Source of the DNA: Gammaproteobacteria bacterium
Lineage (GTDB): Bacteria; Pseudomonadota; Gammaproteobacteria; Steroidobacterales; Steroidobacteraceae
NCBI GenBank assembly: GCA_028870275.1
Contig: JAGWPY010000140.1
Span: 1-46,970 of the forward strand
Direction: 5' to 3'
DNA length: 46,970 bases
Made by a program: the position numbers and the translations under genes. Numbering within the stretch: position 1 is the stretch's first letter; each line of letters begins with the position of its first letter. Under the pieces are notes generated by a model, which was not told where the DNA came from, ran no database searches, and saw only the letters and a program-made list of their open reading frames with translations. Shown here one piece after another: positions 1-46,970 of the stretch.

Positions 1-1
1 C

Positions 2-523
2 GCCGCCAACGCGCAGATCGGCGTGGCCCGTGCGGCGTGGTTCCCGGTGTTCGACCTGCTCGCCACGGCCGGCTATCAGAGCACCCGGCCGGCGACCTGG
101 CTGCTCGCGCCGAGCCGTCTCTGGTCGCTCGGCGGCAGCGCCGCGCTGAATGCGTTCGACGGCGGCGCGCGCCGCGCCGCGACGCGGGCCGCGCACGCGC
201 AGTACGAGGAACGGGTCGCCGACTACCGCAATACCGTGATCAGCGCCTATCAACAGGTGGAGGATCAGCTCGCCGCGCTGGAAATGCTCGACCGGGAGGC
301 TCTCAGCGAGCACGCGGCGGCGGACGCCGCCGACACGGCCCTGCAGCAGGCGCGCTATCGATACGCCGCGGGCGCGAGCACCTATCTGGAGGTCGTCTCG
401 ACCGAGAACGCCGACCTCGCGGCGCGCTCCGCCGTGATCGAGATCGCCGTCCGGCGGCTGGTCTCGAGCGTGCGGCTCGTCGAGGCGCTCGGCGGCGGCT
501 GGCGGGGCGGCGCCGGCGGCTGA
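2..523 (+). CDS. Outer-membrane efflux protein (NodT/TolC family), 3' part only
   Basis: This is the C-terminal part of an outer-membrane factor that forms the exit duct of a tripartite efflux pump. The reading frame is open from base 2, so the start lies left of the window. About 173 residues are visible. They show the usual OMF C-terminal repeat: the stretch AWFPVFDLLATAGYQ, then long Ala-rich helices, a second barrel part with LNAFDGGARRAA, and the family ending EALGGGW. The same ending is found in the two other OMF genes of this region. The stop lies 4 bases before the convergent emrA-like gene. Its own adaptor and pump must be upstream, outside the window. The family is clear; the substrate cannot be told. 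Confidence 0.88.
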   Translation, partial: AANAQIGVARAAWFPVFDLLATAGYQSTRPATWLLAPSRLWSLGGSAALNAFDGGARRAATRAAHAQYEERVADYRNTVISAYQQVEDQLAALEMLDREALSEHAAADAADTALQQARYRYAAGASTYLEVVSTENADLAARSAVIEIAVRRLVSSVRLVEALGGGWRGGAGG

Positions 524-527
524 ACCC

Positions 528-1694
528 TCAGTGCGAGCCGCGCAGATTGCGGCGGATCACCGCATCGGCGAGCGCATCGGCCCGGGCGAGATCGGTCGAG
601 TACACGTCGGTCACGCCGGCGTAGCGGTCGGTGACGTCGGGGGCGAGCACCGCACCGCTGCGATCGCGCGTATCGACCGTCACGGTCGCCGACAAGCCGA
701 CGCGCAGCGGATGCGCCGCGAGGTCGCGGGGGTCGATCGCGACCCGGACCGGCACACGCTGCACGACCTTGATCCAGTTGCCGGAGGCGTTCTGCGGCGG
801 CAGGAGGGCGAACGCCGCGCCGGTCCCTGCCGACATGCCGATGACCCGTCCGTGGAACACGATCGATCCGCCGTAGAGGTCGCTGACGATGCTCGCCGGC
901 TGGCCGATCCGCAGGTCGCGCAGCTGCACTTCCTTGAAGTTCGCGTCCACCCAGAGCGCATCGAGCGGAATCACGGTCATCAGCGCCTCGCCCGGCTGCA
1001 CGTGCTGGCCGAGCTGCACGCTGCGTTCGGCGACGTAACCGGTCACGGGAGCGACCACCCGGTCGCGCTGCGCGTCGATCCAGGCCTCGCGGTATGCCGC
1101 CTTGGCCTCGAGAACGGCCGGATTGTGCGCGACGTCGGTACCATCGACCAGGGCATGCGCCGCGCGCGCCTGCCGTTCGGCCTGGGCGAGCGCGTCGGCG
1201 GCGATGCGCACCGCATCGCTCGCGTGACGCAGTTCCTCCGGCGCGATCGCCTCGTCGGCGAGCAGCGGCCGGCGGCGCGCGAGATCGGCTTGCGCGCGGG
1301 ACAGCTCGAGTCGGCGAGCCGCGACCACCGCGTCGTACTGATCGGCCATGGCCCGTTCCTGGCGCACCTCGCGAACCGAGCGCGCAAGCGCGCTCGCTGC
1401 GCGACTGAGCTTGGTCTCGGCGTCGACCGGATCGAGTCGCGCGAGCACCTGTCCGGCCTTCACGAGCTGGGTGTCGTCGGCCAGCACCGCGACCACGGTG
1501 CCGGCGACGCGCGCCGAGATCACCACCTTGTTGCCGTTCACGTAGGCGTCGTCGGTGTCCTCGCGCTTCGACAGCACGAGCACCCAGTAAAGGCCCCAGA
1601 GCAGGCCGACGAGCAGGAAGACCAGGACGATCGCGACGAGAATCCTGCGACGGCTGCCGCTCGCGGCCGCTGGCGCTTCGGTATTGGCGTTCAT
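528..1694 (-). CDS. emrA: EmrA-like HlyD-family membrane fusion protein
   Basis: This is a periplasmic adaptor that links an MFS-type inner-membrane drug exporter to an outer-membrane factor. It has 388 residues, the usual EmrA length. A short cytoplasmic N-terminus is followed by one membrane anchor at about residues 17-38. Next come the EmrA-type motif EDTDDAYVNGNKVVISARV, the first half-lipoyl motif, a long alpha-hairpin (about 90-200), the second lipoyl half and the hallmark FALLPPQNASGNWIKVVQR. The ATG overlaps the stop of the upstream OMF gene by four bases (ATGA), which suggests translational coupling in a marR-OMF-emrA operon. No EmrB-type pump follows it; the only such pump in the window is at 9781-11334 in the divergent operon. 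Assignment to the EmrA subfamily is firm; the transported drug is unknown. Confidence 0.93.
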   Translation of the reverse strand: MNANTEAPAAASGSRRRILVAIVLVFLLVGLLWGLYWVLVLSKREDTDDAYVNGNKVVISARVAGTVVAVLADDTQLVKAGQVLARLDPVDAETKLSRAASALARSVREVRQERAMADQYDAVVAARRLELSRAQADLARRRPLLADEAIAPEELRHASDAVRIAADALAQAERQARAAHALVDGTDVAHNPAVLEAKAAYREAWIDAQRDRVVAPVTGYVAERSVQLGQHVQPGEALMTVIPLDALWVDANFKEVQLRDLRIGQPASIVSDLYGGSIVFHGRVIGMSAGTGAAFALLPPQNASGNWIKVVQRVPVRVAIDPRDLAAHPLRVGLSATVTVDTRDRSGAVLAPDVTDRYAGVTDVYSTDLARADALADAVIRRNLRGSH

Positions 1695-3238
1695 GGTGAA
1701 TGCTGACCGTTGATGGAAGTGGGGACGAGGGCCGCGCTGGCGGCCCGGCTCGCAGCCTCGCCGTAGCCGCCGCCGAGGGCGCGGCGCAAGGCGACGTCGG
1801 CGCTCACCGCGGCGGCGTCGAGCTGAGCGAGGAAATCGCGCTGTGCGAGCAGCGTCTGCTCGGCGGCGATCTCCGGCCGCGCATCGCTCAAGCCGCGGCG
1901 CACCCGCGCGGCAGCGCTGTCGCGCAGGCGTTGCGCGGCATCGACCGCCCGGCGGCGTTCGCGGCGCTCGGCCGCCACCCAGTCGAGCGTCGCGGCCTGG
2001 GTGGCGACGTCGCGGGCCGCACCGACGACCGTGGCATCGTAGCCGGCCACGGCGGCGCGCAGCCGCGCGCGCGAGGCCCCGAAGCGGGCGCGCAGCAGAC
2101 CGGAGTCGAAGATCGGCAGATCGAGTGCGACTCCCGCCTGCGGCACTCGGCTCCCGTACTCGAGCAGCTTGCCGAGGTCGATGCTCGAGAGCCCGGCGAG
2201 GGCATCGACGCTGATGTCCGGGTAGAAGGCGGCGCGCGCGGCGGCCGCATCCTGGCGGGCGGCCTCGACCCGCCAGCGGCTCGCGGCGACGTCGGGCCGG
2301 CGCGCGAGCAGCGCGACGCGCACATCGGCGGGAACCTTGCCGCGGATCACCGGCAGCGCCCTCGGCACGAGCGGCGGGAGCTTCGAGACCGGACGGCCGA
2401 CCAGTGCCGCGAGCGCCACCACGCGCAGTCGCGCCGAACCGCTGAGCGCCGCGATCGTCGCCCGCGAGGTGGCGACCTGCAGATCGGCGCGGCGCACGCT
2501 CTCGCCGCTGTCGAGTCCGGCGCGCACCCGCGCCGCCGCGATCCGCCGGTCGCGCCGCGCCGCGTCGAGTTCTTCGCGCGCGATGGCGAGGCGCTGTTGA
2601 TCGGCCTGCCAGCCGAAATAGGCCTCAGCGATACCCTGTTCGAGCGTGAGCGCGGCGTCGGCACGCTCCGCGGCCGCCACCCGGGCCTCGTCGGCCGCCG
2701 CGGCCACGGCCGCCCGTTCGCGGCCCCACCAGTCGAACGTGTACGAGGCGCGCAGCCCGAGGTCCGCCTGGTTGTACCAGTTGAAACCGAGCAGACGCGG
2801 CGGAAACAGTCCGTTGTCGCTCAGACGCTGGCGGTGCGCCGATCCCTGCAGATCGACGCGGGCGCCGGCCGCCGCGCCGGCGACGCGCACCGCGGCCCTG
2901 GCGCTCTCGAATCGGCGCCTCGCACCGGCGAGCGACGGGGAACCCGCGAGCCCCTCGCCGACCAGCCGGTCGAGCGTCGGATCACGATAGACCCGCCACC
3001 AACTCCGCTCCGGCCAGATGCCGCCGGGCGCGGGCGGCGCATCGATCGGCGCCTCGGCGAGCGGCGTCGCCCGCGGCAGTTTCGCCGGCAGACCGGCACA
3101 GGCAACGAGCAGTGCCGTGGCCGCGCCGAGCGCCACCAGGCGCGCGTTCAACAGATGCCGCACGACGCCAGGGCGCAGCGCCCCGCCACCGAGCCGCGCG
3201 ACGCCGCCGCGCTGCGGATTTCCGACCGTGAGTCTCAT
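1691..3238 (-). CDS. NodT-family outer-membrane efflux lipoprotein
   Basis: This outer-membrane factor has 515 residues, typical for the NodT family. It starts with a long basic N-terminus, then a hydrophobic stretch ending in the lipobox LVAC|AG, so it is probably lipid-modified. Two OMF repeats follow, with landmarks PERSWWRVYRDPTLDRLV, RRPDVAASRWRVEAA and ADVALRRALGGGY at the end. Its ATG overlaps the stop of the marR-type gene (ATGA), and its own stop overlaps the emrA-like start, so all three are probably one transcript. It is the natural outer-membrane partner of the EmrA-like protein. The start is supported by the overlap, but the 30 or so residues before the hydrophobic core are longer than usual for a signal peptide, so a later start is possible. 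Confidence 0.9.
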   Translation of the reverse strand: MRLTVGNPQRGGVARLGGGALRPGVVRHLLNARLVALGAATALLVACAGLPAKLPRATPLAEAPIDAPPAPGGIWPERSWWRVYRDPTLDRLVGEGLAGSPSLAGARRRFESARAAVRVAGAAAGARVDLQGSAHRQRLSDNGLFPPRLLGFNWYNQADLGLRASYTFDWWGRERAAVAAAADEARVAAAERADAALTLEQGIAEAYFGWQADQQRLAIAREELDAARRDRRIAAARVRAGLDSGESVRRADLQVATSRATIAALSGSARLRVVALAALVGRPVSKLPPLVPRALPVIRGKVPADVRVALLARRPDVAASRWRVEAARQDAAAARAAFYPDISVDALAGLSSIDLGKLLEYGSRVPQAGVALDLPIFDSGLLRARFGASRARLRAAVAGYDATVVGAARDVATQAATLDWVAAERRERRRAVDAAQRLRDSAAARVRRGLSDARPEIAAEQTLLAQRDFLAQLDAAAVSADVALRRALGGGYGEAASRAASAALVPTSINGQHSP

Positions 3239-3762
3239 TCGACCTCGCTCGGCGCGCTTGGCGCCAGCACATCATCGAAGCGCACCGCGAGGCGCTTCAG
3301 CAGCTCGATCAGCTCGCGCCGCTCCTCGCTCGAGTGCGCGCCGAAGAGCGAACGCAGGTGATCGAAGGTCGGCGGCAGGACGCTGCGCACCAGTTCCTCG
3401 CCCCGTTCTGTGATCTTCAACACCATCCGGCGGCGGTCGGATTCGCAGGCTTCGCGCGTGATGAGCTCGAGGCGCACCAGGGCATCGCTGATCCGCGACA
3501 TGTTCGCCGGGCTCTGCGAGGCGCGCTGGCACAGATCGGTCGGATGCGCGCTGCCTGCGGGCTGGGAGAACAAGGCCGCGAGCACGCGGAACTCACCCTC
3601 GCCGAGGCCGTAGGGGCGTGTGTGCGCCTCGAGCATCGAATCGAATTCATGCGCGAGCAACAAGACCAGGCGCAGGATCAGCACCTCGTCGAGCGGCAGA
3701 TCGGGCAATCGGGCGCGCATGCGCTCGAGACTGGCCTGGATCGATTCGATTTTTCTCTGCAC
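3235..3762 (-). CDS. MarR-family transcriptional regulator (EmrR/MprA-like)
   Basis: This 175-residue protein is a winged-helix regulator of the MarR family, which commonly represses drug-efflux operons and is released by phenolic or hydrophobic ligands. The dimerisation helices occupy the N-terminal third. The recognition region shows QSPANMSRISDALVRLELI, followed by the wing ACESDRRRMVLKITERG, with the D-R-R pattern characteristic of the family. It is the first gene of the leftward marR-OMF-emrA operon, a layout like emrRAB of enterics but with an OMF gene inserted. The 156-bp spacer to the divergent efflux operon holds a perfect palindrome that is the best candidate for its operator. Family and fold are certain; the regulatory role is inferred from position. 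Confidence 0.92.
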   Translation of the reverse strand: MQRKIESIQASLERMRARLPDLPLDEVLILRLVLLLAHEFDSMLEAHTRPYGLGEGEFRVLAALFSQPAGSAHPTDLCQRASQSPANMSRISDALVRLELITREACESDRRRMVLKITERGEELVRSVLPPTFDHLRSLFGAHSSEERRELIELLKRLAVRFDDVLAPSAPSEVE

Positions 3763-3827
3763 AGAGTTGACTTCGGGGTGAGGCCGGCCGGGCGAACTTT
3801 AGGAACTAATAATATGACGACTAATGG

Positions 3828-3856
3828 TTCACAAATGAATATTCTACGCGTAGAAT
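3828..3856 (+). promoter_or_regulatory. Predicted sigma70 promoter of the OMF-RND-MFS operon
   Basis: TTCACA (3828-3833) matches the -35 consensus at five of six positions. After exactly 17 bases comes TAGAAT (3851-3856), which matches the -10 consensus at five of six. The predicted transcription start is near 3863, giving a leader of about 55 nt before the ATG at 3919. The spacer and -10 lie within the 24-bp palindrome described next. Confidence 0.65.
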
Positions 3857-3860
3857 ATTC
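3837..3860. promoter_or_regulatory. Perfect 24-bp palindrome, candidate MarR operator
   Basis: The half-site GAATATTCTACG is followed directly by its exact reverse complement, so the 24 bases form a perfect palindrome. It covers the -10 of the rightward promoter. Because of the symmetry it also supplies a TAGAAT (3846 to 3841) for the leftward direction, with TTGCGT (3869 to 3864) 17 bases upstream of it. A dimeric regulator bound here would block both promoters. The adjacent marR gene makes it the obvious binder, although this is inferred, not shown. Confidence 0.7.
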
Positions 3861-3869
3861 TGTACGCAA
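3841..3869 (-). promoter_or_regulatory. Possible promoter of the marR-OMF-emrA operon
   Basis: On the minus strand TTGCGT (3869-3864), a 17-base spacer and TAGAAT (3846-3841) form a promoter-like pair. The -35 keeps only the TTG core of the consensus, while the -10 is good. The predicted start is about 70 nt before the marR ATG. It overlaps the rightward promoter and the palindrome. Confidence 0.45.
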
Positions 3870-3918
3870 ATAAGCAGCCATCATAGGCTCACGGGAAACC
3901 ACACCGCGGGTACAGGTC

Positions 3919-5463
3919 ATGCGGATCGAGAATCCAATCCATCGTGTTCGCCATCCCGCCCGTTCATCCTCGATGCGGGCCGGGTTGCTGGCCACTTCCG
4001 GCCTGCTCTGCTTCGCGCTCGCCAGTTGCGCGGTCGGTCCCAACTACCATGAGCCGTCCGCACCGCGGACCGACTCCTTTGTACACGGACACCTGCCGGA
4101 TTCGACCGCTTCGGCGCCGGTCGCCGGCGGCGAGGCCCAGCACTTCGAGGCTGGGCGCGACCTTCCCGGAGACTGGTGGACCCTGTTCCGTTCCGCGGAA
4201 CTCGACGATCTGATCCGCACGGCGCTTGCGCGCAATCCGACGCTCGAGGCGGCGCAGGCGGCGCTGCGCGAGGCGAACGAGAATCTCGCCGCGGCGCGCG
4301 GCAGCTACCTGCCGGCTCTGAGCGGCTCGGCCGGCGCGACCCGGCAGCGGGTCTCGGGAGCCGCGTTCGGCAGTCCGCAATCCTTCATGTACACCTTGAA
4401 CAACGCCTCGGTGAACGTCTCGTACACGCTCGATGCGTTCGGCGGCGTGCGGCGCCAGGTCGAGGCGCTGCGCGCGCAGGCGGAATATCAGCGATTCTCG
4501 CTGGAGGGCGCCTACCTCACGCTCACCGCCAACATCGTCACCGCGGCGATCGCCGAGGGGTCCCTGCACGCCCAGATCGAGGCGACCCGGAAGATCGCCG
4601 CCGCGCAGCGCGAAGAACTCGTGATCCTGCGTCATCGGGTCGCCGACGGCGCCGCCACACGCGCCGACCTCCTGCAGCAGCAGGCCCTGCTCGCGGCCAC
4701 GCTCGCCTCGCTTCCGCCGCTCGATGCGTCGCTCGCGCGCGAACGCAACTTGCTCGCGACGTACACGGGTTCGCTGCCCGCCGACTTCGCGGCGCGCGAC
4801 TTCGACCTCGATCGCCTCGCCCTGCCCGTCGATCTGCCGGTCTCGCTCCCCTCCCGTCTGGTCGAGCAGCGTCCCGATGTGCGCGCCTACGCGGCGCTGC
4901 TGCACTCGGCGACCGCCGAGGTGGGCGTCGCCACCGCGGATCTGCTGCCGAAGCTCACGCTCACCGGCAGCTACGGTGCACAGGCGCCGCGATTCGCCGA
5001 CCTGTTCTCGCCGGCGGCGACCGTGTGGAGTCTCGCCGGCTCCGTCGCGCAACCGCTGTTCGAGGGCGGCCGGTTGCTGCACGCGCGCCGGGCCGCGGTC
5101 GCCGCCGCGCAACAGGCGGCCGCGAACTATCGGGCGACCGTGCTCGACGCCTTCGCCGAGGTTTCCGACGCCCTGCTCGCGCTCGAAGCCGACGCGCGGT
5201 CCGTCGCCGCCGAGGCGAGCGCCGAACGCGCCGCGGCCGACAGCCTGACGCTGGTGCGCGCTCAGTACGCGAGCGGCGCGGTCAACCGCCCGCAGGTGCT
5301 GCTCGCCGAGCAGAGCGAACAATCCGCGGCGATCGCGCTGGTCAAGGCGCGCGCGCAGCGATATGCGGACACCGCCGCCCTCTATCAGGCGCTCGGCGGC
5401 GGCTGGTGGCACCGCGACGACGCCCAGGACCCATCTCAAACCTCCCATAAGGGGCATCTGTGA
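3919..5463 (+). CDS. NodT-family outer-membrane efflux lipoprotein of the RND system
   Basis: This 514-residue outer-membrane factor begins the rightward efflux operon. The hydrophobic signal ends in the lipobox ALASC|AVGPNY, and the AVGPNY motif just after the cysteine is typical of OprM/NodT lipoproteins. Two OMF repeats follow (WWTLFRSAELDDLIRTALA, EQRPDVRAYAALLHSATAEVG), and the end is YQALGGGWW. The start at 3919 has a weak AGG upstream. A later ATG at 3973, residue 19, would give a more normal signal peptide but has no visible ribosome site. The last codons overlap the GTG of the adaptor gene. With the next two genes it makes a complete tripartite RND pump. Confidence 0.92.
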   Translation: MRIENPIHRVRHPARSSSMRAGLLATSGLLCFALASCAVGPNYHEPSAPRTDSFVHGHLPDSTASAPVAGGEAQHFEAGRDLPGDWWTLFRSAELDDLIRTALARNPTLEAAQAALREANENLAAARGSYLPALSGSAGATRQRVSGAAFGSPQSFMYTLNNASVNVSYTLDAFGGVRRQVEALRAQAEYQRFSLEGAYLTLTANIVTAAIAEGSLHAQIEATRKIAAAQREELVILRHRVADGAATRADLLQQQALLAATLASLPPLDASLARERNLLATYTGSLPADFAARDFDLDRLALPVDLPVSLPSRLVEQRPDVRAYAALLHSATAEVGVATADLLPKLTLTGSYGAQAPRFADLFSPAATVWSLAGSVAQPLFEGGRLLHARRAAVAAAQQAAANYRATVLDAFAEVSDALLALEADARSVAAEASAERAAADSLTLVRAQYASGAVNRPQVLLAEQSEQSAAIALVKARAQRYADTAALYQALGGGWWHRDDAQDPSQTSHKGHL

Positions 5464-6650
5464 GCAACATCGGTTCGGAAAGACCGGTCGGCGGCCCGCC
5501 CTCCGTCGCACCCCGGAAAATGGTCAGGCCGATCGCGATCGTCGTGATCGTCGCGGTCGTGATCCTCGGCGGCATCTTCGGCTGGCAGGTCTTCATGGGC
5601 CGGATGATGGGCAAGTTCATGGCAGCCGCGGCGTCCGCGCCGCAGACGGTGTCGACCTACGTGGCACGCACGCTGTCCTGGCAGAGCGAGGCTCGCGCCG
5701 TCGGCAACGTACGCGCGCTTCACGGGGCGGACCTCGCCGCACAGATCGCCGGCGTGGTCGATGCGATCGACTTCAAATCCGGCGAGCGGGTGCGGGCGGG
5801 AGCCACCCTGATGCGGTTGCGGCTCAACGACGACCCGGCCAAGCTCGCTCAGCTTCAGGCCCAGGCCAAGCTCGCGGCGCTCACCCTTGCGCGAGACCGC
5901 AAACAGTTCGCGGTGCAGGCGGTGAGCCAGGCGACGCTCGATGCGGACGCCGCAAACCTCGGCGTGGCACGCGCCGCAGTCGCCGCGCAACAGGCACTGA
6001 TCGCCGAGAAGATCGTGCGCGCGCCGTTCTCGGGGCGCCTCGGCATCCGCCTGGTCGATCCCGGACAGTATCTCGCCGCCGGGGCGCCGGTCGTGACGCT
6101 GCAGGCGACCGACCCGATCCTGGTCGACTTCTACCTGCCGCAGCAGACGCTCGCCGCGATCCGCGAGGGGCAACAGGTGACCGCTGCGGTCGACACCTAC
6201 CACGGTGCGCTGTTCGAAGGCCGCATCGTCGCGATCAACTCGAAAGTCGATGCGGCCAGCCGAAATGTGCTGGTGCGCGCCTCGTTCCAGAATCACGACG
6301 GGCGCCTGGTGCCCGGCATGTACGCCAATGTGACGATCCACGAAGGCGCCCCGCGCAGCTACGTGACCGTTCCCGAGACCGCGATCACCTACAACCCCTA
6401 CGGCGCCACGGTATTCGTGGTCACCAAGGCCGGTGTGGACGCCAAGGGCAAGGCGAAGCTGATCGCGAATCAGCGCTTCGTGAAGCTCGGACCCACGCGC
6501 GGCAACCAGGTGGCCGTGCTCGACGGGCTGGCCGCGGGCGAGATCGTGGTGAGCGCCGGACAGATCAAGCTGCACAACGGCAGCCCGGTCGCGGTGGACA
6601 ACTCGGTGGTGCCGAGCGACTCGGCCACCCCGACGCCCCCCAACGAATAG
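5460..6650 (+). CDS. RND efflux periplasmic adaptor (MexE/AcrA-like family)
   Basis: This 396-residue membrane fusion protein bridges the RND pump and the OMF. It has one N-terminal transmembrane segment (about residues 21-42) instead of a cleavable lipoprotein signal. Then come the lipoyl half-motif LAAQIAGVVDAIDFKSGERV, a short alpha-hairpin, the second half VRAPFSGRLGIRLVDPGQYL, a beta-barrel domain and the membrane-proximal domain (LVPGMYANVTIHEG, TVPETAITYNPYG). The hairpin is short, as in adaptors of MexH/VexE-type pumps. It starts with GTG in a GTGA overlap with the OMF stop, so the two are likely translationally coupled. The pump gene follows after 16 bases. Confidence 0.92.
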   Translation: MSNIGSERPVGGPPSVAPRKMVRPIAIVVIVAVVILGGIFGWQVFMGRMMGKFMAAAASAPQTVSTYVARTLSWQSEARAVGNVRALHGADLAAQIAGVVDAIDFKSGERVRAGATLMRLRLNDDPAKLAQLQAQAKLAALTLARDRKQFAVQAVSQATLDADAANLGVARAAVAAQQALIAEKIVRAPFSGRLGIRLVDPGQYLAAGAPVVTLQATDPILVDFYLPQQTLAAIREGQQVTAAVDTYHGALFEGRIVAINSKVDAASRNVLVRASFQNHDGRLVPGMYANVTIHEGAPRSYVTVPETAITYNPYGATVFVVTKAGVDAKGKAKLIANQRFVKLGPTRGNQVAVLDGLAAGEIVVSAGQIKLHNGSPVAVDNSVVPSDSATPTPPNE

Positions 6651-6666
6651 CCCGCGGGACGCGCCT

Positions 6667-9600
6667 GTGAACTTCACCGACATCTTCGTACGCCGCCCCG
6701 TACTCGCGAGCGTCGTCAGTCTCGTGATCCTCGTGCTCGGGCTGCGCAGCTTCGGCTCGCTGCAGGTGCTCGAGTACCCGAAGACCGAGAATGGCGTCGT
6801 CACGATCACGACCGCCTATCCCGGCGCGGATCCCGACTCGATCGCGGGCTTCATCACCACGCCGATCGAGGCGGCCGTCGCCCAGGCCGACGGCATCGAC
6901 TACATGACCTCGTCCAGCCAGAGCGGCGTGAGCACGATCCAGGTCGTGCTGCGCCAGAACTACGACACGTCCAAGGCCGCGGCCGAGATAAACATCAAGG
7001 TCAATTCCGTCCTGAACCAGCTGCCGACCGGGTCGCAGCTGCCCTCGATCACGGTGGCGGTCGGTCAGACCATCGATGCGATGTACATCGGCTTCTCGAG
7101 CAACAAGCTCGACCGCAACCAGATCACCGATTATGTGCAGCGCGTGGTGCAGCCGCAGCTGCAGGCCGTGCCCGGCGTGCAGACCGCGGAGATCCGCGGC
7201 GCGCAGTACTTCGCGCTGCGCGCCTGGCTCGACCCGAAGAAGCTCGCGGCCTACGGCTTGACCGCCAGCGACGTCTCCAGGGCGCTCGCCGCCAACGACT
7301 ACATCTCCGCCGTCGGCGCGACCAAGGGCGAGAACATCCAGATCAACCTCACCTCGACCACCAACCTGCACAGTCTGGACGAATTCCGCAACATGGTGAT
7401 CGAGCAGGTCAACGGCGCGATCGTCCGCCTGAAGGACGTCGCCACGGTCACGCTCGGCGCGGACGACTACGAGTCGCGAATCGCCTTCGACGGCGTGGGC
7501 GGCGTATTCGTCGGCATCCAGATCGCGCCGAGCGCGAACCTCCTGTCGGTGATCGACGGCGTGCGCAAGGCCTTCCCGCAGATCCACGCGCAGCTGCCCG
7601 AGGGTCTGCGCTCGGCGATCGTCTACGACTCGACCGACTACGTGAACGCCTCGATCCACGAGGTCGCCAACACGCTGATCGAGGCGGTGGTGATCGTGAT
7701 CCTGGTGATCTTCGCCTTCCTCGGCTCGCCTCGCTCGGTGGTCATCCCGATCGTGGCGATTCCGTTGTCGATCATCGGCACCTTCGCGATCATGCTCGCG
7801 CTGCACTTCTCGGTGAACCTCCTGACCCTTCTCGCGCTGGTGCTGGCGATCGGCCTGGTCGTGGACGATGCGATCATCGTCGTCGAGAACGTCAACCGAC
7901 ACCTCGCCGAAGGAAAGCCGCCGGTGGCCGCCGCGATGATCGCCGCGCGCGAACTCGGCGCACCGATCATCGCCATGACCGTGGTGCTGCTCGCGGTGTT
8001 CGTGCCGATCGGCTTCCAGGGGGGCCTCACCGGCGCGCTGTTCGTCGAATTCGCCTTCACCCTGGCCGGCACCGTGACCGTCTCGGCGGTGATCGCCCTG
8101 ACGCTCTCGCCGATGATGTGCTCGAAGATGCTGCGCTCCCATCGGGACGACCCCGGGCACTGGGAGGCACGCCTGGTGCACCAGATCGACGAGCGCTTCG
8201 ACCGCCTGCGCGGCTGGTACCAGCGAAAGCTCGAGCGCAGCCTCGCCTACACGCCGGTGACCGGCGTGCTGGTGCTGATCGTTCTCGGCAGCATCTACTG
8301 GCTCGCGAGCCACTCGAAGTCCGAGCTCTCGCCCCAGGAGGACCAGGGGTTCGTGCTGATGCAAGCCACTTCGGCGCCGAACGCGACCCTGCAGACCAAG
8401 CTCGCCTATTTCCACAAGGTCTACGGGATCGCCACCAACCTCACCCATCCCGAGCACGCCTTTCACATCGACGCGCCGGGTATCTCGATCACCGGTCTGA
8501 ACCTCAGGCCCTGGAGCGAGCGCAAGCGCAGCGCCGCCGTGCTGCAGCAGCAGATCCAGCAGGCCATGAACCGTTCCATCGCCGGCCAGCGCGTGGTCGC
8601 ATTCCAACCGCCCTCGCTGCCCGGCGCGTTCGGCCTGCCGCTGCAGTTCGTGGTCAAGACCACCGATCCACCGCTGCGGCTCAATGACGTGTCGCAACGC
8701 CTGCTGCTCGATGCCCGCCGCAGCGGCAAATTCATGTTCCTCGATACCGACCTCAAGTACGACCTGCCGCAGTCGGTGATCGAGATCGACCGCGACAAGG
8801 CCGCGCAGCTCGGCCTGTCGATGAGCCAGATCGGCTCGGCCCTGACCAGCATGCTCGGCGGCGGCTACGTGAACTACTTCAGCATGGACACGCGCTCCTA
8901 CAAGGTCATCCCGCAGGTCCAGCGGCTCTCCCGGCTGAACGTCTCGCAGCTGCTCGACTACCCGATCGCGACCGTGGGCGGCGTGAGCGTGCCGCTGTCG
9001 ACGGTCGCCACGATCCGCACCGAGACCGTGCCGGAGACGCTGAATCACTTCCAGCAACAGAACTCGGCGACCATCTCCGGCGTGATGGCCCCCGGCGTGT
9101 CGCTGTCGGACGCCATCACCTATCTGCGCGGCCTCGCGGCGCGCGACCTTCCCGCGGGCTATTCGGTCGACTATGCCGGCCAGGCGCGCCAGTTCGTGCA
9201 GGAATCGAGCGGCATGCTGCTCACCTTCGGGTTCGCGATCATCATCGTGTTCCTGTCGCTCGCCGCGCTGTTCGAGAGCTTCCGCGATCCGCTCGTGATC
9301 CTCATCTCGGTGCCCCTGTCGATCGCCGGCGCGCTGGTGTTCATCGCGCTCGGAATCGGCGGCGCCTCGCTGAACATCTACACCGAGGTGGGCCTCGTGA
9401 CCCTGATGGGCCTGATCAGCAAACACGGCATCCTGATCGTCGAGGTCGCCAACCGCGAACAGGAGCTCGGCAAATCGAAGTACGACGCGGTCGTCACCGC
9501 GGCCTGCACCCGGCTGCGTCCGATTCTGATGACCACCGCGGCGATGGTGCTCGGCGTGCTGCCGCTCGTGTTCGCGAGCGGCGCCGGCGCGGGCTCGCGC

Positions 9601-9747
9601 TTCGCGATCGGCCTGGTGATCTCCACCGGCCTCGCCATCGGCACGCTGTTCACGCTGTTCGTGGTGCCCGGCGTGTACCTGCTGATCGGCGCCGACCGGT
9701 TTCGTCTCGCCGGGGCGGCCGCCGCGGGCGATTCGGCCGCCGGCTGA
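6667..9747 (+). CDS. RND multidrug efflux permease (HAE1 family)
   Basis: This inner-membrane proton/drug antiporter has 1026 residues, the normal size for AcrB-type pumps. It opens with NFTDIFVRRPVLASVVSLVI, the family N-terminus and first transmembrane helix. Two large periplasmic loops and two six-helix bundles follow. The proton-relay aspartates are present as GLVVDDAIIVVENV (D400 and D401, equivalent to D407/D408 of AcrB). The second half has the matching helix region LVTLMGLISKHGILIVEVAN. The start codon is GTG, 16 bases after the adaptor stop. The loop sequences look closer to the MexK/MexQ-type branch than to AcrB, but this is only by eye and substrates cannot be assigned. Confidence 0.95.
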   Translation: MNFTDIFVRRPVLASVVSLVILVLGLRSFGSLQVLEYPKTENGVVTITTAYPGADPDSIAGFITTPIEAAVAQADGIDYMTSSSQSGVSTIQVVLRQNYDTSKAAAEINIKVNSVLNQLPTGSQLPSITVAVGQTIDAMYIGFSSNKLDRNQITDYVQRVVQPQLQAVPGVQTAEIRGAQYFALRAWLDPKKLAAYGLTASDVSRALAANDYISAVGATKGENIQINLTSTTNLHSLDEFRNMVIEQVNGAIVRLKDVATVTLGADDYESRIAFDGVGGVFVGIQIAPSANLLSVIDGVRKAFPQIHAQLPEGLRSAIVYDSTDYVNASIHEVANTLIEAVVIVILVIFAFLGSPRSVVIPIVAIPLSIIGTFAIMLALHFSVNLLTLLALVLAIGLVVDDAIIVVENVNRHLAEGKPPVAAAMIAARELGAPIIAMTVVLLAVFVPIGFQGGLTGALFVEFAFTLAGTVTVSAVIALTLSPMMCSKMLRSHRDDPGHWEARLVHQIDERFDRLRGWYQRKLERSLAYTPVTGVLVLIVLGSIYWLASHSKSELSPQEDQGFVLMQATSAPNATLQTKLAYFHKVYGIATNLTHPEHAFHIDAPGISITGLNLRPWSERKRSAAVLQQQIQQAMNRSIAGQRVVAFQPPSLPGAFGLPLQFVVKTTDPPLRLNDVSQRLLLDARRSGKFMFLDTDLKYDLPQSVIEIDRDKAAQLGLSMSQIGSALTSMLGGGYVNYFSMDTRSYKVIPQVQRLSRLNVSQLLDYPIATVGGVSVPLSTVATIRTETVPETLNHFQQQNSATISGVMAPGVSLSDAITYLRGLAARDLPAGYSVDYAGQARQFVQESSGMLLTFGFAIIIVFLSLAALFESFRDPLVILISVPLSIAGALVFIALGIGGASLNIYTEVGLVTLMGLISKHGILIVEVANREQELGKSKYDAVVTAACTRLRPILMTTAAMVLGVLPLVFASGAGAGSRFAIGLVISTGLAIGTLFTLFVVPGVYLLIGADRFRLAGAAAAGDSAAG

Positions 9748-9780
9748 GGCCCGGCCGATGAGCGGACCGGCGCCGCGACG

Positions 9781-11334
9781 ATGAGCGAGCCCAGGGAGCT
9801 GCCGCCGCTCCAGGGGATGATGCGCCTGTTCGGCGCATTCGCCCTGGCGCTCGCCACGTTCATGAACGTGCTCGACACGTCGATCGCCAATGTGTCGCTG
9901 TCGGCCATCGGCGGCGACCTCGGCGCCGCCGCCTCGCAGCTCACCTGGGTGATCACCTCGTTCGCGGTCGCCAACGCGATCGCCGTGCCGCTGACCGGCT
10001 GGCTCGCCCAGCGCTTCGGCGCGGTCCGCCTGTTCACCGCCTCGATCCTGCTGTTCACGGCGTTCTCGGTGCTGTGCGGCCTGGCCAATTCGCTGCAGAT
10101 GCTGATCTTCTTCCGCGTATTGCAGGGCGCGGCCGCGGGTCCGATGATTCCGTTGTCCCAGGCGCTGCTCCTGTCGACCTTTCCGCGACAGAAGGCGGGC
10201 ACGGCGCTCGCGGTGTGGGCGATGACCACGCTGGTGGCGCCGGTGATGGGGCCGATGCTCGGCGGCTGGATCACCGACAACATCTCCTGGCCCTGGATCT
10301 TCTACATCAACCTGCCCGTCGGTCTGTTCGCCGCGGTGGTCACCTGGGACATCTATCGCGACCGCGAGACGCCGCGGCAGCGCCTGCCGATCGACGCGGT
10401 CGGACTCGGCCTGCTCATGCTCTGGGTCGGCTCCCTGCAGATCCTGCTCGACAAGGGCGAGGAGCTCGATTGGTTCGCATCGCCGGTGATCGTCGCGCTG
10501 GCGGTGACCGCGGCGCTCGGCTTCTGCGTGTTCCTCGCCTGGGAACTCGTCGACAACCCCCACCCGGTGGTGGACCTGCGCCTGTTCCGGGGTCGCAATT
10601 TCTGGAGCGGCACGCTCGCCTTCTCGCTCGGCTACGCGGTGTTCTTCGGCAATGTCGTGCTGCTGCCGCTCTGGCTGCAGGAGTACATGAACTACACGGC
10701 CACCTGGGCCGGACTTCTGACCGCGCCGGTCGGAATCCTGGCGCTGCTGCTCTCCCCCTACGTCGGCCGGCGCGTCGGTCGCACCGACTCGCGGATCCTC
10801 GCCACGATCGCCTTCGCGATCTTCGGTGTCGCGCTCTATCTGCGCACCTTCTACGATACCGACGCGAATTTCGGCTTCCTGGTCGTGCCAATCATCGTCC
10901 AGGGCGCGGCGATGGCCTTCTTCTTCGTGCCTCTCGTCAATCTGATCCTCGCCGGCCTGCCACCGTCGAAGATCCCGGGCGCCTCCGGTCTCGCCAATTT
11001 CGCGCGCATCACCGCGGGGAGCTTCGGCACGTCGCTCGCGATCACGCTCTGGGACGACCGCGCGAAGCTCCATCATGCACGGCTGGTCGAATCGATCAGC
11101 GCCGCCCACGGCAGCGCTCGTGCCTATTTCGGCGGCTTGCGCGCGGCCGGACTCGGCTCGCGCCAGGCCGCCTCGGTCATCGATCACGTGGTCGACGCAC
11201 AGGCGCGGCTCCTGGCCGCGGACGACGTGTTCTGGCTCTCGGCCATGCTGTTCTTCGCGATGATCGCCGTGGTCTGGCTCGCGCACCGCTCCCAGCCCGG
11301 TCATTCGAGCGATTCGGCATCGGCCGCGCATTGA
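9781..11334 (+). CDS. emrB: DHA2-family MFS multidrug exporter (EmrB/QacA type)
   Basis: This 517-residue protein is a 14-helix major facilitator drug:proton antiporter. Helix 1 carries the DHA2 signature LDTSIANVSLSAIGGDLG. This is followed by WVITSFAVANAIAVPLTGWL, the loop motif RFGAVRLF, and the helix-5 antiporter motif AVWAMTTLVAPVMGPMLGGW. EmrB-type pumps work with an EmrA adaptor. No adaptor of that type is in its own operon, but one is encoded at 528-1694 in the divergent operon, so the two probably pair. It starts 33 bases after the RND pump, and no promoter is evident in between. No clear terminator follows; the next 250 bases are AT-rich and non-coding. Confidence 0.93.
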   Translation: MSEPRELPPLQGMMRLFGAFALALATFMNVLDTSIANVSLSAIGGDLGAAASQLTWVITSFAVANAIAVPLTGWLAQRFGAVRLFTASILLFTAFSVLCGLANSLQMLIFFRVLQGAAAGPMIPLSQALLLSTFPRQKAGTALAVWAMTTLVAPVMGPMLGGWITDNISWPWIFYINLPVGLFAAVVTWDIYRDRETPRQRLPIDAVGLGLLMLWVGSLQILLDKGEELDWFASPVIVALAVTAALGFCVFLAWELVDNPHPVVDLRLFRGRNFWSGTLAFSLGYAVFFGNVVLLPLWLQEYMNYTATWAGLLTAPVGILALLLSPYVGRRVGRTDSRILATIAFAIFGVALYLRTFYDTDANFGFLVVPIIVQGAAMAFFFVPLVNLILAGLPPSKIPGASGLANFARITAGSFGTSLAITLWDDRAKLHHARLVESISAAHGSARAYFGGLRAAGLGSRQAASVIDHVVDAQARLLAADDVFWLSAMLFFAMIAVVWLAHRSQPGHSSDSASAAH

Positions 11335-11461
11335 TCTGCGCCTGGCCTGCGACCAATTTAGTTAAATTATATTAAAAACAATTATTTAAGATAACTTTAT
11401 AAACTCAATTATAACTATCCTGCGCCGAACGGCGCACAAGTCCGCCGTCGATAAATCCGCG

Positions 11462-11489
11462 TTGCGTTTTGTCAATTGTCTTGTATATT
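11462..11489 (+). promoter_or_regulatory. Possible promoter of the small unknown gene
   Basis: TTGCGT (11462-11467), a 16-base spacer and TATATT (11484-11489, five of six with consensus) form a plausible sigma70 promoter. The AT-rich block lies upstream, where an UP element would act. The predicted transcript would start near 11495 and carry a leader of about 90 nt that includes the two symmetric elements. Confidence 0.4.
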
Positions 11490-11524
11490 CCCGTCATAGC
11501 ATCTTGATTTATCACGGCTCCGCA

Positions 11525-11579
11525 GCGGATATCCGCCTCGAAACCACATTAACTAGTTGCGGTTTCGAGACAAAGAGGC
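11525..11579 (+). promoter_or_regulatory. Palindrome and stem-loop in the leader
   Basis: The leader contains GCGGATATCCGC (11525-11536), a perfect 12-bp palindrome. It is followed at once by a 9-bp stem, CTCGAAACC (11537-11545) with GGTTTCGAG (11561-11569), whose 15-base loop contains the palindrome AACTAGTT. GCCTC (11535-11539) is also complementary to GAGGC (11575-11579), which includes the ribosome-binding AAGAGG, so an alternative fold could hide the ribosome site. This is read from the sequence; no regulatory role is known. Confidence 0.45.
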
Positions 11580-11584
11580 TTTAC

Positions 11585-11977
11585 ATGATCAACGCCTGGG
11601 AACATTTTCACCACGCGACCCTCGAGCTCGTTCGCTCGACGCCCATCAAGCAACGCCTGATCAGCGCCTACCGGCGCCATCTCGCCGACGTGAGCGAGGA
11701 CCAACTCCCCGGAGAGATCCGTGAGCCCTTCTCGCAGGTGCGGCGCAGCCTCTGCGGCGTTCAGCCGCTGCGCGGCGAGGACGCGGTCGCCGCCTCGGTG
11801 CGCAAGATGTCGAATCAGGATGCCGACGAATGCGCGGCCATGATCGTCGAGATCTTCGGGCGCATCAGCCGCGTGCAGAGCGCCGCGGCGCGCGTGGTCA
11901 ACGCGCCGCTGAAGCTGCACAGCGTCAGCGATGACAGCGGCGAGTTCGCCGTGCCCGCCTGGATCGCCAACAACTGA
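11585..11977 (+). CDS. Small conserved-looking protein of unknown function
   Basis: I do not recognise a characterised family. The ATG at 11585 is preferred over the track's start at 11462 because AAGAGG lies 6 bases before it and because the upstream bases look like promoter and leader. The 130-residue product starts MINAWEHFHHATLELV and is mainly helical, soluble and charged. It has no signal peptide or membrane segment. The stretch KMSNQDADECAAMIVEIFGR looks like an amphipathic helix. Codon use and GC content match the rest of the window, so the AT-rich upstream block is regulatory rather than a sign of a foreign gene. It converges on the TIR-like gene. Confidence 0.75.
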   Translation: MINAWEHFHHATLELVRSTPIKQRLISAYRRHLADVSEDQLPGEIREPFSQVRRSLCGVQPLRGEDAVAASVRKMSNQDADECAAMIVEIFGRISRVQSAAARVVNAPLKLHSVSDDSGEFAVPAWIANN

Positions 11978-12003
11978 GACGGCCGCCACCGCCCCGCGCG
12001 CGC

Positions 12004-12459
12004 TCAGTCGAGCTTGAACTCGATCGTGTCCCAGCGCGTGGTGTCCTCGTGGCGCGCCTGCCGCCGCAGCGCGTCGATCAGATCCCGTTCGTGCCAGGGC
12101 ACGATCTCGTCGGCGAGATCGCGGATCTCCTTCGGCAGCGGATCGGTCGAGCCGAAGTTCTCCAGCGAGACGATCGGCCGGTCCGCGGATTTGGCGAAAT
12201 TCATCTGGAACTGCACCAGTTCCGGTGCCGCGCGGTAGACCGCCGGCAGCACGATCACCACCTCGCTGGGGGCGATCTGGCGGCGCAATTCCTCGCGTTG
12301 GCTCTCGCGATCGATCGAGCGCCTCGCCTTGGGTTCGCTGGTGTTGCGGTAATAGAACGTGCGCGGCGCCTCCAGGTACTCGAACACGCGCGTGTAGTCG
12401 TCGCTCTCTTCCCAGTTGTGAGTCACGAACAGGCGGATCGGGTTGGCCGGCGTCGACAT
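12004..12459 (-). CDS. TIR-like (MTH538/ThsB-type) domain protein
   Basis: This 151-residue protein consists of little more than one TIR-like flavodoxin fold. The first strand is PIRLFVTHNWEES, resembling the F-hSH-W start of MTH538-type domains. A helix VFEYLE, the strand TFYYRN, a central SEVVIVLPAVYRAAPELVQF and the strand RPIVSLENFG follow. MTH538-type domains include ThsB of the Thoeris anti-phage system, but many family members have no tested role. The start at 12459 has AGGGAA 9 bases upstream; the longer track start at 12498 would add 13 residues without a fold. It has no SIR2- or SLOG-type partner here. The divergent neighbour is a nuclease/phosphatase-family gene. Family is fairly sure; function is open. 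Confidence 0.72.
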   Translation of the reverse strand: MSTPANPIRLFVTHNWEESDDYTRVFEYLEAPRTFYYRNTSEPKARRSIDRESQREELRRQIAPSEVVIVLPAVYRAAPELVQFQMNFAKSADRPIVSLENFGSTDPLPKEIRDLADEIVPWHERDLIDALRRQARHEDTTRWDTIEFKLD

Positions 12460-12517
12460 CGGTATGCTTCCCTGTGAGACGTCAATCGGCATGCGCATCG
12501 AGGCGCGCGCCGATACA

Positions 12518-13282
12518 ATGTTGCGCGTGCGCCTGCTCGTTTACAACATTCGCTATGCGACCGGCATCGGGCCCGCGTTCCATCTGCCGCTGCCCGGGGC
12601 CGGATACCTGCGCTCGAGCCGACAGGTCCTCTCGCAGATCACGCGGTTCATCAAGGAACAGGACCCGGACGTCGTCGGACTGATCGAGGTCGACACCGGC
12701 TCGATCCGCACGGGGATGGTCAATCAGGCCGACTACATCGCGCGATCCCTCGGCCATTTCTCCACGTACGAATGCAAGTACGGCGTCTCCTCGGTGAACC
12801 AGCTGATGCCGATCGTGCGCAAGCAGTCGAACGCCTTCCTCGCGGCGCCGCGCGTGCACAACGAACGCTTCCACTATTTCGACACCGGCATCAAGCGGCT
12901 GATCATCGAGCTCGAACTGGACGAAGTCGCGATCTTCCTGGTCCACCTGAGCCTCAAGTTCCGCCATCGCCAGTACCAGCTGCGCTACCTGTACGACCTG
13001 ATCCGCAAGTCCTCGAAGCCCGTGATCGTGGCCGGCGACTTCAACACCTACTGGGGCGACCACGAGATCTACCTGTTCACCCAGGCCGCGGGCCTGCGCA
13101 ACGCGAACCTGCGCGGACTGCCTTCCTACCCGAGCCGCAGCCCCCGCAAGGAACTCGACTTCATCCTGCACAGCGACCGGGTCGCGATCGATCGATTCGA
13201 GATTCCGGACGTACGCCTCTCGGATCATCTGCCGCTGATCTGCGACTTCACGGTGCACGAACGGGCCCGGCAGGCGGCCTGA
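12518..13282 (+). CDS. Endonuclease/exonuclease/phosphatase-family protein
   Basis: This cytoplasmic metal-dependent hydrolase of the DNase I-like fold has about 254 residues. The family motifs are in order: LLVYNIRY with the N-terminal Asn, PDVVGLIEVDTG with the metal-binding Glu, VAGDFNTYW with the Asp-x-Asn pair, ELDFILHS, and LSDHLPLICDF with the catalytic Asp-His. Members act on DNA, RNA, phosphoinositides or sphingomyelin, so the substrate cannot be named. The start is uncertain. The ATG at 12518 overlaps a TACAAT that looks like a -10 box, and a GTG at 12527 is the only other start that keeps the first strand. The longer track start at 12443 would overlap the TIR-like gene. It is followed after 31 bases by the fatty-acid oxidation gene. 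Confidence 0.85.
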   Translation: MLRVRLLVYNIRYATGIGPAFHLPLPGAGYLRSSRQVLSQITRFIKEQDPDVVGLIEVDTGSIRTGMVNQADYIARSLGHFSTYECKYGVSSVNQLMPIVRKQSNAFLAAPRVHNERFHYFDTGIKRLIIELELDEVAIFLVHLSLKFRHRQYQLRYLYDLIRKSSKPVIVAGDFNTYWGDHEIYLFTQAAGLRNANLRGLPSYPSRSPRKELDFILHSDRVAIDRFEIPDVRLSDHLPLICDFTVHERARQAA

Positions 13283-13313
13283 GCCCCCATTTCGACCGAG
13301 GAGAGACCGACCC

Positions 13314-15338
<2,025 letters not shown>

Positions 15339-15424
15339 CCCGCTGCGCACGCCGATTCGCCACCGCATGTGGTAGCATTTGCACAGAAAATCAGGCGCTT
15401 GGGGCGAAGCGACGATGACACTCA

Positions 15425-16489
15425 ATGGATGAGAGACCGGTCGATCTGGCCTTGTTGAAGAGCTTTTCACCGCTCGACGGACTGAAGGCCGAGAACCTGC
15501 ACGCGCTCGCGCGCAAGACCAACGTACGCTCGCTCGAGGCGGGACGGCTCTTGTTCAAGGAGGGCGACACCGACAAGCGCACCTTCTATCTGGTTTCCGG
15601 CCGCATCGATTATCGGGCCGACGACCGGCCGATCGGCTCGATCGCCGCCCGCTCGGCGGAGGCGCGCACCGCTCTCGCCCCGGGCCTGCCGCGCAGGTTC
15701 ACGGCGCGCGCCGCGACCGACGTCGAATACATCGCGATCGACAGCGACCTGCTCGACGTGCTGCTCACCTGGGACCAGACCGGGCAATACGAAGTCGCGG
15801 AACTCACCGGCGAAGCACTCGGCGACGAGAGCGACTGGATGACCACGCTCCTGCAGACCAAGGCGTTCCACCGGGTCCCGCCCGCGAACATCCAGGCGAT
15901 CTTCATGCGCATGCAGAGGATCAACTACCGCGCCGGCGACGTCGTGATCAAGCAGGGCACCGAAGGCGACTACTTCTACGTCGTGATTGCCGGCAAGTGC
16001 GTCGTGACGCGCGAGACCCCTCTCAACAAGGAAGGCATCAAGCTCGCCGAGCTCTCCCCGGGGGACAGCTTCGGCGAGGAGGCGCTGATCGCCGAAGCGA
16101 AGCGCAATGCGACCGTGACCATGGCGACCGACGGCACGCTGATGCGTCTCGGCAAGCAGGACTTCCAGACGCTGCTGAACGAGCCGCTGTTACAGTGGGT
16201 CGACTACGAGCAGGCCAAGGAGATCGTCGCCCGCGGCGGCAAGTGGCTCGATGTGCGGCTGCCGAGCGAGTTCCAGAGCTTTCGCATCGACGAGGCGATG
16301 AACATCCCGCTGTACTTCATCCGCCTGAAGCTCAACACGCTCGACAAGAAGACGCCCTACGTGGTGTGCTGCGATACCGGCCGGCGCAGCTCCGCCGCGG
16401 CTTACATCCTCGCGGAGCGCGGCTACGACGCCTATGTGCTGCGCGGCGGTCTCGGCGGCACCGACACGGCACGCCTGCGCAAGCTCTGA
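15425..16489 (+). CDS. Two cyclic-nucleotide-binding-like domains fused to a rhodanese domain
   Basis: This 354-residue soluble protein has an unusual three-part layout. Residues about 5-125 form a first CNB-like beta-roll (LLKSFSPLDGLKAENLHALA) without a recognisable phosphate-binding cassette. Residues about 135-255 form a second CNB domain that keeps one: GDSFGEEALIAEAKRNATV. Residues about 260-350 are a rhodanese domain with the loop CCDTGRRSSAAA carrying the likely active cysteine. This suggests a ligand-gated sulfurtransferase or a redox/thiol sensor; neither is established. There is no DNA-binding domain. It stands alone, convergent with pilZ. A five-codon ORF (ATG at 15415) overlaps its start. 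Confidence 0.88.
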   Translation: MDERPVDLALLKSFSPLDGLKAENLHALARKTNVRSLEAGRLLFKEGDTDKRTFYLVSGRIDYRADDRPIGSIAARSAEARTALAPGLPRRFTARAATDVEYIAIDSDLLDVLLTWDQTGQYEVAELTGEALGDESDWMTTLLQTKAFHRVPPANIQAIFMRMQRINYRAGDVVIKQGTEGDYFYVVIAGKCVVTRETPLNKEGIKLAELSPGDSFGEEALIAEAKRNATVTMATDGTLMRLGKQDFQTLLNEPLLQWVDYEQAKEIVARGGKWLDVRLPSEFQSFRIDEAMNIPLYFIRLKLNTLDKKTPYVVCCDTGRRSSAAAYILAERGYDAYVLRGGLGGTDTARLRKL

Positions 16490-16526
16490 CCGGCGGCCGT
16501 CCCGAAGGCTCGGCGCCCGCCTCGAC

Positions 16527-16886
16527 TCACATCGTATGGGTGGGTTTGTCGCCGCCGAGCGCGCCGGCGAGATAGGTCTCGATCTTCTTCTGAGTGATGC
16601 CGCGGTCCTGTTCGCTGAACTGCACGCCAATGCCGGCCGTGCGCTTGCCCTGGGCGCCCTTCGGCGTCATCCAGATCACGCGGCCCGCGACCGGGAGCTT
16701 CTCCTCCTCGCCCATCAGATTCAGCAGCATGAAGACTTCGTCGCCGAGCCGGTAGTTGCTGTTCGTCGGAATGAACAGGCCGCCGTTCTTCACGAACGGC
16801 ATATAGGCGAGGTAGAGCGCGCTCTTGTCCTTGATCGTCAGCGTCAGCAGACCAGGCTTGTTGTTCGGGCTACGCAATGCCATCAC
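16527..16886 (-). CDS. pilZ: Type IV pilus assembly protein PilZ
   Basis: This small cytoplasmic protein is needed for type IV pilus assembly in Pseudomonas and Xanthomonas, where PilZ contacts PilB and FimX. The 119 residues fit the family's 118. The sequence AALY-like SALYLAYMPFVKNGGLFIPT, then YRLGDEVFMLLNLM and VIWMTPKGAQGKRTAGIGVQF, is characteristic. The RxxxR motif of c-di-GMP-binding PilZ domains is absent, as expected for true PilZ. The track start is GTG at 16886; an ATG follows directly at 16883. AAGGGG upstream fits the GTG slightly better. It is the last gene of the fab-pab-mltG-tmk-holB-pilZ series, 43 bases after holB. Confidence 0.95.
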   Translation of the reverse strand: MMALRSPNNKPGLLTLTIKDKSALYLAYMPFVKNGGLFIPTNSNYRLGDEVFMLLNLMGEEEKLPVAGRVIWMTPKGAQGKRTAGIGVQFSEQDRGITQKKIETYLAGALGGDKPTHTM

Positions 16887-16929
16887 GTTCGAACCAACCC
16901 CTTCGCGTCGCGAAAGTCACGAGCTTACG

Positions 16930-19569
<2,640 letters not shown>

Positions 19570-19573
<4 letters not shown>

Positions 19574-20382
19574 CGCGCCTCGAGCCGGGCGAGCAGCGCA
19601 TTGGCGGCGCCATGCTCGCGATAGATGCGCCGCGAGGCGCCTCGGCCGATCGCGCCCACCGGCATCGGGCCACGCAGCGCGTTGGTCATGAACACCTCGT
19701 CGGCGCTCTGCAGATCCGCGAACCGCAGCGGCGACTCGGTCGCGCGCAAGCCGAGCGAAGCCGCGCGCTCGAGCACGAAGCGGCGCATCACCCCGGCGAC
19801 GCCGCAGCGGTCGACCGGCGGCGTCAGCAGCAGATTGGCGCGCCTGATGAACACGTTGGACATCGTACCGCAGACCACCCGGTCCTCGTGATCGAGCATC
19901 AGCCCCTCGCCGATGCGAGGGTCGCTCCATTCGGCGCGCGCCAGCACCGATTCGAGCCGATTCAGCGTCTTCATGCCGGCCAGGGCCGGATTGCAGCCGA
20001 GCCGGGTACGGCAGATGCGAAGCGCGAGCGGCACCCCTCGCGCGAACGTCGGCAACGGAGCGAGCGCGAGCAGCCGCGTGGCGCGTTCATGGCCGCTCGG
20101 CCGGTAGCCGCGCGCACCGGGGCCGCGGGTCACGATCAGCTTGAGAACACCCTCCCGGCGCCGGCGCGAGGCACCGACGAGCTCCCGGCGCAGATCGGCC
20201 TCGGGCGGGGCCTGGATCGCGAGGCGCGCGCAGCTCGCGTACAGCCGTTCGAGGTGCAGGTCGAGGAGCCGCAGCTCGCCGCGGCGGATCCGCATGGTCT
20301 CGAACACGCCGTCTCCGTAGTGCAGGCCACGGTCGCGCCAGTCGATGCGGCGCGCGACGCGTCCGTTGATCCACACGCTCAT
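19570..20382 (-). CDS. pabC: Aminodeoxychorismate lyase
   Basis: This PLP enzyme of the branched-chain aminotransferase fold (type IV) releases pyruvate from 4-amino-4-deoxychorismate to give p-aminobenzoate for folate. The 270 residues show VWINGRVARRIDWRDRGLHYGDGVFETM at the N-terminus (here quoted in part: GLHYGDGVFETMRIRRGE), the PLP-lysine segment AGMKTLNRLESVLARAEW, and the cofactor-binding GTMSNVFIRR. The start is ATG 20382 in an ATGA overlap with the pabB stop. Placing pabC between fabF and mltG is the common Gammaproteobacterial arrangement. Confidence 0.94.
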
Positions 20383-21752
20383 GGGTCTCGGCCCAGGGCG
20401 CGCAGCAGCCCCTTCGCCTTCGCGCGCGTCTCCGCCAGTTCCCGTTCGGGCTGTGAGTCGGCGACGATGCCCGCGCCGGCGCGGAACGCCAGACGGGGCC
20501 CGTGGGTCGTGAAGGTGCGGATCAGGATGTTGAAATCGGCGCTGCCGTCGCGGTTCAGATAGCCTATCGAGCCGGTGTAGGCGCCGCGGCCTCCGCCCTC
20601 GAGCTCGGCGATGATCTGCATGCAGCGCACCTTCGGGCAGCCGGTGATCGTGCCGCCCGGGAATACGGCGCGCAGCGCCTCGACCGGCGAGACACCGGCG
20701 CGCAAACGGCCGCGCACGTTCGAGACGATGTGATGGACGTGGGCGTAGGTCTCGATGCTCATGAACTCGTCGACCTCGACCGTTCCACCGCGACAGACGC
20801 GGCCGAGATCGTTGCGTTCGAGATCGATCAGCATCACGTGTTCGGCCCGCTCCTTCTCGTCGCGCAACAGCGTGCTGACCAGTTCGGCGTCCGCTCGCGC
20901 CGTGGCGCCGCGCGGCCGGGTCCCGGCGATCGGCCGGGTCGAGACCCGGTCGCCGCGGATCGACAGCAACCGCTCGGGCGAGGAGCTCTGCACGGCGAAT
21001 TCGCCGTACCGCAACAGCGCCGCGAAGGGACTCGGGTTCGCCATGCGCAGCCGCTGGTACAGGGCGACCGGATCGAGCGGCTCGATGGCCGTTCCCGACC
21101 AACGACGCGAGAGATTGGTCTGATAGACCTCGCCAGCGGCCGTGTACTCGAGCGCCCGGCGCACGGCCTGCAGGAAGCGACCCGGATCCTCCTCCTCGAT
21201 CTCGACCGCGGGTAGCGGCGGGGCTGCGTCCGGCGGCTCCCCGAAGGCCGTCACGTCCGCCAGAAACTCCTCGAGCAGTCCTTCGAAGCCCTGCTCGGCG
21301 ATCAGCCATGCCCGTCCCCGGGAGCGATCGCGCAGCCAGGCCGCGGGCGCGCGAAACGCGAGCCCGACGAACGGATCCGGCGACTCGGGAAGGACGAGCC
21401 TGGGTTCGATCTCGGCGGCGAGTTCGTAACCCAGGTAGATCAGCCAGCCGCCGCGAAACGGCAAGGCATCGCCCGGCGGGTCGGCTTCCGGCGAGGCGGG
21501 CGGCGGGTCGGACAGGCTCAGCGCGCGCCAGCGGCGGTCGAGTTCGGCGAGGAACCCTTCGCCGGAACGATCCGCGGCGGTTGCGCACAGCACTTCGCCG
21601 GAACAGATCGGCAGGAGGTCGTAGCGCTCGCCCGCGACCGCGGTCTCGGTGACCGCGACGCTCTCCAGCAATCCCGGATATCGCTGCGGCCGCGCAGCGA
21701 CCAGCCGCGAAGGTTCAAACCTTGCGGAAAATGAGCGAACCGTTCGTGCCAC
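20379..21752 (-). CDS. pabB: Aminodeoxychorismate synthase component I (PabB), PIAGT variant
   Basis: This chorismate-using enzyme has 457 residues, the length of PabB rather than of longer TrpE. The N-terminal part has LLESVAVTE and RYDLLPICSGE. The catalytic domain shows QSSSPERLL, AEHVMLIDLERNDLGRVCR and AVFPGGTITGCPKVRCMQII. The key strand reads RPIAGTRPRG. E. coli PabB has PIKGT there, with a nucleophilic lysine, whereas anthranilate synthase has PIAGT. Direct coupling to pabC (ATGA overlap) argues for a role in p-aminobenzoate synthesis. The start is GTG 21752 and overlaps fabF by 38 bases; no better start is visible. No amidotransferase subunit (PabA) lies nearby. Confidence 0.88.
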   Translation of the reverse strand: MARTVRSFSARFEPSRLVAARPQRYPGLLESVAVTETAVAGERYDLLPICSGEVLCATAADRSGEGFLAELDRRWRALSLSDPPPASPEADPPGDALPFRGGWLIYLGYELAAEIEPRLVLPESPDPFVGLAFRAPAAWLRDRSRGRAWLIAEQGFEGLLEEFLADVTAFGEPPDAAPPLPAVEIEEEDPGRFLQAVRRALEYTAAGEVYQTNLSRRWSGTAIEPLDPVALYQRLRMANPSPFAALLRYGEFAVQSSSPERLLSIRGDRVSTRPIAGTRPRGATARADAELVSTLLRDEKERAEHVMLIDLERNDLGRVCRGGTVEVDEFMSIETYAHVHHIVSNVRGRLRAGVSPVEALRAVFPGGTITGCPKVRCMQIIAELEGGGRGAYTGSIGYLNRDGSADFNILIRTFTTHGPRLAFRAGAGIVADSQPERELAETRAKAKGLLRALGRDP

Positions 21753-22956
21753 CGAAGCCGAAGGAATTCGACAGCGCGCAATGCAGGGTCATGCGCCGCG
21801 CGACGTTCGGGACGTAGTCGAGGTCGCATCCCTCGCCGGGGGCATGCAGGTTGATCGTCGGCGGCGCGACCTGGTCGCGCAGCGCGAGCACCGAGAAGAT
21901 CGCCTCGACGGCACCGGCCGCGCCGAGCAGGTGGCCGGTCATCGATTTCGTCGAGCTGACCGCGAGCCGGTCGGCCGCGGCGCCGAAGGCGCGGCGAATC
22001 GCCGTGGTCTCGGCGCGGTCGCCGAGTTCGGTCGAGGTCGCGTGCGCGTTCACGTACTGGATCGCCTCTGGAGCCAGGGCCGCATCGGCGAGCGCCTTCA
22101 CCATCGCCTTGCGCGCGCCCTCGCCGCTCTCCGGCGGCGCGGTCATGTGGTAGGCGTCGCCGCTCATGCCGAAGCCGACGACCTCCGCGTAGATCGTCGC
22201 GCCGCGGGCCCTGGCGCGCTCGTATTCCTCGAGAACCATGGCCCCGGCCCCGTCGCCCATCACGAAGCCGTCGCGGTCCTTGTCCCAGGGGCGGCTCGCG
22301 CCACTCGGGTCATCGTTGCGCTGGGAGAGCGCCTTCGCCTGTGCGAAACCGCTCACACCGGTCGGACAGGTCGCCATCTCCGATCCGCCGGCGAGCATCG
22401 CGTCGGCCTCGCCGTACTGGATCAGCCGGGTCGCGAGACCAATGGCGTGGGTCGAGGTGGTGCAGGCCGTTGCGACCGCGAGGTTGGGGCCGGTCAGATT
22501 GAACTGCATCGAGAGGTGGCCGCTCACCAGATTGATGATGCTGCCGGGGATGAAGAACGGCGAGACCTTCTTGGGAGAATGCGTCTCGAGATACTTGTCG
22601 TAGGTCTGCTCGATCGACTCGAGCCCGCCCATCCCCGAGCCCATCAGCACACCGACGCGATCGCTGTCGGCCTCGGACACCGTGAGGCCCGAATCGCGCA
22701 TCGCCTGGATGCCGGCGACGATCCCGTACTGCATGAACGCGTCCATGCGGCGCGCTTCCTTGGCGCTCAGATAGGGCTCGAGGTCGAGCCCGCGGATCTC
22801 GCCGCCGAAGTGCACCGGGAACGATGCGGTATCGAACCGCGTGGTCCGGGTGATACCGCTGCGGCCCTCGAGAATCGCCGCCCACGCCGTAGCGATGTCG
22901 TTACCGACCGGCGAGACGATCCCGAGGCCGGTCACGACGACGCGCCGCTTGCTCAA
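21715..22956 (-). CDS. fabF: Beta-ketoacyl-ACP synthase II
   Basis: FabF condenses malonyl-ACP with a growing acyl-ACP in fatty acid elongation. The 413 residues match the family. The catalytic triad is visible: Cys165 in VATACTTSTHAIG, His305 in VNAHATSTELGD and His342 in STKSMTGHLLGAAG. The glycine-rich end NSFGFGGTNGSLIF is also present. It follows acpP after 42 bases, in the standard fabD-fabG-acpP-fabF order. The 3' end overlaps the pabB start region. Confidence 0.97.
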   Translation of the reverse strand: MSKRRVVVTGLGIVSPVGNDIATAWAAILEGRSGITRTTRFDTASFPVHFGGEIRGLDLEPYLSAKEARRMDAFMQYGIVAGIQAMRDSGLTVSEADSDRVGVLMGSGMGGLESIEQTYDKYLETHSPKKVSPFFIPGSIINLVSGHLSMQFNLTGPNLAVATACTTSTHAIGLATRLIQYGEADAMLAGGSEMATCPTGVSGFAQAKALSQRNDDPSGASRPWDKDRDGFVMGDGAGAMVLEEYERARARGATIYAEVVGFGMSGDAYHMTAPPESGEGARKAMVKALADAALAPEAIQYVNAHATSTELGDRAETTAIRRAFGAAADRLAVSSTKSMTGHLLGAAGAVEAIFSVLALRDQVAPPTINLHAPGEGCDLDYVPNVARRMTLHCALSNSFGFGGTNGSLIFRKV

Positions 22957-22998
22957 GGCTCACTCCTGATGAAACGCCGCCCGACGCGCAAAGCCGCC

Positions 22999-23241
22999 TC
23001 AGGCCTTGGACTTGTGCGAGGTGATGTAGTCGATGGCCTGCTGAACGGTGGTGATCTTCTCGGCATCCTCGTCCGGGATCTCGGTCTCGAACTCTTCCTC
23101 GAGCGCCATGACCAGCTCGACGGTGTCCAGCGAGTCCGCGCCCAGATCGTCGACGAACGAGGCGTCGTTGGTCACTTCTTCTTCCTTGACGCCCAGCTGT
23201 TCGGCCACGATCTTCTTAACTTGCTGCTCGACAGTGCTCAT
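22999..23241 (-). CDS. acpP: Acyl carrier protein
   Basis: The 80-residue acidic protein carries acyl chains on 4'-phosphopantetheine during lipid synthesis. The attachment site is Ser37 in [19 protein letters not shown]. The ribosome site AGAGGA lies before the ATG at 23241. A 142-base spacer with a good -10 box separates it from fabG, as fits a protein needed in large amounts. Confidence 0.98.
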
Positions 23242-23278
23242 CGCTATGGTGTCCTCTCGGAATTTACCTGTTATGACA

Positions 23279-23296
23279 CGGCGTCGCAGGACGCCG
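23279..23296 (-). promoter_or_regulatory. Hairpin in the acpP leader
   Basis: CGGCGTC, a four-base loop and GACGCCG form a perfect 7-bp stem. It lies in the predicted acpP leader, about 40 bases before the ATG. There is no T-run after it on the minus strand, so it is not a standard terminator; it may stabilise the acpP message. Confidence 0.4.
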
Positions 23297-23332
23297 AGTT
23301 CCGGCCAGCCCCCACTTGCGGGCAGGGCGCGT

Positions 23333-23338
23333 ATTTTA
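23333..23338 (-). promoter_or_regulatory. -10 element of a probable acpP promoter
   Basis: On the minus strand TAAAAT (five of six with consensus) occurs in the fabG-acpP spacer within CCCTTAAAATACGC. The -35 region 17 bases upstream is poor. The leader would be about 85 nt and contain the 23279-23296 hairpin. Confidence 0.45.
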
Positions 23339-23383
23339 AGGGAACGCGGTCGCGCCGGCTACCAGAGACTCGACGGCCGGCAT

Positions 23384-24124
23384 TCAGGGCATGTACATGC
23401 CGCCGTTGACGTGGATCGTCTCGCCGGTTACGTAGGCGGCGGCCGGCGAGGCGAGAAAGCCCACCGCGGCCGCGACGTCCTCGGGAAGACCGAGCCGGCC
23501 CAGGGGGATCTGCGCGTCGAGCACCGCGCGCTGCTCGGCGGCGAGGGCGCGGGTCATGTCGGTGTCGATGAAGCCCGGCGCGACCACGTTGACCGTGATG
23601 CCGCGCGAACCGACCTCGCGCGCGAGCGACTTCGAAAAGCCGATCATGCCCGCCTTGGCGGCCGCGTAGTTCGCCTGGCCGGGATTGCCGGTCAGCCCGA
23701 CCACCGAAGCGATGCTGACGATGCGACCCTTGCGCGCCTTCATCATCCCGCGCAACACCGCCTTGGACAGCCGGAACACCGAGGCGAGGTTCGTCTGGAT
23801 CACCGCGTCCCAGTCCTCGGGCTTCATGCGCAACAGGAGCGTGTCGCGGGTGATGCCGGCGTTGTTGACCAGGATCGTGACCGCGCCTTCGCGCGCCTCG
23901 ATATCGGCGAGCAGCGCCTCGATCGAGGCCGGATCGGCGACGTCGAGCACCGCGCCCCGCCCGCCGTGACCGGAGAGGGCTGCGCCGATCGACTCGGCGC
24001 CGGCGGCGGTGGTCGCGGTTCCGATCACCCGCGCACCCTGTCGGGCGAGATGCGCGGCGATCGCGGCGCCGATGCCGCGCGAAGCGCCGGTCACCAGCGC
24101 GACTTCCCCTGTGAGCGTGGACAT
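23384..24124 (-). CDS. fabG: 3-oxoacyl-ACP reductase
   Basis: This NADPH-dependent short-chain dehydrogenase reduces 3-oxoacyl-ACP. The 246 residues carry the cofactor motif TGASRGIGAAIA (about 12-23), LVNNAGITRD, and the catalytic Ser140, Tyr153 and Lys157 in the SIASVVG and ANYAAAKAG segments. It follows fabD by 21 bases and precedes acpP, the usual order, so the FabG role is much more likely than another SDR function. Confidence 0.97.
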   Translation of the reverse strand: MSTLTGEVALVTGASRGIGAAIAAHLARQGARVIGTATTAAGAESIGAALSGHGGRGAVLDVADPASIEALLADIEAREGAVTILVNNAGITRDTLLLRMKPEDWDAVIQTNLASVFRLSKAVLRGMMKARKGRIVSIASVVGLTGNPGQANYAAAKAGMIGFSKSLAREVGSRGITVNVVAPGFIDTDMTRALAAEQRAVLDAQIPLGRLGLPEDVAAAVGFLASPAAAYVTGETIHVNGGMYMP

Positions 24125-24145
24125 TGGCGGATACCTCTGGCGACT

Positions 24146-25090
24146 TCAGACCGCTTGCGCGGCGAGCAACGCCTCTTCGATCGACTTCGGATCCTCGAGC
24201 GAGATCATCTTCAAATCGCGGTTCTTGTCGATCCGTCGATTCAGGCTGCCGAGCACCTTGCCCGGTCCGCACTCGACGATGACGGTCGCGCCGGCGCCGA
24301 TGATGGTGCGCACGGTCGCGGCCCAATAGACCGGCGTGCGCAGCTGTTTGACCAGCGCCGCGCGGATCTCGTCCGGCCGACGGTGCTGCTTGACGTCCAC
24401 GCCGTAGACCGCCACGTCCTGGGGCGAGAGGACCTGGACCTCGGCGAGCCGCTCCCCGAGGCGCGCCGCGGCCGGGGCCATCAGCGAGCTGTGCGCCGGG
24501 ACGCTGATCGGCAGCATGACCGCGCGCTTCGCTCCGCGCGCCGTCGCCGCCTCGACGGCGCGCGCGACCGCGCTTGCGCGTCCGGCGATGACCACCTGAC
24601 CCGGCGCGTTGAAATTCACCGCCTCGACGACTTCGCCCTGGGCCGCCTCGGCGCAGGCCGCCTCGACGTCGCTGTCCTCCAGCCCGAGGATCGCGGCCAT
24701 CGCGCCCTCCCCCTGCGGCACGGCCTCCTGCATGGCCTGGGCACGGAACCTGACCAGCGCGACCGCGTCCCGGAACTCGAGGCTGCCGGCGGCGACCAGC
24801 GCCGAGAACTCGCCGAGGCTGTGCCCGGCCATCGCTTTCGGAACGGGACCGCCGAGCGAGCGCCAGATCCGGTAGGTCGCCACGGCCGCCGTCAGCATCG
24901 CCGGCTGCGTGACCTCGGTGGCGTTCAGCGCCTCCGCCGGTCCGTCGCGGCAGATGGCCCAGAGATCGTAGCCGAGGACCTCGGAGGCCTCGGCGAAGGT
25001 ACGGCCGACCTGCGCGTGCGCGGCGGCGAGTCCGGCCATCATGCCGACCGACTGGGATCCCTGGCCGGGAAAGGTGAATGCGAGTGACAT
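24146..25090 (-). CDS. fabD: Malonyl-CoA:ACP transacylase
   Basis: FabD loads malonate onto ACP. The 314 residues have FTFPGQGSQSVGM at the N-terminus, the nucleophile Ser91 in AGHSLGEFSALVAAG, and the catalytic His in ISVPAHSSLM. In many relatives plsX and fabH precede it; here a rhombosortase gene does. A perfect TATAAT lies inside the end of that gene, giving fabD a likely promoter of its own with a leader of about 50 nt. Confidence 0.97.
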   Translation of the reverse strand: MSLAFTFPGQGSQSVGMMAGLAAAHAQVGRTFAEASEVLGYDLWAICRDGPAEALNATEVTQPAMLTAAVATYRIWRSLGGPVPKAMAGHSLGEFSALVAAGSLEFRDAVALVRFRAQAMQEAVPQGEGAMAAILGLEDSDVEAACAEAAQGEVVEAVNFNAPGQVVIAGRASAVARAVEAATARGAKRAVMLPISVPAHSSLMAPAAARLGERLAEVQVLSPQDVAVYGVDVKQHRRPDEIRAALVKQLRTPVYWAATVRTIIGAGATVIVECGPGKVLGSLNRRIDKNRDLKMISLEDPKSIEEALLAAQAV

Positions 25091-25124
25091 GCGCTGCGGG
25101 TCTCCAGGACGGCCCTGGACGTTC

Positions 25125-25769
25125 TCAGGACCTTTGGCTCGGGCGGATTATAGCCGTCCAGGCGCAGAGTGCAGCCCCGACGATCGCGCCGGCGAGCGCA
25201 CCATAGAGGTGCGCATCGACCACGATCAGAGGCGCGGCGTGTCCGGTGGCTTGCGCATACTGCTCGTGCGCGAGCTTGACCACGAGGACCACGACCAGGA
25301 TCCAGCGCTCCCAGGCGCGCTCGACGAATCGGCGCACGGTGCCGGCGGCGACCGCTCCGTGCAGCACGCCCGAGGAACCGAGATACCAGTCGACGCGCGG
25401 ACTGAGCCACCACAGTCCGCTGCCGATCGCCAGCGCCGAGGCGCAGACGATCGCCAGCCACTCGACGCCGTCATAGGCATCGGCGAACAGCGCCCAGACG
25501 AGCACCAACCCGAGACCGTCGAGCAACAGGTGATGCGCGTCGAGATGCACGAGGTGCGCGGTCAGGAGCCGCCACCACTGTCCCTCGCCGAGCGCGGCGC
25601 GATCGTAACGCAGAGCGAGTCGGGCGGAGTCGCCGAACGCCGACAACAGCACCAGCGCGCCGAGCAGCGCGAGCAACCAAATCCAGCGGCCGCGGTCCCA
25701 CTGCAACGAGGCGAGGATCGCCCCGCCGCGGCGCGAACGGTCCGGCTCAGGCCGTATTTTTGATATCAT
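25125..25769 (-). CDS. rrtA: Rhombosortase (rhomboid-family protease for GlyGly-CTERM proteins)
   Basis: This 214-residue membrane protein is a short rhomboid-type serine protease. The catalytic serine is in the rhombosortase motif [11 protein letters not shown] (Ser133) and the histidine is His187 in [16 protein letters not shown]. The helix [21 protein letters not shown] is the family's conserved first-loop region. Five or six transmembrane helices are evident. Rhombosortases remove the GlyGly-CTERM anchor of proteins that travel by T2SS; the divergent neighbour is gspG, which fits. No GlyGly-CTERM protein is in the window. The start at ATG 25769 leaves 25 bases to gspG. The longer track start at 26048 would run through gspG in antisense. 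Confidence 0.85.
25147..25152 (-). promoter_or_regulatory. Consensus -10 (TATAAT) upstream of fabD
   Basis: On the minus strand TATAAT matches the consensus exactly and lies within the last codons of the rhombosortase gene (Thr-Ala-Ile-Ile). It depends on the Ile codon ATA, rare in GC-rich genomes. The -35 region is weak. Transcription would start near 25140. Confidence 0.5.
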
Positions 25770-25794
25770 GCGGTCACTTTCCCGAGGATCCATC

Positions 25795-26229
25795 ATGCGC
25801 AATCGCTCACGCGGATTCACTCTGATCGAGATCATGGTCGTCGTGGTGATCCTCGCGGTCCTCGGCGCGCTGGTGGTGCCGAAGATCCTCTCCAACGTCG
25901 ACAAGGCGCGCGTCACCCGCGCGGCGAGCGACATCCGCGCGATCGAGACCGCGCTCGACCTGTACCGGCTCGATAATTTCAAATACCCGACCACGGAACA
26001 AGGCCTCGAGGCTCTGGTGAGGAAACCGGCCGATCCGACGCTCACCAATTACCGCGAGGGCGGCTACCTCAAGGCGGTGCCCAAGGACCCCTGGGGCAAC
26101 CCCTACCACTACACCAGTCCGGGCGCCGACGGCCGGGACTATGACATCATCTCGTATGGCCGCGACGGCAAACCCGGCGGCGAGGGTTACGACGCGGACA
26201 TCAGCAGCTCCTCGCTCGACCAGAACTAG
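25795..26229 (+). CDS. gspG: T2SS major pseudopilin GspG
   Basis: GspG is the main subunit of the periplasmic pseudopilus. The 144-residue precursor starts [19 protein letters not shown], with the prepilin-peptidase site after Gly and Glu at +5. The C-terminal half has the family pattern [28 protein letters not shown] and the calcium-binding end [17 protein letters not shown]. The ATG at 25795 was chosen over the track's 25768 because GAGGA precedes it and the shorter leader peptide is typical. It opens the gspGHIJKLMN operon; gspC, D, E and F are not upstream. Confidence 0.97.
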
Positions 26230-26261
26230 GCGCAACGCGCCGCGACGGTGCGAGCTCCGGC

Positions 26262-26801
26262 ATGCGCAGTCGCGGCTTCACGCTGATAGAGATCCTGGTC
26301 GTGCTGGTGATCATGGCGGTCGTGATCTCGATCGCCGTGTTGTCCATCAACGTGGCGGGCCGCGACACGCAACTCGACCAGGAGAGCCGCCGGATCGTGG
26401 GACTGCTCGACCTGCTGCACCAGAAGGCCCTGCTCGAGGGCCGGGACTTCGGGCTCCTGGTCGAGCCGCGCGGTTACCGCTTCCTGGTCTATGACACGCT
26501 GCGCGAACAATGGATGCCGTTCGACCAGGACCCGCAGTTCCGGCCACGTTCCCTGCCCGCGGGGCTCGGCTTCCGCCTCGAGCTCGACGGCCGCCAGATC
26601 GTCCTGAAGACGCCCGACCCGAAGCTTCGGGGCGATGTCGCGCCCGCGCCCCCGCAGATCGCGATCGCGGCCAGCGGCGAGGGGACGCCGTTCCGCCTGA
26701 CGATCGAGCGCGACTCGAGCGGCGCGACCGCGGTGATGAGCGGCGATGCGTTCGGCGACACCCGCCTGGGCGACGCCTCGGCGGCGTCGCGCGCCTCGTG
26801 A
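26262..26801 (+). CDS. gspH: T2SS minor pseudopilin GspH
   Basis: GspH is a minor pseudopilin that connects the tip complex and the GspG shaft. The 179 residues start [21 protein letters not shown], with the peptidase site and Glu+5. The remainder is a beta-rich globular domain with GLLDLLHQKALLEGRDFGLL and GYRFLVYDTLREQWMPF, typical of GspH. It follows gspG by 32 bases, and its stop overlaps the gspI GTG. Confidence 0.93.
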   Translation: MRSRGFTLIEILVVLVIMAVVISIAVLSINVAGRDTQLDQESRRIVGLLDLLHQKALLEGRDFGLLVEPRGYRFLVYDTLREQWMPFDQDPQFRPRSLPAGLGFRLELDGRQIVLKTPDPKLRGDVAPAPPQIAIAASGEGTPFRLTIERDSSGATAVMSGDAFGDTRLGDASAASRAS

Positions 26802-27340
26802 ATCGCACGCCGCGCCTCCGCCACGTCAATCCGGCCGGCGGCTTCACGCTGGTCGAGGTGCTGGTGGCGCTCACCATCGTCGCGCTCGGACTCGCCGCGC
26901 TCATGACCACGATCGCCGGCGCGGCGCGGACCAGCGGCTATCTGCGCGAGAAGACCCTCGCGGAATGGATCGCGATGAACCGCATCACGCAGGTGCGCCT
27001 CGGCCTGCAGACCTCCGGCGAGAGCCAGGACAAGGGACAACTGCGTTACGCGGGGCGCGACTGGCACTACGACACGCGCTACTTCAACACCAGCATCAAT
27101 TCGATGCGCCGGGTGGTCGTGCGCGTCTGGGCCGGCAAGCCGGATGCCAAGGGCAATCCGCTCGCCGAGGCCATCGGCTTCGTCGGCACGCAGATCGCCC
27201 CGCCGGGCAGCTCGGACCTGTACGACTGGACGACCGGTGCGGTGCCGCTCGGCGCGACCCAGACCGGCGCCGCGGGCAACACGACACCGATCCAGAACGC
27301 GCAACCGATCACGGGTTCGGGCACGAAGAGCGGACCATGA
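26798..27340 (+). CDS. gspI: T2SS minor pseudopilin GspI
   Basis: GspI nucleates the pseudopilus tip with GspJ and GspK. The start is GTG in a GTGA overlap with gspH. The leader ends PAGG|FTLVEVLVALTIVALGL, with Glu+5. The family segment EKTLAEWIAMNRITQVRL follows at about 52-70. At 180 residues it is longer than the usual 120-130. The extra part is a C-terminal tail of about 50 residues rich in Gly, Thr, Gln and Pro (GATQTGAAGNTTPIQ). Its stop overlaps the gspJ ATG. Confidence 0.92.
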   Translation: MNRTPRLRHVNPAGGFTLVEVLVALTIVALGLAALMTTIAGAARTSGYLREKTLAEWIAMNRITQVRLGLQTSGESQDKGQLRYAGRDWHYDTRYFNTSINSMRRVVVRVWAGKPDAKGNPLAEAIGFVGTQIAPPGSSDLYDWTTGAVPLGATQTGAAGNTTPIQNAQPITGSGTKSGP

Positions 27341-28005
27341 AGTCGCGGGGCTTCACGCTGATCGAGATGCTGGTCGCCCTGCTGATCCTCGGGATCCTCT
27401 CGGCGCTCGCCTACGGGACCTACCGCGAGGCGCGGATCTCGGCGCAGCAGACCGAGAAGAGTCTGAAGCGCACCCGTGAAATCGAGTTCGGCCTGAGAGT
27501 GATGGTGCAGGACTTCGCCGAGATCGCGCCGCGGCCGATCCGCGATCCGCTCGGCCAGGCGAGACTGCCGGCGCTCGCCGGCGGCGCGGGGGCGGCAACC
27601 TTCGACCTCTCCTCCGGCGGCGACTCGGGGGATGCGAGCTCGGCGCTCGGCGCCGGCCCGCCTCTGGTCGAGTTCACGCGCGCCGGATGGTCGAATACCG
27701 CCGGCGAGCAGCGCAGCACCCTGCAGCGCGTCGCCTATCAACTGGTCGGCACGGTGTTGAAGCGCGCCTATTACGTGGTGCTCGACCCGACCACGGCCGA
27801 CCAACCCGTGGTCCAGGACCTGCTCACCGGCGTCAAGAGCGTGCGCATCCAGTATCTCGACCAGAGTCAGAACTGGGTGAGCGAGTGGCCGCCCGCGGCG
27901 CTGCCCGCGGTGACCCGGCTCGCGGTGCGACCGGCCGCGGTGGAGATCGTGATCACCTTCAGCGACTGGGGCGAAGTGCGCCGTCTGGTCGAGGTGGCCG
28001 GATGA
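27337..28005 (+). CDS. gspJ: T2SS minor pseudopilin GspJ
   Basis: This tip pseudopilin has 222 residues. It begins [21 protein letters not shown], with the peptidase site and Glu+5. The globular domain contains LRVMVQDFAEIAPRPIRD, LVEFTRAGWSNTAGEQRS and VRIQYLDQSQNWVSEWPP, all characteristic of GspJ. ATGA overlaps join it to gspI before and gspK after. Confidence 0.95.
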   Translation: MKSRGFTLIEMLVALLILGILSALAYGTYREARISAQQTEKSLKRTREIEFGLRVMVQDFAEIAPRPIRDPLGQARLPALAGGAGAATFDLSSGGDSGDASSALGAGPPLVEFTRAGWSNTAGEQRSTLQRVAYQLVGTVLKRAYYVVLDPTTADQPVVQDLLTGVKSVRIQYLDQSQNWVSEWPPAALPAVTRLAVRPAAVEIVITFSDWGEVRRLVEVAG

Positions 28006-29012
28006 GACCGATCCGCCATCGCCGTCGGGAACGGGGCGTCGCGCTGATCATCGCCCTGGTGATCGTCGCGCTCGCCACGGTGCTCGCCTGGAAGATCGGC
28101 TTCGACAGCTACCTCGAACGCCAGCGTACCTTCGCGATCCTCTCGGTCGAACAGGCGATGCAGTTCGGCGCGGGCGCCGAAGCCCTGGCCGCGGACGCGC
28201 TCTCGCAACAACTGCAGCAGACGCCGCAGGTCACGCTCGCCCAAGCCTGGGCCCAGCCGACCCCGGCGCTGCCGATCACGCCGCCGGAGTCTCCCGACGG
28301 GGAGCCGATCGGTACGCTGCAGGGCAGCCTCGAGGACATGGACGGGCGGTTCAACCTGAACAATCTCGCCCGCCTTCTGCCCGATGGCACCGAGGACCCG
28401 CAGCCGCTCGAGCAGTTCCAGCGACTGCTCGTTGCAGTGCACCTCGAGCCGAAGTGGGCCGGCATCGCCCGCGACTGGATCGACCAGGACCGCGTGCCGA
28501 GCCAGCCCGATGGCGCCGAGGACGACGTGTACACGCGGCTCACACCGCCGTACTGGACCGGCGACTGGCCGATGACCACTCCCACCGAACTCATGGCTCT
28601 TCCCGGCTTCGGCCGCGACCGCTATCTCGCCATCGCGCCGTACGTGACGGCGCTGCCGACTGCGGACGCGGTGATCAATTTGTGCACCGCCCCGGCGCCG
28701 GTGCTCGAGAGTCTCGCCTCCACTTTGAACGGCGAGTACAGCAGCGATCCAAACGCGTTGGCCGCCGGCCGCAAGAACGGCTGCTTCCCGGACTACAACA
28801 CCTTCGAGGCGACCGTCGGTCAACAAAGCGCGGACTGGGCCCAGATCCAGAACTGGGTCACCGACGGCAGCAACGGCAAGCTCGCCAATGCGTATTTCCG
28901 TTTGACCACCCGCGTGACGCTTGGCACCGCGCAATTCACCTTGTACAGTCTTTTGCTGCGCAACAGCGGCGGCAAGGTCGTACCATTGCTGCGCAGTTTC
29001 GGGACTCTATGA
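28002..29012 (+). CDS. gspK: T2SS tip pseudopilin GspK
   Basis: GspK caps the pseudopilus. The 336 residues begin with a basic leader and RERG|VALIIALVIVALATVLAW. Glu+5 is missing, as is normal for GspK. The segments GSLEDMDGRFNLNNL, IARDWIDQD and PTELMALPGFGRDRYLAIAPYV (quoted in part) mark the family's two helical subdomains. The ATG overlaps the gspJ stop, and gspL follows after 7 bases. Confidence 0.95.
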   Translation: MRPIRHRRRERGVALIIALVIVALATVLAWKIGFDSYLERQRTFAILSVEQAMQFGAGAEALAADALSQQLQQTPQVTLAQAWAQPTPALPITPPESPDGEPIGTLQGSLEDMDGRFNLNNLARLLPDGTEDPQPLEQFQRLLVAVHLEPKWAGIARDWIDQDRVPSQPDGAEDDVYTRLTPPYWTGDWPMTTPTELMALPGFGRDRYLAIAPYVTALPTADAVINLCTAPAPVLESLASTLNGEYSSDPNALAAGRKNGCFPDYNTFEATVGQQSADWAQIQNWVTDGSNGKLANAYFRLTTRVTLGTAQFTLYSLLLRNSGGKVVPLLRSFGTL

Positions 29013-29019
29013 ACACCCC

Positions 29020-30285
29020 ATGCCGCAGATCCTGATCGTCCGACTCCCAGCGCCCGGACAGACCGACGCCGAGTGGCTCACGGTCGACGATGCCGGCCTC
29101 GCGCAGGGCGTCGTGCACCGCGGCCCGCTCGCCGAGGCCGCGGCGACCGCACCGCCGGAGGCGCGGGTGATCGCGCTCGCGAGTGGCACGGAAGTGCTGA
29201 TCGCGGCCGCGCAGCTGCCGCCCGGGAGCGGCGCGAAACTCGCGCGCGCCGTACCGTTCGCGCTCGAAGAACAACTCAGCGAGGACCTCGACACGCTCTG
29301 CTTCGCGATCGGCAAGCGCGCCGCCGACGGCACCACGCCGGTCGCCGTGGTCGCGCGCACCGCGCTCGAGGGCTGGCTCGCCGCGCTGCGCGGCGCGGGA
29401 CTCGAACCCGCCGCGCTCCATGCGGACCTTGCCTGGCTGCCCGACAATCCGGGGCAGACCGTGCTCTGGCTGGAAGGGGAGCGGCTCGCGGTGCGCCGTC
29501 CCGGCGCCCTGCCGCTGATGGTCGAGGCCGCACCGCTCGCCGATGCGCTCGAAGCCTGCGGCCTGATCTGCGATCCGGCGGCCGCGCAAGCCGAGCCGCA
29601 GCCGCTCGCCAACGCGATCCTCTACCTCGGTCGCGAGGACTGGGAGCGCGTGCAGAACGAGGTCGAGTCGCTGCTGCCGCGCTTCGAGACGTTGAAGGTG
29701 CAGCTGCTCGCCGACGGCCCCCTGCCCTGGCTGGCCCGATCGCTGACGACGCGCGGCGCGGTGAACCTCCTGCAGGGCGAATTCGCCCGCACGCCGCCGC
29801 TCGCAAAGCGCCTGCACGAGTGGCGGGTCGCGGCGATCCTCGCGGCGGCGCTGCTGGTGGTGCACATCGGCGCGCAGAGCATCGAGCTCGCTCACGCGCA
29901 CCGCGAGCGCGCCCGACTCGACGCGCAGATCGGTCAGCTGTATTCGACGGCGATGCCCGGCGAACCGATGCAGGATGCGCGCCGCCAGATGCAGCAGCGC
30001 CTGCAGCTGATCCGCGCGTCGGCGACCGGCCCGCAGCGTTTCCTGCACGCCATGCAGGCGCTCGCGACCGCGGTGGCCGCGAGCCCGCAAACCACGATCG
30101 AATCCTTCGCCTTCCGCGACGGGTCGATGGACCTGACCGTGGCCGCACATGCCATCGACGGCCTCTCGCAACTCGCCGGGTCCCTCGGCAGGCAGGGTTT
30201 TGCGGCCGAGATCCAGTCCTCGACGCCGACCAAGGACGGCATCGAGGGGCACCTGCGGATCCACAGCACGGAGCCGCGACGATGA
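29020..30285 (+). CDS. gspL: T2SS inner-membrane platform protein GspL
   Basis: GspL links the cytoplasmic ATPase GspE to the inner-membrane platform. The 421 residues comprise a large cytoplasmic actin-like domain (1 to about 265, starting MPQILIVRLP), one transmembrane helix (about 270-290, VAAILAAALLVVHIGAQS) and a periplasmic ferredoxin-like domain with FLHAMQALATAVAASPQ and FRDGSMDLTVAA. The ATG at 29020 was chosen because the track's earlier start lies inside gspK. Its stop overlaps the gspM ATG. Confidence 0.92.
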   Translation: MPQILIVRLPAPGQTDAEWLTVDDAGLAQGVVHRGPLAEAAATAPPEARVIALASGTEVLIAAAQLPPGSGAKLARAVPFALEEQLSEDLDTLCFAIGKRAADGTTPVAVVARTALEGWLAALRGAGLEPAALHADLAWLPDNPGQTVLWLEGERLAVRRPGALPLMVEAAPLADALEACGLICDPAAAQAEPQPLANAILYLGREDWERVQNEVESLLPRFETLKVQLLADGPLPWLARSLTTRGAVNLLQGEFARTPPLAKRLHEWRVAAILAAALLVVHIGAQSIELAHAHRERARLDAQIGQLYSTAMPGEPMQDARRQMQQRLQLIRASATGPQRFLHAMQALATAVAASPQTTIESFAFRDGSMDLTVAAHAIDGLSQLAGSLGRQGFAAEIQSSTPTKDGIEGHLRIHSTEPRR

Positions 30286-30773
30286 AGGCGGCGCTGCGCG
30301 CCTGGATCGAGGGTCTCGAGCCGCGCGAACGGTACTTCGTGCTGGGTGGCGCCATCGTGCTCGCGGTGACGCTGATGGTCTCGCTGGTGCTCATGCCGCT
30401 CGATGCGGCGCTCTCGCGCGCACTCGCCGGCAACCAGCGCCGTCGGGGCGACCTCGAGTGGATGCGGGTGAACGCCGCCGAGATCCGCGCCGGGGCGGCG
30501 ACCGTACGCGCGCCGAGCGCCGAGCCGCCCCTGGTGCTGGTCGATCGGACCGCCCGCGACGCAGGCCTCGGCGAGGCCCTGCGCGGCACGCAGCCGGCGG
30601 GCGACGGAGGGCTGCAGGTGCAGCTCCAGGGCGCGGCGTTCGACGCAATGATCGCCTGGATCGGTCAGCTCGACGCGCGCTACGGCCTCGCGGTGAGAAC
30701 GATTACCGTGGACCGCGATGCGCGCACGGGGACCGTCGATGCCAACCTCACGTTCGCCCCGCCCGCGCACTGA
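30282..30773 (+). CDS. gspM: T2SS inner-membrane platform protein GspM
   Basis: GspM partners with GspL. The 163 residues have a short cytoplasmic start with IEGLEPRERYFVLGG, one transmembrane helix (about 20-38), a coiled region and a small periplasmic ferredoxin-like domain (MIAWIGQLDARYGLAVRTIT). The size and the LEPRER start are typical. The ATG overlaps the gspL stop; the end overlaps gspN. Confidence 0.92.
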   Translation: MKAALRAWIEGLEPRERYFVLGGAIVLAVTLMVSLVLMPLDAALSRALAGNQRRRGDLEWMRVNAAEIRAGAATVRAPSAEPPLVLVDRTARDAGLGEALRGTQPAGDGGLQVQLQGAAFDAMIAWIGQLDARYGLAVRTITVDRDARTGTVDANLTFAPPAH

Positions 30774-31554
30774 CCGGAAGGCCCCGGCCGCGCGCCGGCA
30801 CGCCTACTGGCCTCTGATCCCGCTCGCGATCCTGATCGGTGCCGCGACGCTGATCGCCGCGCTGCCGGCCGCGATTCTCGGCCGGATCCTGCCGCCGGAC
30901 CTGCGGCTGGTCGATGCCTCGGGTACGATCTGGCACGGCGCCGCCGCCGACGTGGAATTCGCGGGCCGCGGGCTCGGCGCGCTCGAATGGCGCCTGCATC
31001 CACTCGCCCTGCTGCGCGGCGCAGCCGATCTCGACCTGCACTGGGTCGACCTGCGCTGGTCGGCGACGGCCAGGGCGAGTCTCGGGCGCCAGGCGTTCCG
31101 CCTGAGCGACTTGCGTGCCGCGGGCCCGATCGCCGATCTCGCGCCATTCGGCCTGCCGCCCGGCTGGAGCGGAACCGCGACGGTCGACCTTCACAGCCTC
31201 GGCGGTGACTACCACCGCATCGCCACGATCGACGGTCAGATATCGATCGCTCACCTCGCCTCGGCCGGCTTCGCGAACGGCATCGACCTCGGCGACTACC
31301 GGGCGCGACTCGGTACGCAGACCGCGACCGGCGCCGCCGGACTCGGCGCGAACATCGAGGACCTCGCAGGGCCGCTGCGCCTGCGGGCGACCGTGAGCGT
31401 CGACCAGTCGAACCGGCGTGCGCTGGTCTCGGGCACGGTCGCGGCGCGGCCGGATGCGAACCCGGCGATCGTCGCCGAGGTCGAGCGGCTCGCGCGCATG
31501 CGCGGCCGCAACGCCGCCGGCGAGGTCCCGTTGGACGTCGAGCTCGGCTACTAG
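30739..31554 (+). CDS. gspN: T2SS protein GspN
   Basis: GspN is an accessory bitopic inner-membrane protein present in only some T2SS operons. The 271 residues have a basic N-terminus, one transmembrane helix (about 22-45, IPLAILIGAATLIAALP) and a periplasmic domain with ASGTIWHGAAADVEFAGRGLG and LEWRLHPLALLRGAADLDL (each in part), as in the family. Start ATG 30739 lies 35 bases inside gspM; an earlier ATG at 30718 is possible. The gene ends the operon and converges on the AddA-like gene with 12 bases between, without a clear terminator. Confidence 0.88.
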   Translation: MPTSRSPRPRTDRKAPAARRHAYWPLIPLAILIGAATLIAALPAAILGRILPPDLRLVDASGTIWHGAAADVEFAGRGLGALEWRLHPLALLRGAADLDLHWVDLRWSATARASLGRQAFRLSDLRAAGPIADLAPFGLPPGWSGTATVDLHSLGGDYHRIATIDGQISIAHLASAGFANGIDLGDYRARLGTQTATGAAGLGANIEDLAGPLRLRATVSVDQSNRRALVSGTVAARPDANPAIVAEVERLARMRGRNAAGEVPLDVELGY

Positions 31555-31566
31555 GATCGACAGGCC

Positions 31567-34500
31567 CTAGGCCGGCCACTCGCGCCAGGCGCGCATCAGC
31601 GGAAAATACAGCCCGAGGCGCACGGGCTCCGGCCCCAGACCCCGGGCGAGCAGCGCATAGCGCGCCATCTGCGGACGATAACGTTCGACCTCGCGGTCGA
31701 GGAACGACTGTTCGCCGCCGCCTTCGTGGGCGCTGGTCTTGTAGTCGATCACCCAACGTACGCCCTGCTCATCGATGAAACTTCGGTCGAACACCGCGTG
31801 GATCACCGTTCCGGCATGCACCCCGGAGAACGCCTGTTCGCGCAGATCGTCGCGGCGGCCGCCCGCGAGGATCCAACGCCCGCGCGGATCGGCGAGCACG
31901 GCGCGCAGCGCCGCGAGTGCGCGCCGGGTCGCCGCATCGAGCATCGCCGCGGGCACGCCGCGGGACTCGAGCCAGCGCCGCAGCCGTGGCCCGCGTGCCT
32001 CCAGTGATGCCTCGTCGTCCCGCTCCGGGTCCAGGCGCTGCAGCTCGGCGTGCACCGCCGTGCCCACGTGCCGCGCGGTCTCGCCGACCCAGTCGAACTG
32101 CGGCGTCGGGGTACGCGCCACGAGCGCGAACGGATCCACGGGCGAGGCGAAGGCGCGCTCGATCGGCGGCGCCGACCAGCCCTCGGCCAGGCGGCGCAGA
32201 GGCGGCAGCCGTCGGGCGTCGTCCTCCGGCGCCTGCGTCCTGGCCGCCCTGGCCGGCGCGGGCGGACCGAAGTCCGCGCCGACCAGGGGCCAGAGCACGC
32301 CGAGCAGACTGCCGGCACGGGGTGAGAACGGCCGGCCGTCCGCGGCGGAGCGCGTCACGCTGTCGGCACCCGCGGCCGGATCGCCGCAGACGCCGTCCTC
32401 CCGCGCCGGGTCGATCCCGGCGCTCTCGCCCGGATCGCCGGTCACCGCCGAGAGCCAGAGATCGTGCTTGGCGCGCGTGCAGCCGACATAGAGCAGGCGC
32501 TCGGCCTCGAGGTTCGCGCCGAGCCGCGCCTCGCGGCGCAGGAATTCGAACAACGGATCCGCATCGGCGCCGATCGCTGGACGGGCGGCCATGATCAGTC
32601 CGTCGCGGCCCGGCCGCGAGAACTGCAGCGACAGCAGGAAATCGTTGCCGCGTGCCGTGATGCCACGCTCGAGCGCGGGCAACAGGACGCAGTCGAACTC
32701 CAGGCCCTTGGCCTTGTGAATGGTCATGATCTCGACCGCGCCGCCGTCGGCGTCGCGCGCATACAGGTCGGTGAACTCACCGGCGAGCTCCGCCGGGTCC
32801 GGCAGGCCGCGCCGCTCGAGTTCGCGCAGTCGCGCGAAGGCGCGCTCGGCATCGCGCAGATCCGCATCGCCCGCGGCGCAGGCCGGGCCGCCGAGCGCGA
32901 GCCAGACGCGTTCCAGATGACGGCTGAAGCGGCCGTCGCCCGCGCCGCGCAGCGCCGACTCGAGCACCGCGTGCAACTCGCGGCAGCGCGCCCGGGCGGC
33001 CGGCGCGAGTGCGGCCAGCGCCGTCTCGTCGGCCAGCGCCTCGTAGACGGTTGGCGCCGCGCGAGCAAGCCGCAGCAGATCGGCGAGCGCAAGTCCCGCC
33101 CAGGGCGCACGCAGCAGGGCGAGCCACGCGCCTCGATCGCCGAGATGCAGCAGCGCCCGTGCGAGCGAGACCAGGTCGCGCACGGCCGGCCGATCGGCGA
33201 GCGGCTCGATGTCCACCGCGCGGAACGCGAGGCTCCGCGCGCGCAACGCCGCGGCGATCGCGCGCGCGTGCCGCTTGGCGCGCACCAGTACGGCGATCCG
33301 CCAGTCGGGTTCCTGTTCACGCCGTTCGGCGATCCTCGCCGCGACGGCGGCGGCCTCCTCCTCCGGCGAGGCGAAAGCCGCGAGACACACGCCGTCATGG
33401 CGCGCGCCCTCGGCGCTGCGCGCGGCGCGGCTCGCCCGGAACGCGATCGCGCCACGATCGCGGTCGTCGCGCGCCGGCAGCACCCGCGCGAAGGTCGCGT
33501 TGATCCAATCGACCAGCGGAGGGGCCGCGCGGAAATTGTCGGTGAGCCGCAGCACCGTGAAACGCAGAGCGCCGAGCCCGACCTCGGCGAGATCGAGGAA
33601 GGCGCGCACTTCCGCGTCACGGAATCCGTAGATCGACTGCATCGGATCGCCCACGCAGAACACGCTGCGGCCGTCGCCCTCCTGCCAGCCCGCGGTCAGC
33701 GCGCGCAGCAGGTCGAGCTGAGCGCCGGAGGTATCCTGGAACTCATCGATCAGCACGTGGTTCAGACGATAATCGAGGCGCAGCGCGAGATCGGTGGGCG
33801 CCTCCGGCTCGCCGAGCGCGCGCCGCGCGGCGATCGACACCGCGGGGAAATCGATGCGGCCACGTTCGCGGAACACGCGCTCGAGCTGGGCCGCCGCGAG
33901 CACCAGCACGCGTCCGACGTCGCGCACGCGCTCCCAGTCCTGCTCGCCATAGACGGGCGGCGGCAGGCGTCGCACCGCATCGAGCGCCACGACGGCCAGG
34001 CGGTCGCGACCGACTTCACGGAGCAGATCGAGCATCACGGACTTCTCTGGCGCTTTGGGCGCAAACCCCTCGGTCACCGTGATCCGCCCGCGCACCTGGC
34101 CGTTGGCGTTCAGGACGATCGCGGCGAGAGCGGCCCATCGCGGCAGATCGGCGGCGGTCGGGCGCGCCGTCGAGCCGTCGGCGCTCCAGGGTGCGAGCCG
34201 CGCCGGCGCGTCGGCGCGACTCGCCACCGCATGCAGGACCGCGCTGAACGCGGCGAGGCGTTCGGCACCTAAACGGTCGGCCGCCTCGGCGAGCACGCGT
34301 CCGACCAGCAGTGCGAGATCCTCCTCGAAGCGCTCACGCACCGCCGCCAGCACCTCGGCGCCCGGGTCCACCGCCGCACGCAGTCCGCCCGCGAGCCGCG
34401 GCAGCCAGCGCTCGCGCCCCGGCAGCATCTCGGCGATCAGATCGGCGAGCCGGTCGTGACGCTGATCGCCGCGATCGAGCACCCGCTCGATCGCGGCGCC

Positions 34501-35004
34501 GAACTCGTCGTCATCGGCGTGTGCGAGCGTCCGCTCGGCCGCTTCCCGGTACAACGCGCGCGCGTCGTCCTCGACCGGCGGACGTTGGCCGAATCCCGTG
34601 TCGAGCGGCAGGTTCGCCGCGAGCCAGCCGTTGAACGCGTCGATCGTCTCGATCCGCAGCCGCGAGGGATGCGCGAGCAGGTCGACGCCGTGCGCCGCGA
34701 GCGCCTCGGCCGCGGCGGCGGCGAGCGCCAGGGTCGTGGCGTCGAGTTGCGCACCGCACCGCGGATCGCGGGTCGACTCGAGCGCGCGCAACACCCGCTC
34801 GCGCATCTCGAGCGCGGCCCGCCGGGTGAACGTGAGCGCGAGCACGCTCTCCGGCGTCTCGACCATGGCAAGCACCCGCAGGAACCTCTGCACCAGCAGG
34901 GTCGTCTTGCCCGAGCCGGCGGGCGCCTGCACGAGCACGGAGCCCTCGTGCAGCACCGCCCGTTCGCGCTCGGCGGCATCCTGCGCACGCGGCCGGTCAG
35001 TCAT
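31567..35004 (-). CDS. AddA/RecB-like UvrD-family helicase-nuclease
   Basis: This 1145-residue protein unwinds and trims DNA ends in recombinational repair. The superfamily 1 helicase motifs are all there: Walker A QAPAGSGKTTLLVQRFL (Lys33), LALTFTRRAA, LIDEFQDTSGAQLDLL, VGDPMQSIYGFRDAEV, RLTDNFRAAPPLVDWIN, MTIHKAKGLEFDCVLLP and LLYVGCTRAKHDLWLS. A C-terminal RecB-type nuclease domain has GTAVHAELQRL, VIDYKTSAHEGG and QMARYALLARG. The start at ATG 35004 overlaps the AddB-like gene by 8 bases (ATGACTGA); the longer track start is read-through. Together with the next gene it resembles AddAB rather than RecBCD. Confidence 0.93.
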   Translation of the reverse strand: MTDRPRAQDAAERERAVLHEGSVLVQAPAGSGKTTLLVQRFLRVLAMVETPESVLALTFTRRAALEMRERVLRALESTRDPRCGAQLDATTLALAAAAAEALAAHGVDLLAHPSRLRIETIDAFNGWLAANLPLDTGFGQRPPVEDDARALYREAAERTLAHADDDEFGAAIERVLDRGDQRHDRLADLIAEMLPGRERWLPRLAGGLRAAVDPGAEVLAAVRERFEEDLALLVGRVLAEAADRLGAERLAAFSAVLHAVASRADAPARLAPWSADGSTARPTAADLPRWAALAAIVLNANGQVRGRITVTEGFAPKAPEKSVMLDLLREVGRDRLAVVALDAVRRLPPPVYGEQDWERVRDVGRVLVLAAAQLERVFRERGRIDFPAVSIAARRALGEPEAPTDLALRLDYRLNHVLIDEFQDTSGAQLDLLRALTAGWQEGDGRSVFCVGDPMQSIYGFRDAEVRAFLDLAEVGLGALRFTVLRLTDNFRAAPPLVDWINATFARVLPARDDRDRGAIAFRASRAARSAEGARHDGVCLAAFASPEEEAAAVAARIAERREQEPDWRIAVLVRAKRHARAIAAALRARSLAFRAVDIEPLADRPAVRDLVSLARALLHLGDRGAWLALLRAPWAGLALADLLRLARAAPTVYEALADETALAALAPAARARCRELHAVLESALRGAGDGRFSRHLERVWLALGGPACAAGDADLRDAERAFARLRELERRGLPDPAELAGEFTDLYARDADGGAVEIMTIHKAKGLEFDCVLLPALERGITARGNDFLLSLQFSRPGRDGLIMAARPAIGADADPLFEFLRREARLGANLEAERLLYVGCTRAKHDLWLSAVTGDPGESAGIDPAREDGVCGDPAAGADSVTRSAADGRPFSPRAGSLLGVLWPLVGADFGPPAPARAARTQAPEDDARRLPPLRRLAEGWSAPPIERAFASPVDPFALVARTPTPQFDWVGETARHVGTAVHAELQRLDPERDDEASLEARGPRLRRWLESRGVPAAMLDAATRRALAALRAVLADPRGRWILAGGRRDDLREQAFSGVHAGTVIHAVFDRSFIDEQGVRWVIDYKTSAHEGGGEQSFLDREVERYRPQMARYALLARGLGPEPVRLGLYFPLMRAWREWPA

Positions 35005-37618
35005 CCTCGCCGTCCGCCGCTTCGCCGATCCGGCACAGACCCTGCAGGCCGCAGTTCGCGCAGACGCCGGGCAGCGGATCGACCGCCGCGTGGCCGTCGC
35101 GAAACTGCTCCGCGAGCGCCTCGATCCGACGCCGCCACAGCGCGAGCAGGGCCGTGAAGTCGCGCTGCCCCTCCAGGGAGCTGCGTCGATCCCGCGGCAG
35201 CAGCGCGCCATCGCGCCCGGACTCGTAGCGGAAGCGGCACTGCGCGGCGTTGACCTCGGCGTAGGCGACCGCATCCAGGCCTTCGCCGCAGAGCAAGGCG
35301 TACATCGGCAGCTGGGGATTGGCGGGGCGCTCACCGCGCCAGTCGAGCGACGTATTACCGCTCTTGTAGTCGATCAGCACGCGCCCGCCGTCGGCGAGGC
35401 GGTCGATGCGGTCGATCCGGCAGCTGAACTCGAGACCCGCATGGCGGGCGATCTGCCGGCCCTGTTCGAGCCTCTCGATCTGGAAATCGCTACGTCCCGC
35501 CTCCAGCTCGAGCCAGAGCGCGAGCAGTCGCGCGAGGCGCGCGCGTTCGCGCCGGCACCAGCGCTCGCCGGGATCCCGCTGCGCGCGCTGGTGAGCGATC
35601 GCCGCGGCGATCGCCTCGTCGATCAGCCGCGCGCGCGCCGGCGGCTCGAGCGCGACCAGCGCTCCATGCGAACCGAGTGCGCCCCAGATCCGCTCGAGCG
35701 CTTCGTGCACGAGCTGGCCGCGTTCGCGCGCATCGAACCCGGTCGCCGGCAAGCCGAGCGCTTCGACCCGCAGGCGGCTGTGCGCGAAGCCGCGGAACGG
35801 GCATTGCGACTGGGCGCGCAGCGTGGCGATACCGCGGGTCGCCTCGTCGGCCGCAAACGGCGGCGCGATCTCGTCGCGGAACCACTCCAGCGCGCCGGCG
35901 TGCGCGCGCTGTGCGCTCCAGAGCGGCGGCGGCGCCGCAAAAGGGACCTCGAGATCGACGATCCCGGCGGGCCAGAACGGACTCGGATGAACCGCCCCCG
36001 CGGACTCGCCTTCGGCGAGACTGAACACGGCCGCGGGCGCGCGCGCCGCCCAGCGCTCGCCCAGATCGCGCGCCGCGGCGAGCCGCGCCGCCGGCGAGGC
36101 CGACTGGACGCCATAGCGGCGCTGCAGCTCGCGCGGCAACAGGGGCAGATACTCGACCGGCTGCGGCCAGGCGCCCGCGTCGAGGCCGCCGATCCACAGA
36201 GCGTCGTAGGCGAGCCAGGGATCGGCGATCGAGGCCGTGACCCAGATCGGCGGCACGCCGGTCTCGGGCTGGAACGCGGCTTCGCGTGCCGCCGCGGCCA
36301 GACGCCCGGCGGCCTCGGTGCGATTCGCCGTGCCGAGCAGCGCATCGGCCGTGGCGAGCTCGGCGAGCAGCGCGCGAAAGCGTTCGACCGATTGGTACTG
36401 CTCGCTCGACCAGCGCGTCTGGTCGACCCAGGTCGTGGCCTCGAACGCCGCGACGAACGGTCCGATCCACCGGCTCATGGGTTGTGCGCCGCGCGGCTCG
36501 TGAAGCCGCCCGAGCGCCGCGCCGATCCGCTCCAAGGCCGCACAGGCCGGCAACTGCGCTCGACGTCGCACCTGCTCGCCGAGCTCGAGCCAGCGCGGCG
36601 CCGGCGCCTCGTCCGGCGCGACCGCGCGCAGCGCCAGATCGAGCCGCGCGGCCACGGCGGCCGCGGCCGCGTCGGGCTGCAGCGCCGGCGAGCGCAGCAA
36701 GGCGCTGAAGCGCTCGAAGCGGGTCGGCTTGAACGCGAACGTGAGCAGCTCGAGCGCAGCGGCGACCAGCGGATATTCGGCGAGCGGCGTGCCGCCGGCG
36801 AGCGCATAAGGCGCAAGGCCCTCATCGCCATCCAGAGCGTAGCGTCGCGGGGCGAGCGCCGCGTCGAACGCATCGGCGATCTCGGCGCGCCGCGCCTCCA
36901 GATCCGGGATCAGCACCCAGGCGCGAAAGTCCTCGCGGTCGCGCAGCCGCGCCCGCAGCCACTCGGCCGCCGCAGCCGCCTCGGCCCGCGGGTCGCGCGT
37001 ACGGCATGCGAAGGCCGCCAATCGCGGAGCCGCGGGCGCTGCGAGCGGCCCGCGCGCATGCCGCGCGAGCCAATGCCGCGCGACCGGCCTCCAGGCCGGA
37101 TTGTCGAGCGGCGCGACGGGCTCGGGCGCGGCAGCGAAACCGGCGAGTAGATCCTCGCTCGCGACGCAGCCGAGTTCGCGGCAGCGAAGGTCGAATCGCG
37201 CGATCCAGCGACCGAGGAGCTCGGCCTCCTCGCCCGCGGCCCCATTCAGGGCCTCGAAGGGAATCGCGTGTTCGCGCATCGCGCGGCGCGCCCGACGTGC
37301 CGCATCGGCGAGCCCCTCGGGATCCTGCACTCCGCCGGCGTCAGCGGCGAGGACCTCGCGCCACAGGTGGCGCTCCTCGACATCCTCGAGACAACGGCTG
37401 CGCACCGCGCCGGCCGCGAGCCGGCGATCGTGGTGCTCGCGCAGCCAGCTGCCGAAGTCACGGATCCGCGGGGTCGGCCAGACGGCGCGCCCCGAATCGC
37501 GGTGAGCGCGTTCGACCGCCTCGAACAGCGCCGCGGCCAGCTCGCGGCTCGGCGCAAGCACGGTCGTGCCCGCCTCGAGCTGCGCGAGCAGATCCGGGGT
37601 GAGCGCGGGCGGGCTCAG
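34997..37618 (-). CDS. AddB-like PD-(D/E)XK nuclease, probable DNA repair protein
   Basis: This protein of about 873 residues matches the layout of the TIGR03623-type AddB relatives. The N-terminal two-thirds is helicase-like but has no Walker A (VLAPSRELAAALFEAVERA). The C-terminal nuclease shows ERGQLVHEALERIWG, RVLIDYKSGNTSLDW and PQLPMYALLCGEGLD. Four cysteines suit an AddB-type iron-sulfur staple: one in SQCPFRGFAHSRL and three in CANCGLQGLC at the end. No ATG or TTG fits the beginning. A CTG at 37618 overlaps the aminotransferase stop (CTGA) and is my preferred start; a GTG at 37559-37561 would cut into the first strand. Confidence 0.85.
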   Translation of the reverse strand: MSPPALTPDLLAQLEAGTTVLAPSRELAAALFEAVERAHRDSGRAVWPTPRIRDFGSWLREHHDRRLAAGAVRSRCLEDVEERHLWREVLAADAGGVQDPEGLADAARRARRAMREHAIPFEALNGAAGEEAELLGRWIARFDLRCRELGCVASEDLLAGFAAAPEPVAPLDNPAWRPVARHWLARHARGPLAAPAAPRLAAFACRTRDPRAEAAAAAEWLRARLRDREDFRAWVLIPDLEARRAEIADAFDAALAPRRYALDGDEGLAPYALAGGTPLAEYPLVAAALELLTFAFKPTRFERFSALLRSPALQPDAAAAAVAARLDLALRAVAPDEAPAPRWLELGEQVRRRAQLPACAALERIGAALGRLHEPRGAQPMSRWIGPFVAAFEATTWVDQTRWSSEQYQSVERFRALLAELATADALLGTANRTEAAGRLAAAAREAAFQPETGVPPIWVTASIADPWLAYDALWIGGLDAGAWPQPVEYLPLLPRELQRRYGVQSASPAARLAAARDLGERWAARAPAAVFSLAEGESAGAVHPSPFWPAGIVDLEVPFAAPPPLWSAQRAHAGALEWFRDEIAPPFAADEATRGIATLRAQSQCPFRGFAHSRLRVEALGLPATGFDARERGQLVHEALERIWGALGSHGALVALEPPARARLIDEAIAAAIAHQRAQRDPGERWCRRERARLARLLALWLELEAGRSDFQIERLEQGRQIARHAGLEFSCRIDRIDRLADGGRVLIDYKSGNTSLDWRGERPANPQLPMYALLCGEGLDAVAYAEVNAAQCRFRYESGRDGALLPRDRRSSLEGQRDFTALLALWRRRIEALAEQFRDGHAAVDPLPGVCANCGLQGLCRIGEAADGEDD

Positions 37619-38889
37619 CGGGCGCGCGCCTTCGCCGGCGCATCGACCGCGCGCAACGCGCGCTCGTCGGCGGCGCGCGCATCGAGCAGCTCCTCGATGC
37701 GCTCGAACACCACCTCGAGCACGGCGGCTTCGGGCAGGTTGGTGATGCGGAAGAAATTGCGGCGAGCGAAATTGAAGCTCACGCCCGGGGCGACCAGCAC
37801 GTGCTTGGACTCGAGCAGATCGAGCGCGAACGCCTGATCGTCGAACTCGCCGAGCCGCTCGCCATCGACCTCGACGAACGAGTACAGCGCACCCATCGGC
37901 GTCACCAGGCGCAGATACTTGCTGCGCGCGACGCCCTCGAGGATCGCGCGACGCGACTCGTGCAGCCGGCCGCCGGCGCGCGTGAGCTCGCGAATGCTCT
38001 GATGGCCGCCGATCGCGGTCTGCACCGCCCATTGTCCGGGCACGTTGCTGCACAGGCGCAGCGAGGACAGCAGCTCGAGCGCACCGAGGTATTCGCCGGC
38101 ATGGGCGACGTCGCCGGAGAAGGAGGCCCAGCCGACCCGATAGCCGCAGGCGCGGTAGACCTTGGACAGCCCGCTCAGCGTGCCGCAGAGCGTGTCCTCG
38201 ACCAGCGTCGCCATCGGCACGAAGGCCGCGCCGTCGTAGAGAATCTGATCGTAGATCTCGTCGGCGAGGACGACCAGGCGATGGCGCTCGGCGAGGCGCG
38301 CCAGCGCAACGAGGGTCTCGCGCGGATACACCGCCCCCGTCGGGTTGTTGGGATTGACGACGACGATCGCGCGCGTACGAGGGCCGACCGCGGCGGCGAT
38401 CTCCTCGGGATCCGGCAGGAAACCGTTCTCCGGGCGGCAGACGTAGTGCACGGCGCGGCCGCCGTTCAGGTTCACGGCCGCCGTCCACAGCGGATAGTCC
38501 GGGCTCGGCACCAGCACCTCGTCACCGGGATTGAGCAACGCGCGCAGACAAAGGTCGATCAGTTCGCTGACGCCGTTGCCGATGAACACCTCGTCGACCG
38601 TGACGCCGCGCACGCCGCGGTCCTGCTGCTGCATCACCACGGCCTCGCGGGCCGGGAAGATCCCCTTCTGGTGGACGTAGCCCTCGCTGTGACGCAGGTT
38701 CTCGATCATCGCCAGCCGCATGGTCTCCGGCGTGCGCAGGCCGAAGGCATAGGGATTGCCGATGTTCAGCGAAATCACGTCGTGCCCGAGGCGTTCGAGT
38801 TCGAGCGCGCGGCGGGCGAGCCGGCCGCGGATCTCGTAACGCACGCCACGCAGCGCATCGCTCGGTCGGATCTGACGGTTCTGGTTCAT
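37615..38889 (-). CDS. alaA: Alanine-type aminotransferase (AlaA-like)
   Basis: This PLP enzyme of fold type I probably interconverts pyruvate and alanine with glutamate. The 424 residues resemble E. coli AlaA throughout: YEIRGRLARRALELERLG, ISLNIGNPYAFG, IGNGVSELIDLCLRALLNPG (in part), VPSPDYPLWTAAVNLNGG, VVNPNNPTGAVYPRE, LADEIYDQILYDG, the PLP lysine in SGLSKVYRACGYRVGW and RLCSNVPGQWAVQTAIGG. It has a charged Ala/Arg-rich tail after the fold. It lies between the peptide transporter and the nuclease genes, with overlaps on both sides. Substrate is inferred from similarity recalled by eye. Confidence 0.88.
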   Translation of the reverse strand: MNQNRQIRPSDALRGVRYEIRGRLARRALELERLGHDVISLNIGNPYAFGLRTPETMRLAMIENLRHSEGYVHQKGIFPAREAVVMQQQDRGVRGVTVDEVFIGNGVSELIDLCLRALLNPGDEVLVPSPDYPLWTAAVNLNGGRAVHYVCRPENGFLPDPEEIAAAVGPRTRAIVVVNPNNPTGAVYPRETLVALARLAERHRLVVLADEIYDQILYDGAAFVPMATLVEDTLCGTLSGLSKVYRACGYRVGWASFSGDVAHAGEYLGALELLSSLRLCSNVPGQWAVQTAIGGHQSIRELTRAGGRLHESRRAILEGVARSKYLRLVTPMGALYSFVEVDGERLGEFDDQAFALDLLESKHVLVAPGVSFNFARRNFFRITNLPEAAVLEVVFERIEELLDARAADERALRAVDAPAKARAR

Positions 38890-39707
38890 GGCCCCAGCAT
38901 AGCCGAAGGCGGCCCCCCGACGCGCGGCAGTACCGGCACCGCGGCGAGCAATTCCCGGGTATACGGATGCCGCGGCGCGGCGAACAGTTCCTCGCGCGTG
39001 GCCGACTCGAGGATGCGGCCGTGCCGCATCACCAGGATCCGGTGGCTCAGCTGGCGCACCACGGCGAGATTGTGGCTGATGAACAGCATCGCCATGCCGG
39101 TATCGCGCTGCAGATCGGCGAGCAGATTGACGATCTGACCCTGGATCGAGACGTCGAGCGAACTGACCGGCTCGTCGCAGACGAGGAGCGCGGGCCGAGG
39201 CAGCATCGCGCGCGCGACGCAGATCCGTTGACACTGGCCGCCGCTGAACTCGTGCGGATAGCGCCGCATCGCGTCGGCCGCGAGACCGACGCGATCGAGC
39301 ATCGCGGCGATCCGTGCGCGCCGTTCGCGCGCACCGAGCGCCGGTTCGAACGCCCGCAAGGGCTCCTCCAGACTCGCGGCGATGGTCATGCGCGGATCCA
39401 CGCTCGAGATCGGATCCTGGAAGACGATCTGCAGATGGCGCCGGCGCTCGCGCAGAGTCCTGCCGCGCGGCGCGAGCCAGTCCTCGCCACGAAACCGCAG
39501 TTCGCCGGCGGCCACGGGCAGCAGCCGCAGCAGCGCGCGCGCCAGTGTCGATTTCCCGCAACCCGACTCGCCGACCAGACCGAGCGTCTCGCCGGGGGCG
39601 ATCTGCAGGCTCACGTCCTCGAGGGCGATGCGCCGCGACTTGGCGCCGAGGCCGCCGGAGCGGTACTCGACGCGCAGCGAACGGGCTTCCAGGAGCGGTG
39701 CGGTCAT
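38886..39707 (-). CDS. Peptide-type ABC transporter ATPase (DppF/OppF-like)
   Basis: This 273-residue ATP-binding subunit powers a peptide/nickel-type importer. Walker A is GLVGESGCGKSTLARALL, the signature is FSGGQCQRICVARAM and Walker B is LLVCDEPVSSLDVSIQG. The Cys-rich C-terminal oligopeptide motif of longer family members is missing; the protein ends soon after RHPYTRELLAAVP. The start at ATG 39707 overlaps the other ATPase's stop; its own stop overlaps the aminotransferase ATG. Confidence 0.92.
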   Translation of the reverse strand: MTAPLLEARSLRVEYRSGGLGAKSRRIALEDVSLQIAPGETLGLVGESGCGKSTLARALLRLLPVAAGELRFRGEDWLAPRGRTLRERRRHLQIVFQDPISSVDPRMTIAASLEEPLRAFEPALGARERRARIAAMLDRVGLAADAMRRYPHEFSGGQCQRICVARAMLPRPALLVCDEPVSSLDVSIQGQIVNLLADLQRDTGMAMLFISHNLAVVRQLSHRILVMRHGRILESATREELFAAPRHPYTRELLAAVPVLPRVGGPPSAMLGP

Positions 39708-40687
39708 GGGCGACCCGCTCGCGCGGGCAGCGGCCGGTGGCAGGCATGGGCACCGCCCTCGTCGTCGGCCGTGAGCGGCGGCGTTTCGACCAGGCAGCGC
39801 GCCTCGCGCCGCTCGCAGCGCGGCGCGAACGGGCAACCGCCCGCTCTCTCACCGATCGCGGGCGGCTGGCCGGGCAAGGTCGGCAGTCGCACCGGGATCG
39901 GTCCGCGGATGTCGGGTACACATTGCAACAGCGCGGCGCTGTAGGGATGGCGCGGACCGCTCAGCAGCCGGGCGGTGGCCGCCAGTTCGACGATCCGCCC
40001 CGCATACATGACGGCGATGCGGTCGGCGAGCCCGGCAACCACCGCCAGATCGTGGCTGACCAGCAGGATCGCCATGCCCGATTCGCGCCGCATGCGCGCC
40101 AGTAGTTCCAGCACCTGCGCCTGCACCGTGACGTCGAGCGCGGTGGTCGGTTCGTCGGCCACCAACAGCTGCGGTTCAGAGAGCAGGCAGGCGCCGATCA
40201 GCACGCGCTGGCGCATGCCGCCGGAGAGCTCGTGCGGATAGCGCTCGAGGCACCAGCCCGGATCCTCGATGCCGACACGCCCGAGCATGGCGAGCGCCGC
40301 CGCGCGCGCGGCGCTCCACCCCGCGCCGCGGTGGACCACCAGGACCTCGGCCATCTGGGTGCCGATGCGCAGATGCGGCGTCAGCGCGGTCTGCGGATCC
40401 TGGAACACCATGGCGAGGCGCGCGCCACGCAGCTGGTTCAGCCGCCGCAACGGCATGCCGACGAGGTCCTCCCCCGCGAATCGTACGCGGCCGCTCACGC
40501 GCGCGCCGCGGCCGAGAAGCCCCATGGTGGCGAGACACAACTGGGTCTTGCCGGAAGCGGATTCGCCGACGACGCCGACGCATTCGCCAGCGGCGAGCGC
40601 GAGGGTCACGCCACGCACCGCCTCGAGCGGCGCCTCGGCCGAACCGTAGGCGACCCGCAATTCCTCGACCGCGAGCAGATCCTGCAT
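39704..40687 (-). CDS. Peptide-type ABC transporter ATPase (DppD/OppD-like)
   Basis: This 327-residue ATPase pairs with the previous one. Walker A is GVVGESASGKTQLCLATM, the Q-loop region is MVFQDPQTALTPHLRIG, the signature ELSGGMRQRVLIGACLL and Walker B LLVADEPTTALDVTVQAQ. The C-terminal oligopeptide extension is present as CPFAPRCERREARCLVETPP. It starts 4 bases after the permease stop. Peptide, nickel or another small solute could be the cargo. Confidence 0.94.
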   Translation of the reverse strand: MQDLLAVEELRVAYGSAEAPLEAVRGVTLALAAGECVGVVGESASGKTQLCLATMGLLGRGARVSGRVRFAGEDLVGMPLRRLNQLRGARLAMVFQDPQTALTPHLRIGTQMAEVLVVHRGAGWSAARAAALAMLGRVGIEDPGWCLERYPHELSGGMRQRVLIGACLLSEPQLLVADEPTTALDVTVQAQVLELLARMRRESGMAILLVSHDLAVVAGLADRIAVMYAGRIVELAATARLLSGPRHPYSAALLQCVPDIRGPIPVRLPTLPGQPPAIGERAGGCPFAPRCERREARCLVETPPLTADDEGGAHACHRPLPARAGRP

Positions 40688-40691
40688 GGCC

Positions 40692-41573
40692 TCAACGCTC
40701 GTCGAGTTCGAGGGCGTCGCGCAGGGCGTCGCCGAGCAGGTGGAAGGCGATCAGCAGCAGGGCGAGCATCGAACCGGGTATGAGCAGCATCCACGGTGCG
40801 CTCTGCATCTCGGCCGCACCCGCCGAGATCAGCGTGCCGAGACTGGCGTGCGGCTCCTGCACGCCGAGTCCCAGAAAACTGAGGAAGCTCTCGAACAAGA
40901 CGATCTGCGGCACGGTGAGCGTCCCATAGGCGATGACCGGTCCGATCACGTTCGGCACGACATGACGCAGCACGATGCTCACCGGCCCCGCGCCGGCCAC
41001 ACGGGCCGCCTCGATGAACTCCCGGCCGCGCACCACCATGGCCTGGCCGCGCACGATCCTTGCGGTCGTCAGCCAGCCGATCGCGCCGATCGCGAAGAAC
41101 AGAAGCTCTACGCTGCGGCCGAACACCACGGTGAGCACGATCACGAAGAAGATCAGCGGCAGCCCGCTCAGGATCTCGATCACACGCATCATCAGGTGAT
41201 CGACCCGCCCCCCGGCGAATCCGGCGGTCGCGCCGTACACGATGCCGACCGCGAGACTCACGGACGTGGCGATCACGCCGATCGCGAGCGAGATGCGCAG
41301 GCCCTGGCAAGTGCGTACGAACAGATCGCGCCCGAGCCCGTCGGTGCCCCACCAGTGGGCGTGCCGCAGACCGGGCGGCATCGCCACGCAGGACCAGTCG
41401 ATCGCATCGTAATGGTTGGGATTGAGCAGCGGCCCGGCCAGGGCGAGCAGCAGCAGCGCCGCCAGTATCGCCACCGCGGTCCAGGCGGCGCGCGAGGCGC
41501 GCAGGTGCCGCCAGGCTCCCCGCCACAGCCCGGTCGCGATCGGCCCTTCCGCCGGGTGCGCCGCGGCCCTCAC
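40692..41573 (-). CDS. Peptide-type ABC transporter permease (DppC-like)
   Basis: This 293-residue inner-membrane subunit has six predicted helices. The N-terminal helix is followed by HWWGTDGLGRDLFVRTCQGL, the DppC hallmark, and by SLAIGVIATSVSLAVGIVYG. The coupling loop is EAARVAGAGPVSIVLRHVVP. The start is GTG 41573 in a GTGA overlap with the DppB-like gene; the longer track frame is read-through. Confidence 0.92.
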   Translation of the reverse strand: MRAAAHPAEGPIATGLWRGAWRHLRASRAAWTAVAILAALLLLALAGPLLNPNHYDAIDWSCVAMPPGLRHAHWWGTDGLGRDLFVRTCQGLRISLAIGVIATSVSLAVGIVYGATAGFAGGRVDHLMMRVIEILSGLPLIFFVIVLTVVFGRSVELLFFAIGAIGWLTTARIVRGQAMVVRGREFIEAARVAGAGPVSIVLRHVVPNVIGPVIAYGTLTVPQIVLFESFLSFLGLGVQEPHASLGTLISAGAAEMQSAPWMLLIPGSMLALLLIAFHLLGDALRDALELDER

Positions 41574-42502
41574 GCCTCGAGGCTCACCCGCGGGTCGAGC
41601 GCGGCGATCAGCAGATCGGCGACCAGCCCCAGCGCGATCAGCAGGGTCGAGTAGACGATCACCATGCCGAGCACCAGCGTGTAATCGCGGTTGAGCGCGC
41701 CCTGGACCAGGTAGCGGCCGATCCCCGGGAGGCCGGCGATGGTCTCCACCACCAGCGACCCGGTCATCACCATCGCGCCGGCCGGCGCGAGATAGCTCAC
41801 GACCGGGATCAGCGCCGGACGCAAGGCGTGACGCAACACGACGGTCCGCAGCGGCAGCCCCTTCGCGAACGCGGTGCGCACGTACGGGCTTTGCAGCGCC
41901 TCGCTCATGCTGCCGCGCTGCAGGCGGGCGATGTAGGCGAGCGGCGGCAGCGCCAGGGTCACGACCGGCAGCACCATGTCGTCGACGCGGCCGGGATTCC
42001 AGCCGGCGACCGGCAACCAGTGCAACTCCACGCCGAACAGCAGACCGAGCGCGGGCAACAGCACGAACGACGGCACGGCGACGCCGAGCACGGCGAGCCC
42101 GAGCACCGTACGGTCGGCCATTCCTCCCCGGCCCACGGCCGCCAGGGTGCCCACGCCGACGCCGGCGATCACGGCGATCAGCAGCGCGATCCCGCCGAGC
42201 GTGAAGCTGACCGGCAGACCCTGATCGATCAGCTCGGTGACCGTGAAATCCCGGTATCGGAACGAGGGCCCGAAATCTCCGTGCAGAAGTCCGTGCAGAT
42301 AGCGCAGATACTGGTCGACGATCGGCCGGTCGAGACCGTAGGCGGCGTTCAGATTGGCGGCCACGTCCGCAGGCAGGGCCTGTTCCTGGTCGAAAGGACC
42401 GCCGGGCGCGAAGCGGATCAGGAAGAACGTGATGGTGACGATACAGAGCAGCGTCGGCACCGCACTCGAGAGACGCGCGATGAGGAAGCGGAGCGTCGAC
42501 AT
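41570..42502 (-). CDS. Peptide-type ABC transporter permease (DppB-like)
   Basis: This 310-residue permease begins [19 protein letters not shown] and continues [18 protein letters not shown], the DppB/OppB N-terminus. Then come [36 protein letters not shown], and the coupling region [20 protein letters not shown]. The last helices include [20 protein letters not shown]. The start is ATG 42502 (track start 42541 adds 13 residues). There is no ribosome site, and the predicted promoter would start the message only a few bases upstream. It heads the long leftward operon; no substrate-binding protein gene accompanies it. Confidence 0.92.
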
Positions 42503-42512
42503 GCGTCGGCCG

Positions 42513-42541
42513 AGTGTAGCGAGTGGGCGCAGGCGGTACAA
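42513..42541 (-). promoter_or_regulatory. Possible promoter of the leftward ABC-alaA-addBA operon
   Basis: On the minus strand TTGTAC (42541-42536), a 17-base spacer and TACACT (42518-42513) make a promoter-like pair, each with partial match to consensus. The predicted start near 42506 leaves a leader of only about 4 nt before the DppB-like ATG, so translation could be leaderless. Confidence 0.4.
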
Positions 42542-42716
42542 GAGGCCCGGCCGGCGGCACTTCGGCCGCCCGCGTGTCGCGGCGATTCAATTCCACGACG
42601 CTTCCGGCACAGTCCATCGCGGCGCGCTTTCTGGCAAAATCGCGGGCTGGCGGAGCCCGCCCCGGCTCGCCGGGCGGGGCCATCGGGCCGGGCGCGGCCA
42701 TCTCGAAGGAGTGTCA
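42542..42716. other. Spacer before etfB
   Basis: This GC-rich spacer is non-coding. CAAAAT at 42635-42640 is the only -10-like hexamer for the rightward etf genes, and its -35 is poor. GGGCT-GGCGG-AGCCC (around 42644-42658) can fold as a small hairpin in the leader. GAAGGAG lies 6 bases before the etfB ATG. I see no other feature in it. Confidence 0.4.
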
Positions 42717-43466
42717 ATGAACAAGATCATGGTCTGCATCAAGCGCGTCGTCGACTACAACGTGCGGGTGCGCGTCAAACCCGACGGCAGCGGTGTGATG
42801 CTGGACGGCGTCAAGATGAGCGTGAACCCGTTCGACGAGATCGCGCTCGAGGAAGCCCTGCGCATCAAGGAACGCGGCAGCAACGCCGAGGTGGTCGCGG
42901 TGAGCATCGGGGTCGCCGACACCCAGCAGCAGTTGCGCACGGCACTCGCGATGGGCGCGGACCGCGCGGTACTCGTGCAGACCGATCAACCGGTCGAACC
43001 GCTCTCGGCCGCACAGATCTTCCTCGCGCTCGCGAAGAAGGAGAACCCGGATCTGATCCTGCTCGGCAAGCAGGCGATCGACGACGATGCGAACCAGACC
43101 GGACAGATGCTGGCCGCCCTCTGGGAACGCCCCCAGGCGACCTATGCCTCGAAACTGGCGATCGAGGCCGGCAAGGCCACGGTCACGCGCGAGGTGGATG
43201 CCGGCCTCGAGACCATCGAGGTCGATCTGCCGGCCGTGGTCACCGTCGACCTGCGACTCAACGAGCCGCGCTATGTGAAGCTCCCCGACATCATGAAAGC
43301 GAAGAAGAAGCCGCTCGACGTGATCACGCTCGACAGCCTCGGCATCGCCGCGCCGGTCTGGCTCAAGGCCGTGAAGACCGAGCCGCCCGCGCAGCGCCAG
43401 AAAGGCATCATGGTCAAGGACACCGCGGAACTCGTCGACGTACTCAAGAAGAAGGGGTTGATCTGA
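42717..43466 (+). CDS. etfB: Electron transfer flavoprotein beta subunit
   Basis: EtfB forms the AMP-binding half of the soluble heterodimer that carries electrons from acyl-CoA and other dehydrogenases to ETF:quinone oxidoreductase. The 249 residues start [20 protein letters not shown] and show [19 protein letters not shown], the nucleotide-binding [20 protein letters not shown], and the recognition-loop region [21 protein letters not shown] strong ribosome site precedes the ATG at 42717. The stop overlaps the etfA start by one base (TGATG). Confidence 0.97.
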
Positions 43467-44410
43467 TGGCCAAGGTACTGATCGTCGGCGAACACGACGG
43501 CAAGACGCTCAACGCCGCCACCCACAAGTGCGTAACCTGCGCGGCGGGCATCGCCGGCGCCGAGATCGCCATCCTGCTGCTCGGCGCCGACACCGCGGCG
43601 GTTGCCGCCCAGGCGGCCGCGATCCAGGGCGTGAGTCGGGTCCTGCGAGTCGATCGTGCGGAAAACGCCCACCCACTGGCCGCGACCTTCGCGCCGCAGG
43701 TGGCCGCGGCCGCAAACGGGTTCACCCACCTGTTCGGGCCCTCCACCAGCTTCGGTAAAGACCTGATGCCGCGTGTCGCCGCACTGCTCGGCGTGCCGCA
43801 GGTCAGCGATCTGATGGCGGTCGACGGCGCCTACCGGTTCCGCCGGCCGATCTATGCGGGCAATGCAATCGTCACCGTGGAAGCGGATCCTTCGCGGCTG
43901 CTGGTGGCCACGGTGCGGGTCGCCTCGTTCGAAGCCGCCGCGGCCGGCGGGTCGGCCACGATCGAGTCTCGCTCGCTCGAGGTGGCGCTGCCGACCCATA
44001 CTCGCTACGTGGGCGCCCGTTCGGGCTCGACCGACCGCCCGGATCTGCAGACCGCCGCGCGTGTGGTCTCCGGCGGCCGCGCGCTCGCCAGCGCCGAAAA
44101 CTTCAAGATCCTCTACGATCTCGCCGACAAGATCGGCGCCGCGGTCGGCGCTTCGCGTGCGGCGGTCGACGCCGGCTACGCGCCGAACGAGATGCAGGTC
44201 GGCCAGACCGGCAAGATCATCGCTCCCGAGGTGTACATCGCCTTCGGCATCTCGGGCGCGATCCAGCATCTGACCGGCATCAAGGACGCCCGCACCATCG
44301 TCGCGGTCAACAAGGACCCCGAGGCGCCGATCTTCGAGGTCGCCGACGTCGGGCTGGTCGGCGACCTGTTCCAGGTCGTGCCGGAGTTCGCGCGGCTCAC
44401 CGGCAAATAG
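43466..44410 (+). CDS. etfA: Electron transfer flavoprotein alpha subunit
   Basis: EtfA binds FAD, the redox centre of the heterodimer. The 314 residues begin [19 protein letters not shown]. The C-terminal FAD domain has the full signature: [40 protein letters not shown] and [20 protein letters not shown], then [20 protein letters not shown]. The track frame extends far upstream, but the ATG at 43466 right at the etfB stop is certain. A strong hairpin follows. Together with the FadB-like gene this points to active fatty-acid oxidation. Confidence 0.98.
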
Positions 44411-44420
44411 ACAGCGGCGC

Positions 44421-44467
44421 GGCCGGGCACCCGGCCATCGGCTGAACGGGTGCCCCCCGTTCAGCCG
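44421..44467. terminator. Shared terminator hairpins between etfA and the amidase gene
   Basis: CGGCTGAACGGG (44439-44450), a five-base loop and its exact complement (44456-44467) form a perfect 12-bp stem. The second arm includes the stop codon of the amidase gene. A second small stem, GGCCGGG-CCCGGCC, lies at 44421-44436. No long T-run follows, but the position between two convergent gene ends suggests a bidirectional terminator. Confidence 0.65.
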
Positions 44468-45894
44468 ACGGCGGGGAAATGCCGGCTGTAGAGCCCGTGG
44501 TCGGCCACTCGATCGTAGGCCGCGGCCACGCGGAACACGATCTCGTCGGCGTAGGCGGGGCCGACGACCTGCAGACTGGTCGGTACGCCGTTGGCGGCGA
44601 GTCCCGTCGGGACGGCGAGCGCCGGATAGCGGCAGAGCAGGTTGAAGGGCGGAGTGCCGACCCAACCCAGGTAGCTGTCGACTTCGATCGAACCGATCGG
44701 AATGCGTCGATGCGCCGCGAGATCCAGGTCGGCCGCGACGTCGGTGGCGAACACGGTCGGACAGATCAGCGCGGCGATTCCGCGGCCCCAGAGCTTGCTT
44801 TGCAGTTCCTGGTGCAGTTCGAGCGCCGCCGCCGCGCCCTTCATGATCGATCCGCGTCGGCCGCCGTAGGTCGCGATCAGCCAGCGCAGGTACGAGGTGC
44901 CCTCGCCGAGCCGCTCGGCGGGCAGCTTTTCCAGATATTCGTCGAGGAAGATCGCGAAGATCGCCCCGAGCAGCGCATCCGCGAGGCGCTCACCGTCCCA
45001 GCGCAGCTCGACCGGCTCGATGATCGCGCCCTGAGCTTCGAGCAGCGCGCAGGCCCGCTCGAGGTTGCGCCGGCTGTCGGCGCACATCGCCGGTTGCCCG
45101 GTCGTCAACGACAACGCGATGCGCAGCCCCCGGACGCCCTCGCCGGCGAGCGGCAGCGACACGGGCGGCATGCCCGAATAGGTCGCCGGGTGCGGTCCGC
45201 AGATCACGTTCTGCATCCTCACCAGGTCCTCGAGCGAGCGCGCCATCGGCCCTTCGACCGCGAACGCGAACAGTTCCTCGCCCGGCGTGCTGGCGAGCCG
45301 GTTGAACGGCGGCTTGTAGCCGTACACGCCGCAGAGCGCGGCGGGAATGCGGATCGAGCCGGCCATGTCGCTGCCGGTGGCGAGCGGCGCGATCCCCGCG
45401 GCGAGCGCGGCGCCCGATCCGCCGCTCGACCCGCCCGGCGTGACCGACGGATTCCATGGATTGCGGGTCACGCCGAAACGCCGGGACCAGGTCTGGCCGA
45501 TCAGGCAGAACTCGGGCACGGTCGTCTGCAGATGCGGAATCGCGCCGGCCGCGATGAGCTTGTCGACGATCGGGTGGTTCTCGCCCGGCGTCTCGTCGTA
45601 CAGCCAGGAACCGATCGTGCGGCGCCAGCCCGCCACCGCGGTCTCCTCCTTGATCGCGACCGGAACACCCTCGAGCGGCCGCTGCGTGCCGGCGCGGTAA
45701 CGGGCCTCGGCCAGCTTCGCCTGCTCGAGCGCGGCCTCGGCGAACACCGCGGTCGTGGGATTCACGCGCGCCGCGGCCCCGGGCACCCGCTCGAGCAGGG
45801 CGCGCATCAGTTCGACCGGCGAGGCCTCGCCCCGCGCGAACAGCCGCATCGAGTCGCTCGCACTGCGATAGGCGAGCATCTCATCGTTCATCAT
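44461..45894 (-). CDS. Amidase-signature family amidase
   Basis: This 477-residue hydrolase cleaves carboxamides with a Ser-cisSer-Lys triad. The lysine is Lys82 in GVPVAIKEETAVAGW, the cis-serine is in VTPGGSSGGSGAALAAG, and the nucleophile is Ser180 in GSDMAGSIRIPAALCGV. The C-terminal half has the usual variable substrate lid and the strand ALICPTVFATDV. It has no transamidosome partner genes (gatB, gatC), so it is not GatA. It lies 54 bases after a gene for an amino-acid permease and may act on an imported amide or a peptide-like compound, though this is only inference. Confidence 0.93.
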   Translation of the reverse strand: MMNDEMLAYRSASDSMRLFARGEASPVELMRALLERVPGAAARVNPTTAVFAEAALEQAKLAEARYRAGTQRPLEGVPVAIKEETAVAGWRRTIGSWLYDETPGENHPIVDKLIAAGAIPHLQTTVPEFCLIGQTWSRRFGVTRNPWNPSVTPGGSSGGSGAALAAGIAPLATGSDMAGSIRIPAALCGVYGYKPPFNRLASTPGEELFAFAVEGPMARSLEDLVRMQNVICGPHPATYSGMPPVSLPLAGEGVRGLRIALSLTTGQPAMCADSRRNLERACALLEAQGAIIEPVELRWDGERLADALLGAIFAIFLDEYLEKLPAERLGEGTSYLRWLIATYGGRRGSIMKGAAAALELHQELQSKLWGRGIAALICPTVFATDVAADLDLAAHRRIPIGSIEVDSYLGWVGTPPFNLLCRYPALAVPTGLAANGVPTSLQVVGPAYADEIVFRVAAAYDRVADHGLYSRHFPAVG

Positions 45895-45948
45895 CGTCTC
45901 TCCTGAACAGGCTCGGCAGGCTCCGGACGCGCACGCCCCGTCCGACTC

Positions 45949-46970
45949 TCACAAGCGGACGGCGAGGCGCTCGCGGTTGCGGGCGCGCAGCGTCAGTCCC
46001 CACAGAATCCCCGCCCCGAGCCAAGCGAGGCCGACCACCAGCGCATCGACGCGCATGCCCGAGAGCACCACCAGCACCACCGCGAGACCGAGCACCGGGC
46101 TCACCCAGTGAATGAGCCAGCGCCGCGACCGGCGGCGCCAGGCGAACTCGACCAGCACCGAGACGTGCAGCATCAGGAATCCGCAGAGCGCGCCGAAATT
46201 GACGATCGTCGCGAGCGCGTCCATGCGATTGCGCATCGCGAGCGCGACCGCGAGCGAGATTCCGGAGGCGGTCAGCATGCCGACGTGCGGCGTACCGTAT
46301 CGCGGGTGGATGCGCGCCAGCGCCGGCGGCAGCTGGCGGTCGCGGCCCATCGCGTAGAGGACCCTGGCGACACCAACCAGCATCGGCACCGCGTTCGACA
46401 GGCCGATCACCGCCACGTAGGTCCAGGCGATCACGGTCGAGGCCCAGGCGCCGACGTCGACCCGCGCGATCTCGTAGATCGCCGCCGCCGGATCGTGGAT
46501 CACGAGTCCGGGCAGAAGATTGCCGAGCACCCAGGCGATCACCACGAAGAACGAGCCGGAGATCACCAGCACGCCGATGATCGCCCTGCCGATCAGCCGA
46601 GGATCGTCGCCGGCGACCTCCTCGGAGAGCGTCGAGATCGCGTCGAAGCCGAGAAAGGACATCACGCAGATGGAGGTGGCGGTGAGCAGCGCGCCGCCGT
46701 CGAATGACGCGGAATTCCAGAACGGCGCGAGGCTCATCGAGCCCGTTCCCTTGCCGTGGACGATCGCGGCGACGCACAGCGCGATGAATCCCGCCGTGAC
46801 GATCGTCTGGATCGCGACCGCCACCATGTTGGCGCGCGCCGTCACCGTCAGTCCGAACCAGTTGACGCCGAGGGTGGAGAGCACCATCAGGACGATCCAG
46901 ACCGAGCGATCGACTCCCGGCACGAGAGTGCCGAGCGCCACCGCGATCAGCACAAAAACGAAGGCGGGGA
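45949..46970 (-). CDS. APC-family amino-acid permease, 5' end beyond the window
   Basis: About 340 residues of the C-terminal part of an amino acid-polyamine-organocation permease are visible. The frame is open to the right edge, so the start is missing. About eight transmembrane helices can be counted. The conserved segment ICVMSFLGFDAISTLSEEV, with the following DDPRLIGRAIIGVLV, marks the loop after helix 6 as in PuuP/YjeH-like carriers. AMGRDRQLPPALARIHPRYG is the typical cytoplasmic motif after helix 8. The amidase gene downstream may be co-transcribed. The solute cannot be told. Confidence 0.92.
   Translation of the reverse strand, partial: PAFVFVLIAVALGTLVPGVDRSVWIVLMVLSTLGVNWFGLTVTARANMVAVAIQTIVTAGFIALCVAAIVHGKGTGSMSLAPFWNSASFDGGALLTATSICVMSFLGFDAISTLSEEVAGDDPRLIGRAIIGVLVISGSFFVVIAWVLGNLLPGLVIHDPAAAIYEIARVDVGAWASTVIAWTYVAVIGLSNAVPMLVGVARVLYAMGRDRQLPPALARIHPRYGTPHVGMLTASGISLAVALAMRNRMDALATIVNFGALCGFLMLHVSVLVEFAWRRRSRRWLIHWVSPVLGLAVVLVVLSGMRVDALVVGLAWLGAGILWGLTLRARNRERLAVRL

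Follow-up and report, generated by a model that had tools for sequence, protein, structure and literature searches.

A perfect 24-bp palindrome between divergent efflux operons as a probable operator of an EmrR-like MarR regulator

The window (the whole stretch of DNA analysed, 46,970 nucleotides) contains a perfect 24-bp palindrome, GAATATTCTACGCGTAGAATATTC, at 3837–3860 in the intergenic region between marR and the outer-membrane factor (OMF) gene of a divergent efflux operon. The EmrR-like MarR protein encoded alongside probably has its only high-affinity operator in this palindrome, and its dimer would repress both divergent operons along with its own gene. For binding, repression and induction we infer the following course. 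The MarR dimer would bind 3837–3860 by two-fold symmetry, covering the two -10 boxes and the greater part of each spacer. Once bound, it would keep RNA polymerase off the leftward marR-OMF-emrA operon, which amounts to autoregulation, and off the rightward OMF-MFP-RND-MFS operon. A ligand, probably a pump substrate, would free the dimer, and both directions would open at once. If this is right, one site sets the levels of the RND pump, the EmrA-type pump and the repressor jointly, and loss of the repressor is expected to raise both pumps together.

Palindrome, promoters and operons

The two arms of the palindrome (3837–3848 and 3849–3860) are 12 nt each and 100% complementary with no gap between them, and the first pair beyond the arms, T3836/T3861, is a mismatch. 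The perfect 24-bp palindrome of the original prediction is thus confirmed. Dinucleotide shuffles of the intergenic region (3763–3918) produced a 24-bp palindrome in 0 of 5000 cases, the longest being 18 bp, and shuffles of the whole 47-kb window gave one of at least 24 bp in 5 of 200. A chance origin is untenable because the palindrome is conserved in relatives.

The palindrome covers the spacer and the -10 box of a promoter in each direction. The rightward promoter, with TTCACA (3828–3833) and TAGAAT (3851–3856) separated by 17 bp, had been proposed before and is borne out: it scores 10 of 12 and is the sole promoter-like match in 3600–4100, where 0.2 are expected in shuffles. The leftward promoter, TTGCGT (3869–3864) 17 bp from TAGAAT (3846–3841), is present exactly as predicted, but its -35 box is weak; a standard promoter scan misses it because this box has only 3 of 6 consensus matches in the window. 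TTGC of this -35 box and TAGAAT are kept at their positions in four relatives (G004, G005, G022 and G012). The two -10 boxes share no bases and lie 4 bp apart, and about 29 bp separate the predicted starts. With the promoters overlapping on 42 bp, there would be room for a single polymerase at a time.

Table 1. Features around the palindrome, in window positions
Feature	Position	Strand	Basis or remark
Palindrome GAATATTCTACGCGTAGAATATTC, proposed MarR (EmrR-like) operator	3837–3860		Symmetry, conservation in relatives, single genome site
Rightward promoter TTCACA-17-TAGAAT (predicted)	3828–3856	+	Predicted start near 3863; TTCACA and TAGAAT also in G004
Leftward promoter TTGCGT-17-TAGAAT (predicted)	3841–3869	-	Predicted start near 3834; TTGC and TAGAAT kept in relatives
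marR, EmrR/MprA-like MarR-family regulator, 175 aa, GTG start; leads leftward operon	3235–3762	-	Pfam MarR_2 1.1e-8; NF008122 MprA 3.3e-22, 79 bits
Outer-membrane efflux factor (NodT family), leftward operon	1691–3238	-	TIGR01845 292 bits, above cut-off
EmrA-type periplasmic adaptor, leftward operon	528–1694	-	NF011715 EmrA 2e-132, below cut-off
Outer-membrane efflux factor (NodT family), leads rightward operon	3919–5463	+	TIGR01845 400 bits, above cut-off
RND-type periplasmic adaptor, rightward operon	5460–6650	+	TIGR01730 238 bits, above cut-off
RND efflux permease, rightward operon	6667–9747	+	PF00873 8.6e-254
EmrB-type DHA2 MFS permease, last in rightward operon	9781–11334	+	TIGR00711 489 bits, above cut-off

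The divergent efflux operons beside the MarR gene are as originally claimed (Table 1). The regulator carries a winged-helix MarR domain (PF12802, 35.5 bits with a cut-off of 27; PF01047, 34.6 bits with a cut-off of 24.6) and is 29% identical to E. coli EmrR. It falls below the cut-off of the EmrR/MprA equivalog model NF008122 (79 versus 157 bits), yet the alignment runs end to end, from 3 to 165. Its gene stands at the head of an emrA(B)-type operon, marR-OMF-emrA, and emrB comes next in G004 and in most relatives with sequence there.

In the window, emrA is the last gene of the left operon, and its stop lies 4 bp from that of a convergent outer-membrane gene fragment (23–523). In G004 (locus L032), the closest relative with sequence there, emrB lies between emrA and that outer-membrane gene. 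No close copy of the left-operon emrB was found elsewhere in the own assembly. Loss of the left emrB seems to be repeated, since emrB was likewise not found after emrA in G010 (L037), G002 (L038) and G003 (L048), where other genes stand instead. The EmrA of the window and the remaining EmrB-type permease (9781–11334) flank the proposed shared operator on opposite sides. Downstream of the rightward operon, 11462–11977 encodes a small protein (LVRSTPIKQR...QPLRGEDxVxASVRKMSNQxADECA) that also lies near the marR of G016, at L043 8945–9334.

Conservation beside marR and number of sites

Sixty genomes, the own one (G000) included, were searched for relatives of the locus. The search gave marR orthologues with 48–75% identity in 19 further genomes of the genus; two other genera of the same family also yielded orthologues (47 and 37%). 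Nearly all have an outer-membrane gene and emrA behind them, and usually emrB too. An OMF-MFP-RND operon lies opposite marR in most of the genus. The presumed recognition helix of the regulator, SPANMSRISDALV, is nearly invariant among the orthologues.

A near-identical palindrome stands upstream of marR in G004, G005 and G022, with a weaker form in G012. The marR proteins of these four and of G000 form one clade (support 98/96), within which the palindrome core is conserved better than any other part of the intergenic region. Distant relatives have an imperfect site, rGATATTCAyTTGsTAAAATATAy, in which TAAAAT is the marR-ward -10 box; the symmetric part common to clade and distant sites is about ATATTy-n8-rAATAT. 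Throughout the marR orthologues the related site keeps a near-constant place, its centre lying 42–86 bp ahead of the aligned start of marR.

A weight matrix was trained on distant relatives only, with the window's whole clade left out. When the 200 bp before marR are scored with this matrix, the palindrome ranks first (14.7 bits), a score reached in 0 of 300 shuffles. For G024 and G030, which belong to other genera and were never in the training, the best site is found at the corresponding place, equalled by 0 and 1 of 300 shuffles, respectively. Among the 20 genus orthologues, 15 have a site score matched by at most 2 of 300 shuffles, where leave-one-out scoring removes only in part the circularity of training sites first chosen by eye; a clear motif match in matrix scoring is missing in the five others (G001, G016, G013, G017 and G006).

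The site is retained beside marR when the neighbour is a tetR gene (G010, G018) or an unrelated RND pump (G009, G020), and also in G024, where no divergent efflux gene is seen. Since it persists despite a changed or absent neighbour, the site is tied to marR autoregulation and not to the opposite operon. Between the operator and the marR start, at 3794–3835, lies a conserved TTAG-containing element (GAACnnTTAG; GAATGGTTAGTATGCAAATGAAT in distant relatives), perhaps an additional site, perhaps a piece of the leader. A second operator near this element is not claimed, as the matrix gives only weak scores around it in the window.

Genome-wide counts were obtained by pattern searches. With up to three mismatches allowed, the own genome (2.9 Mb assembled, 86% complete) contains a single copy of the 18-bp core. 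The question of a one-site or a multi-site regulon, raised with the original prediction, is thereby answered as one site in the assembled sequence; a second is possible in the missing part. Across the genus at up to two mismatches the core is confined to G000, G004, G005 and G022, always at this locus, and at one mismatch it occurs in 0 of 368 other genomes sampled from the class, as does the reversed control. A looser half-site pattern gave one extra one-mismatch match and nine matches at two mismatches. The one-mismatch outer half-site match in contig C99 was rejected, lying inside an RND-pump coding sequence.

Alternatively, the palindrome could serve another regulator, either global or unlinked, with MarR acting elsewhere. 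Such a site would fit the length of 24 bp, given that MarR operators usually span 16–20 bp (PMC6018408). Nevertheless, the single site in the genome argues against a global regulator, and the motif accompanies marR through changes of neighbour and in other genera, which makes this alternative highly unlikely.

Symmetry in one clade and control of the RND operon

The site holds a -10 box matching 5 of 6 positions in both directions in the five clade members (G000, G004, G005, G022 and G012). Outside the clade the marR-ward -10 alone is good, the hexamer on the other side having 2–4 of 6 matches. G000 and G004 alone have a good rightward -35; this box matches 3 of 6 in G005, G022 and G012, while the leftward -35 is weak throughout the clade (3–4 of 6). 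The earlier proposal that one dimer shuts down both efflux operons and its own gene is supported, with qualifications: the site behaves as a MarR operator in staying with marR, and both -10 boxes are kept in the clade, but the -35 boxes are a weaker point in both directions.

Symmetry follows a similar gradation. Out of 12 pairs, 12 are symmetric in G000, 10 in G005 and G022, 9 in G004, 7 in G012 and 3–8 in the others. It could be asked whether the symmetry serves nucleic-acid structure, as a cruciform or an RNA hairpin, instead of a protein dimer, for a single strand can fold into a 10-bp stem with a 4-base loop (-5.5 kcal/mol). Any perfect palindrome folds in this way, however, and a cruciform role was rejected. 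Moreover, the distant sites have lost much of the pairing, with their 3–8 symmetric pairs, while sequence and place are kept, and the palindrome, placed on the -10 boxes, precedes the predicted starts. A structural role is thus barely plausible.

In five relatives marR and the RND operon are separated by a tetR gene; TetR-family genes were located there at L037 9828–10511, L039 8240–8920, L040 6983–7705 and L045 12387–13124. A palindrome, TGACACGTGTCG, adjoins tetR in L039 and L040, and TGACA-like remnants are present in some relatives without tetR. A search for orthologues of this tetR at E 1e-15 gave none in the own genome and its clade, and none in several relatives outside the clade.

These observations bear on a narrower reading, in which the palindrome is a MarR operator for autoregulation only and the RND operon is transcribed from another promoter or is mainly under other control. 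In its favour, distant relatives have a poor rightward -10 equivalent beside a good marR-ward one, five relatives place the RND operon behind a tetR of its own, with the TGACACGTGTCG palindrome there in two, and the site is retained in a relative with no divergent efflux gene in view. In the window, however, the sole good rightward promoter lies on the palindrome itself, and the tetR has no orthologue found in the own genome or clade. We consider autoregulation alone unlikely here, and joint control of both operons by the MarR dimer remains the preferred reading.

The clade-specific second -10 box and the absent tetR therefore fit the hypothesis that the RND operon was newly brought under MarR control in this clade. 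A lopsided ancestral marR operator may have turned symmetric, or nearly so, in one clade, gaining a mirror-image -10 box, and the RND operon would have come under MarR without tetR. This history is put forward tentatively, as possible but doubtful. If true, it would be a small and traceable rewiring of efflux control, in which a 24-bp element is both the operator and the core of two promoters. The relatives form a natural series that starts from an imperfect site acting one way, in some cases beside a tetR, and ends in a perfect two-way site; the growth of symmetry and of a second promoter can be followed along it. The presumed wing of the regulator also differs, reading ACESDRRR in the clade and mostly, e.g., LSVHDRRR elsewhere; the contrast between clade and others is confounded with descent and was set aside as an explanation.

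Comparison with known systems

E. coli EmrR (MprA) binds an inverted repeat centred near the emrRAB -10 (PMC6469979). As proposed for the window, a MarR-family autoregulator leads an EmrA-type operon and has its operator on its own -10 (PMC6469979). The E. coli system differs in acting in one direction only, through an imperfect operator of another sequence, whereas the regulator of the window scores below the MprA equivalog cut-off and an outer-membrane gene separates it from emrA. The EmrR site CTGTCGTTACTATATCGGCTG, given in PMC13053672, was also read in E. coli K-12. The palindrome of the window has no resemblance to it, although this criterion is not strict, reported sites varying among species.

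In Chromobacterium violaceum, the MarR-type EmrR directly represses itself and emrCAB, as found by mobility shift (PMC6249546). The kind of regulator and the set of outer-membrane and emrA genes are the same, as they are in the like-named Stenotrophomonas pump. C. violaceum EmrR bound nine tested promoters, however, whereas the palindrome of the window is single in its genome. The left operon of the window moreover lacks emrB, and its site would be common to a divergent RND operon.

One operator regulates both ohr and ohrR in Agrobacterium tumefaciens (PMC5201249), a likewise MarR-family operator for two divergent genes, the regulator included. On sequence grounds the window would belong to this one-operator divergent type, with a single palindrome that covers both -10 boxes. 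OhrR differs in sensing organic peroxides, in having one small target gene and in its operator sequence. EstR in Agrobacterium has two sites, unlike the single site of the window. Similarly, Pseudomonas aeruginosa MexR represses itself and the divergent mexAB-oprM from a common intergenic region (PMC8264304), and is thus, as proposed here, a MarR-family repressor of itself and of a divergent RND efflux operon. MexR uses two sites and not one perfect palindrome, and there is no EmrA operon on its regulator side.

Bidirectional promoters of E. coli, such as that of acrA/acrR, give two divergent mRNAs from one short stretch with one polymerase at once (PMC12825309). They share -10 bases, and their starts are mostly 10, 18 or 23 bp apart (PMC12825309). 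In the window the -10 boxes are unshared, separated by 4 bp, and the predicted starts lie at the wider distance given above; it is therefore not a shared -10 bidirectional promoter as defined for E. coli. Mutual exclusion of polymerase at the two promoters is nonetheless expected. Control through a shared operator is a known kind of regulation, ordinary as such, and the operator proposed here is well kept and evolutionarily informative.
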